Virus record (IMG/VR): IMGVR_UViG_3300046536_000163 | Location: 1-40,412 of that record | Strand: one strand, 5' to 3' | DNA length: 40,412 bases | DNA from: a virus | Part shown: one piece after another, positions 1-40,412 of the stretch | How the letters are laid out: each line of letters opens with the position of its first letter | How positions within the stretch are numbered: the stretch's first letter is position 1 | Notes under the pieces: model-generated | The model's database searches: none | What the model was told of the DNA's origin: nothing | The model's input: the letters and a program-made list of their open reading frames with translations, nothing else | Position numbers and translations under genes: made by a program

Positions 1-127
1 CCTCGACTCCGTCGACTCGAAACTAGCCGACGTACAGACGTGGCAGGCAGCCCACACGACCGAGCACGCGATTTCCGCGCTCACCGCAACTGACCTACGG
101 CGCACGCGACTTGAGCGCCGCACCACT
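1..127. repeat. Terminal direct repeat, left copy (circular assembly overlap)
   Basis: These 127 bases are identical to 40286-40412 by direct comparison. The gene at the right end reads through the join without a break and stops at 143-145, so the repeat marks one molecule closed on itself rather than two loci. The length of 127 equals a common largest assembler k-mer, which suggests an assembly overlap rather than a biological terminal repeat (inference). Confidence 0.9.
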
Positions 128-145
128 CCCGAGGAGACTGCATGA
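1..145 (+). CDS. Holin-like membrane protein, 3' part of a gene split by the window ends
   Basis: This is the C-terminal part of the gene that begins at 40110. Base 1 is the third base of a codon, and the frame continues to a TGA at 143-145. Joined across the circular overlap it gives a 106-residue protein with one N-terminal hydrophobic segment and a charged helical tail rich in Asp, Glu, Gln and Arg. The part here is that tail, ending in LERRTTPEETA. The stop overlaps the ATG of the next gene (ATGA at 142-145), implying translational coupling of two adjacent lysis-region membrane proteins. The holin role is inferred from topology and position after the endolysin; no holin family was verified. 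Confidence 0.75.
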   Translation, partial: LDSVDSKLADVQTWQAAHTTEHAISALTATDLRRTRLERRTTPEETA

Positions 146-507
146 ACATTTCCGGCAAGGTAACCGCGAGCACTGTCGCCGCTTCCATGGCGTCCGTCGT
201 CGGTGGCATCGTCGGCCCGCACGTGTTCCCGAACGGCACCCCGTCCGACGTGAAGGGGCTGTACCTCGGCGGTGTGACTGCCGCTGTCACCTTCGTGTCC
301 GGGTACCTCGCCCGCCACGGGATCAACGCTGACGCGCTCGCGTCCGACGCCGAGACGCTGGCGAGCGACCTGGGCGTGCCCTTCTCGCAGGTCCCGCAGG
401 CCGTTGAGCCCGACCCCGTCGAGGCTGCCCCCGTGTCCACCCCTGTGCCTGCCCCGATCGTCTTCGCTCCGGGTGTCGCCCTCGACCCGGCCGAGTCCGC
501 TCAGTAA
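142..507 (+). CDS. Putative holin, two transmembrane segments
   Basis: A 121-residue protein. Hydrophobic stretches lie at about residues 9-27 (STVAASMASVVGGIVGPHV) and 40-58 (LYLGGVTAAVTFVSGYLA), followed by a long acidic Pro/Ala/Val-rich tail of about 60 residues. Its ATG overlaps the stop of the preceding holin-like gene, and GAGGAG just upstream (131-136) is the ribosome site. Third gene of the cassette endolysin, holin-like 1, holin-like 2. Small two-helix proteins at this place in actinophages usually permeabilise the membrane or tune the timing of lysis. Which of the pair is holin and which is antiholin cannot be told from sequence. Confidence 0.7.
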   Translation: MNISGKVTASTVAASMASVVGGIVGPHVFPNGTPSDVKGLYLGGVTAAVTFVSGYLARHGINADALASDAETLASDLGVPFSQVPQAVEPDPVEAAPVSTPVPAPIVFAPGVALDPAESAQ

Positions 508-514
508 CCGAGGG

Positions 515-543
515 TGCCCGCCATAAACGGACATTCTCGGGCA
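515..543 (+). terminator. Possible hairpin closing the late/lysis transcript
   Basis: TGCCCG at 515-520 can pair with CGGGCA at 538-543 around a 17-nt loop, just after the holin stop at 507. There is no U-run, so this is a weak terminator candidate. The loop contains AAACGGACAT, which is also found at 7847-7856 and, inverted, in the repeat at 29641-29681. Confidence 0.25.
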
Positions 544-587
544 TAGGTACAGCCGGCGAGCCCCTTTTGGTATACAGAGAGTAACGA

Positions 588-603
588 TGAAACCCTGCCG
601 GTC
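588..603 (+). promoter_or_regulatory. Early motif copy P1, ahead of dNMP kinase
   Basis: TGAAACCCTGCCGGTC is one of nine copies of a 16-nt directional motif with consensus YGAAACCYTGCCGKTC. All are on the plus strand, mostly at the heads of early operons. It lies 48 bases before the kinase start and after the late-region end, which fits a promoter core for a phage-directed polymerase. It is not sigma-70-like. TACAGAGAGT just upstream (574-583) resembles TACAGAGCGT upstream of copy P5. Confidence 0.6.
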
Positions 604-629
604 CCTTCGGGTAACCACCTACCGAAGGG
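603..629 (+). promoter_or_regulatory. Leader hairpin that sequesters the ribosome site of the dNMP kinase gene
   Basis: CCCTTCGG (603-610) is complementary to CCGAAGGG (622-629). The downstream arm contains the AAGGGG used as Shine-Dalgarno for the ATG at 636, so the hairpin would hide the ribosome site. A similar arrangement follows motif P3 at 2848-2884. A regulatory role is inferred. Confidence 0.5.
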
Positions 630-635
630 GCCGGA

Positions 636-1193
636 ATGGCGTTCAGGAGTGTTGCTCTCATCGGTCGGGCGCGCAGCGGGAAAGACACCGTTGCCGCACG
701 GCTGGTAACCACGAAGTGCTACATGCCCATTGCCTTCGCGTCGCCGCTGAAGACGGCTGCCGAGCATCTGAACCCGATCATCAGCGCCGGAAACCTCAGC
801 GAGGTTCGCCTGAACGATGCACTCGCCGAGTTCGGGTGGGAGGGTGCGAAGGACGCGTTCCCGGAGGTTCGCCGCATCCTTCAGCGCATGGGGCAGACGA
901 TCCGGGACCTGACACCCGACTACTGGCTGAACCTCGCCCTCGACAAGGCAGAGCAAGCGCACCGCTGGAACGCGCCCGTCGTGGTGACGGACTGCCGGTA
1001 CCCGAACGAAGCCGAGGCGCTGAAGAAACGAGGGTTCCTGATGGTCCGGGTGGTCCGGCCGACGCTTCCCATGCTGCCCAACGAGCATGAGAGCGAGACG
1101 GCCCTTGATTCTTTCAGGACCGACTACCAACTTTTCAACGGCAGTACCATCGCTGACCTGCATGAACAGGTGGACCGCATGATCGGCCTGTGA
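636..1193 (+). CDS. Deoxynucleoside monophosphate kinase
   Basis: A 185-residue P-loop kinase. The Walker A sequence GRARSGKDT lies at residues 10-18, with K16 as the phosphate-binding lysine. A conserved VVVTDCRYPNEAEAL stretch near residues 110-124 carries the DxR-P-E pattern of the phage dNMP kinase / adenylate-kinase-like family. These enzymes phosphorylate dNMPs to dNDPs for phage DNA synthesis, and a homologous gene is typical of phiC31-like phages. The start is set by AAGGGG 6-10 bases upstream. It is the first gene after early motif P1 and is followed directly by an intrinsic terminator, so it is probably a single-gene transcript unless read-through occurs. Length is normal for the family. 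Confidence 0.8.
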   Translation: MAFRSVALIGRARSGKDTVAARLVTTKCYMPIAFASPLKTAAEHLNPIISAGNLSEVRLNDALAEFGWEGAKDAFPEVRRILQRMGQTIRDLTPDYWLNLALDKAEQAHRWNAPVVVTDCRYPNEAEALKKRGFLMVRVVRPTLPMLPNEHESETALDSFRTDYQLFNGSTIADLHEQVDRMIGL

Positions 1194-1196
1194 GCT

Positions 1197-1222
1197 TGCC
1201 CCCTCTTCGGAGGGGGCATTTT
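1197..1222 (+). terminator. Intrinsic terminator after dNMP kinase
   Basis: TGCCCCCTC, a UUCG-type tetraloop region and GAGGGGGCA form a near-perfect stem at 1197-1218, followed by TTTT. Classical Rho-independent structure. Confidence 0.85.
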
Positions 1223-1232
1223 CGCGTTTGTG

Positions 1233-1276
1233 GCACCTACTCACGGTGAGTAGGTGCTACGGTTCTCCCGTACAGT
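1233..1276 (+). promoter_or_regulatory. 25-bp palindrome S1 fused to a promoter
   Basis: The perfect palindrome GCACCTACTCA-CGG-TGAGTAGGTGC occupies 1233-1257. TGAGTA (1247-1252) is followed 18 bases later by TACAGT (1271-1276), a plausible -35/-10 pair with the -35 inside the right arm. A start point near 1283 gives a short leader with GAGGGAG before the ATG at 1303. The same TGAGTA-N16-19-TACRGT arrangement recurs at S5, S6, S7 and S10. Binding here would block RNA polymerase. Confidence 0.6.
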
Positions 1277-1302
1277 CCAAACAGCGAACGAGGGAGCACC
1301 AA

Positions 1303-2475
1303 ATGGCCACCGCCCGGAAGACCACGACAGCCGCTAAGAAGACCGCCACCCCTGACGAGGTCGAGGCGAAGAACGTTGCCCTCCGTGAGGAGATCGCCGC
1401 CAACACCGAGCGAGTGCAGTCCCTCGCCGAGGCCGACAATGCCGAGGGAGTCGCCGAGCTGAAGGCCGAGACCGACGGTCTGATTGTCCAGCTTCCGACG
1501 CGTGAGCGGAACGCGCTTCGCAAGGCGCTGACTGCCGCTTCGCAGGCCGAGAAGGCCGCTGCCCCGTCGACGGAGGTCGCCCCGATCGAGACGCCCGCCG
1601 CTCCGGTCGTCGTCGGTGCCGAGGTTGACGCGCTGGTGCAGGAAGGCGCTCAGCTCGTCCGGGACTCCGCCGTTCAGAAGTTCAAGAGTGGCCACGCCAT
1701 CGCGAACGTGCTCCTGAAGATCCGCACCTCGATCATCCTGCCGGACGGCACCCCGGACATCCTTGCTACCTCACAGGAAGCTAAGGACAAGTCCGCCGAG
1801 GTCTACACGTTGGTTACCGCTGGACTCCCGGAGGAAGGCGACGAGAACGACACCGACGCGACCGCCGCCGTTCGCAACGAGATCAACTCGATCAAGCGTG
1901 GCGCGCAGAACGCCATGACCGACGCCCGTACCCTGTACTTCCGTGAGCTGGACACCGCCCCGGAGGAAGCCGCACGGTTCGCGAAGGTCACCGAGGGTGC
2001 ATCGGCCGACCAGAAGATTTCTGACCTGGTCGCCGCTCACTACGGCGTCGAGCTTGCCACCCGCTCCGAGCTTGCGAAGGTCAAGCGCGAGAACGTGAAG
2101 GCGCTTGAGGCCGCGAAGGAGACGCTCACCACCGCCACGGGCGCACTCGCCGAGGCCGAGGAGAAGGCCGCTGAGAAGGTCGCAGCGGGCGAGATGACCG
2201 AGGACGAGAAGGCCGAGGCGCTGAAGGCCGCTGAGGACGCCGTCGCGGCTGCTAAGGCTGCTGCTGACGCTGCCGCAGAGAAGGCGGGCGTGAAGGTCGA
2301 GGAAGACCCGGCCGAGGCGCTCGCGGACGCCATTGCGAAGATTGCCCGGCTCGCCGAGGCGCTGAACGCGAAGGGGATCGCCGGGCTTGACGCAAAGAAG
2401 GCACCCGGGCTCCGTAAGAAGGCTCTTGTGTCTCGGGATGCCCTGGTGGCGCTCCTCGGCAACTGGGACGCGTAG
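1303..2475 (+). CDS. Large Ala/Glu/Lys-rich protein with coiled coil, function unknown
   Basis: A 390-residue protein. The ATG at 1303 is chosen because GAGGGAG lies 7 bases upstream and because the longer frame would start inside the operator. The N-terminus is basic (MATARKTTTAAKK). Residues 1-75 look helical, and 90-215 form a more globular part with ALVQEGAQLVRDSAVQKF and the KIRTSIILPDG stretch. Residues 220-330 are Ala/Glu/Lys heptad-like coiled coil, and the C-terminus is again basic and Leu/Ala-rich. I recognise no enzyme motif. It is the only large early gene controlled by the palindrome-promoter type S1 and is closed by its own terminator, so it is a separately regulated monocistron. 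A DNA-binding or repressor role is possible but unsupported by a visible HTH. Confidence 0.8.
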   Translation: MATARKTTTAAKKTATPDEVEAKNVALREEIAANTERVQSLAEADNAEGVAELKAETDGLIVQLPTRERNALRKALTAASQAEKAAAPSTEVAPIETPAAPVVVGAEVDALVQEGAQLVRDSAVQKFKSGHAIANVLLKIRTSIILPDGTPDILATSQEAKDKSAEVYTLVTAGLPEEGDENDTDATAAVRNEINSIKRGAQNAMTDARTLYFRELDTAPEEAARFAKVTEGASADQKISDLVAAHYGVELATRSELAKVKRENVKALEAAKETLTTATGALAEAEEKAAEKVAAGEMTEDEKAEALKAAEDAVAAAKAAADAAAEKAGVKVEEDPAEALADAIAKIARLAEALNAKGIAGLDAKKAPGLRKKALVSRDALVALLGNWDA

Positions 2476-2488
2476 CCAGCACAACCCC

Positions 2489-2522
2489 GAAGCCCCGGCC
2501 GCTGAAGAGTGGTCGGGGCTTC
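2489..2522 (+). terminator. Intrinsic terminator after the 390-residue gene
   Basis: GAAGCCCCGGCC (2489-2500) pairs with GGTCGGGGCTTC (2511-2522) around a 10-nt loop, 13 bases after the stop codon. No strong U-run follows, which is common in GC-rich actinobacteria. Confidence 0.75.
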
Positions 2523-2531
2523 CCCATGTCA

Positions 2532-2547
2532 TGAAACCCTGCCGGTC
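2532..2547 (+). promoter_or_regulatory. Early motif copy P2
   Basis: TGAAACCCTGCCGGTC immediately follows the terminator. No gene starts within 300 bases, so a transcript from here would run through the non-coding region and the long repeat into the exonuclease operon, which has its own copy (P3). The region 2548-2732 holds no supportable gene, only GC-rich sequence with a small hairpin GCCCG-N4-CGGGC near 2695. Confidence 0.5.
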
Positions 2548-2732
2548 AAGTAACAGTCTGGCGGGGTGTCCGCCGCATAACCGGTCGCCCGACCCTGCAC
2601 GGACGACGTAGCGGGGGCGTGACTGCCCCTGGCTGCCCGCGTGCGCCCCTCTGAGCCCTGCTCGACCCTCCCGGTCCGGCGGGGCCTTTTGCTGCCCGCA
2701 GACGGGCGCTGAGCGCCTCAGCGAGCGGAGCG

Positions 2733-2824
2733 GTGACGGATGACGGAACGAATGCTTTTCTCGGTATCCCTTAGAGATGTATTAGCGATTACGAAAACAA
2801 CCTAAGAAACGTCACTCGTCACAC
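2733..2824 (+). repeat. Long inverted repeat, copy A (partner at 19942-20035)
   Basis: This AT-richer 92-nt block is closely matched by the reverse complement of 19942-20035. Shared parts include the left end TGACGGATGACGGAACG, a central CGGTATCCCTTAGAGATGTA and the right end CGTCACTCGTCACAC. Each copy also has its own imperfect terminal inverted repeat (TGACGGATGACG against CGTCACTCGTCA). Both copies sit in non-coding gaps just before an early motif. Function is unknown; origin, host-factor site or recombination site are possible. Confidence 0.85.
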
Positions 2825-2834
2825 CGGGCCCCGG

Positions 2835-2850
2835 TGAAACCCTGCCGTTC
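2835..2850 (+). promoter_or_regulatory. Early motif copy P3, ahead of the exonuclease operon
   Basis: TGAAACCCTGCCGTTC lies 10 bases after repeat A and 40 bases before the GTG start of the exonuclease gene. It heads the operon 2890-5129. Confidence 0.6.
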
Positions 2851-2884
2851 CCCTCTGGTCGTAAGCAACAACGACCGAAGGGAA
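2848..2884 (+). promoter_or_regulatory. Leader hairpin covering the exonuclease ribosome site
   Basis: TTCCC (2848-2852) can pair with GGGAA (2880-2884) and GGTCGT (2857-2862) with ACGACC (2871-2876). The 3' arm carries the GAAGGGA ribosome site at 2877-2883. It parallels the hairpin at 603-629, suggesting translational control of early operons. Confidence 0.4.
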
Positions 2885-2889
2885 TGCCC

Positions 2890-3726
2890 GTGGGGCAGGT
2901 CCGAACAATCCAACGTGGCGGAAGCCGCTTCTACGTCAACCCGGAGAAGCCCGAAATCCGGCTGCCCGGCGTTACCAGCATCGTCGGGATGCTGCCGAAG
3001 CCGTTCCTTCAGTTCTGGAACGCGAAGATGGTTGCTGAACTCGCCGTCGACAGCATCGACTTCGTCGCCCGCATGGCCGAGCGTGACCGTCAGGGGGCCG
3101 TCGACTACCTGAAGGGTGCCGCTCGCCGGTACACCTCGATGCGTGCCGACGTCGGGTCCAAGGCTCACGATCTGTTCGAGCGCATGATGCGCGGTGAGTA
3201 CGTCGGCCGGGTGCACCCCGACCTCGAACCGTACCGGGCCAACTTCGCCGAGTTCATGCGCGAGGTGAACCCGGAACTCGTCCGCGCTGAAGACATCGCG
3301 TGGTCCGAGAAGCACGGGTACGCCGGTTCGTTCGACGCCATCCTTCGCGTGTGGCTGGGCGAGGACGGCAAGCCGACCCCGGACCGGTCCGGCACCCCGC
3401 ACCTGCTGATCGTGGACTGGAAGACGTCGAAGGACACGTACGCCGACGTCGCGTTGCAGATGAGCGCGTACGCGAACGCTGAGACCGTCATCGACCCCGA
3501 CGGCAACACCGAGCCAATGCCGGAGTTCGACGGCGCGGCTGTCCTGCACATCACGCCGGATCAGTGGGCGTTCAAGCCCGTCCGCATCGACCCCGACGTG
3601 TTCGAGTTCTTCCTGAACCTCCGGAAGACCTTCACGTGGGACCGGGACGTGTCCAAGACCGTGATCGGCCGCGCTATCGCGAAGTCGTCCCGCATCGTCA
3701 CCGGAACCCAGCGGAGGGCCAAGTGA
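2890..3726 (+). CDS. Cas4/RecB-like PD-(D/E)XK exonuclease
   Basis: A 278-residue nuclease counted from GTG 2890. That start is preferred because GAAGGGA lies 6 bases before it, whereas ATG 2884 abuts the same site. Motifs in order are VGSKAHDLFE (H93), GSFDAIL (D149), LLIVDWKTSK (D176 and K178, the DxK core) and LQMSAYA (Q190, Y194, the QxxxY helix). This is the arrangement of RecB-family/PDDEXK_1 phage exonucleases, which resect double-stranded ends for recombination or replication. I see no Cas4-type iron-sulfur cysteine cluster. It is first in an operon with a small membrane protein, RNA ligase, lipoprotein and a small acidic protein, with coupled overlaps throughout. Confidence 0.85.
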   Translation: MGQVRTIQRGGSRFYVNPEKPEIRLPGVTSIVGMLPKPFLQFWNAKMVAELAVDSIDFVARMAERDRQGAVDYLKGAARRYTSMRADVGSKAHDLFERMMRGEYVGRVHPDLEPYRANFAEFMREVNPELVRAEDIAWSEKHGYAGSFDAILRVWLGEDGKPTPDRSGTPHLLIVDWKTSKDTYADVALQMSAYANAETVIDPDGNTEPMPEFDGAAVLHITPDQWAFKPVRIDPDVFEFFLNLRKTFTWDRDVSKTVIGRAIAKSSRIVTGTQRRAK

Positions 3727-3896
3727 ACGCATCCGACCTTCGGACGATTCAGCGCGTGCTGTTCGTCCTCACCGCCCTGTCCGTGTTCGCCTCTTGCCTC
3801 TACTGGGCGCGCTACGAAGCCGCTCACGCGCCGTGCTCCCACTACGCGAACACGGCCGTCCGCTACGTCCCGCTTCGCTGCCTGAACGACAGGTGA
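3723..3896 (+). CDS. Small single-pass membrane protein
   Basis: A 57-residue protein starting at GTG 3723, which overlaps the exonuclease stop (GTGA). GGAGGG (3713-3718) provides the ribosome site. One hydrophobic segment covers about residues 9-26 (RVLFVLTALSVFASCLYW), followed by a short tail with two cysteines (APCSHY, LRCLND). It could be a membrane-anchored peptide with a disulfide-bonded outer tail. No family recognised; position and ribosome site support expression. Confidence 0.65.
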   Translation: MNASDLRTIQRVLFVLTALSVFASCLYWARYEAAHAPCSHYANTAVRYVPLRCLNDR

Positions 3897-4759
3897 AGTG
3901 CCCTACCTGCGGGCCGACTTCGCTCGAACCGCATCCGTGGCTTCCCGTGCTCCGGTGCTCGAACTGCTGCGAGCACCTAGCTCCGCTCAACCAACCGTCT
4001 GGAGAGAGTGTGTCCAAGCTGTACCGAGGTATCCCCGTTCCCGGCCACGTGGCCCGGTGGATGGATCAGGGCTCCATGGGAGCGCGCTGGTTCAAGCGGG
4101 GCGTTGACTCCGTCCTCGACGCGCAGGCAGCCGAGGCGGCGACGCGTGCATTCGAGGCGGCGAAGCGTGAGGCCGAGCTGAAGGCGGCCGGTCCGGCGTT
4201 CAGCCCGTGGCCGAAGACCCCGCGCCTGTTCCGTGGCATGACCGTCACGGAGAAGCTCGACGGCACGAACGCAGGCGTGCACGTGGTGGAGAACCCCGAC
4301 CTTCCGGGGACCTACTCCGTCACCGCGCAGTCCCGCAACCGCATCATCACGCCCGGGGCGGACAACGCCGGATTCGCTGTGTGGGTCCGGGACAACGCTG
4401 CCGCCCTCGCCCGCGTCCTCGGCCCGGGGCTGCACTTCGGCGAGTGGTGGGGGCGCAAGATCGGCCGTCACTACGGGCTCGACGTCCGCCGCTTCTCGCT
4501 GTTCAACACCGACAAGCACGCCGACCTGTCCGAGACCATCGGCGGTGCCCTGGTCGAGCCCGTGCCCGTGCTGTACCGGGGCGCGTTCTCTACGTCCGCC
4601 ATCGCTGACGTGCTCGACTTCCTGAAGGAGAACGGAAGCCTCGCCGTGCCCGGGTTCATGAACCCGGAGGGCGTGTGCGTGTTCCACCACGCGAGCCGGA
4701 CCGTCCTGAAGGTCACCCTCGACAGCAACGACGCCGGGAAGTGGGAGAGCGTCTCTTGA
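3893..4759 (+). CDS. RNA ligase with N-terminal zinc-ribbon-like extension
   Basis: The core is a nucleotidyltransferase-fold ligase. Motif I is TEKLDGTN with the adenylated lysine K121 (numbered from GTG 3893). A motif III-like stretch HFGEWWG, motif IIIa FSLFN, motif IV PEGVCVF and motif V VLKVTL follow in order, as in Rnl2/DRB0094-type RNA ligases. These seal 3'-OH/5'-phosphate RNA nicks, for example in cleaved tRNAs. The first 39 residues add CPTCG and RCSNCC, a zinc-ribbon pattern. Two starts are possible: GTG 3893, coupled to the upstream stop, or GTG 4010 with GGAG 5 bases before it, which would omit the zinc ribbon. Both products may exist. The seven tRNA-like genes at 20214-20968 make tRNA repair an attractive role. 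Confidence 0.8.
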   Translation: MKCPTCGPTSLEPHPWLPVLRCSNCCEHLAPLNQPSGESVSKLYRGIPVPGHVARWMDQGSMGARWFKRGVDSVLDAQAAEAATRAFEAAKREAELKAAGPAFSPWPKTPRLFRGMTVTEKLDGTNAGVHVVENPDLPGTYSVTAQSRNRIITPGADNAGFAVWVRDNAAALARVLGPGLHFGEWWGRKIGRHYGLDVRRFSLFNTDKHADLSETIGGALVEPVPVLYRGAFSTSAIADVLDFLKENGSLAVPGFMNPEGVCVFHHASRTVLKVTLDSNDAGKWESVS

Positions 4760-4947
4760 CCAACCGTACCGCTGTGGCTGCCCTCGCTATGGGGGCAGCC
4801 CTCGGGCTTGCTGCCTGTCAGCCGTCCGAATACGACTACTCGCACACCCATCACACGCCCGTCGTGCATCACGTCGTCGTGCACCACACCGTGACCCATC
4901 ACATCGTCGTCCACCACCACACCACTGTCAGGAAGCATCGCCGGTGA
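4756..4947 (+). CDS. His-rich lipoprotein
   Basis: A 63-residue product from TTG 4756, which overlaps the ligase stop; GGGAGAG (4743-4749) is the ribosome site. Residues 1-21 form a lipoprotein signal peptide: basic TNR, a hydrophobic Ala/Leu/Gly core and the lipobox LAAC. The mature chain is almost entirely a His/Val/Thr tract with 13 histidines in about 35 residues (pairs such as HHVVVHH and a triple HHH), ending in RKHRR. It would be anchored on the outer face of the host membrane and could bind Zn, Ni or Cu. Phage-encoded lipoproteins often act in superinfection exclusion; here that is only inference. Confidence 0.75.
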   Translation: MTNRTAVAALAMGAALGLAACQPSEYDYSHTHHTPVVHHVVVHHTVTHHIVVHHHTTVRKHRR

Positions 4948-5129
4948 CGGCTTCTGAGTTCATCGCCATGCTTCAGCGGCTGGTCGAGGCACACGGCGAC
5001 CTCCCGGTGTATGTGCCCGGGGCCGGTTGCTGCGGCGACACGGAGCCATACGAAGCCGAAGGCGTCGAGTTCTGCCCCGCCGTGAACTTCACGTGGGACA
5101 AGGCTCCGGACCGGCTGTACGTCGCCTAG
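4944..5129 (+). CDS. Small acidic phage protein, function unknown
   Basis: A 61-residue protein from GTG 4944, overlapping the lipoprotein stop (GTGA). The start TASEFIAMLQRLVEAHGDLPVYVPG resembles a widespread small phage protein type that begins with a helix (LxxxLxxLxxxHGDLPVYV) and continues as a short beta-rich domain. It contains a CCGD pair and an FCPAVNF segment. Last gene of the exonuclease operon. No function is known to me. Confidence 0.65.
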   Translation: MTASEFIAMLQRLVEAHGDLPVYVPGAGCCGDTEPYEAEGVEFCPAVNFTWDKAPDRLYVA

Positions 5130-5133
5130 CCGA

Positions 5134-5149
5134 CGAAACCCTGCCGTTC
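5134..5149 (+). promoter_or_regulatory. Early motif copy P4, ahead of the RDF operon
   Basis: CGAAACCCTGCCGTTC lies 5 bases after the preceding stop and about 100 bases before the ATG at 5239, with a strong hairpin between. Confidence 0.6.
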
Positions 5150-5167
5150 TAGCGAAGGCAGAGAGAG

Positions 5168-5203
5168 GGGGCGGACGGGATGGCACGAACTTCCGTCCGC
5201 CCC
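5168..5203 (+). promoter_or_regulatory. Strong leader hairpin between P4 and the RDF gene
   Basis: GGGGCGGACGG (5168-5178) is perfectly complementary to CCGTCCGCCCC (5193-5203) around a 14-nt loop. No U-run follows. It lies in the leader of the RDF operon, so it could attenuate transcription, stabilise the message, or terminate read-through from upstream. Confidence 0.55.
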
Positions 5204-5238
5204 TAGCCACTTGAAAACTCCAAAGGGAGAGAGACCGC

Positions 5239-5952
5239 ATGGCACTTCGCATCTTCGAGACCGACCCCGACGCCGCGCCGAAGGAGCGCACCAGCTACAC
5301 GGACGACACAGTCGGCCGGTTCCACTCGGGCACGACGGAGGTCGACGCCCGGGGGCAGACAATCCCCGTGTCCCTCGCCGAGTGGCGCGTCACGACCGGC
5401 AGTCAGGCCGTTGCTGACGCTGTCGCTCAGCTTCTCGGCGGAACTCCGGTCGAGACCGACAGCACGTCGGAGAACTTCATTGAGGTTCTCACCACCGCTG
5501 ACGGAGTTCAGGTGATCCTCGACGGCCCCGACGCGATCAAGTCGGACATGAAGTTGTGGAACCGCTCCAAGCTGGTCCACCACTGCGACGGTGTCGAGTT
5601 CCTCTCCCCGGACGACAAGGCCGGACGCCCGTGCGGCTGCCCGGAGTTGTTCGCCGAGCGGAAGGCCGCAGCGAAGGACTTCATCGGCCCGTCGCCCTCG
5701 ATCAGCATCACGTTTCGGCTCGCCGATGACCCGGAACTCGGCACCTTCCGGTTCCAGTCCGGTAGCTGGACCCTCGCCGAGGTGCTGCACCAGTACGACA
5801 ACGCGCTGACGAAGGTTGGCGGCGAATCGGTCGCGACCCTCGCACTCGAACTGGTCGAGTACACCACGAAGAAGGGCCGGAACGTGTCCTACCGGAAGCC
5901 CGTGCTGAACGGCATCCGGTCGTACAACTCGGCCATCACCGAGGGGCGTTAG
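5239..5952 (+). CDS. phiC31 gp3-like recombination directionality factor (putative)
   Basis: A 237-residue protein with GGGAGAGAGA just upstream of its ATG. The N-terminus RIFETDPDAAPKERTSYTDDTVGRFHSG and the following EWRVTTG match my memory of the phiC31/phiBT1 gp3 family, of similar length (phiC31 gp3 is about 244 residues). gp3 binds the serine integrase and switches it from attP x attB integration to attL x attR excision. A CxC-x-C-like patch (PCGCPELF) near residues 132-139 and two histidines (VHHC near 115) may bind metal. It is placed in the early lytic region, about 12 kb from the integrase, as expected for a factor made only on induction. Family assignment is by recalled pattern, not a search. 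Confidence 0.7.
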   Translation: MALRIFETDPDAAPKERTSYTDDTVGRFHSGTTEVDARGQTIPVSLAEWRVTTGSQAVADAVAQLLGGTPVETDSTSENFIEVLTTADGVQVILDGPDAIKSDMKLWNRSKLVHHCDGVEFLSPDDKAGRPCGCPELFAERKAAAKDFIGPSPSISITFRLADDPELGTFRFQSGSWTLAEVLHQYDNALTKVGGESVATLALELVEYTTKKGRNVSYRKPVLNGIRSYNSAITEGR

Positions 5953-5955
5953 GCC

Positions 5956-6183
5956 ATGGCCGACGCCGAGGGGCAGCACACCGACGATGCTGCCCCGATT
6001 CCCGTGTCACCTTCGCTGGCGTACCTTCACGGGCTTGACCCGAAGGGGGTCGCCCGGCTGCTGAGGCACGCCACAGACGAACTGGTGCGCACGCCTCTGT
6101 GGGACATCCGTCCCGAGTTCCGCAAGGCGTTTCTGCATGAGCGACGTCGTCGCTTCGGTATCTACGACGACGACACCGAGTAG
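5956..6183 (+). CDS. Hypothetical protein, 75 residues
   Basis: ATG 5956 is preceded by GAGGGG (5941-5946) in the tail of the RDF gene. The N-terminal 20 residues are acidic and likely disordered. The rest (YLHGLDPKGVARLLRHATDELVRTPLWDIRPEFRKAFLHERRRRFGIYDDD) is a helical, basic segment ending in an acidic tail. No family recognised. Part of the operon 5239-6809. Confidence 0.65.
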   Translation: MADAEGQHTDDAAPIPVSPSLAYLHGLDPKGVARLLRHATDELVRTPLWDIRPEFRKAFLHERRRRFGIYDDDTE

Positions 6184-6195
6184 GAGAGAGAGAGC

Positions 6196-6543
6196 ATGGC
6201 GCAGGCGAAGACCGCAACACAGATGATCACGGTCAAGACAGTGTCACTGACGCTGAACGAGGACGAAGCGCGCACGCTCGCGGCGATCCTTCGGCACGTC
6301 GGCGGTGACGAGACGCTGAGCCCGCGTAGGCACGCGTCGGCCATCGCCCGCGCGCTCGCCGGTACCGGCGTGGTCAACGAGAGCAACTCCGAGCGTCGGC
6401 TGATCAGGTCGCACGCAAGCCCGAACGGTCTCGCCGGGATCGTGTTCAAGAACTACGGGGACAGCGCGTACCTGTCCATCAACGAAGTTCGTGCGGCCGA
6501 GGGTATGCCGCCGCGTATGGGCCGAGCCTGGGGGAGCATCTGA
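6196..6543 (+). CDS. Hypothetical protein, 115 residues
   Basis: ATG 6196 follows GGAGAGAGAGAG. An N-terminal strand-rich part (MITVKTVSLTLNEDEARTLAAILRHVGGDE) combines a strand with a helix, followed by SPRRHASAIARALAGTGV. The C-terminus contains IVFKNYGDSAYLSINEVRAAEG. The pattern of beta-strand, then NEDEARTLAAIL helix resembles small actinophage regulatory or accessory proteins, but I cannot name it. Its stop shares a base with the next start (TGATG). Confidence 0.65.
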   Translation: MAQAKTATQMITVKTVSLTLNEDEARTLAAILRHVGGDETLSPRRHASAIARALAGTGVVNESNSERRLIRSHASPNGLAGIVFKNYGDSAYLSINEVRAAEGMPPRMGRAWGSI

Positions 6544-6809
6544 TGGGTAAGCGTGGAGTCATCACGGACTACGCGGGCGAGGAGCTTTACGCGGGTGACC
6601 TGGTCACCTACGCCGCGCGACAGGCGAACCGTGTGCGCATGACTGACGCACGGGTCGAGAAGGTCACTGCCCGGCTGGAGAAGGGTCGGCTTCGCCCGAT
6701 GCTGAAGGTCCGGCCGACGGGTACGGAGAGCGGGTTCACCGCGCGCCGCTCGATGCGCTCGACGTGGATCAGCGCCGAGCACGTCCGGCTGATCTCGCCG
6801 GGGGAGTAA
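6543..6809 (+). CDS. Hypothetical small beta-rich (SH3/KOW-like) protein
   Basis: An 88-residue protein from ATG 6543, translationally coupled to the gene before it (TGATG). GVITDYAGEELYAGDLVTYAARQANRVRMTDARVEKVTAR reads as a small barrel with a turn (YAGDLVTY) typical of SH3 or KOW folds, followed by a basic stretch (KGRLRPMLKVRPTG) and STWISAEHVRLI. Could bind nucleic acid. Last gene before the terminator at 6820. Confidence 0.65.
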   Translation: MGKRGVITDYAGEELYAGDLVTYAARQANRVRMTDARVEKVTARLEKGRLRPMLKVRPTGTESGFTARRSMRSTWISAEHVRLISPGE

Positions 6810-6819
6810 GTAGGTCAAC

Positions 6820-6859
6820 GGGCCGGACGGTACCTGTACGGGTGCTGTCCGGCCCTTTC
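6820..6859 (+). terminator. Intrinsic terminator of the RDF operon
   Basis: GGGCCGGAC (6820-6828) pairs with GTCCGGCCC (6847-6855), followed by TTTC, eleven bases after the stop of the preceding gene. Confidence 0.8.
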
Positions 6860-6866
6860 GTCGTTG

Positions 6867-6891
6867 GCACCTACTCACGGTGAGTAGGTGG
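6867..6891 (+). promoter_or_regulatory. 25-bp palindrome S2
   Basis: GCACCTACTCA-CGG-TGAGTAGGTGG, one mismatch in the last base. It lies between a terminator and the ATG at 6902, with only 10 bases left before that start, so no -10 fits downstream as at S1. GGTGGAGAGGGAG, the ribosome site, begins inside its right arm, so binding or RNA folding here could also affect translation. Confidence 0.65.
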
Positions 6892-6901
6892 AGAGGGAGT
6901 C

Positions 6902-7084
6902 ATGAAACGGGCGTACTCGGTGTCACTCGCCGCAGCGTCCCCACTGGGGAACCTGCGAGCGGCACAGACGGGTGACGTCGTGCTACTGCACGCCGACGCC
7001 GTGAAGCGTAAGGACTGGTCTCGGTACGCCGACGCACTTCGCGCCGCGCACACCCGAGGCGCTGACATTCGGAAGGTGAAGTAA
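6902..7084 (+). CDS. Hypothetical protein, 60 residues
   Basis: ATG 6902 is preceded by GGAGAGGGAG. The sequence is MKRAYSVSLAAASPL followed by LRAAQTGDVVLLHADAVKRKDWSRYADALRAAHTRGADIRKVK, a basic helix-strand-helix pattern. No motif recognised. It begins a run of tightly coupled small genes that ends in the resolvase-like nuclease gene. Confidence 0.6.
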   Translation: MKRAYSVSLAAASPLGNLRAAQTGDVVLLHADAVKRKDWSRYADALRAAHTRGADIRKVK

Positions 7085-7194
7085 TGCCCCTGTGGGCTCA
7101 GTTGGTCATGGTGTTCATGCTGGGCGGAGTGCTGGGAGGCTTCGGCTGCCTGCTCCTGTGCGCTGCCGCTATGGCTCCGAGGAAGGTGTTCTAG
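7084..7194 (+). CDS. Micro membrane protein 1 (36 residues)
   Basis: ATG 7084 overlaps the previous stop (TAATG). The product begins MPLWAQLVMVFMLGG and continues VLGGFGCLLLCAAAMAPRKVF, one strongly hydrophobic helix ending in a basic tail. It is paralogous to the next micro-gene: MP-L/V-WAQ-L/M-VM-V/M-F-M/L-LG aligns residue for residue. Lack of a strong Shine-Dalgarno fits re-initiation from the upstream gene. Confidence 0.5.
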   Translation: MPLWAQLVMVFMLGGVLGGFGCLLLCAAAMAPRKVF

Positions 7195-7196
7195 TC

Positions 7197-7292
7197 ATGC
7201 CGGTGTGGGCTCAAATGGTGATGATGTTCCTTCTCGGTGCGGCGCTGATCGCCGCCGGTAGCCAGGGTGGGGGGCCACGTCCCGGTGTCTAA
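7197..7292 (+). CDS. Micro membrane protein 2 (31 residues), paralogue of the preceding gene
   Basis: ATG 7197 lies 2 bases after the previous stop, and GAGGAAGG at 7179-7186 serves as ribosome site. The product starts MPVWAQMVMMFLLGAALIAAG and ends GSQGGGPRPGV. Tandem duplication of a single-helix peptide gene is the simplest explanation for the pair. Its end overlaps the likely GTG start of the nuclease gene by 8 bases. Confidence 0.5.
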   Translation: MPVWAQMVMMFLLGAALIAAGSQGGGPRPGV

Positions 7293-7839
7293 CCCGAACA
7301 AACAGCGCGGCACGGCGTGGGAGTCGGCCGTCCGCGACTACCTGAACGATCGCCTCGGGCTGTACGTCCCGCACTGGCGTGAACTCCCTGCGGGCATAAC
7401 GAAGTTCAGGAACCCGGCCGACCCGCTGAACGTCAAGCGGCAGGCACAGGAAGGCAACCACGACATCGGCGACCTTCACGCGTGGCCCGTCGTGGTCGAG
7501 TGCAAGGATGTGAAGTCGCCCGCCGTCCCAACGTGGCTACGGCAAGCGGAAGTTGAGGCGACGCACGCCGGGTTCCCGTACGGCATCGCTGTACACAAGG
7601 TGCGTAACCACTCGGTGCGGGACGGGCGGGTGCACATAGCCGTGCCGACGTGGCACCGCATGGCCGAAGCGCTCCGCGCGCCCGTCGACGGATGGGGGTT
7701 CGTGCTGTGCGCCCGGGGTTCGGATGAGTCGAAGTGGTACTACACCACGAACCTATGGACCTTCTCGCGCGTCATCATGGCGCTTCGCCACACGACTACG
7801 CACGGTTACGAAGGGGCCGATGCCGGCAACGGGTGCTAG
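7285..7839 (+). CDS. Holliday-junction-resolvase-like PD-(D/E)XK nuclease
   Basis: A 184-residue protein. GTG 7285 is preferred because the product then begins SNPNKQRGTAWESAV, the usual N-terminus of this actinophage nuclease type, with GGTGGGGGG about 10 bases upstream; an in-frame GTG at 7267 would add six residues. Catalytic pattern: E13 (WESAV), GNHDIGDL (D60, D63) and VVVECKD (E72, K74), the E-D-ExK core of Hjc-like endonucleases. Role would be resolving branched recombination or replication DNA before packaging. Its last codons form the left half of an inverted repeat shared with 29641-29681. Confidence 0.75.
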   Translation: MSNPNKQRGTAWESAVRDYLNDRLGLYVPHWRELPAGITKFRNPADPLNVKRQAQEGNHDIGDLHAWPVVVECKDVKSPAVPTWLRQAEVEATHAGFPYGIAVHKVRNHSVRDGRVHIAVPTWHRMAEALRAPVDGWGFVLCARGSDESKWYYTTNLWTFSRVIMALRHTTTHGYEGADAGNGC

Positions 7840-7857
7840 TGGGTAAAAACGGACATA
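7817..7857 (+). repeat. 41-nt inverted repeat, copy L (partner at 29641-29681)
   Basis: 38 of 41 bases match the reverse complement of 29641-29681. Shared sequence: CCGATGCCGGCAACGGGTGC, the nuclease stop region, then AAAAACGGACATA. The three differences lie around and just after the stop codon. The sharp edges suggest a copied fragment or a functional element. Confidence 0.85.
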
Positions 7858-7886
7858 AGGACGCTAGCTCGATCTACAGAGCGTGA

Positions 7887-7902
7887 TGAAACCCTGCCGT
7901 TC
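7887..7902 (+). promoter_or_regulatory. Early motif copy P5, ahead of the primase gene
   Basis: TGAAACCCTGCCGTTC, 25 bases before the ATG at 7928. TACAGAGCGTGA just upstream resembles the flank of P1 (TACAGAGAGTAACGA). A short pairing GTTC/GAAC (7899-7902 with 7921-7924) spans the ribosome site. Confidence 0.6.
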
Positions 7903-7927
7903 TAGGGCGGGCGAGGAAGGGAACTCA

Positions 7928-10366
7928 ATGCTGTTCACTGACATACTCGCCCGCTTCCGGCAGGTTGAGCAGGTATCCGACGGGTACCTAGCACTGTGCC
8001 CCGCGCACAACGACTCGCGCCCCTCGCTCCGCATCTGGCGAGGGGAAGATCTGAAGGTCCGGCTCGCCTGCCGGTCCGGCTGCACGTTCCCGGACGTCGT
8101 CAAGGCTGCCGGGCTTCGGCAGTCGGACATGTTCGACGCGACCGGCCCCGGCGTCAACGTGCCGAAGGAGCGGCCGAAGATGGTCGGGGTCGGCCAGACT
8201 GCCGGACTCGCGAACTACATCGACCACACGGTGACCATTCTTCGGAAGCTTGACGACGAATGGTCCATCCGGGCAGCGACCTACGCAGAGAACCGGTTCG
8301 GGCTCGACCCGGAGTCGGCGTTCGAGCTGCAACTAGGCGTCGATGACGGCGAGATGATTCCCGTCGAGTGGTTCAAGTACCGGTCCCGTGCCTTCCTGAG
8401 CTTCCCGCGCCTCACGGTGCCGCTGGTCGGGTTCGACGGAGTCGCCCGGGGTTTGCAGGGTCGAGACCTGTCGGGGGACTGCCCCGGCCGGTGGGTTTCC
8501 CTGATGAACCCTGACGGGCAGCGCTGGGCCCCGTACGGCGTGTTCCGGGGTCAGGGTGGCTACGGGGTCACAGTCGTGTCCGAGGGGCCCGGAGACGGGC
8601 TCACAGCGGTTGCCGTTGGCTACGACGCCGTAGTGATCCGAGGGGCTGCCCTCGCCGGGGTCCCGGAACTGTTGGCCGAGCTAGCCGAGGGGCTTCGCGG
8701 GCATCAGGTGATCGCCGCAGGCGACAACGACAAGGCTGGACGCGAGTTCAACCGCCGGTTGGCCGAGGGGCTGAAGCCGTTCGGTATCGAGGTCTTCAGC
8801 CTGCCTATGCCGTGCGAGGGCGACGACCTGACAGCGTGGCGCGAGCGGGACCCGGACGGCTTCCCGAAGGCGCTGCACGACGCCGTCAAGGCCGCGTGCC
8901 CGGCCCGGAAGGCATCCGTCGTCCAGGCCGAAGCCGAGTCGGCCGAGATCACCACCCGGACCGGCTCCGTCGAGGTCACGGCGGAGCAAGGCGACGACGC
9001 GTCGGACATCCTGACGAAGCTTGTAAGCCGCTTCGGCGAGTCGGACGCAATGAACGCTCACGCGCTGGTCGCGTGGTCCGGGAACCGGGTCAAGTACGCG
9101 CCCGGTCTCGGGTTCTTCGTGTGGAACGGCACCGTGTGGGAGCGCTCAACTGTCAAGGTGCGTCAGGAGATTCACAAGATGGGGGCTGCTCTGGTCCTCG
9201 CCGGGCAACTCCAGAAGGCCCGTGCCTTCACCATGACGACGCGCATCGACGCGCTACTGACCGAACTCCGGTCGGTGCCGAACGTGCATGTCGACGCTGC
9301 CGAGTTCGACGCGAAGCCGCACCTTCTCAGCTTCCGGAACGGAACCGTCGACCTCCGGTCCGGCAAGATGCACGCTCACTCTCAGGCCGACATGCTCACC
9401 TACGCGCTCGACCTCGATTTCAAGCCCGACGCGACCTGTCCCCGATGGGAGTCGTTCCTAGATGAGATCTTCCCGGCGAACCCCGATCTTCCCGCGTACA
9501 TGCGTCGACTGGTCGGTTACGGGGTCACTGGACAGACGGATGAACAGTGCTTCGCTGTGTTGTGGGGGAAAGGCGCGAACGGCAAATCCGTCTTCACGGA
9601 CACGCTGACTGCCGTCTTCCGGGCCGTCTCCAAAACCACGCCGTTCGCCACGTTCGAGGAGAAGGGCAGTGGCGGCATCCCGAACGACATTGCTGCCCTT
9701 CGCGGGTCCCGTCTGGTCATGGCCAGTGAGGGTGAGTCCGGCAAGCCAATGTCTGAGGCTGTCCTGAAGCGGGTCACCGGTAAGGACATGATCGCCGCCC
9801 GCTTCCTCCGCCAAGAGTTCTTTGAGTTCCGGCCGACGTTCCTGCTCATGCTGGCGACCAACCACAAGCCGAAATTCCGGGGGCAGGACGAGGGGCTTTG
9901 GCGTCGAGTCAAGATGATCCCTTTCAAGCGGTGGTTTGCGCCGCATGAGCGGGACCATGAACTAGATCGGAAGTTGCTCGCCGAGGCGGAGGGCATCGCC
10001 GCATGGGCCGTGCGCGGGGCCGTCGAGTGGTACGCGGGTGGCCTCGAAGATCCGGGTGTCGTGAAGAAAGCCGTGAAGGAGTATCGGGAGACCAGCGATG
10101 CACTCGCCGGGTTCTTCCCGGGAATCCTCGAAGCGGCCGACGACGTCCACACCATGAACGGCAGTGAGGCGTTTCAGGACTACCTCGATTGGTGCGAGGC
10201 CGAGAACTTGCCCGGCCGTGAGCGGTGGACCCGCCGCAGCTTCTATGACGCCATGGAGGAGCGCGGCGTTACCCGGAAGAAAACCCGTACCGGCATTGCG
10301 CTGGTCGGCCTTCGTACGGCTGCCCTGGAGACCGTGAGCACTGGCCCGGGGATCTTCGCCGAGTAG
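7928..10366 (+). CDS. Primase-helicase (CHC2 zinc, TOPRIM, D5/SF3 helicase)
   Basis: An 812-residue replication protein. ATG 7928 is used because GAGGAAGGGAA precedes it; an in-frame ATG at 7883 would only translate the early motif. Domains: a zinc module with CPAHNDSRPSL (C24, H27) and CRSGC (C48, C52); TOPRIM with VVSEGPGDG (E219) and AAGDNDKAG (D266, D268); then a D5_N region and an SF3 helicase with Walker A WGKGANGKSVF (about 545-555), a MASEGE Walker-B-like acid pair, and LMLATNHKPKF (sensor/motif C). It would prime and unwind DNA at the fork for the family A polymerase encoded next. Full length, no sign of damage. Confidence 0.9.
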   Translation: MLFTDILARFRQVEQVSDGYLALCPAHNDSRPSLRIWRGEDLKVRLACRSGCTFPDVVKAAGLRQSDMFDATGPGVNVPKERPKMVGVGQTAGLANYIDHTVTILRKLDDEWSIRAATYAENRFGLDPESAFELQLGVDDGEMIPVEWFKYRSRAFLSFPRLTVPLVGFDGVARGLQGRDLSGDCPGRWVSLMNPDGQRWAPYGVFRGQGGYGVTVVSEGPGDGLTAVAVGYDAVVIRGAALAGVPELLAELAEGLRGHQVIAAGDNDKAGREFNRRLAEGLKPFGIEVFSLPMPCEGDDLTAWRERDPDGFPKALHDAVKAACPARKASVVQAEAESAEITTRTGSVEVTAEQGDDASDILTKLVSRFGESDAMNAHALVAWSGNRVKYAPGLGFFVWNGTVWERSTVKVRQEIHKMGAALVLAGQLQKARAFTMTTRIDALLTELRSVPNVHVDAAEFDAKPHLLSFRNGTVDLRSGKMHAHSQADMLTYALDLDFKPDATCPRWESFLDEIFPANPDLPAYMRRLVGYGVTGQTDEQCFAVLWGKGANGKSVFTDTLTAVFRAVSKTTPFATFEEKGSGGIPNDIAALRGSRLVMASEGESGKPMSEAVLKRVTGKDMIAARFLRQEFFEFRPTFLLMLATNHKPKFRGQDEGLWRRVKMIPFKRWFAPHERDHELDRKLLAEAEGIAAWAVRGAVEWYAGGLEDPGVVKKAVKEYRETSDALAGFFPGILEAADDVHTMNGSEAFQDYLDWCEAENLPGRERWTRRSFYDAMEERGVTRKKTRTGIALVGLRTAALETVSTGPGIFAE

Positions 10367-10383
10367 TCGAGCAAACAGAGAGG

Positions 10384-10408
10384 GCACCTACTCAATGTGA
10401 GTAGGTGC
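10384..10408 (+). promoter_or_regulatory. 25-bp palindrome S3 (with U-run)
   Basis: GCACCTACTCA-ATG-TGAGTAGGTGC lies between the primase and polymerase genes and is followed by CTTTTCG. As RNA it makes a long stem with a 3-base loop plus a short U-run, so this copy could also work as an intrinsic terminator or attenuator. Confidence 0.7.
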
Positions 10409-10433
10409 CTTTTCGTGTATGGGGAGAGAGCAC

Positions 10434-12287
10434 ATGCGCACCTATCACCACCACATCGCGGGCGACGTCGTCACGGTCAACGTGCCCGAAACCTCGGCCG
10501 ACGTAGACGAGTTCATTGAGTGGTTCAAGGCCGCGTGGTACCGGGGGCCGATCGCCCTCGACACCGAGACGACCGGTCTTGACATCTTCTCGACCGGGTA
10601 CCGGCTCCGCACGGTCCAGTTCGGCGACGCGCACACGGCATGGGTCCTGCACTTTGAGCTAGGCGGGTGGTTCGCCGGGGCCGTTCAGTGGGCGCTGCAA
10701 ACCGCCGGTACCCGGTGGCTCATCCATAACGCCCCGTTCGATTGGCTGGTCATTGACCGGCACGTCTGGGGTGTGACCCTGGAAGACCTCGCCCCGCGAA
10801 CCGTCGACACGAAGATTCTCGCCGCGCTGGTCGATCCGAGGCAGCCGCAGGAAGGCGGCACGGGCACCGGTCTGAAGCCGCTCAGTGCCTACTACGTCGA
10901 CCCGTCCGCCCCGGACACTCAGGGCGACCTCACTGCCGTGTTCAACTCCCTCGGGCTCACCAAAGAAACCGGCTGGGCGCTGATCGACCTTCACCACCCG
11001 ACGTACAACCTGTACGCAGGTCTCGACGTCATCCTGACTGCCCGGCTCCATCCGAAGCTGGTCGGCAAGCTCCAATTCCTCGGCGTGCGCGAGCGGTTGG
11101 TGCAGTACGAGGGTGAGATAGCGCGCATCTGTGCCGTGATGCAGCGGCGCGGCATGGTCCTGGATATCGAGTTCACCCGTGAGCTTGACGCGATCCTCGC
11201 CGCCGAGGCGTACGAGTACGCCGAGAAGGCCGCGCGGTACGGCGTCGACAACGTGAACAGCACGGCACAGATAGCCGAGGCGCTCGACGGCATGGGGGAG
11301 TCGCTGACCGAGCGGACCCCGTCCGGTGACGTCAAGGTGGATAAGGCGATCCTGTGCGCGCTGTCCGACCTCGACCTTCAGGGGAACCGGCTCGACGTCC
11401 GCACGCCGAACCCGCTCGCCGTCGCTGTGCTGCGGAGCAAGCGCGCGGGGAAGTGGCGCAAGACGTACGCCTCGACGTTCCTCGACACGGTCGACGCCGA
11501 CGGCCGGGTTCACCCGAACATCAACGCGCTTCAGGCTCGCACCGGTCGCATGTCCATCACGCGGCCCGCACTCCAGACACTCCCGTCGTCTGATCAGATG
11601 ATCCGCCGTTGCCTTCTCGCCGACGAGGGGCACGTGATCGTGTCGACGGACTTCGCGGCTGTCGAGATGCGCGTGTTGGCTTCCCTCGCCGACGTCCGTC
11701 GCATGAAAGAGGCCATCCGTGCGGGCGAGGACTTGCACGACTACACGGCCCGGCTGGTCTTCGGCGAGGGGTTCACGAAGAAACACCGGAAGCTCTGCAA
11801 GGGGGTCGGCTTCGGCAAGGTGTACGGCGGTGGTGCCGAGACCATCGCACGGCAGACCGGTGCACCGATCGAGGACGTGCGTCGGGCTATCGCGGCGTAT
11901 GACCGTGTGTACCCCGAGATCAAGCGCGCGTCCGCCCGCTGGCAGCGTGAGGCACGGGGCACGGGCATGGTCCACGTGTCGGCGACCGGCCGCCGACTGC
12001 CCCTCGACCGGGACCGGACGTACGCCGTCGTGAACTACGCGTGCCAGTCGGCCGCACGGGACGTTCTCGGGCAGTCAATGTTGCACATGGAGGAAGCGGG
12101 CTTGCTCGACTACATGCGGCTTCCAATCCATGACGAGGTGCTCGCGTCGGTGCCCGCCGACGAGGCAAGCGACTTCGCCCGCGAGTTCGAGCGCTGCATG
12201 ACGTTCGATCTCCGGGGCGTGCCGATTCAGGCCGAGGCCGAGATCGGCGGACGGTCGTGGGGAAGCCTGTACGGGGCTGACTTTTGA
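10434..12287 (+). CDS. Family A DNA polymerase with 3'-5' exonuclease
   Basis: A 617-residue protein; ATG 10434 follows GGGGAGAGAG. The exonuclease domain opens with IALDTETTGLD (D43, E45) and includes IHNAPFDW (Exo II-like). The polymerase domain has the thumb/finger QARTGRMSITRPALQTLP, motif A VSTDFAAVEMRVLA near residue 405, motif B KKHRKLCKGVGFGKVYGGG near 447-465 and motif C PIHDEV near 565. The set of primase-helicase then PolA is the standard replisome core of phiC31-like phages. No 5'-3' exonuclease domain, as usual for phage PolA of this size. Confidence 0.92.
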   Translation: MRTYHHHIAGDVVTVNVPETSADVDEFIEWFKAAWYRGPIALDTETTGLDIFSTGYRLRTVQFGDAHTAWVLHFELGGWFAGAVQWALQTAGTRWLIHNAPFDWLVIDRHVWGVTLEDLAPRTVDTKILAALVDPRQPQEGGTGTGLKPLSAYYVDPSAPDTQGDLTAVFNSLGLTKETGWALIDLHHPTYNLYAGLDVILTARLHPKLVGKLQFLGVRERLVQYEGEIARICAVMQRRGMVLDIEFTRELDAILAAEAYEYAEKAARYGVDNVNSTAQIAEALDGMGESLTERTPSGDVKVDKAILCALSDLDLQGNRLDVRTPNPLAVAVLRSKRAGKWRKTYASTFLDTVDADGRVHPNINALQARTGRMSITRPALQTLPSSDQMIRRCLLADEGHVIVSTDFAAVEMRVLASLADVRRMKEAIRAGEDLHDYTARLVFGEGFTKKHRKLCKGVGFGKVYGGGAETIARQTGAPIEDVRRAIAAYDRVYPEIKRASARWQREARGTGMVHVSATGRRLPLDRDRTYAVVNYACQSAARDVLGQSMLHMEEAGLLDYMRLPIHDEVLASVPADEASDFAREFERCMTFDLRGVPIQAEAEIGGRSWGSLYGADF

Positions 12288-12298
12288 TAACGGTTTGG

Positions 12299-12323
12299 TC
12301 ACCTACTCAACGTGAGTAGGTGC
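12299..12323 (+). promoter_or_regulatory. 25-bp palindrome S4
   Basis: TCACCTACTCA-ACG-TGAGTAGGTGC (first base differs) starts 12 bases after the polymerase stop and opens the non-coding region 12288-12635. That region holds, in order, S4, a GTCTA operator (12404), a terminator (12475), a Crp-type box (12532) and early motif P6 (12581), all before the sigma-factor gene. Confidence 0.7.
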
Positions 12324-12403
12324 CCCCGTTGGGCAACGTCTCATCCCTGCGGCGTACTTGACCCGAGGTCAGTACCTCTGGAGTCTGAGGCTCCGTTTCA
12401 AAA

Positions 12404-12419
12404 GTCTATAGCTGTAGAC
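12404..12419 (+). promoter_or_regulatory. Isolated GTCTA-N6-TAGAC operator upstream of the sigma-factor gene
   Basis: GTCTATAGCTGTAGAC matches the six operators at 19192-19345, which lie 6.8 kb away in front of the HTH gene. It is the only other copy I found in the window. TTTCAAAAG just upstream makes the place AT-richer than its surroundings, as expected for a promoter region. Confidence 0.65.
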
Positions 12420-12474
12420 AACCACTGACGTGCGGGTTTACGTTTCCTTCACGAAGCACGAACGGCCCGCGCAA

Positions 12475-12505
12475 GCCCCCGTCTTCGAAACCCGGAGACG
12501 GGGGC
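12475..12505 (+). terminator. Intrinsic terminator
   Basis: GCCCCCGTCT (12475-12484) pairs with AGACGGGGGC (12496-12505) around an 11-nt loop. It separates the polymerase transcript, and anything started near the operator at 12404, from the sigma-factor gene; a small product upstream of it is not visible. Confidence 0.75.
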
Positions 12506-12531
12506 CGTGTGGTTCCGCGCTGCCTTTTTCA

Positions 12532-12553
12532 AGGTGTGATGCGCGTCACACCT
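12532..12553 (+). promoter_or_regulatory. Crp-type palindrome upstream of the sigma-factor gene
   Basis: AGGTGTGA-TGCGCG-TCACACCT is a perfect 8-bp inverted repeat around a 6-bp spacer. It contains TGTGA-N6-TCACA, the consensus of CRP-family sites, including actinobacterial Crp/GlxR. It lies 28 bases before early motif P6 and 83 bases before the sigma-factor ATG. The match to the consensus is exact; use by host Crp is inference. Confidence 0.55.
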
Positions 12554-12580
12554 AGCTAGGGCTGCTCTGCCCCCGTCTGA

Positions 12581-12596
12581 CGAAACCTTGCCGTTC
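12581..12596 (+). promoter_or_regulatory. Early motif copy P6, ahead of the sigma-factor gene
   Basis: CGAAACCTTGCCGTTC, 40 bases before the ATG at 12636. GTTCC (12593-12597) can pair with GGAAC (12600-12604) or with GGAAC in CAAGGAACTC (12610-12614), a leader hairpin as at other copies. If the encoded sigma factor reads this motif, the gene is autoactivated. Confidence 0.6.
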
Positions 12597-12635
12597 CCCG
12601 GAACTCAAGGAACTCAGACACAGGAGCAGACCGAC

Positions 12636-13439
12636 ATGATCAAGCTGTCCATGGAGCAGATCGCCGACGCCAAGGCGAACGACCTCTCCGCCGTTACGGC
12701 CGTGATCGAGGCAACCGAGGAGCGCGTTCAGCAACTCGCCTACCGGCACGCCAGCATCGGCGGGCGCATCGACCAGGACCTTCGGGAAGACCTCGCTCAG
12801 ATCGGCCGCATGAACGTGTGGGAGGCCATCAAGCGGTTCGAGGGAACGACGGTCGCCGAGTTCTTCGTGTTCATCGACAGCACGGTAGACGGGCAGATGA
12901 GCAACGAGCGCAAGCGCGACACCCGGCAGGGAGTGTCTCGCGACACGGCAGCCCGTTTCGAGATAGCGCTGAGCGCCGCCGAGGGTGACGCGTACAAGGC
13001 TGAGAAGCTCGCTCAGACCACGGAGGTCATGGGCCGACGCCCGATGAGCGCTGACCGGGCGTACGCCGCTCGCTTGGCGTACCAGGGGGTGCAGTACCTC
13101 GACGCACCCGCCACGGGTGACAGCGGGGAGGGCTTCTCGACCTTCGGAGAGATGCTCGCTGACGTGGTCGGGGTGCCCGTCGACCTGTTGGAGCCGAGCG
13201 ACTTCGAGAAGGCCCGTCGGCGCGAGACGCGAGACAAGGTGCACGCCACCCTCGACCGCATGGGTTTCCAGGCCCGGACCGTGCTGAAGGGCATGACGGG
13301 CATCGACCCCGTCGGCTTCTACGGCACCGAGCATGACGAAGAACTCGCGGCCGACTTCGGCATTCCGCGCGACCGCATCCGGACCATACGGAGCCTGGGC
13401 CGTAAGCGTTTCGCCGAGCTGTACACCTTCGCCAACTAG
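12636..13439 (+). CDS. Phage-encoded sigma-70-family factor
   Basis: A 267-residue protein; ATG 12636 with CAGGAGC 10 bases upstream. Residues 19-90 match region 2: VQQLAYRHAS, then DLREDLAQIGRMNVWEAIKRFE (compare DLxQxGxxGLxxAxxRFD of sigma-70) and FFVFIDSTVDGQMSNERKR. Residues 150-180 (YLDAPATGDSGEGFSTFGEMLAD) match the region 3-4 linker, typically SLDxPxGxExxxxLGDxLxD. Residues 197-262 are region 4, with ARTVLKGMTGID and the HTH ELAADFGIPRDRIRTIRSLGRKRF. It likely redirects host RNA polymerase to phage promoters. It could instead act as an anti-host or repressor-like variant, since region 2.4/-10 contacts cannot be judged by eye. Confidence 0.75.
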   Translation: MIKLSMEQIADAKANDLSAVTAVIEATEERVQQLAYRHASIGGRIDQDLREDLAQIGRMNVWEAIKRFEGTTVAEFFVFIDSTVDGQMSNERKRDTRQGVSRDTAARFEIALSAAEGDAYKAEKLAQTTEVMGRRPMSADRAYAARLAYQGVQYLDAPATGDSGEGFSTFGEMLADVVGVPVDLLEPSDFEKARRRETRDKVHATLDRMGFQARTVLKGMTGIDPVGFYGTEHDEELAADFGIPRDRIRTIRSLGRKRFAELYTFAN

Positions 13440-13471
13440 CCACTGCCGCAACCGAGTTCAGGAGACACGCA

Positions 13472-13633
13472 ATGACGTTCACCACTGACAACGGCTCGAC
13501 CATCCAGGTCACTCCGGTAGGCGAGGGGTACGACTTGCACCTTCGCAACCCGAAGGGCGAAACGGTCGCGACCGTCGTCGTCCAGAACGACGCCGCGCTT
13601 CGCGCCATGCTCCCGGCGGGTGCCCGTGTCTGA
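13472..13633 (+). CDS. Small beta-rich hypothetical protein (53 residues)
   Basis: ATG 13472 with CAGGAGAC upstream; stop TGA 13631-13633. The product reads MTFTTDNGSTIQVTPVGEG then YDLHLRNPKGETVATVVVQNDAALRAMLPAGARV, alternating strands and a short helix. No family recognised. It sits in the sigma-factor operon and its end overlaps the next start. Confidence 0.6.
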   Translation: MTFTTDNGSTIQVTPVGEGYDLHLRNPKGETVATVVVQNDAALRAMLPAGARV

Positions 13634-13835
13634 GCGCCGCGAGAACCTCGCCGTCACGCTGGTGAAGCCCTCCGTCGCCCTCACGGTCAACCCGCGCGGT
13701 GACGAGACGGTCACGATCAAGGGCCGGTACATCTACGGTCGCAACATCGACATCACGTCCATGCAGCTCACGATGGAGGCAGCCGAAGACCTCCGGGACC
13801 TTCTGAACATGGTCATCGCCTACGCGAGCGAGTAG
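13626..13835 (+). CDS. Small hypothetical protein (69 residues)
   Basis: GTG 13626 is chosen over in-frame GTG 13620 because the GGCGGGTG ribosome-site-like sequence then has normal spacing; both overlap the previous gene. The product alternates strands (LAVTLVKPSVALTVNPRGDETVTIKGRYIYGRNIDITSMQL) and ends in a helix (TMEAAEDLRDLLNMVIAYASE). The strand-strand-helix plan resembles the 71-residue product at 13880, whose C-terminus (ITLEADDARWLRASFADLTRVL) has the same form, so the two may be diverged duplicates. Its last codons overlap operator S5. Confidence 0.6.
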   Translation: MSERRENLAVTLVKPSVALTVNPRGDETVTIKGRYIYGRNIDITSMQLTMEAAEDLRDLLNMVIAYASE

Positions 13836-13858
13836 GTGCTACGGTGCAGCCGCACAGT
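13816..13858 (+). promoter_or_regulatory. Degenerate palindrome S5 with promoter
   Basis: The left arm TCGCCTACGCG lies inside the 3' end of the preceding gene; the right arm CGAGTAGGTGC (13829-13839) is nearly perfect, with a 2-base spacer. CGAGTA (13829-13834) is followed after 18 bases by CACAGT (13853-13858), aligned with the -10 of S1. GGTGCTACGGT follows the arm exactly as at S1. ATG 13880 is 21 bases downstream. Confidence 0.5.
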
Positions 13859-13879
13859 GACAACGACGAAGGGGAGAGC

Positions 13880-14095
13880 ATGAGCGAGGACTACACGCCG
13901 AGGCGGGCGAAGCTGAGGCTGACCAACATCGGTGTCTCGCCGGTCGGAGAGGGGCGGTTGGTCATCCTCGCCGACGATGAGCTTCGCGGCCCGGTCGAGA
14001 TCACGTTGGAGGCCGACGACGCCCGGTGGCTGCGGGCAAGCTTCGCCGACCTTACGCGGGTGCTGTACTGGCCCGACCTCGCCGACGCCGAGTAG
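13880..14095 (+). CDS. Small hypothetical protein (71 residues) under its own operator-promoter
   Basis: ATG 13880 with GGGGAGAG upstream. Sequence MSEDYTPRRAKLRLTNIGVSP then VGEGRLVILADDELRGPVEITLEADDARWLRASFADLTRVLYWPDLADAE: several strands and a C-terminal helix, acidic end. It resembles the preceding 69-residue protein in plan. It is separated as a single gene by promoter S5 and the terminator at 14111, so it is independently regulated by the palindrome-binding factor. Function unknown. Confidence 0.65.
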   Translation: MSEDYTPRRAKLRLTNIGVSPVGEGRLVILADDELRGPVEITLEADDARWLRASFADLTRVLYWPDLADAE

Positions 14096-14110
14096 CACGA
14101 CACGTGACGA

Positions 14111-14130
14111 CCCCGCTTCGGCGGGGTTTT
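14111..14130 (+). terminator. Intrinsic terminator
   Basis: CCCCGC-TTCG-GCGGGG followed by TTTT, 15 bases after the stop of the preceding gene. Confidence 0.88.
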
Positions 14131-14140
14131 CGCGTTTTAG

Positions 14141-14185
14141 GCACCTACTCAATGTGAGTAGGTGCTAGGGTCACCCCTGTACGGT
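14141..14185 (+). promoter_or_regulatory. Palindrome S6 with promoter
   Basis: Perfect GCACCTACTCA-ATG-TGAGTAGGTGC at 14141-14165. TGAGTA (14155-14160) and TACGGT (14180-14185) are 19 bases apart, as at S1 and S5. GGTGCTAGGGT follows the palindrome. It drives the gene at 14209. Confidence 0.6.
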
Positions 14186-14208
14186 CGACGGAGCGAAGGA
14201 GCGGGACG

Positions 14209-14739
14209 ATGGCAGCGAAGCGGACAACGAAGGTCACTCACCCGGACGGCACGGTGTCCACCCGCACCAGCGTGACGAAGGTCTACGCCTTCGCGATCGA
14301 GGTCGAGGAAGACATGCACCAGACCGCGTACGCGAAGGAAGACCATTGGGCCTCGCTGGTCGACTCCCGTCGCCGGTTCAAGGCTGCTGCTGCTGCCCCG
14401 GAACTTCGCAAGGTGCCCGATCGTGGGATGACGCATATCTACCTGGTCGACCCGGAAGCCGTCGAGGACGAAGGCAAGGGGTTCTACCTCGGCCACGAAG
14501 GCGGGTACGGGAACGTCGTCTTCCATGAGGCCGAGTGCATCGCGACGACGGCCCGCGATATTCAGGCGCGCATCGACAGCGTCGCCAAGGAGATCGACGC
14601 GCTTCTGTCCGGCCCGCAGATTCATTACGGCGTGGTCCGCTGGTCGGAGCGAGCCGACTCGGCGACGAATGCGCTTGCCGAGTTCCAGCGCAACGCAGGC
14701 TACCGGAAGTACCGCGTAGTCGAAGCCGTCGAAGCCTGA
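14209..14739 (+). CDS. Hypothetical protein, 176 residues, monocistronic under S6
   Basis: ATG 14209 with AAGGAG 8 bases upstream. The N-terminus is basic (MAAKRTTKVTHPDG) and followed by KVYAFAIEVEEDMHQTAYAKEDHWASLV. The middle has strands (MTHIYLVDPEAVEDEGKGFYLGHEGGYGNVVF) and the C-terminal half a long helix (ATTARDIQARIDSVAKEIDALL). No enzymatic or DNA-binding motif recognised. Being bounded by a palindrome-controlled promoter and a terminator, it belongs with 1303 and 13880 as a separately controlled unit, which suggests a regulatory or lysogeny-linked role without proving it. Confidence 0.7.
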   Translation: MAAKRTTKVTHPDGTVSTRTSVTKVYAFAIEVEEDMHQTAYAKEDHWASLVDSRRRFKAAAAAPELRKVPDRGMTHIYLVDPEAVEDEGKGFYLGHEGGYGNVVFHEAECIATTARDIQARIDSVAKEIDALLSGPQIHYGVVRWSERADSATNALAEFQRNAGYRKYRVVEAVEA

Positions 14740-14752
14740 CCGTCTAGAAACT

Positions 14753-14777
14753 GCCCCCGCTTCGGCGGGGGCTTTCT
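14753..14777 (+). terminator. Intrinsic terminator
   Basis: GCCCCCGC-TTCG-GCGGGGGC then TTTCTT, 13 bases after the stop of the gene at 14209. Confidence 0.88.
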
Positions 14778-14787
14778 TGCGTTTGGG

Positions 14788-14829
14788 GCACCTACTCAAT
14801 GTGAGTAGGTGGGTTACCCCGGGTACGGT
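14788..14829 (+). promoter_or_regulatory. Palindrome S7 with possible promoter
   Basis: GCACCTACTCA-ATG-TGAGTAGGTGG (last base differs). TGAGTA (14802-14807) and TACGGT (14824-14829) are 16 bases apart. The nearest rightward gene begins 170 bases later, so any leader is long and passes the repeats at 14890-14945. Confidence 0.55.
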
Positions 14830-14889
14830 GACCGGCAATGCCACAACCTACGCGCCCGTAACATAATGGGTTGTCAGGTTTAGGTAACG

Positions 14890-14945
14890 GTGTACGCCTA
14901 TGGGATGATTCCGGCGTACGCCTACGGGGTTAAGATTCCGTTAAC
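14890..14945 (+). repeat. Cluster of short repeats in the 190-bp gap before 15002
   Basis: GTGTACGCCTATGGG (14890-14904) and GCGTACGCCTACGGG (14914-14928) are direct repeats 24 bp apart, 13 of 15 identical. GTACGCC and GGCGTAC also form an inverted pair, and GTTAA-GATTCCG-TTAAC at 14929-14945 is a palindrome. AAGATTCCGT recurs at 14932 and 14990. Operator cluster or attP are both possible. No gene is visible in 14830-15001. Confidence 0.5.
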
Positions 14946-15001
14946 GTACCCCCGACCTGGGGGGGACGTCGCTTCTAGTAACCGGATGTGAAGATTCCGT
15001 C

Positions 15002-15427
15002 ATGAGAAACGGGATGTATCGCGTAGAGCTGCACGTGACGATCCCTGCCCGCCGCCCTTCGGGACGCGTCGAGTGGGTATCTGCCCCGACGTACGAAAGC
15101 GCGTCCTTCATTGAACTAGTCCGAGGTCCGGCCGAGTGTGACCGTCTCGCCGAGGCCATGGCAGTTCACGTCGGCCGTGTGCTGATGGTCGAGGATGTGA
15201 CCGGCTACCGAATAGCCGTTCGGGGCCTGACGAGTGGCTTCCTCTGCGCTATGGGGGAGTGGCACCGGCACGGCCGAGGGCAATTCGAACAGGCGTACGT
15301 ATGGGCTGCCTGTTGGGACGACGTCACACCCGCATGTCTCGCCCGCGCACAACCCGCACCCGGCTGGGACCGGGCACCGGAGCACGACGCCCGCCACAAG
15401 CCCACAGACAGCCGCCTCACGGCCTGA
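15002..15427 (+). CDS. Hypothetical protein, 141 residues
   Basis: ATG 15002 lacks a clear Shine-Dalgarno (the preceding bases are GAAGATTCCGTC); ATG 15014 is an alternative, with GAGAAACGGG before it. The N-terminal half has strands (MYRVELHVTIPARRPSGRVEWVSAPTYESASF) and the middle FIELVRGPAECDRLAEAMAVHVGRVLMVEDVTGYRIAVRG. The last 60 residues are rich in Trp, Ala, Pro and Arg and look disordered. The 3' end faces the leftward gene at 15484 across a bidirectional terminator. No function recognised. The gene at 16971 has a similar GATTCCG-CC start context. Confidence 0.55.
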   Translation: MRNGMYRVELHVTIPARRPSGRVEWVSAPTYESASFIELVRGPAECDRLAEAMAVHVGRVLMVEDVTGYRIAVRGLTSGFLCAMGEWHRHGRGQFEQAYVWAACWDDVTPACLARAQPAPGWDRAPEHDARHKPTDSRLTA

Positions 15428-15435
15428 CAAGACGA

Positions 15436-15475
15436 CGAAGCCCCGTACTGCCAACTGTCGGCGTACGGGGCTTCG
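15436..15475. terminator. Bidirectional terminator between convergent genes
   Basis: CGAAGCCCCGTAC (15436-15448) is perfectly complementary to GTACGGGGCTTCG (15463-15475). It lies between the stop of the rightward gene (15427) and the stop of the leftward gene (15484), as expected for a shared terminator. Confidence 0.85.
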
Positions 15476-15483
15476 TGGTGCCG

Positions 15484-15852
15484 CTAGGCGTGTACGAGGG
15501 GGGAGTCTGCGGGCAGCGCCGCCCATGGGTCAGCGGCCGACCGTGCGTCAGCTCGCCGCTGGATTCCGGGGCCGTACCAACCTTCCGGCAGGTACCACGC
15601 CGGTCCGCCGTCGAGCTCGCGCTGTGCACGGCACCGGTTGAGCCAGCGCATGGCTTCGTTGAAGTCTTCCCACTCCAACCGCCCCGTGTCGGGCAGGGAG
15701 CACCACGCGGGGTCTCCGTTGAGGTTTCGGTCCGTAAGCATCGTGTCGAGGATGCCGAACCAACGGCGGTGAATACCGTTGCTGATCTCCGTGCGGCAGG
15801 GCATCACGACGTAGCGGTTTGAGCGGCGGCGGCGAAGCAGTGGCTCTGTCAT
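15484..15852 (-). CDS. Hypothetical protein of the leftward lysogeny cassette (122 residues)
   Basis: A leftward gene from ATG 15852 to the stop at 15484. The N-terminus is basic (MTEPLLRRRRSNRYVVM), followed by RRWFGILDTMLTDRNLNGD and PDTGRLEWEDFNEAMRWLNRCRAQRELDGGPAWYLPEGWYGP, mixed helix with many Trp. No family recognised. It is supported by the convergent terminator at its 3' end, tight spacing of 20 bases behind the next leftward gene, and the lack of any good rightward gene in the region. Likely the last gene of a leftward operon expressed in the prophage. Confidence 0.6.
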   Translation of the reverse strand: MTEPLLRRRRSNRYVVMPCRTEISNGIHRRWFGILDTMLTDRNLNGDPAWCSLPDTGRLEWEDFNEAMRWLNRCRAQRELDGGPAWYLPEGWYGPGIQRRADARSAADPWAALPADSPLVHA

Positions 15853-15872
15853 GCCGTCAATTGTGGCCCGTA

Positions 15873-16502
15873 CTAGCCGTGCTGGTCCACCACTACGTGC
15901 ACAGTGAGTGCACCCGCGCCATCACCGACGACACCCCGCCATTCGCCCCCGTCGGCGAGTGCCTTCCGGATGCTGTCGTGGTCGGCTGTGAGCCCGTGTG
16001 TGGCGAGGAAGCCGAGGGTTTCCGGAAGCGTGTCGGCCTTGAACGTCGTTCGGCCCTGGAGTCCCTGGGCGAGTACGCGGTATCCCATGGGATCACCGTA
16101 CGCGGGCACAAGTAGGGGCGGGAACGCAGACGTGGTGAACCAATACCGCTTCGGGGCCGCGTGACGCCGTCTGACGGGCTTCGGTGAGCCCGTAGCGCGC
16201 TTCGTGCGGGGCGCTGTGCGAGTGCGGCGGGTGGCACGGTGTGAGGGCTTGTGCGGGGTGCTGACGTACGTCCTCGGGTGCGGGGCTTCGGGGTGCCACG
16301 GAAGGACCCTCGACACAAGGTGGCTCAGGGTGGGAGAGAGCACGTCGGCAACTAGGTCTTGAGGGGACTCGGCGTCGGGCTGTGAATTCCCCGGTGCCGT
16401 CTGCTGTGCGTGCACGGCATCAAAGGCCAGCCCGATAACGGCCGAGGCGAGGAAGAAACAGGTAGCGACAGCGCTTACGCGGTCGCCCTTCGGGTACTTC
16501 AT
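15873..16502 (-). CDS. Secreted or membrane-anchored basic protein of the leftward cassette
   Basis: ATG 16502 is chosen because, read on the minus strand, GGGAG lies about 8 bases upstream; an in-frame ATG at 16622 overlaps the neighbouring gene. The 209-residue product begins MKYPKGDRVS followed by AVATCFFLASAVIGLAF and AVHA-QQ, a signal peptide or anchor with an AxA-like cleavage site. Residues 65-125 are Arg/Pro/His/Thr-rich (THKPSHRATRRTRTAPRTKRATG) and probably disordered. The C-terminal 85 residues look folded (YRVLAQGLQGRTTFKADTLPETLGFLATHGL and ALTVHVVVDQHG). A cell-envelope protein beside an integrase suggests lysogenic conversion or superinfection exclusion; that is inference. Confidence 0.6.
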   Translation of the reverse strand: MKYPKGDRVSAVATCFFLASAVIGLAFDAVHAQQTAPGNSQPDAESPQDLVADVLSPTLSHLVSRVLPWHPEAPHPRTYVSTPHKPSHRATRRTRTAPRTKRATGSPKPVRRRHAAPKRYWFTTSAFPPLLVPAYGDPMGYRVLAQGLQGRTTFKADTLPETLGFLATHGLTADHDSIRKALADGGEWRGVVGDGAGALTVHVVVDQHG

Positions 16503-16575
16503 GTGGCTGCTCCCGAGGTGGTACGTCCCCGGATTAGAACACGTGTGCGGAGCACACTCAAGCCCGTACCAGGCT

Positions 16576-16833
16576 CTACGCGCGTGTTCGTTCCCGCTGA
16601 CCAACGGCGGCAGCGAGGGCAAACAGGATCTCAGGGTTCCGGCCCTTAGTGATCTCTACGTCCGGCGCAGCAACGGCAAACAAAGCCCACCCTCGGCCCC
16701 ACTTCTGACGGGCAATCCGAAAGGGCACTTCGAGCCTCACGACTAGGTCGGCAAGATCAAAGAGGAATTGAATCGACTCGTCTCGTCCGAGACAGCCGGA
16801 AATGCGGGTGCGGCTCGCGTGCGTCGTGCTCAT
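16576..16833 (-). CDS. Small protein heading the leftward cassette (85 residues)
   Basis: Leftward from ATG 16833; the minus-strand sequence TTAGGGTGGGTTT precedes the start and offers AGGGTGG as ribosome site. Product: MSTTHASRTRISGCLGRD then ESIQFLFDLADLVVRLEVPFRIARQKWGRGWALFAVAAPDVEITKGRNPEILFALAAAVGQRERTRA. The pattern of a helix, then strands around KWGRGWALFAV, looks like a compact soluble domain. I cannot name it. As first gene of the only leftward operon it is a candidate prophage regulator, but no HTH is visible. Confidence 0.55.
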   Translation of the reverse strand: MSTTHASRTRISGCLGRDESIQFLFDLADLVVRLEVPFRIARQKWGRGWALFAVAAPDVEITKGRNPEILFALAAAVGQRERTRA

Positions 16834-16970
16834 AAACCCACCCTAAGCCTGGGGTAGGAGGGCCGCAGCAGACCATCGGACGGGCGGTGTACGCCGGAAG
16901 GATGAGACGGGTAACGGGCTGATTTCGAAGACTTCCCGCGCCCATGATCCATAAGCCCTAGGATTCCGCC
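16834..16970. promoter_or_regulatory. Divergent intergenic region of the lysogeny cassette
   Basis: This 137-bp gap separates the leftward cassette (start 16833) from the rightward gene at 16971 and must hold promoters for both. I see no copy of the three short repeat families here. CCGGCGTACACCGCC on the minus strand recalls the GGCGTACGCC repeats at 14890-14928. attP could also lie here; there is no decisive feature. Confidence 0.35.
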
Positions 16971-17276
16971 ATGACACCGACTCAGCGCCGCTACAACGTC
17001 AGCTATTCGCCCGACCTCCGGGCCTTCGTGATCTACGACGCCGACCTTCGGCAGGCGTACGCCGTCGACGGCGAGCCGCTGAAGTTCCGGACCATGCGGG
17101 CGGCGGGGGAGTGCCTGAGAGGGGCCGGTCTGGACACGGTGGCCCGGTCGACCAGGGCGACGAAGGTCGGAGACCGTGACGCGCTGCGGGTGCGGGCTTC
17201 GGGGTTCGTGGCCATGCTCGCCCCTATGCCGCTGACGTGGGAGGACTTCGAAAGCGCTGGTCAGGGCCCCGCATGA
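16971..17276 (+). CDS. Hypothetical protein upstream of the integrase (101 residues)
   Basis: ATG 16971 has no evident Shine-Dalgarno (AGGATTCCGCC precedes it). MTPTQRRYNVSYSPDLRAFVIYDADLRQAYAVDGEPLKFRTMRAAGECLRGAG reads as strands followed by a helix. The pattern YNVSYSPDLRAFVIYDADLRQA is a beta hairpin that other small actinophage and host proteins of unknown function share. The C-terminus is basic then acidic. It stops 49 bases before the integrase, without being coupled to it, since the integrase has its own promoter. Confidence 0.55.
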   Translation: MTPTQRRYNVSYSPDLRAFVIYDADLRQAYAVDGEPLKFRTMRAAGECLRGAGLDTVARSTRATKVGDRDALRVRASGFVAMLAPMPLTWEDFESAGQGPA

Positions 17277-17288
17277 GTGGGGCACTAC

Positions 17289-17318
17289 TTGGCACCTACG
17301 CGTTCGAGTAGGTAACAT
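17289..17318 (+). promoter_or_regulatory. Integrase promoter with degenerate palindrome S8 in the spacer
   Basis: TTGGCA (17289-17294) and TAACAT (17313-17318) are separated by 18 bases and resemble a sigma-70-type promoter. The spacer contains a palindrome variant: GCACCTACGCG-TT-CGAGTAGGTAA at 17292-17315. The -10 ends 7 bases before the integrase ATG, so the transcript would start at or next to the ATG, giving a leaderless mRNA. No Shine-Dalgarno is present, which agrees. Confidence 0.6.
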
Positions 17319-17325
17319 CTAGTGC

Positions 17326-19116
17326 ATGACGATTCAGAACGCGCTAGAAGCCGCTGAGGCGGCCGAACTACTCACCGTGAAGACCCCGGTGAGGTACGTC
17401 TACCCTGACGCGCTGGTACAGGCCGACCGGCCCCGCGCGGTGGTCTACTGCCGACAGAGTCGAGCCAGTGCCGACGACTCGCAGGCGTCCCCGGAGATGC
17501 AGCGTACGTCAGCCGAAGCGCACTGTGTGGCGCAGGGGTATTCGCCGGTCGCGTGCTTTACCGACGTCGGCAAGTCCGGATGGAATCCGAAGGTCACCCG
17601 CCCCGCATTCGAGGAAATGATGCAGTGGGTCCGGGACGGGAAATGCGACGTCGTTGTGATCTACGAACTCCGCCGTCTCACTCGGCAAGGTGCCCATGAG
17701 GCGCTGAAGATCGAATCTGAGATGCGGGATAACGGCGTTGCCCTGGTCTCCGTCCGCGAGCCGTACCTAGACACGGGCTCCCCGGTCGGTGTCGGCATCT
17801 TCGCCATTCTCGCCGGGCTCGCCAAGCAGGAATCCGACCTGAAGTCGGAATACATCACCGATACGCGCGACCTCGCCCGCAAGGTTGGCGGGCACGTGTC
17901 CGGCCCCGCACCGTACGGAACCCGCGCCGAGAAGCTGAAGACGGAAACCGGCGTTGCGTACCAACGTCTCGTTCCCGTTGAGGACGAAGCCCGGGTAATC
18001 CGCCGCATGGTCGACATGGTCATGGACGGAAAGTCGGTCGGGAAGGTCGCCGTCGCCCTGAACGACGACGGAATCAAAACGCCCGCGCAGCGCGAAATCC
18101 ACGCCGGACGCAAGGGATTCGCCTTCTCGAAGCCGACCCCGCTCCGCCCCGCTGGTGCCCCGCCCGTGTGGAGCGCGACTCAGGTCTTCCGCACGCTCCG
18201 GGACCCGCGCATTGCGGGCATGGCCGCTGACAAGGTGCACGGCGGGTCAACCAATTTCGAGATACGGCGCGACGACGCAGGCGTGCCCCTCGCTCCGCAT
18301 GAGCCGATCATCACGCCCGCCGAGTGGTTCACCCTTCAGTCGCGCCTGTCGTCCGAGGGCTCACGGCACCGCACGACCAGGGGTGAGGCGACGCACCTAC
18401 TGTCCGGATGGGACTTCCTGCACTGCCCGTGTGGCGCTGGTGCCACGTGCTCCGGGGCGACACGGCCCGGAGGGCGTACCTACCGGTGCAGCCGCAACAG
18501 CGAGTACCGGAAGGCGTACAACCACACGGGGCTGTCCGTCATGGCCGACGCTGCCGAGGACCACATTGCCGGGGCCGTCTTCGCACGGATGCTGGCGCTC
18601 GACGTCGAGGACGAGAACGACGCCGAGTTGCTCGGCGAGGTCACCCGCCGGTTCGCCATGACGGGTGACTCCGTCGGGCTCGCCAGAGAGCTGACTGCCG
18701 TCCGCGCGCAGCTCGACCACACGACGCGCAGCATCGAAGCCCTGTACGAAGACAAGGACGTCCACAAGCTCTACGAAGGCAAGATCGGCCGGGCATCGTT
18801 CGCCCGTGCCCTGTCCGCGCTGAACACCGTCGAGGCCGAGTGCAGGAACCTCGCCGCCGACCTCGAATCAGCGATGACCGGTGCGGCTGTCCTGCCGATC
18901 GAGCAATGGTGCGGCGGGTTCGACATGGAGCACGGCGACTACACCGGACCCGGCTCGCCCTGGTCGACGTGGACGGTCGCGTTCAGGCGCGAGTTCCTCT
19001 CCCTGTGGCTCGACGGCGTGACCATGCTGCCCGCCGAGGCGTGGCGTCCGCCGATCGCGCACCGTCTCGAACTCCACTGGGCGAAGCCCGCCGAGGACGA
19101 CCAGGACGACGACTAG
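17326..19116 (+). CDS. int: Large serine integrase (phiC31 type)
   Basis: A 596-residue site-specific recombinase. The N-terminal resolvase domain has AVVYCRQSRASADDSQ with nucleophile S45, then DVVVIYELRRLTRQG and GIFAILAGLAKQESDLKSEYI leading into the long E helix. The recombinase domain includes PAPYGTRAEKL and VWSATQVFRTLRDPRIAGMA. The zinc-ribbon domain has LHCPCGAGATC near 365-375 and YRCSRNSEYR. A coiled-coil segment follows (SVGLARELTAVRAQLDHTTRSIEALYED), and the C-terminus ends HWAKPAEDDQDDD like the acidic tail of phiC31 Int (ITWAKPPTDDDEDDA). Length is typical (phiC31 Int about 605). It integrates attP into a host attB; excision would need the gp3-like protein at 5239. Confidence 0.95.
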   Translation: MTIQNALEAAEAAELLTVKTPVRYVYPDALVQADRPRAVVYCRQSRASADDSQASPEMQRTSAEAHCVAQGYSPVACFTDVGKSGWNPKVTRPAFEEMMQWVRDGKCDVVVIYELRRLTRQGAHEALKIESEMRDNGVALVSVREPYLDTGSPVGVGIFAILAGLAKQESDLKSEYITDTRDLARKVGGHVSGPAPYGTRAEKLKTETGVAYQRLVPVEDEARVIRRMVDMVMDGKSVGKVAVALNDDGIKTPAQREIHAGRKGFAFSKPTPLRPAGAPPVWSATQVFRTLRDPRIAGMAADKVHGGSTNFEIRRDDAGVPLAPHEPIITPAEWFTLQSRLSSEGSRHRTTRGEATHLLSGWDFLHCPCGAGATCSGATRPGGRTYRCSRNSEYRKAYNHTGLSVMADAAEDHIAGAVFARMLALDVEDENDAELLGEVTRRFAMTGDSVGLARELTAVRAQLDHTTRSIEALYEDKDVHKLYEGKIGRASFARALSALNTVEAECRNLAADLESAMTGAAVLPIEQWCGGFDMEHGDYTGPGSPWSTWTVAFRREFLSLWLDGVTMLPAEAWRPPIAHRLELHWAKPAEDDQDDD

Positions 19117-19140
19117 ACGCCCGCGTACGGCCCTGAGACT

Positions 19141-19175
19141 GCCCCGGTGGACCAACTGCCCGCCGGGGCTCTTTC
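19141..19175 (+). terminator. Intrinsic terminator after the integrase
   Basis: GCCCCGG (19141-19147) pairs with CCGGGGC (19163-19169), followed by TCTTTC, 25 bases after the integrase stop. Confidence 0.75.
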
Positions 19176-19191
19176 ATGCCCGGAGACGGCT

Positions 19192-19345
19192 GTCTAGCGG
19201 TGTAGACGGGGCCGAGGTCTACCGGTGTGGACTCACCCGTCTATCGCTGTAGACCCAAGTGTCTACCGCTGTAGACAATCCGGCGTCGGGGCTGGTACAA
19301 CCCCTGTCTACACCTATAGACCGAAGCGCTTCTACAGCGCTAGAC
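19192..19345 (+). promoter_or_regulatory. Array of six GTCTA-N6-TAGAC operators
   Basis: 16-bp palindromes lie at 19192-19207, 19217-19232 (TGGAC in the right arm), 19239-19254, 19261-19276, 19306-19321 and 19330-19345 (TTCTA in the left arm). Centre-to-centre distances are 25, 22, 22, 45 and 24 bp, so sites lie about two helical turns apart with one position skipped. The last ends 13 bases before the ATG of the HTH gene. A seventh copy is at 12404-12419. This is the expected form of cooperative autoregulation. Confidence 0.85.
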
Positions 19346-19358
19346 CGAAGGGGCTCAC

Positions 19359-19829
19359 ATGCTCGCGACCATAGACGCCGTCCGTAGCGGGGACGTCTTC
19401 GCCGACGTGTACGGCGGGATCTTCGCCGCCCTGTCCGACGCCACCCCGGACGACACCGAGACGTGGTCTGTACTGGCCGTTCAGTTCGCCGCAGGCGTCG
19501 ACTACGACGAGTCCACAGACACGCTCCATCTCGGTAATCTCCCTGTCATGACGATGCAGCAGCCGACCGGCGAACCGGTCGAGATCCACCAGCGCGACCT
19601 ACCCATGACGCACGACGACGCCGTGTCCGCGCTGCGCGACCGGAAGGCAGCGAAGGTCGAGGCCGACGTGGCGGCCGAGGAAGCCACAGAGGCGTTCTAC
19701 GCCTCGATCAGAGACGCCTTCGCGGCGAAGGTCGACCTGGACGAACTGATTGCCGAGACGGGCCTTAAAAAGGCCATGCTGTACCGCATCCGGCAGGGCG
19801 GGGCCGGTCGGCTGAAGCGGGGAGAGTGA
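19359..19829 (+). CDS. HTH DNA-binding protein, candidate repressor of the GTCTA operators
   Basis: A 156-residue protein; ATG 19359 with AAGGGG 7 bases upstream. Residues 1-80 form a domain without recognised motif (FADVYGGIFAALSDATPDD, WSVLAVQFAAGVDYDEST). Residues 85-122 are a helical, charged segment (THDDAVSALRDRKAAKVEADVAAEEATEAFYASI). Residues 125-148 read as a helix-turn-helix: LDELIAETGLKKAMLYRIRQG, with a basic tail GRLKRGE. The six-operator array directly in front makes autoregulation very likely, and the copy at 12404 links it to the sigma-factor gene. It is a monocistron closed by the terminator at 19861. Repressor, Cro-like protein or antirepressor cannot be told apart. Confidence 0.7.
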   Translation: MLATIDAVRSGDVFADVYGGIFAALSDATPDDTETWSVLAVQFAAGVDYDESTDTLHLGNLPVMTMQQPTGEPVEIHQRDLPMTHDDAVSALRDRKAAKVEADVAAEEATEAFYASIRDAFAAKVDLDELIAETGLKKAMLYRIRQGGAGRLKRGE

Positions 19830-19838
19830 CGCAGGTCA

Positions 19839-19854
19839 CTTAGGCTTACCTAAG
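19839..19854 (+). promoter_or_regulatory. Short palindrome resembling half of an iron box
   Basis: CTTAGG-CTTA-CCTAAG follows the HTH gene. TAGGCTTACCTAA differs at one base from the right part of the DtxR/DmdR iron-box consensus, but the left part does not match. It could equally be part of the terminator region. Confidence 0.25.
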
Positions 19855-19860
19855 TACGAA

Positions 19861-19912
19861 GCGAGGGGCAACCACGTCGGGTAACCGGCTGGTTGCCCCT
19901 CGTGCATTTCAG
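19861..19912 (+). terminator. Intrinsic terminator after the HTH gene
   Basis: CGAGGGGCAACCA (19862-19874) pairs with TGGTTGCCCCTCG (19890-19902), followed by TGCATTT. The region 19913-20213 has no gene; it holds repeat B and two early motifs. Confidence 0.85.
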
Positions 19913-19941
19913 CGCGGATGCGCCGTCTCGGCCGGGCTCAG

Positions 19942-20035
19942 GTGTGACGAGTGACGGTTCTTAGGTATTTTCCGTATTCACATATACATCTCTAAGGGAT
20001 ACCGGAAAAAGCGTGCGTTCCGTCATCCGTCACAC
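19942..20035 (-). repeat. Long inverted repeat, copy B (partner at 2733-2824)
   Basis: The reverse complement of this 94-nt block aligns along its whole length with 2733-2824, sharing TGACGGATGACGGAACG, CGGTATCCCTTAGAGATGTA and CGTCACTCGTCACAC. Differences are concentrated in the AT-rich right centre. The pair brackets the early and lysogeny regions. Confidence 0.85.
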
Positions 20036-20060
20036 GGGGCACCGCCCTGCCCGCTGGGCA

Positions 20061-20097
20061 TGACACCCTGCCGTTCCGGCATGAAACCCTGCCGTTC
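20061..20097 (+). promoter_or_regulatory. Tandem early motifs P7 and P8 ahead of the tRNA array
   Basis: TGACACCCTGCCGTTC (20061-20076) and TGAAACCCTGCCGTTC (20082-20097) are 21 bases apart, start to start, on the plus strand. Nothing coding follows until the tRNA-like genes at 20214, so they likely drive that array. The doubled motif, two helical turns apart, is unique in the genome. Confidence 0.6.
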
Positions 20098-20213
20098 CAG
20101 TAGGTGCAGCAGAGAGCGGGATTACCGCGCACCCTCACATGATCGGCGGACTGAAATCCCCTCTGCTAGTTCCCCGCGCTCCTCGCCCTCTCTCCCGAGT
20201 TGAGCGCGGGCAC

Positions 20214-20285
20214 GGTTCCGTCGGCTAGCGGCCTAAGCCACCCGCATGAATGCGGGCAACCCCGGTTCAAATCCGGGCGGAACCC
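20214..20285 (+). tRNA. tRNA-like, anticodon probably GAA, with 6-nt anticodon loop
   Basis: Acceptor GGTTCCG/CGGAACC, D arm GGCT-N9-AGCC, T arm CCCGG-TTCAAAT-CCGGG all fold well. The anticodon arm is CCCGC-ATGAAT-GCGGG, one base short of the normal 7-base loop. Reading after the T gives GAA (Phe), but position 37 is then a T or is missing. Variable loop CAAC is 4 nt. No encoded CCA. Identity is therefore uncertain. Confidence 0.6.
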
Positions 20286-20338
20286 CGATGTGTGAGCTAG
20301 GTACCGTTCTGTCGGTGCACGTCAAAACCCTAGCGATG

Positions 20339-20412
20339 TTGCCTGTGACGCGATGGAACGCGTACCCGCATGAGATGCGGGGTGTTCACCGGTTCGAGTC
20401 CGGTCGGGCGAC
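20339..20412 (+). tRNA. tRNA-like, anticodon GAG (Leu by anticodon)
   Basis: Acceptor TTGCCTG/CGGGCGA with two wobble pairs, D arm ACGCG-ATGGAA-CGCGT, anticodon arm CCCGC-ATGAGAT-GCGGG (7-base loop, anticodon GAG, A37), T arm ACCGG-TTCGAGT-CCGGT. The variable loop is only 6 nt, whereas tRNA-Leu normally has a long variable arm, so charging identity is doubtful. The anticodon stem is the same as in the tRNA at 20214. Confidence 0.6.
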
Positions 20413-20416
20413 CTTT

Positions 20417-20488
20417 TGGCGTGTAGCTCAGTGGCAGAGCACGGGATTGTTAATCCCGGTGCCGCAGGTTCGATGCCTGCCACGCCAG
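20417..20488 (+). tRNA. tRNA-Asn (GTT)
   Basis: Acceptor TGGCGTG/CACGCCA, D arm GCTC-AGTGGCA-GAGC, anticodon arm CGGGA-TTGTTAA-TCCCG with anticodon GTT, T arm GCAGG-TTCGATG-CCTGC. All arms are canonical. Best-formed of the seven. Confidence 0.85.
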
Positions 20489-20578
20489 CACTGGTAAGGG
20501 GCCCGTTTCGGCGGGGAAAAGCCACCACCCCCAAGTATCGGAACCCGTTGAGAAACACGGGGATGGCCCGGTACCAAA

Positions 20579-20650
20579 CGTCATGTAGCTCAGTGGACAG
20601 AGCGCCGGATTCTTCGCCGGAGGACGTTGGTTCGAATCCAACTATGCCGA
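20579..20650 (+). tRNA. tRNA-like with irregular anticodon arm (TCT or CTT)
   Basis: Acceptor CGTCATG/TATGCCG has one mismatch, D arm GCTC-AGTGGACA-GAGC, T arm GTTGG-TTCGAAT-CCAAC. The anticodon arm CCGG-ATTCTTCG-CCGG is 16 nt rather than 17, so it either has an 8-nt loop with a 4-bp stem or a 6-nt loop with an A-G mismatch. The D arm resembles tRNA-Arg, which favours TCT (Arg); CTT (Lys) is the alternative. Confidence 0.55.
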
Positions 20651-20707
20651 CCATGCGGGTCGCAACCGCAGGACGCACGCGCACCCCGGCCAGGGTTCGC
20701 AAGCGTC

Positions 20708-20778
20708 GGTGTCTTCGTCTAGCGGCTCAGGACTCTCCCTGCCCGGGGGCAACGCCGGTTCGAATCCGGCAGACACAC
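20708..20778 (+). tRNA. tRNA-like with short anticodon arm (GCC by position; Glu-like body)
   Basis: Acceptor GGTGTCT/AGACACA (first pair mismatched), D arm GTCT-AGCGGCTCA-GGAC, variable CAAC and T arm GCCGG-TTCGAAT-CCGGC resemble actinobacterial tRNA-Glu. The anticodon arm TCTCC-CTGCCC-GGGGG has only a 6-nt loop; the triplet after T is GCC (Gly). Anticodon and body therefore disagree. Confidence 0.55.
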
Positions 20779-20781
20779 ATT

Positions 20782-20861
20782 GCGCATCGAGTGCTGGGAC
20801 ACAACGGGGGCTGTAAACCCCTGGCCTTCGGGCTTGCGAGGTTCGATCCCTCGGCGGTGCA
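20782..20861 (+). tRNA. tRNA-Tyr-like (GTA), weak acceptor stem
   Basis: Anticodon arm GGGGG-CTGTAAA-CCCCT with anticodon GTA and A37, a long variable arm (GGCC-TTCG-GGCT type) as in tRNA-Tyr, and T arm CGAGG-TTCGATC-CCTCG. The acceptor (GCGCATC/GCGGTGC) has two mismatches and the D arm is short (GTG-CTGGGA-CAC), so it may be decaying or need a modified boundary. Confidence 0.6.
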
Positions 20862-20895
20862 CGTAACCACGGTGACCCCGGTCATGCGGTGGTGA

Positions 20896-20968
20896 GGTTT
20901 CCTAGCTCAGTTGGTAGAGCGGCCCCGTGAAATGGGGTAGGTCGGTGGTTCGAGTCCATCGGAGGCCA
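20896..20968 (+). tRNA. tRNA-Phe (GAA)
   Basis: Acceptor GGTTTCC/GGAGGCC with two G-T pairs, D arm GCTC-AGTTGGTA-GAGC, anticodon arm GCCCC-GTGAAAT-GGGGT with anticodon GAA and A37, variable AGGTC, T arm GGTGG-TTCGAGT-CCATC. Canonical apart from wobbles. No encoded CCA. Confidence 0.82.
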
Positions 20969-20973
20969 CGGCT

Positions 20974-20993
20974 GACGACGCTAACCCGTCGTC
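20974..20993 (+). terminator. Hairpin closing the tRNA array
   Basis: GACGACG (20974-20980) pairs with CGTCGTC (20987-20993), extendable by outer GC pairs, just after the last tRNA. No U-run. Could end transcription or be a 3' processing structure. Confidence 0.45.
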
Positions 20994-21004
20994 GGCATCC
21001 ACGT

Positions 21005-21029
21005 TCACCTACTCACGTTGAGTAGGTGC
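21005..21029 (+). promoter_or_regulatory. 25-bp palindrome S9 at the start of the late region
   Basis: TCACCTACTCA-CGT-TGAGTAGGTGC (first base differs), 16 bases before the HNH start. It marks the border between the tRNA array and the packaging genes. No -10 like that of S1 fits. Confidence 0.7.
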
Positions 21030-21044
21030 CTCGAAAGGCACATC

Positions 21045-21314
21045 ATGCGCGTTGCAGTCACCCGTCGCCGCCGTAAGGCGATCCAGGATGGCAACAACGC
21101 TGCCGCTCGCCTACGCGCCGAGATTCGCCGCGTGGGCTACGTGAAGTGTGCTCGCTGCCCGCTGACCGTGCTTGCGTCCGCTTGCGACGTCGACCACATT
21201 CAGCCGCTCGCCCTCGACGGCGAGGACATCGACAGCAACGTTCAGGCGCTCTGCCGACCGTGCCACAAGGCGAAGACCCGGGTTGACTTCGGGTTCACCA
21301 ACACCCCGTTTTGA
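21045..21314 (+). CDS. HNH endonuclease 1
   Basis: An 89-residue protein; ATG 21045 with GAAAGG upstream. Basic N-terminus (MRVAVTRRRRKAIQDG), then the HNH core: CARC (first zinc pair), DVDHIQPLALDGEDIDSNVQALCRPCH with the DH pair, N and CxxCH (second pair). Small HNH proteins next to terminase genes assist cos cleavage in many long-tailed phages (HK97 gp74 is the model). It is the first gene of the late region and is followed by two small genes and a second HNH gene before the terminases. Confidence 0.82.
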   Translation: MRVAVTRRRRKAIQDGNNAAARLRAEIRRVGYVKCARCPLTVLASACDVDHIQPLALDGEDIDSNVQALCRPCHKAKTRVDFGFTNTPF

Positions 21315-21321
21315 GGTTCCC

Positions 21322-21819
21322 GTGCCGTACTCCGCGTACCCTGCCGTCGGTCAGTTCGGTCTGACGCGCATTCCCGGCGTCACCGGTCTGCTGGTCGACG
21401 CTGGACAGCGGATCGTCGGTTCCGGCTCGCACTACACGCACGCCTTCATCTACATCGGTAATTGGGAAGTCGTTCAGGCTGAGCCTGGCGGTGCCCGTCG
21501 CCGCCCGCTCGCCGACGTCCTCGGGGGCCGACCGGCTGTCTACAGCGACTTTGCGCTGAGTGATGCTGAGCGGGAATCCATTGTCGACCACGCAATCGGC
21601 ATGGTCGGCACTCCGTATTCCTTCCTCGACTACGCCGCTATCGGCGCTGCCCGTCTGCTGCACACGAAGGCGCTTGAGAACTACGTCGGCGACACGGGTC
21701 ACATGATCTGTTCTCAGCTGGTAGACGAAGCCTTTGCGTGTGCTGGCATCGAGCTGTTTCCCGACCGAATCCCCGGTGACGTTGCCCCGGGTGATCTCGC
21801 CCGACTGATTGGAGCCTGA
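21322..21819 (+). CDS. Permuted NlpC/P60-like papain-fold hydrolase
   Basis: A 165-residue protein from GTG 21322, with GAGG 6 bases upstream. GLTRIPGVTGLLVDAGQRIVGSGSHYTHAFIYIGNWEVVQAEPGGA carries a histidine in a strand context (YTHAFIYIG), and the downstream ICSQLVDEAF provides a Cys at the start of a helix. His before Cys is the order of the circularly permuted NlpC/P60 group (YiiX/YaeF-like). Such proteins hydrolyse peptide or acyl bonds in cell wall or lipid. Location between HNH and terminase genes is unusual for a lysin and suggests an accessory role. Similar proteins occur in actinophages but I cannot cite a characterised one. Confidence 0.65.
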   Translation: MPYSAYPAVGQFGLTRIPGVTGLLVDAGQRIVGSGSHYTHAFIYIGNWEVVQAEPGGARRRPLADVLGGRPAVYSDFALSDAERESIVDHAIGMVGTPYSFLDYAAIGAARLLHTKALENYVGDTGHMICSQLVDEAFACAGIELFPDRIPGDVAPGDLARLIGA

Positions 21820-22206
21820 ATGCCTAGCTGTCAGGCTCTGACTTGCACCAGCGACGCTGTAGTGCACTGGTCGCGTCGGCCTACTGCTGCCGAACTCGCC
21901 ACTATCGTGACCAACGAGACGGCTCGCCGTGCTGATATCACGGCACTGGCCGACCCGGCGAATCCTCCGCCCGACTTTCCTCCGTTGCCTAGCGCAGCGG
22001 ACACGCTCATTGCGGTGTACGGGTGTGCGGCTCACGGTCTGAACCTGACTTTAGCCGCTCTCGTTCATTCGGCTAGCTGCACGGCACCGAGTGCAGCACT
22101 GGCACCGAATTGCGATTGCACACCGGAGCCTGCACCGGCACCAGAACCGTCTAGTGGTGCTGGCAACGGCGACCCTGTCGTGACTCTCCCTGCCGGTTGG
22201 CAGTAA
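21820..22206 (+). CDS. Cys- and Pro-rich hypothetical protein (128 residues)
   Basis: ATG 21820 overlaps the preceding stop region (TGAATG) with GGAGCC upstream. It starts MPSCQALTCTSDAVVHW and has a midsection ELATIVTNETARRADITALADPANPPPDFPPLP, then LIAVYGCAAHGLNLTLAALVHSASC and a Pro/Ala-rich end (CDCTPEPAPAPEPSSG). Seven cysteines with a CAAHG and a CDC could bind metal. No family recognised. Coupled to the second HNH gene (TAATG). Confidence 0.6.
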   Translation: MPSCQALTCTSDAVVHWSRRPTAAELATIVTNETARRADITALADPANPPPDFPPLPSAADTLIAVYGCAAHGLNLTLAALVHSASCTAPSAALAPNCDCTPEPAPAPEPSSGAGNGDPVVTLPAGWQ

Positions 22207-22544
22207 TGGCTAGGCGTCCGTGCCTCGACTGTTCGAGGCTGACGTCTAATGCGTCGCGCTGTGATATGTGCGGCGCTGCCTATGCTGCTAAGCACAATGC
22301 CTATCGTGGCTCCGCTACTAAGCGAGGCTATGACTATGCATGGCAGAAGCTGTCTAAGGTAATACTGAACGAACACCGAGCCTTGCACGGTAACTGGTGT
22401 AACGGGTACCGGGTCGCTCCGCACGGTGCAGACTCCCTGACCGTGGACCACGTTTTGCCGAAGGCTGCCGGTGGTACTGACGACCGGTCGAACCTTCAGG
22501 TGCTGTGTCGTCGGTGCAACAGTCGGAAGCGGGATGGCAGGTAG
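22206..22544 (+). CDS. HNH endonuclease 2
   Basis: A 112-residue protein; ATG 22206 overlaps the previous stop. N-terminal CLDCSR and CDMCG form a zinc ribbon. Then comes GYDYAWQKLSKVILNEH, and the HNH core: VDHVLPKAAGGTDDRSNLQVLCRRCNSRKRDGR, with the DH, N and CxxC typical of phage packaging HNH proteins (HK97 gp74 type). A second HNH within 1.2 kb is noteworthy. The end is followed by palindrome S10 and the terminase genes. Confidence 0.88.
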   Translation: MARRPCLDCSRLTSNASRCDMCGAAYAAKHNAYRGSATKRGYDYAWQKLSKVILNEHRALHGNWCNGYRVAPHGADSLTVDHVLPKAAGGTDDRSNLQVLCRRCNSRKRDGR

Positions 22545-22547
22545 TAG

Positions 22548-22591
22548 GCACCTACTCAACGTGAGTAGGTGCTGTGCCCTGCACCGACAGT
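22548..22591 (+). promoter_or_regulatory. Palindrome S10 with possible promoter
   Basis: Perfect GCACCTACTCA-ACG-TGAGTAGGTGC at 22548-22572. TGAGTA (22562-22567) is 18 bases from GACAGT (22586-22591), as at S1/S5/S6. It could start a transcript for the terminase-head-tail operon. Confidence 0.55.
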
Positions 22592-22845
22592 GATCGGCAT
22601 GGCTGCCGGACCGGCCCGCCCTATGCATATATATGCAAGGTGGGGGGCGGTTTATTCACTAGTTCCATGATCCTTCCGGACCCAGCCCCCATGCCTGCGT
22701 ACGTTTCTGCGAAATTGGAGGCGGGGGGTATGGCCGCTGACCTGCAACTATGCGGGAAGCACCGCCGCACCACCTCTGACCAGGGGCTTTCATGCCCGCC
22801 GGGGCACTCGCCGACCGAGTAGGTATGCAGTAGACGGGGGCCGTG
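22592..22845. other. Packaging-region gap, possible cos location
   Basis: A 254-bp gap upstream of the small terminase gene. TGCATATATATGCA at 22623-22636 is a perfect 14-bp AT palindrome, unusual in this GC-rich genome, and AAGGTGGGGGGCGGTTTATT follows. A weak half-palindrome (CGAGTAGGTATGC, from 22816) lies before the terminase gene. The next feature suggests one tiny gene. cos sites usually lie near the terminase genes; the circular assembly does not show the ends. Confidence 0.3.
22730..22822 (+). CDS. Possible 30-residue peptide
   Basis: ATG 22730 is preceded by GGAGGCGGGGGGT, a strong ribosome-site-like sequence. The product starts MAADLQLCGKHRRTTSDQG and ends LSCPPGHSPTE. Short and without recognisable pattern, it may be chance within GC-rich DNA. 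Confidence 0.25.
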   Translation: MAADLQLCGKHRRTTSDQGLSCPPGHSPTE

Positions 22846-23319
22846 ATGGCTGTTGGCCGACCTCCGAAACCTACGGAGAGTAAGCGCAAGCTCGGCAACC
22901 CTGGTCAGCGCCCGTTGCCCGACGTGAAGCAAACCGTCGCGCTCCCCGCGCTGCCCTTCGAACCTCCCGCTGATCTCGGACCCGACGGCGTCGACTTCAT
23001 TCGCTCCGTCGTCGCCTCTACTCCGTGGCTGGCGAACACTGACCGACCGACGGTCGAGCTTGCGGCTCGATTGGTCGATGAGTGCGCCGAGATTCAGCGG
23101 GAAATCGCCGAGGCCGGTCGCGTCTTCGTGACCGAAAAGGGTTACCCCGTCATCAATCCGCTTGTCGGCGCGCTGTCGACCAGCCGGAAGCAACTTCACG
23201 GCGTCCTCGCGTCGCTCGGCTATACGCCTTCGGATCGAACCCGGATGGGTCTCGCCGAGGTGAAGGCGAAGAACGCGCTTGAGGAAATGCTGAGTAAGCG
23301 AGCCACCCGAGGGGGATAG
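22846..23319 (+). CDS. terS: Terminase small subunit (P27 family)
   Basis: A 157-residue protein. ATG 22846 is preferred over GTG 22843; GACGGGGG lies just upstream. The N-terminus MAVGRPPKPTESKRKLGNPGQRPLP is the proline/basic start typical of P27-type small terminases (GRPPKP, then KRLxGNPGKRPLP). Then come FIRSVVASTPWLANTDRPTVELAARLVDECAEIQREI and VTEKGYPVINPLVGALSTSRKQLHGVLASLGYTPSDRTRMG, both common in this family. It binds the packaging site and regulates the large subunit. It stops 3 bases before the large-subunit start. Confidence 0.9.
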   Translation: MAVGRPPKPTESKRKLGNPGQRPLPDVKQTVALPALPFEPPADLGPDGVDFIRSVVASTPWLANTDRPTVELAARLVDECAEIQREIAEAGRVFVTEKGYPVINPLVGALSTSRKQLHGVLASLGYTPSDRTRMGLAEVKAKNALEEMLSKRATRGG

Positions 23320-23322
23320 CGC

Positions 23323-24837
23323 TTGAGTTCCCCTCTGTACCTGACGCACGTCACGGAAGCCGAGGAAGACGCCGGGGACGGCGACGACTTCGGGATGTTC
23401 ACTCAGTTTCTCCGGGTGACGAAGGATTCCGTCGGCGGTAGCGCGGGTGAACCCATGGTCATGCGCGACTGGCAGACAGCCATGATGCGGCGACTCCTCG
23501 CCCGAAGGGCCGACGGCCGACTCAAACACCGACAGGCATTGATCGGCGTCCCGCGTAAGAACGGGAAGTCGGCGCTCGGCGCTGGAATCGCGCTGTTCGG
23601 TCTGGCCTTCGGGCCGTCCGGTGGCGAGGTGTTTTCCTGTGCTGCCGACAAGGAACAGGCTCGAATCGTCTTCGGCACTGCAAAGAAGATGATCGAGCTA
23701 GAGCCGCAATTCAGCGGCATGTTCAAAACCTACCGTGATGCGATCGAGTTTCCGGCTACCGGGTCCGTTTACCGGGTGCTGAGCGCCGAGGCATTCACGA
23801 AGGAGGGGCTGAACCCTCACCTAGTCCTTTTCGATGAAGTCCACGCACAGCCGAATCGTGAGCTGTGGGACGTTATGGCGCTCGCTACTGGTGCCCGTGT
23901 TGAGCCTCTGCTAGTCGGCATTACGACCGCTGGAGTTAAATCCGACAGTACCGGCGGGGACTCGCTGTGTTACGGGATGTACCAGTACGGGATTTCCCTG
24001 GCAAAGGGAGAGCTGAACGACCCGACGTTCTATTTCGAGTGGTGGGGAGCGCCCGAAGGGGCGACGCACACCGACCCGGACGTGTGGGCCGAGGCGAACC
24101 CCGGCTATGGGGACATCGTCAGCGCCGACGACTTCGCGTCCGCTGTCCTCCGGACGCCAGAGGCCGAGTTCCGCACGAAGCGCATGAATCAGTTCGTGTC
24201 GACGGCTACGACGTGGCTGCCCGGTGGTGCGTGGGACCTTTGCGCGGGGGAGTCGGATGCGATTCCCGACGGCGTCGAGGTGGTTCTAGGGTTCGACGGC
24301 TCGTTCAACAACGACTCGACGGCCCTGGTCGTTGTCACTTGCCCGTCGGGCGAGGACGACATGCCCCATGTCGACGTGGTCGCAGCGTGGGAGAAGCCAC
24401 AGGACACCGGGTCTGACTGGGCCGTGCCGATTATCGACGTCGAGGCAGAGATTCGCGCCGCTTGTCGCCGCTGGCAGGTTCGGGAGATCGTCTGTGACCC
24501 GTACCGCTGGGCGAGGACGTATCAGGTACTCGAAGACGAAGGCTTGCCCGTCGTTGAGTTTCCTCAGTCGCCCGCCCGCATGGTTCCGGCGACTCAGCGC
24601 TTCTACGAAGCCGTAATGAATCGGACGGTCTCGCATTCGGGGGACCCGCGCCTAGCGCGCCACCTTTCAAACTGTGTCATCCGCACGGACAGCCGAGGGT
24701 CACGACTCTCGAAGGATTCGAAGGGTTCGCCCCGGAAAATCGACCTCGCCGTGAGCGCCGTCATGGCGCTGGAACGCGCGTGTCAGGAACCGGAGCGTGA
24801 ACCGACACCCGAGTTCTTCAGTTGGGCCGACCTCTAA
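23323..24837 (+). CDS. terL: Terminase large subunit (HK97/phiC31 type)
   Basis: A 504-residue protein from TTG 23323, with GAGGGGG upstream. The ATPase domain has Walker A GVPRKNGKS (75-83), Walker B LVLFDE (D171, E172) and a coupling motif-like GITTAG. The nuclease domain has LGFDGSFNNDSTALVVV near residue 325 and EIVCDPYRW, and ends with KIDLAVSAVMAL, giving the acidic residues of the RNase H-like nuclease. Belongs to the Terminase_1 family common in cos phages. It translocates DNA into the prohead and cuts it. Full length. Confidence 0.95.
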   Translation: MSSPLYLTHVTEAEEDAGDGDDFGMFTQFLRVTKDSVGGSAGEPMVMRDWQTAMMRRLLARRADGRLKHRQALIGVPRKNGKSALGAGIALFGLAFGPSGGEVFSCAADKEQARIVFGTAKKMIELEPQFSGMFKTYRDAIEFPATGSVYRVLSAEAFTKEGLNPHLVLFDEVHAQPNRELWDVMALATGARVEPLLVGITTAGVKSDSTGGDSLCYGMYQYGISLAKGELNDPTFYFEWWGAPEGATHTDPDVWAEANPGYGDIVSADDFASAVLRTPEAEFRTKRMNQFVSTATTWLPGGAWDLCAGESDAIPDGVEVVLGFDGSFNNDSTALVVVTCPSGEDDMPHVDVVAAWEKPQDTGSDWAVPIIDVEAEIRAACRRWQVREIVCDPYRWARTYQVLEDEGLPVVEFPQSPARMVPATQRFYEAVMNRTVSHSGDPRLARHLSNCVIRTDSRGSRLSKDSKGSPRKIDLAVSAVMALERACQEPEREPTPEFFSWADL

Positions 24838-24847
24838 TGGAGTTGAC

Positions 24848-25042
24848 GTGATCCTCAAGCGCCTGAAGCCGCTCGTTACCGGGCGGCGATTCTCCGCTGT
24901 GACCGACACTGCCGGGCTCGGCTGTCTGGTCGCCTCCGGGTGGCACTGGAATTCCACTCTCGGGCTCGCCCTTACCGGTGTCGCTCTGCTCCTCGCCGGT
25001 CTGGTGGTGAGCGCGGATGAGCCTTCTCAGCCGGGCAGCTAA
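24848..25042 (+). CDS. Small membrane protein between terminase and portal
   Basis: A 64-residue protein from GTG 24848, with TGGAG 6 bases upstream. Basic N-terminus (ILKRLKPLVTGRR), then two hydrophobic stretches: AVTDTAGLGCLVASGWHW and TLGLALTGVALLLAGLVVSA. Overlaps the portal start by 26 bases. Such short membrane genes between terL and portal occur in related actinophages; function unknown. Confidence 0.65.
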   Translation: MILKRLKPLVTGRRFSAVTDTAGLGCLVASGWHWNSTLGLALTGVALLLAGLVVSADEPSQPGS

Positions 25043-26273
25043 GGCCGCTGAGTCCACGCGCGGAATGGCCGTGTCGAGCACTGGCGACCCATGGTCGATA
25101 CCTACGAACGGTTCACTCGCCGGACCCTCTCACTCGGGTGTGTCGGTCACGGATGACTCAGCCATGCGGCTGTTGGTCGTCGCGTCCGCCGTCCGCATCC
25201 TGAGTGAGGCTGTCGCCGGTCTGCCGTTCGATGCCGTGCGGTCCGAGGGCGAGGTTCGGAAGACCGTCGAGCCACCGCCTCAGATCATCGCCGACCCGTT
25301 CGGCGGGGGCGGGAACAACGCTCTCTTGTCACGCCGTGAAGGCATGGCTCAGATGATGGTCTCTCTGCTGCTGCGAGGGAACGCGTACTGCGCGGTGCTC
25401 GCGCGCGACAAGATGAACCGGCCGACGCGCCTTCGCGTGCTCCACCCCGACTACGTGAAGTGTGAGCTGGACGACAGCGGGTTCCGGACCTACGAAGTCG
25501 ACAAGAAACCCGTTCCGTCGGCCGACATTGTGCACCTGATGGGAATGTCCTACCCGGGCGCTCCGACGGGGCTCAGCGTCATCTCGTACGCGCGTGAGGC
25601 AATCGGCCTAGGGCTCGCTGCCGAGGAATTCGGCGCGCGGTTCTTCGGCTCCGGTGCCCATATGAGCGGCATCGTCACGGTGCCCGGCGACCTCGACAAG
25701 GAACGCGCACGCGGGCTTAAGGAGTCGTTCACGGCCGGTCACGCTGGCCTGAAGAACTCCCATACGGTCGGTGTGCTGACCGGCGGGGCCCAATGGAAGC
25801 CGATCAGCGTCACGCCCGAAGATGCGCAGTTCCTCGGCACTCGGCAGGCGCAGAACCTCGACCTAGCGATGTTGTTTGGCGTGCCCCCGCACATGCTCGG
25901 GCAGGTCGACAAGACAACGTCATGGGGAACCGGCATTGAGCAGCAAGGAATCGGCTTCCTGACCTACACGCTTGCCGCGTGGATCGGCCGGTTCGAGGAC
26001 GCGTGGTCGGCTATGCTCGCCCGCCCCTTGTGTGCTCGCTACAACGTCGACGCGTTGCTTCGCACCGACACGGCAGGCAGGTACGCGGTGTACTCCGCTG
26101 CGCGCGCTGCCGGAATCCTGACTCAGAACGAGATCAGGGCACTTGAGAACTTCGGCCCGGTCGAGGGCGGCGACGAGATTGCAGCGCCGCTGAACAGCAA
26201 CGTGAAGCCTATGAAGGACACCGAAGCTTCCCCGTCCGCACCGAAGGCTGACGCTTTGGGGGCGGTCTTGTAG
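25017..26273 (+). CDS. Portal protein (HK97 type)
   Basis: A 418-residue protein; ATG 25017 lies inside the end of the preceding gene. Family features in order: an early loop with AMRLLVVASAVRILSEAVAGLPF (SAVRILSExxAxLP), then LLLRGNAYCAVLARD, LHPDYVKCEL, IVHLMGMSYPGAPTGLSVISYAREAIGLGLAAEEFGARFF and the C-terminal IEQQGIGFLTYTLAAWIGRFEDAW. The dodecameric portal forms the DNA entry vertex and contacts terminase and connector. Its stop shares a base with the protease start (TAGTG). Confidence 0.93.
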   Translation: MSLLSRAAKAAESTRGMAVSSTGDPWSIPTNGSLAGPSHSGVSVTDDSAMRLLVVASAVRILSEAVAGLPFDAVRSEGEVRKTVEPPPQIIADPFGGGGNNALLSRREGMAQMMVSLLLRGNAYCAVLARDKMNRPTRLRVLHPDYVKCELDDSGFRTYEVDKKPVPSADIVHLMGMSYPGAPTGLSVISYAREAIGLGLAAEEFGARFFGSGAHMSGIVTVPGDLDKERARGLKESFTAGHAGLKNSHTVGVLTGGAQWKPISVTPEDAQFLGTRQAQNLDLAMLFGVPPHMLGQVDKTTSWGTGIEQQGIGFLTYTLAAWIGRFEDAWSAMLARPLCARYNVDALLRTDTAGRYAVYSAARAAGILTQNEIRALENFGPVEGGDEIAAPLNSNVKPMKDTEASPSAPKADALGAVL

Positions 26274-26998
26274 TGACAGATCTTTCTAGCCGATCGGCCC
26301 GTCAGGGTGTGGTCGAGAAGCGAAGCCGTCCCTTTGAGGGGATTGACCTTCGCGACGTCGACAACGGCACGGGCGGGAACACGCTCCGGTTCACCGGGTA
26401 CGCGTCCGTAGTCGAGTCGCCGTATGAAATGCAGGACTACCTAGGCGACTACACCGAGGTAATCCGAGGCGGGGCGTTCGGCAAGACGCTCGCTGCCGGT
26501 GCCGACGTGCCTTTCAAGCTGAACCACGAAGGCATGACCCTTGCGCGGACGAAGTCCGGCACCATGCGGCTCGCCGAGGACTCGACCGGGCTGCACGTCG
26601 AGGCCGACCTAGACCCCGGGAATCCGGAGGTTCTGGCACTCCGGTCGGCGATGCAGCGCGGTGACCTGGACGAGATGAGTTTCGCCTTCCGGGTGAACGC
26701 TCAGCAGTGGTCGCCCGACTGGTCTCAGCGGGATATCACCGAGGTCGACCTGAATAAGGGAGACGTCAGTGTCGTGAACTACGGCGCGAACCCGCACACC
26801 GCCGGACTGGCGTCCCTTCGCTCCGCCGAGGCGTTCGCCGACGCGATGCTGAAGCTTCGCAGTGCCGACGGGTTCACCGCTGAGCAGATCGAGGCCATTC
26901 GCCGGGCACTGCCCGCCATGGCCGAGCGAACCGAGGTCGAGCCCGAAGACGTCGACCTGTCGCTGTACGACGCGCGCCTTCGAGCGCTGCACCTCTAA
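26273..26998 (+). CDS. Prohead protease (S78/U35 family)
   Basis: A 241-residue protein from GTG 26273, coupled to the portal gene. The catalytic His lies in FKLNHEG (H85) and the Ser in DEMSFAF (S136), with an acidic residue nearby (E134) and the family hallmark LRFTGYASVVESPY near residues 38-51. NKGDVSVVNYGANPHTAG closes the core. The last 70 residues are helical and charged. It processes the capsid N-terminal delta region during maturation; that N-terminal helix is present in the capsid gene following palindrome S11. Confidence 0.9.
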   Translation: MTDLSSRSARQGVVEKRSRPFEGIDLRDVDNGTGGNTLRFTGYASVVESPYEMQDYLGDYTEVIRGGAFGKTLAAGADVPFKLNHEGMTLARTKSGTMRLAEDSTGLHVEADLDPGNPEVLALRSAMQRGDLDEMSFAFRVNAQQWSPDWSQRDITEVDLNKGDVSVVNYGANPHTAGLASLRSAEAFADAMLKLRSADGFTAEQIEAIRRALPAMAERTEVEPEDVDLSLYDARLRALHL

Positions 26999-27012
26999 CC
27001 CACACGCACGGA

Positions 27013-27037
27013 GCACCTACTCACGACGAGTAGGTGC
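27013..27037 (+). promoter_or_regulatory. 25-bp palindrome S11
   Basis: GCACCTACTCA-CGA-CGAGTAGGTGC, one mismatch in the right arm that is not compensated in the left, between the protease and capsid genes. The capsid ATG is 33 bases downstream. Confidence 0.7.
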
Positions 27038-27069
27038 CTTCCGCCATGCCCAAAACAGGGAGTGCCCGA

Positions 27070-28392
27070 ATGCGGGACATCATCAATGGCGTCATCGCCA
27101 ACCGTTCCGAGGCGCGCGGCAAGCTTGACGCTCTGCTCGACGCCGCGAAGGCCGAGAAGCGCGGTCTCAACGACGGCGAGAAGGTCCAGTTCGATGGACT
27201 GGAGGCCGAGGTTCGCGCGTTCGATGAGCGAATCACCGAGCTGGACGCTCAGATTCGCGCCGACGAGAAGGCGGCCGAGGTCGCGAAGCGCTACGCGTCT
27301 GCGAGCGTCACCAGCGAGCCTGAGATCTACCGGTCCGGCCCCGGCGGCGAATCCTACTTCCGCGACCTCTGGCTGTCGCAGAAGAACGGCGACCGTCAGG
27401 CGTTCGACCGGCTGTCGCGCAACTCGACTGCCCGTGAGGCCGAGAAGCGAGCGCTGAGCACTGTCAACGGCGCGGGTGGCGAGCTGGTCCCGCCCCTGTG
27501 GCTGGAGAACGAGTTCGTCAAGCTCGCGCGTGCGGGTCGAGTGACTGCTGACCGGGTGCCGACTCAGGCGCTTCCGGCCGGTACCGACTCGATCAGCATT
27601 CCGAAGGTCGCTTCGGGTACCGCTACGGCGATCCAGGGCACGCAGAACACTCCGGTGCAGCAGACCGACATCACCACGACCGCCATTTCCAGCTCGGTCG
27701 TGACCATCGCCGGTGGTCAGACCCTGAGCCTTCAGCTCATCGAACAGTCGCCGCTGAACGTCGATGACATGGTTCTGTCCGACCTCGCTGCCGCGTACGC
27801 CACGAACCTGAACCTTCAGGTTCTCTCCGGTACCGGTGCGGCCGGTCAGCTTCTCGGCATCTTCACTCTGTCGGGTACCAACGCGATCACTACGGCGTCG
27901 ACCGTGGACGCGCCGACCGTGTACAAGTCCATCGCGAACGCGATCCAGACCGTGCACACGAACCGGTTCCTGCCTCCGGACACGATCATCATGCACCCGC
28001 GCCGTTGGGCGTGGTTCACCGCTCAGGTCGACTCCGCCGGTCGGCCCCTGGTCGTGCCGAACGCGAACGGCCCGATGAACGCTCTGTCGACCCTCGGCGA
28101 GCCGATCGCTCAGGGCTACGTCGGCACCATGCTGGGCCTGCCGGTCTTCGTGGACGCGCTGATCCCGGTCAACGTCGGCACCGGTACCAACCAGGACCGG
28201 ATCATCGTTGCTCGCATGGCCGACCTGGTCATGTGGGAGGGCAACGTCAAGGCTGAGGCGTTCCCGCAGACCTACGCCAACCAGCTGAGCGTCTTCGTCC
28301 GGCTGTACAACTACGCGAGCTTCCAGCCCGCGCGGTACCCGAAGTCCATCAGCGTGATCGACGGTCTCGCCCTGGTCACCCCGACCTTCTAA
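27070..28392 (+). CDS. Major capsid protein (HK97 fold)
   Basis: A 440-residue protein. ATG 27070 is preferred because AGGGAG lies 8 bases upstream and the product then begins MRDIINGVIANRSEARG, a usual start; ATG 27046 is in frame upstream. Residues 1-85 are a coiled-coil delta region (LDALLDAAKAEKRGLNDGEKVQFDGLEAEV), followed by a linker and the mature capsid with VPPLWLENEFVKLARAGRVTADRV, IQGTQNTPVQQTD and the C-terminal LYNYASFQPARYPKSISVIDGLALV. HK97-fold capsid with an internal scaffolding region removed by the protease. Bounded by S11 and a terminator-like hairpin. Confidence 0.93.
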   Translation: MRDIINGVIANRSEARGKLDALLDAAKAEKRGLNDGEKVQFDGLEAEVRAFDERITELDAQIRADEKAAEVAKRYASASVTSEPEIYRSGPGGESYFRDLWLSQKNGDRQAFDRLSRNSTAREAEKRALSTVNGAGGELVPPLWLENEFVKLARAGRVTADRVPTQALPAGTDSISIPKVASGTATAIQGTQNTPVQQTDITTTAISSSVVTIAGGQTLSLQLIEQSPLNVDDMVLSDLAAAYATNLNLQVLSGTGAAGQLLGIFTLSGTNAITTASTVDAPTVYKSIANAIQTVHTNRFLPPDTIIMHPRRWAWFTAQVDSAGRPLVVPNANGPMNALSTLGEPIAQGYVGTMLGLPVFVDALIPVNVGTGTNQDRIIVARMADLVMWEGNVKAEAFPQTYANQLSVFVRLYNYASFQPARYPKSISVIDGLALVTPTF

Positions 28393-28402
28393 GCCCGTTA
28401 GT

Positions 28403-28435
28403 GCCCCCGCTGTCACGTGCGGCGGGGGCGCTCTC
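28403..28435 (+). terminator. Hairpin after the capsid gene
   Basis: GCCCCCGC (28403-28410) pairs with GCGGGGGC (28422-28429). Likely a partial terminator or mRNA-stabilising structure that sets capsid expression apart from the downstream tail genes. Confidence 0.65.
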
Positions 28436-28457
28436 CGGCCCCTAGGAAGGGGAACAC

Positions 28458-28715
28458 GTGAGCCTGAACCTGAACCCGATCAACTACGCCGTCGGTCTGA
28501 TGACGGATGCCGAGACCAGCGCTTTGCATGGTCTCGAAGACCGGAAGGCGCAAGACCTCGCCGAGTTGGCGATTGTGGTCGAGCATCTCCGGACCTACGA
28601 CGTGTCGCACCTCGGCGACGACGTCGAGAAGCTTCGCGTTTCTGTCCTCGCTGACGTCGAGGCCGCGCTGAGTACCCCTCGGAAGGGTGCTCGCAAGACT
28701 GCCCCGGCTAGCTAG
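28458..28715 (+). CDS. Hypothetical head-region protein (85 residues)
   Basis: GTG 28458 with GGAAGGGG upstream. SLNLNPINYAVGLMTDAETSALHGLEDRKAQDLAELAIVVEHLRTYDVSHLGDDVEKLRVSVLADVEAALS is largely helical with a basic, Lys/Ala-rich end. Its position after the capsid gene recalls small head-associated or connector-helper proteins of actinophages. No motif identifies it. Confidence 0.65.
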   Translation: MSLNLNPINYAVGLMTDAETSALHGLEDRKAQDLAELAIVVEHLRTYDVSHLGDDVEKLRVSVLADVEAALSTPRKGARKTAPAS

Positions 28716-28726
28716 GAGAGTGCCCC

Positions 28727-29611
28727 GTGTCGCTTATCTACTTCGCGGGGCAAGACGTCGGGCTTACCGCCGTTCCTCTCGCGGACGACGGGAGCCCCGC
28801 AGCGGGGTCTGTGGCCGTCTCTGTGGCTGTCACAGACCCTTCCGGGGCCGTCACCTCACCCTCGGTCTCCGGGCCCGTTGGCGGGGCGTACAGCGCCGTT
28901 GTGGTGGCCGTCTCGACCCCGGGTGTGTGGCTGGTCCGGTGGACGGCGACAGGAACCGGCGTCGGCTGGTCGAGCGAGACGCAATTTCAGGTCCGCCCGG
29001 TCGGCGTTGAACAACTGGTCGACTTGCCGTCCGTGAAGTCGCACCTGAATATCCCGTCGAATGACACCCGTCAGGATGATGAGCTTCAGGGCTTCATTCT
29101 CGCGGCTGCCGACCTCGCCCGGGATTTCTGCGGTCCGTTTCTGCCGGAAACCCACACCGAGTACCACGATGGCGGGTCGCCGACCATCGTTCCTGATTGG
29201 CTGCCGGTCGCAAAGGTGCTCAGCGTCACCGAGTACTACGGCACGTCGGCTTTCCCGCTGACGGAACAGCCCCTAGACAGCCCGACGAATGCCTTCGCCT
29301 ACACGGTCGACTACACGACCGGGCAGATTGCCCGACGGGCGTTCAGCGGTGACGCTGCGCGATTCGCTGACGGCGTGAAGAACATCCGGATCGTCTACAC
29401 GGCCGGTCTCGGCGTAGTCCCTTGGCACGTGCGACTCGGCACCCTCGAACTGGTCCGTCATCTCTGGCAGTTGACGCAACAGGGCGGACGCCCGAAGTTC
29501 GGCAGTTCCGGTTACGACGGGTCTGACGTCACGACCCCGACCGGGTTCGCGCTGCCCAACCGCGTGATCCAGCTATGGGGGCCGAAGCGTCGAGCCCCCG
29601 GCATCGCCTAG
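28727..29611 (+). CDS. Head-tail connector with N-terminal Ig-like domain
   Basis: A 294-residue protein from GTG 28727 with TAGGAGAG upstream. Residues 1-95 look like a beta-sandwich (LTAVPLADDGSPAAGSVAVSVAVTDPSGAV and GVWLVRWTATGTGVGWSSETQFQV), an Ig-like fold. Residues 97-294 resemble the gp6-like connector family: VEQLVDLPSVKSHLNIPSNDTRQDDELQGFILAAADLARDFCG, a helical N-terminal part, then VDYTTGQIARRAF, IRIVYTAGLGVVPWHVRLGTLELVRHLWQLTQ. The Ig domain fused in front is unusual for a connector and may decorate the neck. Followed by an unusually large gap for this region. Confidence 0.75.
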   Translation: MSLIYFAGQDVGLTAVPLADDGSPAAGSVAVSVAVTDPSGAVTSPSVSGPVGGAYSAVVVAVSTPGVWLVRWTATGTGVGWSSETQFQVRPVGVEQLVDLPSVKSHLNIPSNDTRQDDELQGFILAAADLARDFCGPFLPETHTEYHDGGSPTIVPDWLPVAKVLSVTEYYGTSAFPLTEQPLDSPTNAFAYTVDYTTGQIARRAFSGDAARFADGVKNIRIVYTAGLGVVPWHVRLGTLELVRHLWQLTQQGGRPKFGSSGYDGSDVTTPTGFALPNRVIQLWGPKRRAPGIA

Positions 29612-29640
29612 TCACTCTCTGCTCATCCCGAGAGTGCCTC

Positions 29641-29681
29641 TATGTCCGTTTTTGCCCCTTAGCACCCGTTGCCGGCATCGG
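29641..29681 (-). repeat. 41-nt inverted repeat, copy R (partner at 7817-7857)
   Basis: The reverse complement matches 7817-7857 at 38 of 41 bases. It occupies most of a 93-bp gap (29612-29704) in an otherwise tightly packed tail operon, so it looks like an insertion or retained element. A rightward late transcript through it would be complementary to the 3' end of the nuclease mRNA. Confidence 0.85.
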
Positions 29682-29704
29682 GCCCATTTTCACGGAGAGT
29701 GACA

Positions 29705-30172
29705 TTGGCGATCCCTAGTTCGTCCGCCCCGGTCGCCCGCACCTTCCTGCACGACCAGCTCACCGCGCAGCTCATCCCGGACCCGCTGAGCAAGTCATCG
29801 AGCCTTCTCGTCTGCTATGACGACCCTGGCCCGAATCAGCCGGACGACATTGTGAGCGTCGGCAAGATTCACCGCCGAATCGCCGTTAATTCGATGGTCG
29901 GCTCAGGCGGGGCCGGGTGGCTCGAAGAGAGCTACACCGTAGAAGTCCTGATCGACGTCTTTCGGGGCGGCGACTCAGACCAAGTCGCATTCACGCGTGC
30001 ATCCCTTCTCTGTGACTCAGTCGTTGCGCTGGTCCGCTCTGACCCATCCCTCGGTAATTCCGTCGTCGTCGCTAAGCCGACTTCTGACGTGATCGAGGTC
30101 GAGTGGGATGCGGACCACCTAGGGAAGCGAGCGACGGCGACCGTCGAAATCTCTTGCTACCAGAGGATCTAG
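29705..30172 (+). CDS. Probable tail terminator / head-tail completion protein
   Basis: A 155-residue protein from TTG 29705, with GGAGAG 8 bases upstream. APVARTFLHDQLTAQLIPDPLSKSSSLLVCYDDPGPNQPDDIVSVGKIHRRI, then WLEESYTVEVLIDVFRGGDSDQVAFTRASLLCDSVVALVRSDPSLGNSV and VEVEWDADHLGKRATATVEISCYQRI. An alpha-beta layout with a strand for YTVEVLIDVF fits the small tail-terminator family that caps the tail tube, and the position between connector and tube genes agrees. Identification is by position and layout. Confidence 0.55.
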   Translation: MAIPSSSAPVARTFLHDQLTAQLIPDPLSKSSSLLVCYDDPGPNQPDDIVSVGKIHRRIAVNSMVGSGGAGWLEESYTVEVLIDVFRGGDSDQVAFTRASLLCDSVVALVRSDPSLGNSVVVAKPTSDVIEVEWDADHLGKRATATVEISCYQRI

Positions 30173-30174
30173 CT

Positions 30175-30426
30175 TTGCCTTCCTTCGCCTACACGGGCTC
30201 TGAAACCCGCTACTACCCGACTATCGGGCGCGAGGTCAGCCCGGGTGACGCCGTCGATTGGGCGGATGAGCCGGAAGACGGCCGTTGGTCGCCCGTCGGT
30301 GCCGCTCCGTCCGTTCCCGCCGTCAAGCCCGCCCCTGTCGAGCCTGACCCTGCCCCGACTGCCCCGGTCGACCCTGCCCCGGTCGAGACCGCTGCGGCTG
30401 CCCCGAACCCCGGAATGAGTGCCTAA
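30175..30426 (+). CDS. Small protein with Pro/Ala-rich tail (83 residues)
   Basis: TTG 30175 with AGAGGAT upstream. The first 45 residues are a small beta-rich domain (FAYTGSETRYYPTIGREVSPGDAVDWADEPEDGRWSPVG), and the rest is a Pro/Ala/Val tail (PSVPAVKPAPVEPDPAPTAP). The beta part looks like short tail-accessory or decoration domains of actinophages. Its stop overlaps the tube gene start (TAATG). Confidence 0.6.
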   Translation: MPSFAYTGSETRYYPTIGREVSPGDAVDWADEPEDGRWSPVGAAPSVPAVKPAPVEPDPAPTAPVDPAPVETAAAAPNPGMSA

Positions 30427-31391
30427 TGCCTCAGAGCACAGCAAAGAGCTTCCTCGGAATCGCGAAGGAAACGACCTTCGGCACCCCGGTTCCTCCGACT
30501 GCCTTCCTGCCGGTCACCGCCATCACGCCGAAGGACAACCTGACGCTTATCCCTGACAAGGGGTGGCGAGGCGCGATGGTCGACCTGTACGGCGAGACTT
30601 CCGGGCCTCTGTTCGCGACTGTCGACTTTGACGGCGACGTGTTCGCCGACACTGTCGGGTTCGTGCTCGCGGGTGTCCTCGGCGACCTCACCACGACCGG
30701 CGCGTCTACCCCGTATTCGCACGCCTTCGCCGTGCTGAACAGCGGTAACGGGCAGCCGACTTCGTACACCCTGACGGACAGCTACGCGGCCGGTTCCCGG
30801 GCGTACGCGGGCGCGAAGTTCAGCGAGATCGGTTTCAAGTTCAACGCTGACGGGGTGCTGACCTACGCGGCGAAGGCGACGACCTTCGGTTCGGCTACCG
30901 CTACTCTGCCGACGGCTTCGTTCACTTCCGTGCCTCAGTTCGCCGGTTGGAACGGTGTCGTGCAGATCGGCGGTGTTGCGTCTACCGGTGTCCTCGACGC
31001 CGAGGTGACGATCAAGCGGCCGGTTACCGTCCTGAACGCTGTCGACGGCACTCAGGCACCCGCCGCACTGTGGTCCGGCCCGGTCAGCGTCGACGGGAAG
31101 ATGACCCTGGTCATGGAGGACGACACCGCCCTGACCAACTACCTCACGCAGGTTCAGCCTTCCCTTGATTTCAACTTCACTCAGGGAACCGGTGCGGCGC
31201 TCACTCAGCTGAAGCTGCACATGTCGAAGGTTTCCTACTCCGCCGCTGACATCACGCGCGGTAAGGACTACGTGGAGATTCCGGTGACCTTCTCGGCCAT
31301 CGCAAACGCGACTGACATTGGCACTTCTGCCGGTTACTCGCCTATCAAGGTCACCCTTCAGAACGCCATCGCGAGCGGAGTCTTCAAGTAA
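30426..31391 (+). CDS. Major tail tube protein
   Basis: A 321-residue protein; ATG 30426 is coupled to the previous gene. MPQSTAKSFLGIAKETTFGTPVPPTAFLPV is the classic start of actinophage tail tube subunits; DKGWRGAMVDLYGETSGPLFATVDFDGDVFADTVGFVLAGVLGD follows, then FSEIGFKFNADGVLTYAAKATTFG and IKRPVTVLNAVDGTQAPAALWSGPVSVDG, and a C-terminal ITRGKDYVEIPVTFSAIANATDIG. Beta-rich throughout. Forms stacked rings of the non-contractile tail. Stop overlaps the chaperone start. Confidence 0.88.
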   Translation: MPQSTAKSFLGIAKETTFGTPVPPTAFLPVTAITPKDNLTLIPDKGWRGAMVDLYGETSGPLFATVDFDGDVFADTVGFVLAGVLGDLTTTGASTPYSHAFAVLNSGNGQPTSYTLTDSYAAGSRAYAGAKFSEIGFKFNADGVLTYAAKATTFGSATATLPTASFTSVPQFAGWNGVVQIGGVASTGVLDAEVTIKRPVTVLNAVDGTQAPAALWSGPVSVDGKMTLVMEDDTALTNYLTQVQPSLDFNFTQGTGAALTQLKLHMSKVSYSAADITRGKDYVEIPVTFSAIANATDIGTSAGYSPIKVTLQNAIASGVFK

Positions 31392-31837
31392 TGAGCGACG
31401 TCACCACCTCGACCCGTGTCAACCTGCCTTCCGGCGGTTGGGCCGACCTCCGCCCTGTCGCCGACGTCACCGAGCGGCAGCGTCGGCCGATCAAGCGCAT
31501 TCAGACCACGCTCGCCGGTATGCCTGCCTTCGCGTCGGCCGTCCGTGAAGCTGAGGCCGCCGGGGGCTCCGACCTGACTCCGGAGCAGCAGTTGAAGATT
31601 GCCGCCGGTATGGGCGAGGCGTTCGATCTGCTGGAGAACCTGAACGACGCGCTGATCGTCGCTGCGGTCCGTGGCTGGTCCTACGGGGCCGAGGTCACCG
31701 CCGACGCGTGCCAGGACCTTCCCGGCCGGGACCTCGACAAGCTTCGGGAGGCGACCTCGCCGTACCTGAAGGAACTCATGCCCGACTTCGACCCGACCCC
31801 GGACGCGTCGAGCCCTATCGAGCCCTCCGCCGCCTAA
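31391..31837 (+). CDS. Tail assembly chaperone, short form
   Basis: A 148-residue protein; ATG 31391 overlaps the tube gene stop (TAATG). Largely helical: VADVTERQRRPIKRIQTTLAGMPAFASAVREAEAAGG, MGEAFDLLENLNDALIVAAVRGWSYGAEVTAD, RDLDKLREATSPYLKELMPDFDP. This is the usual G-type chaperone that binds the tape measure and recruits tube subunits. Its gene is followed by an open frame in the -1 register without its own start, the classical G/GT arrangement. Near the stop is GCTGGAGGGGAGC, a strong ribosome-site-like sequence at 31846-31858. Confidence 0.8.
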   Translation: MSDVTTSTRVNLPSGGWADLRPVADVTERQRRPIKRIQTTLAGMPAFASAVREAEAAGGSDLTPEQQLKIAAGMGEAFDLLENLNDALIVAAVRGWSYGAEVTADACQDLPGRDLDKLREATSPYLKELMPDFDPTPDASSPIEPSAA

Positions 31838-32040
31838 GCGCAGCGCTGGAGGGGAGCAACTCCTACACCCCTGACGAGTACCCCGCCGAGGAATACCGGA
31901 CGTGGCGACTCTGCACATTGATGCACTGTCGCCCGTCCGACCTCGACGGGGAATCCGCCGTTGAGCTCGATTGGCTGCTAGCCGTTGACGACACGGTCGA
32001 GCGGGTGCGGCGCAAGAAAGAGGCAGCCGCAAATGGCTAA
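31838..32040 (+). CDS. Tail assembly chaperone, frameshift extension (-1 frame)
   Basis: The -1 frame is open from about 31708 to the stop at 32038-32040. It encodes RRLSAALEGSNSYTPDEYPAEEYRTWRLCTLMHCRPSDLDGESAVELDWLL, typical of the C-terminal part of the long chaperone form. No start codon in this frame has a usable ribosome site, so it should be made by a -1 ribosomal frameshift late in the short-form frame (31708-31837). I see no canonical X-XXY-YYZ slip site there; ACC-CCG near 31795 would allow only a single-tRNA slip. The left boundary given is the end of the short form, not a start. Confidence 0.65.
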
Positions 32041-32518
32041 CGACAGCTTCATGGAAGCCGTCATCACGGGGAACCGGCGCACTGCTGAGTCCCTACTTCT
32101 GATGGACGCACGGGTTGATGTTCAGACAGCTAAGGCGCTGAAGCAAGTCGTTGCGCTGACGAAGCGCTCGGTTCGCGGACAGCTTCGCGGGGGGCCCCGC
32201 TGGAACCGTCGAGGGAAGTCGGCCCGGACCGGTCCAGAAGTTCGGATCGAGGGGGCACCGACCCATTCGAGTAAGTCCGGTGGGCCCGGCAAGTTCACGG
32301 GCTCGCTCTACAACTCGATCACGGGCAGCAAGAAGCCCCGTGTGAATTTCCACGAACAGAGCGTCGCTGTGTTCGCCGGTTCTAAGGGCAAAGTCCAGAA
32401 CCTGTACAAGGGGCAACTCGAATCGAAGTTCCCCTATTTCAAGCCCGGCGTAAACAAAGCGGTGCCGAAGATGCCCGCTATTTGGGAACGCGCATGGGGC
32501 GAAGCCGTGAAGACCTAG
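32033..32518 (+). CDS. HK97 gp10-like / minor tail protein
   Basis: A 161-residue protein from ATG 32033, which overlaps the end of the frameshift extension by 8 bases. Helical N-terminus (ANDSFMEAVITGNRRTAESLLLMDARVDVQTAKALKQVVALTKRSVRGQLRGG), then basic NRRGKSARTGPEVRIEGAPTHSSKSGGPGKFTGSLYNSITGSKKPRVNFHEQSVAVF. The GSLYNSI pattern recalls the HK97 gp10-like family of neck/tail-completion proteins, which normally lie before the tube gene. Here it sits between the chaperones and tape measure, so the assignment is tentative; a minor tail protein is the neutral label. Confidence 0.55.
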   Translation: MANDSFMEAVITGNRRTAESLLLMDARVDVQTAKALKQVVALTKRSVRGQLRGGPRWNRRGKSARTGPEVRIEGAPTHSSKSGGPGKFTGSLYNSITGSKKPRVNFHEQSVAVFAGSKGKVQNLYKGQLESKFPYFKPGVNKAVPKMPAIWERAWGEAVKT

Positions 32519-32533
32519 GGGGGTGGCTAGCTA

Positions 32534-35500
32534 ATGGGTGGACTGCCCCCCGTCTTTATCGAGTTCCTCGGTAGGTCGACCGGGTTCATGGCGACGTCTA
32601 AGGGCGTGCGCAGTGAGCTGAAGGCCGTCGAGCGTGAGGGTGGCGGGAACGTCGCGAAGTTCGGCGCTGTGTCCAAGGCTGCACTTCTCGGCGTAGGCGT
32701 TGCTGCGGCGGTTGCTGCAATCAAGACCGTGCACATGGCGGCCGACTTTCAAACGCAAATGACCCGTGTCCGCACGGGTGCGGGTGAGCTTGCCTCGAAC
32801 ATGGGCATGGTCAGTAACGGAGTCCTCGCCATGGCGGGGCAGGTCGGGCAGTCGACGGCGTCTCTGACGACCGGCCTGTACACGGTCGAGTCGGCCGGGT
32901 TCCACGGTGCCAACGCACTGAACGTGCTCCGCGTCTCGGCCATGGGTGCGAAGGTTGGCGCTGCAAGTCTTGGCTCCGTCACGGACGCCGTGACTACGGC
33001 AATGAACGCGTACGGCCTGAAGACGAACGACGTCGCGAAGACGCAGCAGAACGCTACCGACGTCATGAACGCACTAATCGGCACCGAGGCCGAGGGCAAG
33101 ACCAACATGGAAGCCCTAGCGGGCTCTATGGCGTCAATCCTGCCGGTTTCCTCGGCGGCGAAGGTCGGGCTTAACGAAGTCCTCGGCGCTATGGCAACAA
33201 TGACGTCTCAGGGCACCTCGGCGGACGTCGCAGCGACCTACCTGCGGCAGACCATCGGGCAGCTCTCGAACCCGTCGGCGAAGGCCGCAGCGACTATGAA
33301 GGGTCTCGGGCTGTCCGCTACGGCGGTAAGCCAGGAACTCGGTACGAAGGGCCTCGCTGCCACGCTGACGACCCTCACGGACGCCATTAAGAACAAAATG
33401 GGTCCGAGTGGCACGGTCCTAATCGACACGCTTGCGAAGGCCGCGAAGTCCGGTAAGGACTACCAGTCGCAGCTAAACAAAATGAGCGGGTCGCAGAAGA
33501 CCTATATCGGCGCACTGGCGACCATGGTCGGCGGAACAAAGTCGATGATGGGTGCCCTTCAGCTAACCGGCGGGCACATGGCCGTGTTTCAGGCCAACGT
33601 CGCCGGGGTCGCGCAGCACGTGAAGGACGGCGGGCACGGCATTGAAGGCTGGGCTGACGTCCAAAAGACCTTCAATCAGCGAATGGCCGAGGCGAAGGGC
33701 TCAATCGAAGCCGTCGCTATTTCCATCGGTCAGGTTCTGCTGCCGTACGCAACGAAGATGGTCGGTTGGCTGTCGACTGGCGTCGGATGGCTCACTCGGC
33801 ACCGGTCGGCCGTTCTAGTACTCGCGTCCGCAATCGGCGGGGTGCTGGTAATCGGTCTCGCTGCTGCGGCGGCTGCCGCATGGGCGTTCGCTGGGGCAAT
33901 CCTGGCTAACCCGGTCACGTGGATAGTCGTCGGCGTAATGGCACTCATTGCCGCGCTGGTCGAGCTGGTCATGCACTGGAAGGCCGTTTGGACCTGGATC
34001 AAGACCGATATCCCCGGCGTCGTAAAGGTCTTCACCGCAGCGTGGCAGGCCGGTTGGTCGCTCCTGCAAACCCTCTGGCAGGACGGCGTTACGGCCGTTC
34101 AGGCTATTGCCAAGTGGCTCGATGACAACGTGCTGAAGTGGCTTCAGGCCCGGCTGTCCGACCTCACGACGTGGTGGTCGGCGAACTCGCTGGAGATTTC
34201 TCAGGCGTGGTCGCTGGTCTGGAAGATCGTGCAGAACGAAGCGTCGATTGTCTGGTCTTGGCTGAAGACCGGGCTGGTCGTCCTGCAAGGGGTCTGGAAT
34301 GTTGCCTGGGCCGTGATAAAGGGCGTTGTCGTCCTGGTCTGGGACGCGATTTCGAACGCTGTCACTTTCGCGATGCACGCAGTCATGAACGTGATTTCGA
34401 TCGTGCTCGACGTCGTAACCGGCCACTGGGGCAAGGCGTGGTCCGACCTGAAGAAGCTAGTGACTCAGGCTTTCTCGGATGTGACCCGGTTCCTCGGGGG
34501 ACTGGCGTCCGACTTCGGGTCGCTGCTGTACAGCGCGGGAACCGCCCTGATCGACGGTCTTATCAAGGGCGTCGAGAGCATGGCGAGTACAGCCGTCGAC
34601 ACCGTGAAGAACATCGGCAAGTCCGCCGTTTCCGGCATCAAGTCGATTCTCGGAATCAAGTCGCCCTCACGCGTCTTCAGGGACGAAGTTGGCAAGTGGA
34701 TTCCGCACGGCATCGCGGCCGGTGTGCTGGCACACGCCGGGGTTGTGAACGACGCGATGACCAGCACGGCCGACGGCGCAGTGAAGTCGTTCAGTGACCG
34801 TCTCGGAATCGCCTCGCCCTCGAAGGTCTTCCGTCAGCTCGGCATTTGGATAAACGTCGGGCTCGCCAACGGTCTGACCGGCTCGCAGGCTCAGGTGAAG
34901 TCGGCAACGGCTAAGACTGAGACGCTGCTGATGCAGTCGTACAACAACCTGTTGGACCTCGCCGCGAAGGCCGCATCCGGCAAGACCAGGGACGGCGTTT
35001 TCGGGGGCTACTACAAGTCGACCGAGAACAAGGTGAAGTCCCTTGAATCGTACGTTGCGAAGGAAGGCGCGGTACTGCTGCGGCTCGCTTCCCAGCGGGA
35101 TTCTGTCGCGTCGAGGCTGAAGTCTGCTCAGTCCAACTTGGCCACCCTTACTAAGGCGTGGTGGACCGAGCGGAACAGCGTCGCGTCGAACATCATGCAG
35201 GGTGCTTCAGTCGTCATGCAGAGCAGCAATGGCGGAGCCCTCGGGGCGAACGACATCGTTCAGAACATGACCGATCAGGTCCAGTCTGCAACGCAGTTCG
35301 CCGGGAACCTCGACAAGCTCAAGAAAATGGGCCTGTCGACCGACCTGATTGCTCAGATCGCCGGTAGCGGCGTAAGTCAGGGTGGTGCGACCGCTCAGGC
35401 TCTCGCATCCTCGGCGAATGTCGCTCAGATCAAGCAGCTGAACGATATGCAGACCAGCCTTGCGCGGGCTGCGAACAACACGGGTGCCACCGTGGCGGAC

Positions 35501-35941
35501 AGCATGTACGGCGCTGGAATCGACAGCGCCAAGGGGCTGATTAAGGGCCTTCAGTCTCAGGAATCCGCCATCCAGAAGGCAATGCAGAAGATTGCCGACC
35601 AAATGGCGAAGACCATCCGGAAGTCTCTCGGTATTCAGAGCCCGTCTCGGGTGTTCCACGAAATCGGGACCTTCGTCACGGCCGGTCTTGCGAACGGCAT
35701 CACCAGCACGACCGGAAACGCCGTACGGGCTGTCTCCGGGCTTAGCTCGGCGGTCGTTCGTGCTGGCTCCGCCCCGACCCTTTCGGGTGGGCGTAGCGGC
35801 CCGCAGGTTGTGCACAATCACGTGCACGTCGAGGTGCACGGCACCGTGCGAAGCGATCGTGACCTTCGCGACCTGTTCCAGCAAGAAATGCTGCGGCTCG
35901 GCGGACGCAACTCCGTGACGTGGCAGCCGTACCGACGCTAG
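32534..35941 (+). CDS. Tape measure protein
   Basis: 1135 residues, the largest gene; ATG 32534. Residues 60-290 match the tail tape measure domain (AADFQTQMTRVRTGAGELASNMGMVSNGVLAMAGQVGQS). Hydrophobic segments near 425-480 (LVLASAIGGVLVIGLAAAAAAAWAF, VTWIVVGVMALIAALVELV) suit membrane insertion on DNA entry. The C-terminal part has three copies of a motif: LGIKSPSRVF (DEVGKWIPHGIAAGV), LGIASPSKVF (QLGIWINVGLANGL) and LGIQSPSRVF (EIGTFVTAGLANGI). At the usual 0.15 nm per residue the tail would be about 170 nm. Ends exactly at palindrome S12. Confidence 0.93.
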   Translation: MGGLPPVFIEFLGRSTGFMATSKGVRSELKAVEREGGGNVAKFGAVSKAALLGVGVAAAVAAIKTVHMAADFQTQMTRVRTGAGELASNMGMVSNGVLAMAGQVGQSTASLTTGLYTVESAGFHGANALNVLRVSAMGAKVGAASLGSVTDAVTTAMNAYGLKTNDVAKTQQNATDVMNALIGTEAEGKTNMEALAGSMASILPVSSAAKVGLNEVLGAMATMTSQGTSADVAATYLRQTIGQLSNPSAKAAATMKGLGLSATAVSQELGTKGLAATLTTLTDAIKNKMGPSGTVLIDTLAKAAKSGKDYQSQLNKMSGSQKTYIGALATMVGGTKSMMGALQLTGGHMAVFQANVAGVAQHVKDGGHGIEGWADVQKTFNQRMAEAKGSIEAVAISIGQVLLPYATKMVGWLSTGVGWLTRHRSAVLVLASAIGGVLVIGLAAAAAAAWAFAGAILANPVTWIVVGVMALIAALVELVMHWKAVWTWIKTDIPGVVKVFTAAWQAGWSLLQTLWQDGVTAVQAIAKWLDDNVLKWLQARLSDLTTWWSANSLEISQAWSLVWKIVQNEASIVWSWLKTGLVVLQGVWNVAWAVIKGVVVLVWDAISNAVTFAMHAVMNVISIVLDVVTGHWGKAWSDLKKLVTQAFSDVTRFLGGLASDFGSLLYSAGTALIDGLIKGVESMASTAVDTVKNIGKSAVSGIKSILGIKSPSRVFRDEVGKWIPHGIAAGVLAHAGVVNDAMTSTADGAVKSFSDRLGIASPSKVFRQLGIWINVGLANGLTGSQAQVKSATAKTETLLMQSYNNLLDLAAKAASGKTRDGVFGGYYKSTENKVKSLESYVAKEGAVLLRLASQRDSVASRLKSAQSNLATLTKAWWTERNSVASNIMQGASVVMQSSNGGALGANDIVQNMTDQVQSATQFAGNLDKLKKMGLSTDLIAQIAGSGVSQGGATAQALASSANVAQIKQLNDMQTSLARAANNTGATVADSMYGAGIDSAKGLIKGLQSQESAIQKAMQKIADQMAKTIRKSLGIQSPSRVFHEIGTFVTAGLANGITSTTGNAVRAVSGLSSAVVRAGSAPTLSGGRSGPQVVHNHVHVEVHGTVRSDRDLRDLFQQEMLRLGGRNSVTWQPYRR

Positions 35942-35966
35942 GCACCTACTCAACGTGAGTAGGTGC
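35942..35966 (+). promoter_or_regulatory. 25-bp palindrome S12
   Basis: Perfect GCACCTACTCA-ACG-TGAGTAGGTGC that begins one base after the tape measure stop codon. The next gene starts at GTG 35990, so the palindrome sits at the boundary between tail shaft and tip genes. Confidence 0.75.
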
Positions 35967-35989
35967 CCCGTTCCAGAGGGGTGCCCGAC

Positions 35990-38848
35990 GTGGCTACGAA
36001 TCCGAACTACGCACTCGTTGCTGACGAATGGGCACCCCTCTCCGGTGCGGCCAACGGGGCTATCCCGTCCGGTCGGTGGGTCGAGCTGACCCGCCGCACT
36101 CGGCACGGCGTCTCGATCAAGCGGGGTAAGCAGTACGAGCTAGACCAGGCGCAGGCAGGGGAGTACTCGACCACGCTGGAGAACTCAGACGGGGCACTCG
36201 ACCCGCTGAACTCCGCCGGTCCCTGGGCGGGCAACATTCGCCCGTACCAGCCGTACCGGCGTCGGCTCATGGTGACGCCCGTTGCCAACCTGCTGCCTCA
36301 GAGCATCGCCACGGGCGGGGACGGTACGGCAGCCGGGCCGATTCCCTCGACCTTCTACGTGAACACTCCGACGGCTGCCATCACCTCGACCATCGTCGCC
36401 CTCGGGGCGGGCGTGGCGTTCGAGGAATCCAACGCCTTCTCGTTCGCGATTCCGTCCGGGCAAGGGGTGAACTCGGGAATCTTCAACACTGACGTCCAGT
36501 CGGTAATCCCCGGGCAGACGTACACCTTCTCTCTCTACGTCGCCAACAACACGGCGAGCACCACGACCCGCGTCCTCCCGTACATATCCTGGTACAACTC
36601 CAGTGGCTCGGCCGTGTTCGGGAACGGCACGGGAACCGACATGGTCGGAGCGGCCGGAAACCCTTCCTGGCAGCGAATCACGGTCACCGCTACGGCCCCG
36701 GCGTCGTGCTACGGGATGCGTCTCGGCATGAACGTTGGAACCACGACAGCCGCAGCGAGCACGATCCTTATCGACGGCCTTCAGCTTGAGAAGGGCTCGA
36801 CTGCAACGGCGTGGGTCAACCCCGGGTACTGGTACTCAGTCTTCTCGGGCTTTGTCGAGCGGTTCCCGAGTCAGTACACCGACGGGGGCACCCGAGGCGA
36901 GGTTGTGCCGACGGCTGTCGACGCCTTCGCGCTGCTGGCTCAGCGCACCCTAGACGACCCGCTGAGCGAGGAACTCCGGTACCTCGGGCCCCGCTTCGTC
37001 TACAAGCTCAACGACCCGGCAGGGTCGACTCTGGCGAGCGACGCGACCGGCAACAACCCGGGCGTTCCGACGGTCAACGGCAAGTCGGGTGCTGGCTCGC
37101 TGGTCTTTGGCACCAGCATCACGGCCACGGACACCGTGAACGGCGTGTACGCCGGTTCGGACACCGTGTGCACCATCAGCAACTGGGAGCCCGGAACGCT
37201 GGCGGGGACCGGCGGGAACACTTACGGCGGCGCTACCATGCTCGCCCTTGACAAGGCAGGCATTAAGGGCCCGGCGAACACGTCCGAGTGGACTCGCGTA
37301 ATCGCCTTCCGGTACACGGGGGGGACGATTACCGACGACGCCCGCATTTGGTCGGCGTACGACGCCAGCAACAACAACGTCGGGCCGAACGGTGCCAACG
37401 TCGATGCTTGGATGAACAACACCGGTGTGTACCTGTCGACGGGAGGGACGCTCGCCCCGAACGGGAACAGCGCAACCTTCGCCACAAGCGGCACAGTGAA
37501 CCCGGCTGACGGGAACTGGCACCTCGCCGTATTCGGCATGAGCGTGTCCGGCGGGAAGATTCTCGCGAGCCTCGACGGCGCAACGACAGGTGCCGTGTCG
37601 GCTACCTGGAATTCGGCAAACATCCCCTCGGGGCTGTCGTGTGACACCCTCGGCGGGTGGCGCGTCGCGTCCCTCGGGAACCTTGCGACGTTCAACTTCA
37701 AGGGTGATCTCTCGTTCGCCGCTGAGTTCCCGTACATGCTGAACTCGACCCAAATCAGCGGGCTCTACACCGCTTGGCGGAATCAGGGCATGGGGGAGTC
37801 GACCGGCAGCCGGTACGCCCGCATTCTCCGGTACGCCGGATACACCGGGGGAACGTGGCTCGACACCGGTAACACGGCGAGCATGGGACCGGCGAGTGAC
37901 ATCACGGGTGCCGACGCTCTCAGCGCACTTCAGGGCGTGGTCGACACTGAGTCCGGTTCCCATTGGGTGCAGGGCTCCGGGACGATCCGCTTCCGGGGGC
38001 GCACGGCGCGGTACAACGCGCTGACACCCGTCGTGGTCCTCGGCGAGGGTTCCGGCGAGATCCCATACGAGGATCTTCAGCTGGACTACGACCCGACGCA
38101 CCTCGCCAACATAGTGACGGTTACACAGACCAGCACGGGGCAGACGTTCGTGGCGCAGGACGCTACCAGCATCGCTAACTACATGCCCCGGCCGCTCGCC
38201 CGCACGGTGAACTCGACCAGCGCACTCGAATGCCAGGATGCGGCCGACTACTTGCTGAGCAGGTACAAGAACCCGCTTCCGCGTGTCTCGGCCGTGAAAA
38301 TCAACCTGTCCGGCAACCCCTCGGCGTGGGCCTCGCTGATGGTGCTTGAACTCGGCACCCGCATTCGCGTGATGCGTCGGCCGAGCGGCGCACCTGCCAT
38401 TCAGGTTGACTGCTTTGTCGAACAAATGCAGTGGGACTTTGACGACCAGGGCGGGGCGTGGCTGGTACTCCAGTGCAGCCCGGCCGACACGCGTCCGTAC
38501 GGCCAGTTCGCCGCTTGGCACTCGACCCTCAATTCCCCCTTCTCTATCGGCGCGGGGAACGTGACCATCGGTCCGTCCGCTGACAACACGAACCCGCTCG
38601 CCGCTCAGATCGGCATGGGGCAGCAACTCGTCATTGACCCCGGTACGGCCATTGCCGAAACGGTCACGGTCACTCAGGTTGGCACGACGTTCTCGGGGTG
38701 GACGTCAGCGTTCTTCAACTTCACTCCGAATCTCGCGTACAACCACGCCAGCGGAGCAGTGGTTTGCGAGCCCCTGCCGTCCGGCGCGACCGCCCCGACC
38801 GCTTACGACGCCGCTGCGGCATTCGACGCAATTTCCTTCGCCTACTAG
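35990..38848 (+). CDS. Large tail-tip protein with carbohydrate-binding-like domains
   Basis: A 952-residue protein from GTG 35990, with GAGGGG 8 bases upstream. Residues 1-110 and 630-870 form the distal-tail-like frame (SGRWVELTRRTRHGVSIKRGKQYELDQAQAGEYSTTLENSDGALDP; later IPYEDLQLDYDPTHLANIVTVTQTSTG and a C-terminal FVEQMQWDFDDQGGAWLVLQCSPAD). Between them lie a beta-sandwich (about 115-270; FAIPSGQGVNSGIFNT, YTFSLYVANNTASTTTRVLPYISWYNSSG and ILIDGLQLEKGS, as in carbohydrate-binding modules) and a LamG/concanavalin-like domain (about 335-590; NPGVPTVNGKSGAGSLVF, NWHLAVFGMSV). It would combine baseplate structure with glycan recognition on the host surface. Confidence 0.75.
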   Translation: MATNPNYALVADEWAPLSGAANGAIPSGRWVELTRRTRHGVSIKRGKQYELDQAQAGEYSTTLENSDGALDPLNSAGPWAGNIRPYQPYRRRLMVTPVANLLPQSIATGGDGTAAGPIPSTFYVNTPTAAITSTIVALGAGVAFEESNAFSFAIPSGQGVNSGIFNTDVQSVIPGQTYTFSLYVANNTASTTTRVLPYISWYNSSGSAVFGNGTGTDMVGAAGNPSWQRITVTATAPASCYGMRLGMNVGTTTAAASTILIDGLQLEKGSTATAWVNPGYWYSVFSGFVERFPSQYTDGGTRGEVVPTAVDAFALLAQRTLDDPLSEELRYLGPRFVYKLNDPAGSTLASDATGNNPGVPTVNGKSGAGSLVFGTSITATDTVNGVYAGSDTVCTISNWEPGTLAGTGGNTYGGATMLALDKAGIKGPANTSEWTRVIAFRYTGGTITDDARIWSAYDASNNNVGPNGANVDAWMNNTGVYLSTGGTLAPNGNSATFATSGTVNPADGNWHLAVFGMSVSGGKILASLDGATTGAVSATWNSANIPSGLSCDTLGGWRVASLGNLATFNFKGDLSFAAEFPYMLNSTQISGLYTAWRNQGMGESTGSRYARILRYAGYTGGTWLDTGNTASMGPASDITGADALSALQGVVDTESGSHWVQGSGTIRFRGRTARYNALTPVVVLGEGSGEIPYEDLQLDYDPTHLANIVTVTQTSTGQTFVAQDATSIANYMPRPLARTVNSTSALECQDAADYLLSRYKNPLPRVSAVKINLSGNPSAWASLMVLELGTRIRVMRRPSGAPAIQVDCFVEQMQWDFDDQGGAWLVLQCSPADTRPYGQFAAWHSTLNSPFSIGAGNVTIGPSADNTNPLAAQIGMGQQLVIDPGTAIAETVTVTQVGTTFSGWTSAFFNFTPNLAYNHASGAVVCEPLPSGATAPTAYDAAAAFDAISFAY

Positions 38849-38849
38849 G

Positions 38850-38874
38850 CCACCTACTCAACGTGAGTAGGTGC
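38850..38874 (+). promoter_or_regulatory. 25-bp palindrome S13
   Basis: CCACCTACTCA-ACG-TGAGTAGGTGC (first base differs), just after the tail-tip stop and 13 bases before the next start. Confidence 0.7.
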
Positions 38875-38887
38875 CTCGGGAGCCTCT

Positions 38888-39421
38888 ATGACAAACCTTG
38901 CCGTTCCAGTACCAGCACAGGAAACCGTCGGCAATCTGATCACGGCGGCACTGTGGAACGCCAACGTCTACAACGGGTTGACGTACCTCCTTAACCGTCC
39001 GCTGTTCACCGGGTACCAGACGACCGCGCAGAGTGTCACTAACACGGCGTGGACGTCGCTCAACATCGACACCGAAGACCTTGACGGGTACGGCGGGCAC
39101 AGTAACACCGTTAACCCGAGTCGGTACACGCCAACAGTTCCCGGTACCTACCTGCTAATTGGGACAGTCGGCTTCGCCTCCAACGCGACCGGCTACCGGT
39201 GCGCTCGCCTCTGCCTGAACGGCAGTCTGATCAAGGGTACGGGTGTCCAGCTCCCCGCTACCACCGGTATTTGGGGGGCGACGACCCTCGGCTTCGTCGT
39301 GTGCAACGGGACGACGGACTACCTAGAGCTTCAGGGGTGGCAGAGCAGTGGAGCCGCGCTGAACACGAACCCAAATGCTGAGTCCTCGCCCGCATTTCGG
39401 GCGCTCTGGATATCCAACTAA
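38888..39421 (+). CDS. Tail fibre or tip protein with C1q-like jelly-roll domain
   Basis: A 177-residue protein; ATG 38888 with GGGAG 8 bases upstream. The N-terminus TNLAVPVPAQETVGNLITAALWNANVYNGLTYLLNRPLF is a common attachment segment (Q-x-xG-xxITAxxWNANV). Residues 45-177 are beta-rich: WTSLNIDTEDLDGYGGHSN, YTPTVPGTYLLIGTVGFASNATGYRCARLCLNGSLIKGT and GTTDYLELQGWQSSGAALN, as in C1q/TNF-like jelly rolls with PGxYxxxGxVxF. Probably a receptor-binding tip. Its first codons contain a copy of the early motif (38891-38906). Confidence 0.75.
   Translation: MTNLAVPVPAQETVGNLITAALWNANVYNGLTYLLNRPLFTGYQTTAQSVTNTAWTSLNIDTEDLDGYGGHSNTVNPSRYTPTVPGTYLLIGTVGFASNATGYRCARLCLNGSLIKGTGVQLPATTGIWGATTLGFVVCNGTTDYLELQGWQSSGAALNTNPNAESSPAFRALWISN
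38891..38906 (+). promoter_or_regulatory. Early-motif-like sequence P9 inside the tail-fibre start
   Basis: ACAAACCTTGCCGTTC matches P6 (CGAAACCTTGCCGTTC) at 14 of 16 bases but lies within the first codons of the tail gene. It may be a promoter for the lysis genes or a coincidence of coding sequence. Confidence 0.3.
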
Positions 39422-39438
39422 CCCTCGGGGGTACCTGC

Positions 39439-40110
39439 ATGATTTACGGCATTGACGTAGCGTCCTACCAGACGTCCACGTTCAGCACGTCCGGGCTGTC
39501 CTTCGTCTTCGTGAAGGCGACCGAAGGCACGAACTACCTGAACCCGAAGTACGCCGCGCAGATTGCGCACGCTCGCGCGGCCGGAATGGTCGTCGGTCAC
39601 TACCACTTCGGCAAGGTGGGAAGCGGGGCCGCTCAGGCTGCCTACTTCCTGTCCAGGGCCGACGTGCGGACCGGCGACATCCTGTGTTTCGACTGGGAGA
39701 CCTCCGGGGTTTCGCAGGCCGAGCGCGACCAGTTCATGAAGGCCGTCAAGGCGAAGTACCCGAACCATCGCGTCGTGCTGTACTGCAACACCGACTATTG
39801 GTTCCACAACGACACCGAGAACTACGCGGGTGACGGTCTGTGGATCGCCGACCCGAACCACCCGGCGGGGAAGCCCGGCATCCGGCACCCGTGGGTGTTC
39901 CATCAGTACTCGTCCGCGAACGGCGTTGACCACAACGTGGCCAACTTCGCGAGCGTCGCCGCGCTGAAGGCATGGGCCGGTGTCACCGTGCCGAAGCCTG
40001 TCACCTCGCCGAGGCCGACCCCGGTCAAGGTGGTCCCGGCTCCGACCCTCGACCAGCGCGTGACTGCCCTTGAGAAGGCCGTCAAGGCACTTCAGGCGAA
40101 GGTGAAGTAA
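39439..40110 (+). CDS. Endolysin, GH25 (Chalaropsis-type) lysozyme
   Basis: A 223-residue protein; ATG 39439 follows the tail-fibre gene by 17 bases with CTCGGGGG upstream. GIDVASYQ (D6) and CFDWETSG (D85, E87) are the catalytic strands of glycoside hydrolase family 25; GHYHFGKV and VLYCNTDYWF are typical inner strands, and HPWVFHQYSSANGVDHNVANF the final ones. It cuts the beta-1,4 bond between MurNAc and GlcNAc. After the domain come a Pro-rich linker (PKPVTSPRPTPVKVVPAP) and a short coiled coil (LDQRVTALEKAVKALQAKVK) rather than a known wall-binding repeat. No signal peptide, so a holin is needed. Confidence 0.92.
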   Translation: MIYGIDVASYQTSTFSTSGLSFVFVKATEGTNYLNPKYAAQIAHARAAGMVVGHYHFGKVGSGAAQAAYFLSRADVRTGDILCFDWETSGVSQAERDQFMKAVKAKYPNHRVVLYCNTDYWFHNDTENYAGDGLWIADPNHPAGKPGIRHPWVFHQYSSANGVDHNVANFASVAALKAWAGVTVPKPVTSPRPTPVKVVPAPTLDQRVTALEKAVKALQAKVK

Positions 40111-40412
40111 TGGGGAACCCTCTGTCGTCGCCTGACTGGGCGTACGTCGTTGGAGCGGCCCTCACGGCTGTTCCCGCCGCTCTGGTCGGCCGACGGCACC
40201 GAGGGGCCGCGCAGACCGAAGGACAGGCGACCCGTTCGGCCGTGACCGACGCCCTGAATCAGGCTGTCGGCACGCTGACGGGTCGCCTCGACTCCGTCGA
40301 CTCGAAACTAGCCGACGTACAGACGTGGCAGGCAGCCCACACGACCGAGCACGCGATTTCCGCGCTCACCGCAACTGACCTACGGCGCACGCGACTTGAG
40401 CGCCGCACCACT
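40110..40412 (+). CDS. Holin-like membrane protein, 5' part of a gene split by the window ends
   Basis: ATG 40110 overlaps the endolysin stop (TAATG). The product begins MGNPLSSPDWAYVVGAALTA and continues VPAALVGRRHRGAAQTEGQ, one hydrophobic helix (about residues 11-26) followed by a basic turn and a long helical tail. The frame is open to the end of the window; because 40286-40412 equals 1-127 it continues to the TGA at 143-145, giving 106 residues. The topology of one helix plus a polar helical tail is seen in many actinophage holin-associated proteins. Confidence 0.75.
   Translation, partial: MGNPLSSPDWAYVVGAALTAVPAALVGRRHRGAAQTEGQATRSAVTDALNQAVGTLTGRLDSVDSKLADVQTWQAAHTTEHAISALTATDLRRTRLERRTT
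40286..40412. repeat. Terminal direct repeat, right copy
   Basis: Identical to bases 1-127. Removing one copy gives a circular unit of 40,285 bp. Confidence 0.9.

Follow-up and report, generated by a model that had tools for sequence, protein, structure and literature searches.

The gene at positions 12636-13439 of the window (the whole stretch of 40,412 bases analysed here) encodes a sigma-70-family factor, and a short motif repeated on one strand covaries with this factor among related phages. We consider it probable that the sigma redirects the host RNA polymerase to promoters formed by this motif, that its own message is locked by a hairpin and that the two together constitute a positive feedback switch. 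This explanation builds on a computed sigma fold, on the repetition of the motif, on motif-sigma covariation and on a recurrent hairpin that pairs the Shine-Dalgarno sequence of the sigma gene.

The gene and its product comprise the following features:
12636-13439, + strand: sigma-70-family factor gene of the phiC31 gp12 family, 267 aa (open reading frame, ATG start, homology, fold)
12622-12626, + strand: Shine-Dalgarno AGGAG of the sigma gene (sequence)
12705-12926, + strand: region 2 match, residues 24-97 (Pfam Sigma70_r2; sigma2 fold at 2.4 Å over 90 residues)
13098-13175, + strand: region 3.2/sigma-finger-like linker, about residues 155-180 (aligned with the SLxxP...L.D segment of RpoD)
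13203-13436, + strand: region 4 with helix-turn-helix, about residues 190-267 (profile alignment, AlphaFold2, VIA-align)

PHROG 15865, "RNA polymerase sigma factor", matched residues 4-176 with E 7e-48. The matches to Pfam Sigma70_r2 (E 9e-5, 22.6 bits) and NCBIfam TIGR02937 (E 2e-8, 33.8 bits) remained under cut-offs of 24 and 42.9 bits, which are annotation thresholds and not biological features. A profile of 17 relatives aligned with RpoD, SigA and RpoS across profile positions 7-265; in region 4 the match ran through position 264-267, and the model showed helices at 234-241 and 245-266. The AlphaFold2 model, computed from a 69-row alignment of the window protein and IMG/VR proteins, reached a mean pLDDT of 87 and a pTM of 0.52, with low confidence (pLDDT 57-64) over most of the region 3.2 linker. 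All 50 matches listed by Foldseek against the PDB were RNA polymerase or sigma factor entries, two of them titled RPSB-RPOC and RPSD-RPOB, which we take to be sigma-B and sigma-D names. With VIA-align, the sigma2 domain alone superimposed on RpoS region 2 (5h6x) over 90 residues at 2.4 Å (Z 11.4), and SigB (8x6g) was aligned with Z 12.7 and an rmsd of 14.8 Å over 207 residues. Whole-length alignments had rmsd values of 14-20 Å which, together with the low pTM, fit loosely placed domains.

Families, profile, AlphaFold2, Foldseek and VIA-align were all in line with the original prediction of a sigma factor with region 2, a 3-4 linker and region 4, and the three segments singled out there represent region 2, finger 3.2 and the helix-turn-helix of region 4.2. 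The sigma2 and sigma4 folds, the absence of which had been named as one argument against this assignment, were both predicted. Judged by homology and modelled structure, this is a real gene for a sigma-70-family protein with sigma2, sigma3, finger and sigma4. The protein family and its sigma annotation are not new, since the phiC31 gp12 family is already annotated as sigma factor.

The window has a 127-bp terminal repeat and carries an RDF-like gene and genes for a serine integrase, primase, terminase, portal, capsid and endolysin. The polymerase open reading frame (10419-12287) could be aligned with polymerases of relatives, and a repressor gene was recognized:
1228-2475, + strand: phiC31-type repressor c (Pfam PF25746, E 6e-43)
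This gene content, including repressor c, integrase and polymerase, is that of a temperate phiC31-like phage, and no DNA near-identical to positions 10000-16000 was found among phages. The sigma gene lies 3' of the polymerase gene after a gap of 348 bp (12287 to 12636), and a sigma gene following the polymerase with a long gap was present in 15 of 15 annotated Streptomyces phage genomes fetched. Proteins of this kind had been called uncommon in siphophages; across phages as a whole they are rare (tblastn matched 27 of 50,697 records, all Streptomyces phages or Lomovskayavirus, Heather gp38 being closest with 48.7%) but usual in their own group, a relative being encoded on 118 of 184 pattern-bearing IMG/VR stretches, the best 80 of which were used here.

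The window protein is homologous to phiC31 gp12 (PHROG 15865; NP_047957.1, "RNA polymerase sigma factor"), sharing its domains, 34% identity in the alignment (tblastn E 8e-20) and the order primase, DNA polymerase, long gap, sigma. It differs by its length, 267 against 396 aa, and by its motif sequence. An insertion between finger and region 4, present in phiC31, BT1, TG1, Shawty, Vash and Samora, is absent from the window protein; in the sigmas of the phiC31-BT1-TG1 branch (L005, L010, L011, L013, L018, L019) it measures about 100 residues. Heather-group sigmas (L006 30334-31347, L014 30256-31260, L016 30564-31568) carry an extra cysteine-rich C-terminal part, CKACGI..CKSCKR, and in Heather and RemusLoopin the gene next to sigma is annotated endonuclease VII. 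The arrangement sigma2-sigma3-finger-sigma4, without space for region 1.1, is reminiscent of group 3 sigmas (FliA, SigB, SigF). Unlike these, the window protein is only about 11-18% identical to solved sigmas (VIA-align rows), and its candidate promoter is one block of 15-16 nt.

This block, the motif GAAACCCTGCCGTTC, matched the window nine times with up to two mismatches, always on the + strand, where 0.10 matches were expected and none of 100 shuffles reached nine. It takes the form GAyGAAACCCTGCCGTTCy in the window phage, and the motif scan located it as follows:
589-603, + strand: copy before the dNMP kinase gene (start 636)
2533-2547, + strand: copy with no start of an open reading frame (at least 40 aa) found close by
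2836-2850, + strand: copy before the exonuclease gene (2884)
5135-5149, + strand: copy upstream of the RDF-like gene (5239)
7888-7902, + strand: copy before the primase gene (likely start 7928)
12582-12596, + strand: copy GAAACCTTGCCGTTC before the sigma gene, 1 mismatch, 54 bp 5' of the ATG
20062-20097, + strand: two tandem copies upstream of the tRNA/packaging region
38892-38906, + strand: weakest copy, 2 mismatches, overlapping the start of an open reading frame; may be due to chance
The "early motif" predicted upstream of the sigma gene is thus present, at 12582.

A scan upstream of sigma in 16 phages gave for most of them a one-strand repeat of their own at about -45 to -55: GGTTGCCGACTCCCTT in phiC31, GGTCACCGACTCCCTT in BT1 and Shawty, GTCGCCGACTCCCTT in TG1, GGGAATCCCCTCCGCTC in Heather and GGCATTCGACTCACT in Rowa. 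In Shaeky, Attoomi, Sycamore and Shady other repeats scored higher, and the motifs were seeded by eye; their sets look noisier. Motif class A (35) or B (40) could be attributed to 75 of 95 upstream regions; the class tests were run without the other 20 (Shaeky, Sycamore, Shady, Abbey, Attoomi and 15 IMG/VR loci). The sigma leader was taken to reach from 400 bp before to 60 bp after the sigma start. Beyond it, 63 phage genomes or loci contained 348 copies on the + strand, against 24 matches on the - strand. Certain copies (L005 12980 and 40570; L011 12339 and 40854; L010 12303 and 39425; L013 12285) are directly followed by TATAGGTAG or a close variant; these precede a tail gene and the tRNA/cos region and are possibly a late or stronger promoter variant.

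The motif and the sigma factor changed together. On trees of 62 sequences, motif class changed once along the sigma tree and six times along the polymerase tree, the lowest numbers under shuffled labels being 15 and 14, respectively. Fourteen loci that duplicated a named record or another locus, or were near-duplicates or fragments, had been left out; motif and start codon of L026, L028 and L030 and the motif of L047 were set by hand because the automatic start lay upstream or the score was low. Mean sigma identity was.51 and.53 within the classes and.34 between them; for the polymerase, the values were.67 and.68 within and.64 between. Loci L055 and L057 have a class-A-like polymerase (0.80 and 0.81 to L043), yet both have a class B sigma and a class B motif, the latter also in copies located some 5 and 7 kb away from sigma.

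Within the classes, partial Mantel tests of motif against sigma given polymerase, performed on distant copies, gave r =.33 for class A (n = 30) and r =.54 for class B (n = 29), both with p =.001, where distant copies, having been identified by their resemblance to the sigma-linked one, are not independent of it, and where the faster evolution of sigma compared to polymerase may favour sigma. By sigma region, class A showed its strongest correlations for residues 70-112 (.46) and 101-155 (.44) and a weak one for region 4 (r =.12, p =.056); in class B, region 4 (.49) and residues 70-112 (.41) were both strong. Among the proteins present in the window and in at least 20 loci, sigma alone split clearly by class, with distances of.49 within and.66 between classes; in the seven others the two values differed by 0 to.08. 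It also had the top motif correlation among shared proteins present in at least 49 loci; the protein at window positions 7267-7836, found in 22 loci only, equalled sigma on that set (r =.66, within classes). When mutual information between the motif and single sigma residues was computed, the promoter-reading helices did not stand out; descent dominates. Motif distance tracks sigma after correction for the polymerase, which is most simply explained by sigma reading the motif as a promoter. A single block of about 15-16 nt differs from the two boxes 17 bp apart that most sigma promoters have, so such reading would be unusual.

The copy before the sigma gene is enclosed in a hairpin:
12560-12632, + strand: hairpin in the mRNA that surrounds the motif and pairs the Shine-Dalgarno, with stems CTGCTC/GAGCAG (outer) and GTCTGA/TCAGAC (next); MFE -28.9 kcal/mol, matching hairpins in relatives
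Sixty-one sigma leaders had a mean fold z of -2.84, with 45 of them below -2, and in 49 at least three of six Shine-Dalgarno bases were paired upstream of the motif. The leader alignment leaves the stems out of register, and arm-swap tests were therefore used instead of column-wise covariation. In 68 phages, 12 of them unclassed with motifs added by hand, own arms gave -19.6 vs -16.7 kcal/mol for swapped arms (mean rank.70, p = 1.4e-7). Excess stability was absent from the leaders of L021, L055, L057, L062 and L081 (z about 0 or higher); low ranks in the arm-swap test were seen for L055, L057, L021, L075 and others. Rfam gave no match within the sigma leader.

With the message assumed to start 5 nt past the motif, the Shine-Dalgarno of the 61 sigma leaders had a predicted openness of.24 in the read-through RNA and of.56 in the motif-started RNA. 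The corresponding values were.30 and.55 for 48 other genes with the motif, compared with.41 and.44 for 275 control starts trimmed to equal length (gain versus control, p = 1e-14 and 4e-7); the 3' half of the motif is complementary to the Shine-Dalgarno, so the effect at the other genes is partly built into the motif. Mean fold z was -1.56 for 49 other motif genes, a few of which rest on weak motif matches, vs -1.01 for 277 controls (p =.009). Away from the sigma gene, pairing from the motif to downstream sequence, compared with swapped pairs at 181 sites including weak ones, was only slightly specific (mean rank.555, p =.026). Within the window, the predicted gain was clear for the copy at 589 (.00 to.54) and modest for the sigma gene (.24 to.43); the primase copy showed none (.49 to.43). 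The geometry of the sigma-leader hairpin matches the embedded-promoter type, with the motif as putative promoter.

The upstream region contains candidates for the elements that would start such a switch:
12415-12444, + strand: host-like promoter candidate, TAGACA, 18-bp spacer, TACGTT (sequence)
12404-12419, no strand: GTCTATAGCTGTAGAC (GTCTA) inverted repeat over the -35 of the host-like promoter (pattern search)
In a pattern search, 41 of 95 upstream regions had TA[CG]GTT or TAAGTT at 120-320 nt 5' of the sigma start. We propose that sigma is first transcribed from this host-type promoter once the putative operator over its -35 is free. In the resulting long message the Shine-Dalgarno would be shut in the hairpin, blocking ribosomes, and little sigma would be made. 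The rare sigma molecules would bind the host polymerase and start transcription at the motif inside the hairpin, and the short message, lacking the 5' closing arm, would be well translated and yield more sigma. Increased sigma would then turn on the other genes with motif promoters, which precede early genes as well as the tRNA/packaging region. The outcome would be a positive feedback switch, tight until tripped. The earlier suggestion that the sigma gene is the control point of the lytic programme gains indirect support from the motif-sigma covariation. We are more hesitant about a generalization to phiC31-like phages, namely that sigma promoters double as anti-Shine-Dalgarno arms and so tie transcription start to translation phage-wide, that the strongest lock, on the sigma gene, makes a bistable lytic switch, and that co-drift has led to many mutually exclusive sigma-promoter pairs; this is possible but tentative.

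Other explanations of the same data have to be considered. The motif might be the operator of another phage activator, with a real sigma that uses other promoters, and the covariation might reflect shared descent of a regulatory block. The single short block without a second box would suit such an operator, residue-level covariation singled out no residues, and one copy adjoins the sigma gene and travels with it. In the recombinants L055 and L057, however, distant copies go with the sigma clade, and the class split of sigma is the strongest of the eight proteins shared by at least 20 loci; we consider this explanation unlikely. It is also rather improbable that the motif is an RNA element, such as the site of a translational regulator or of a processing nuclease, whose pyrimidine half pairs the Shine-Dalgarno. 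Covariation with a sigma factor is not expected for an RNA element, pairing outside the sigma leader was just slightly site-specific, and early promoters of phiC31 that become active in lytic growth have been mapped in this region. Nevertheless, the 3' half of the motif pairs with the Shine-Dalgarno at many genes, BT1 28224, TG1 16847 and Heather 26803 being preceded by long hairpins, and the motif is restricted to the + strand, all of which would be in line with an RNA element.

The hairpin, too, could have another role, as a terminator or attenuator that halts read-through from the polymerase gene, the Shine-Dalgarno pairing being incidental. Its stems are stable and GC-rich, a second hairpin lies upstream at 12476-12504, and phiC31 terminators lacking U-tracts have been described. 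On the other side, the sigma-leader hairpin has no U-tract, and at least three of six Shine-Dalgarno bases pair in 49 of 61 leaders despite changing stem sequence, which makes this role quite improbable in our view. We give very little credence to a sigma-like remnant or decoy that binds the polymerase without directing initiation. Such a protein might account for Pfam and NCBIfam scores below the cut-offs and for a region 4 that is very divergent among relatives, but sigma2, sigma3 and sigma4 are all predicted and the position of the gene is kept in the 15 annotated genomes. An active sigma factor reading the motif, with a lock on its own message, remains our preferred reading.

A comparable lock is described for T4 in PMC3014915, where the leaders of gene e, soc, 49 and I-TevI have a promoter in the 5' strand of a hairpin that closes the translation start; the early long message of gene e is closed and its late-promoter message is open. 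The predicted situation here is of the gene e type, with a closed long message and an embedded-promoter message without the closing arm. Whereas the named T4 cases are lysozyme, soc, 49 and a homing endonuclease, the lock in the window phage, which is unrelated, would control the sigma gene, and other genes with the motif show weaker signs of it. The T4 protein gp55 is described as a phage sigma replacing the host sigma at late promoters (TATAAATA; PMC3014915). The window sigma would likewise replace the host sigma at phage promoters. T4 gp55 lacks region 4, unlike the window sigma.

The tie between sigma and motif and the lock on the sigma message may be new. Widely used Streptomyces vectors derive from phiC31, and we know of no report that identifies the activator of its early promoters. 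Through the covariation, gp12 becomes a candidate for this role that is open to direct test. If the proposed reading holds, many diverged sigma-promoter pairs would be available for separate control circuits in Streptomyces, and a T4-type message lock would sit on the master regulator itself. No report tying gp12 to the phiC31 early promoters or describing a lock on the sigma message was found in the openly licensed PMC literature, which omits the classic phiC31 papers, and passages of PMC5311408 and PMC11302927 contained nothing relevant.

Further elements surround the sigma gene:
12535-12550, no strand: palindrome TGTGATGCGCGTCACA, the proposed "Crp-type box"; one exact TGTGA-N6-TCACA in the window
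12476-12504, + strand: GC-rich leader hairpin CCCCCGTCT/AGACGGGGG, terminator- or attenuator-like, no U-tract (sequence)
12300-12322, no strand: copy of the CACCTACTCAACGTGAGTAGGTG repeat just 3' of the polymerase gene (repeat scan)
A GTCTA operator and a Crp-type box had both been proposed upstream of the sigma gene. The GTCTA repeat is real and, overlapping the -35 of the host-like promoter, is probably an operator; the pattern gave 13 strand-matches in the window, about seven sites, where 1.4 were expected. The most dispersed inverted repeat of the window is, however, CACCTACTC..GAGTAGGTG, with 11 copies. phiC31 and the Heather group have different inverted repeats near the place of the host promoter, and no array of at least three GTCTA-type repeats was found by regex in the fetched loci. 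In the window, an array of about six GTCTA-N6-TAGAC repeats, spaced 22-45 bp, occupies 19192-19345 between the integrase gene and the open reading frame 19359-19829. The product of this frame was considered as the binder of the repeats and rejected, having no phage homologue and just a weak helix-turn-helix match. The letters of the Crp-type box are present as described, but by eye the box does not look kept as a Crp site; several relatives have different palindromes at this place, which leaves Crp binding unsupported.

The hairpin type at 12476-12504 looks, from its sequence, like an attenuator or small RNA. Many phages have a CAACGACG/GAACGGC-like sequence followed by a GC-rich hairpin between the host-like promoter and the sigma motif. 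The 23-bp inverted repeat like CACCTACTCAACGTGAGTAGGTG has its 11 window copies at 1225, 6859, 10376, 12291, 14133, 14780, 20997, 22540, 27005, 35934 and 38842; these dispersed repeats are probably repressor operators or terminators. phiC31 contains 15-17 near-copies per strand of a palindrome similar to CACCTACTCAACGTGAGTAGGTG.

Follow-up and report, generated by a model that had tools for sequence, protein, structure and literature searches.

A second, putative operator family at an HTH gene and at the sigma-factor gene of a φC31-like actinophage

Which protein reads a cluster of near-identical palindromes in front of a small helix-turn-helix (HTH) gene of a phage, and why does a further copy of the same palindrome lie ahead of the gene for a phage sigma factor? 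The window analysed here, meaning the whole stretch of DNA, comprises the 40,412 bp of an IMG/VR record, and its genes are arranged as in φC31: a homologue of the repressor gene c, a Gp3-like recombination directionality factor, primase, DNA polymerase, a sigma-like gp12, serine integrase, tRNAs, an HNH endonuclease region and structural genes. It is a temperate, φC31-like actinophage, and putatively a virus of Streptomyces-type bacteria. The HTH gene and the array of palindromes occupy a variable slot flanked by the integrase gene and the tRNA cluster (Table 1). The sigma-like gene has matches in 27 phage records, and its match to the Sigma70_r2 profile (E=9e-5) is under the Pfam cut-off. Further 3' of the integrase gene, at about 19945-20035, the window holds a short stretch between inverted repeats of the GTGACGAGTGACGG / CCGTCATCCGTCAC type, and diverged counterparts of it follow the integrase in most of the relatives read.

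Table 1. Coordinates of genes, predicted operators and candidate promoter elements in the window
Feature	Position	Strand	Details
φC31-type repressor c homologue	1228..2475	+	PF25746, E=5.6e-43
c-type operators (11)	1234, 6868, 10385, ~12300, 14142, 14789, 21006, 22549, 27014, 35943, 38851		
c-repressor operator (CIR) in the polymerase-sigma gap	12301..12322	+	just 3' of the DNA polymerase gene; ~80 bp 5' of the lone site
Lone seventh operator (predicted)	12404..12419	+	GTCTATAGCTGTAGAC; exact; 27.5 bits
-10-like TACGTT	12439..12444	+	18 nt after TAGACA; read from sequence
gp12-type RNA polymerase sigma-factor-like gene	12636..13439	+	267 aa; phrog_15865, E=7e-48
Serine integrase gene	17326..19116	+	immediately 5' of the array
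Operator site 1 (predicted)	19192..19207	+	GTCTAGCGGTGTAGAC; exact; 26.2 bits (weight matrix, as for all sites)
Operator site 2 (predicted)	19217..19232	+	GTCTACCGGTGTGGAC; one mismatch (TGGAC half); 23.1 bits
Operator site 3 (predicted)	19239..19254	+	GTCTATCGCTGTAGAC; exact; 27.9 bits
Operator site 4 (predicted)	19261..19276	+	GTCTACCGCTGTAGAC; exact; 26.6 bits
-10-like TACAAC (putative promoter)	19296..19301	+	18 nt after TAGACA; within the 45-bp gap separating site 4 from site 5
Operator site 5 (predicted)	19306..19321	-	GTCTATAGGTGTAGAC on the - strand; exact; 27.1 bits; around the putative transcription start
Operator site 6 (predicted)	19330..19345	-	one mismatch (TTCTA half); 25.1 bits; in the putative leader
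Ribosome-binding-like GAAGGGG	19347..19353	+	5 nt before ATG; read from sequence
HTH protein gene	19359..19829	+	156 aa; residues 84-150: long helix, then helix-turn-helix

The initial annotation counted GTCTA-N6-TAGAC six times within 154 bp. Six sites do span the 154 bp from 19192 to 19345, but only four of them are exact, the other two carrying one mismatch each; the centre spacings of 25, 22, 22, 45 and 24 bp, the 13-nt gap between the end of the array and the ATG of the HTH gene and the exact seventh copy were all recovered as described there. That this seventh copy is the only other operator also holds. A weight matrix built from the seven sites gives them 23-28 bits, while the next-best score in the window is 11.3 bits, and the maxima in 30 simulated 40-kb sequences have a mean of 12.3 and a top value of 17.5 bits; as the matrix was trained on the same seven sites that it scores, their own scores are optimistic, and it is the gap to the rest that matters. 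The exact pattern had no match in 100 dinucleotide shuffles and two single matches in total in five whole Streptomyces genomes (~44 Mb), which corresponds to about 0.002 expected per 40 kb. The GTCTA sites of the window are real and specific, and they number seven, no more.

The seven sites define a fuller motif that is longer than the palindrome and has an orientation, GTCTA[CTG][CA]G[CG]TGTAGAC, with sites 1-4 and the lone site reading forward and the last two of the array in reverse. None of the seven departs from G8, T10 or G11, although these positions do not pair, and changes in the arms are uncompensated, which argues for a protein site and rules out the RNA hairpin that a palindrome might otherwise suggest; an Rfam search of the window returned tRNAs only. 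Phages do carry host-regulator sites, and the protein in question could be a host regulator or the repressor of another phage, with the sites serving as decoy or sensor and the HTH gene as a bystander. I regard this as highly improbable, as site pairs within 2-32 bp occur in none of 393 Streptomyces genomes, a sample that may not include the host of this phage, single sites in the five whole genomes are rarer than a reversed control pattern, and the sites track the HTH gene across relatives, as described below.

The gene next to the array probably encodes a small HTH DNA-binding protein. The phrog_686 profile ('HTH DNA binding protein') matches it weakly (E=6.1e-4, positions 8-72 of the 76-aa family), and the AlphaFold2 model shows a confident long helix and two short helices over residues 85-145, with pLDDT of about 70-89 over residues 91-150 and below 50 over residues 1-83, the N-terminal half of the model being unreliable. 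The small phage HTH proteins of phrog_686 have the same long helix with HTH, whereas the window protein has 83 additional N-terminal residues, for which no known relative was found. As a whole, the 156-aa protein has no relative among 50,697 phage records and IMG/VR, and alignment-based searches of IMG/VR returned either nothing or a single contig, L026. The HTH domain was found in none of 296 Streptomyces genomes in a search run without a positive control, a sequence search of solved structures gave no match, and Foldseek returned nothing significant, its best viral matches (E >0.1) including small actinophage HTH proteins. Profile searches gave no match to replication-initiation families; the gene has no Pfam match and is not a c homologue (PF25746).

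A candidate promoter lies within the array itself. The right half of site 4 and the next A together read as a -35-like TAGACA (19272-19277, a putative role), and site 4 ends 19 nt before the -10-like TACAAC, so that the 45-bp gap of the array is where the -10 would lie. The corresponding start would place site 5 at about +5 and site 6 at about +29. The putative -10 is weak, and a consensus promoter scanner called no promoter at the array or at the lone site, both candidate promoters having been read by eye once the sites were known. The cluster of six sites, with its putative promoter, directly precedes the regulator's own gene.

In order to see whether gene and sites go together, a check that the initial annotation had proposed, they were compared in 21 records, namely L026, 17 named Streptomyces phages and the viral contigs L027, L061 and L062. 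L026 is the nearest integrase relative (72%), and directly after its integrase it encodes a 72-aa HTH protein that aligns over 63 aa with the C-terminal part of the window protein (54% identity, E=5e-16) and is itself a weak phrog_686 match (1.2e-4, positions 11-72 of 76). It has one exact site, GTCTAGGGCCGTAGAC, ending 7 bp before the ATG of this homologue, with TAGACT positioned as a leaderless -10; the site would cover the putative -10 and start, which fits autorepression. Exact site and HTH homologue are both present in L026 only and both absent from the other 20 records, with a single one-mismatch match in Vash, elsewhere in the genome. Relatives with the gene but without the operators, which would have spoken against the proposed pairing, were looked for and none was found, with only one relative in the searched data having the gene. 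Including the window, gene and site occur together in 2 of 2 against 0 of 20, a result expected by chance in 1 of 231 cases if the records were independent; independence does not hold, as L026 is nearest to the window by integrase, and the co-inheritance is not independent of kinship. Among the fully covered relatives L027 is the closest (integrase 59%, sigma 67% identical), and it has neither the gene nor the sites; the comparison of the sigma gene leaves out L026, which is a 6-kb fragment.

The phage already has a repressor, c, which acts at multiple sites, and the lone GTCTA site lies near the place of φC31's second c operator in the gap between the polymerase and sigma genes, so the GTCTA sites might be extra operators of c. 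A count of gapped palindromes speaks against this. In φC31 (AJ006589) it gives TACTCAC/GTGAGTA in 15 copies, the established c operators of that phage, and the same count in the window found, independently, 11 copies of CACCTACTCA-N3-TGAGTAGGTG, a 23-bp operator. Since the c homologue has 11 operators of its own with a different sequence, the GTCTA sites, which likewise differ from the CCTACTCAC-GTGAGTAGG type of CIR palindrome, form a second, separate operator family, and c was rejected as their binder. L027 and other c-bearing relatives lack GTCTA sites as well, and the idea of extra c operators is barely credible. The relatives have c-operator variants of their own (GGTCCTCCTCACGTGAGGAGGACC in L027, CAGTACCTCACGTGAGGTACTG in L044 and CACCGACTCACGTGAGTCGGTG in L062). 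No c operator is found in the window between 14.8 and 21.0 kb, and the HTH regulator could therefore be made in the lysogen.

The lone site lies between the polymerase and sigma genes, in the putative promoter region of the latter. This gap is conserved across the phage group. φC31 has a pair of c operators there, and from the centre of the second it is 16 nt to a -10-like TACGTT; a TACGTT similar to that of the window occurs at the same place, downstream of a c operator, in both φC31 and Heather. The first of the two c operators is retained in the window, whose lone GTCTA site is a little upstream of φC31's second c-operator position. No clear remnant of a second c operator was detected at the lone site, where the best match is 11/23, a level reached by 1.4% of positions. 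The right half of the lone site again yields a -35-like TAGACA (12415-12420), and the array and sigma loci have one layout in common, operator-AA-N17-TAC in the same orientation, with 19 nt from the operator end to TAC. In L027, without the HTH gene, the gap has no GTCTA site. A tentative but plausible scenario is that a small HTH gene carried as cargo beside the integrase took over the sigma promoter, its operator replacing a c operator, whereby the late genes would gain a second, c-independent control.

Two other features of the sigma leader were observed. A strong GC hairpin (GCCCCCGTCTTCGAAACCCGGAGACGGGGGC, 12478-12506) lies past the lone operator and before the sigma gene, with counterparts at similar positions in relatives, and is possibly an attenuator or terminator. 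An element just 5' of the sigma gene (12581-12596) repeats after the integrase gene (20082-20097), where the late promoter is presumed to lie (GAAACCTTGCCGTTCC / GAAACCCTGCCGTTCC). In a comparison that took in the window, L005, L027/L032 and L033-L040, the two elements match within each phage (19/19 in L027/L032, 17/17 in Heather and Sebastisaurus, 16/16 in BT1, while control segments share 7-10) and differ in sequence between phages; the sigma factor may itself target this pair and so be autoregulated.

The common geometry of both loci could also be that of an activator. The HTH protein would then activate its own gene and the sigma gene from sites 4 and 7 as class-II positions, and sites 5 and 6 would provide negative feedback at high concentration, as lambda CI does at PRM. 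A centre near -39.5 is the classic activator position, and sites 4 and 7 are both predicted to be centred there, in the same orientation and at the identical 19-nt distance to a -10-like element; moreover, the -10s are weak and have no good -35 of their own, and the two downstream sites have the opposite orientation. However, the start positions used in this calculation are putative, and the sole site of L026, over the predicted -10 and start, is in a repressor position. Activation is therefore unlikely, and I retain repression as the simpler reading.

The same palindrome occurs outside the φC31 group. A two-site scan of IMG/VR found 20 contigs with paired GTCTA-N6-TAGAC, and none of the 16 whose neighbouring genes were examined is a φC31 relative. 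In four unrelated phages (L007, L015, L019, L021) arrays with 21-23 bp spacing lie inside replication-initiation genes. Arrays inside such genes were also seen in L010, L018 and L025 (the last by its resemblance to L018), where, as in the other initiator genes, they are translated into repeated peptides such as KNLDS or DTVSS. The contig L016 (65% GC) has two sites at 5475-5514, before a HicA-like/HicB-like pair, and its HicB has a C-terminal HTH with a weak phrog_686 match (0.0045); it may be an independent case of such sites before a gene with an HTH of this class, judging from that weak match. One of its sites falls inside the 17 nt that separate TTGACT from TATAGT. Taken together, the initiator arrays and the L016 pair imply that the palindrome alone does not identify a protein family. 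They also raise the question whether the array of the window is a replication origin, an iteron cluster for a replication protein, with the lone site as a secondary replication element. The palindrome and the spacing of about 22 bp are indeed shared, but the known arrays are within initiator coding sequence, whereas that of the window is intergenic, in a promoter region before the HTH gene. In addition, the primase/polymerase set of the window is common to phages without the array, relatives with the same replication genes (L027, the φC31 group) have no such sites, and the L026 fragment has a single one. An iteron function is quite improbable.

Since the array travels with the gene and the lone site lies in the sigma promoter region, autoregulation together with control of the sigma gene is the best reading. 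I consider it fairly probable, from sequence comparison, that an autoregulated HTH regulator independent of c was acquired in the slot between the integrase gene and the tRNAs and also controls the promoter of the sigma-factor gene, repression being the simplest mode. A dimer of the 156-aa protein would bind the oriented 16-bp motif at six sites around its own promoter, four of them upstream, with the fourth over the -35, and two past the start in opposite orientation, and would thereby limit its own synthesis. Binding to the one operator at the gp12-type sigma gene would place this gene under control independent of c, in the simplest case repression. If made in the lysogen, the regulator would put a second lock on the sigma factor, and via sigma on the late genes, the last step being suggested by the gp12-type gene and by analogy with Xpf of PBSX. 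The autoregulated switch over a sigma factor proposed in the initial annotation is thus supported as far as the co-occurrence of array and gene and the position of the lone site at a conserved sigma gene are concerned. It is not the main switch of the phage, as a c repressor with 11 operators exists, and the GTCTA/HTH module is probably a second, accessory regulatory circuit.

Xre of the Bacillus subtilis element PBSX has an operator cluster and controls xpf. Xre is a small HTH repressor, and the late cassette is driven by Xpf, a phage sigma-like factor (PMC8347963). A repressor-type gene over a phage sigma gene is therefore already known, and the wiring, which the initial annotation did not recognise as described, is not of an undescribed type. 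The window shares with this system an operator cluster at the regulator's own putative promoter and the same operator at that of the sigma gene, whereas Xre is the main repressor of its element and the HTH gene of the window has been added in another slot, beside an existing c; no sequence relation of the window protein to Xre was found. Within its own phage group, the c/CIR system of φC31 also has palindromic operators at early promoters, the polymerase-sigma gap among them, but the GTCTA sites have another sequence, occur at two loci only and accompany a small protein other than c. Repeated phage-repressor sites, oriented in L5, are known as stoperators in mycobacteriophage L5 and Streptomyces phage R4 (PMC6550527, PMC10276819). 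Stoperators are scattered genome-wide and mostly outside promoters, whereas the window has six sites at one putative promoter and one at a second. What would be new here is an accessory regulator with its own operators beside c.

φC31-type phages underlie much of Streptomyces genetics and are usually described as having one repressor. If the proposed circuit is true, it shows how an accessory gene can rewire the late switch of a phage, and it would account for the differing operators at sigma-gene promoters in the φC31 group. GC-rich actinobacteria would also gain a compact new pair of repressor and operator.
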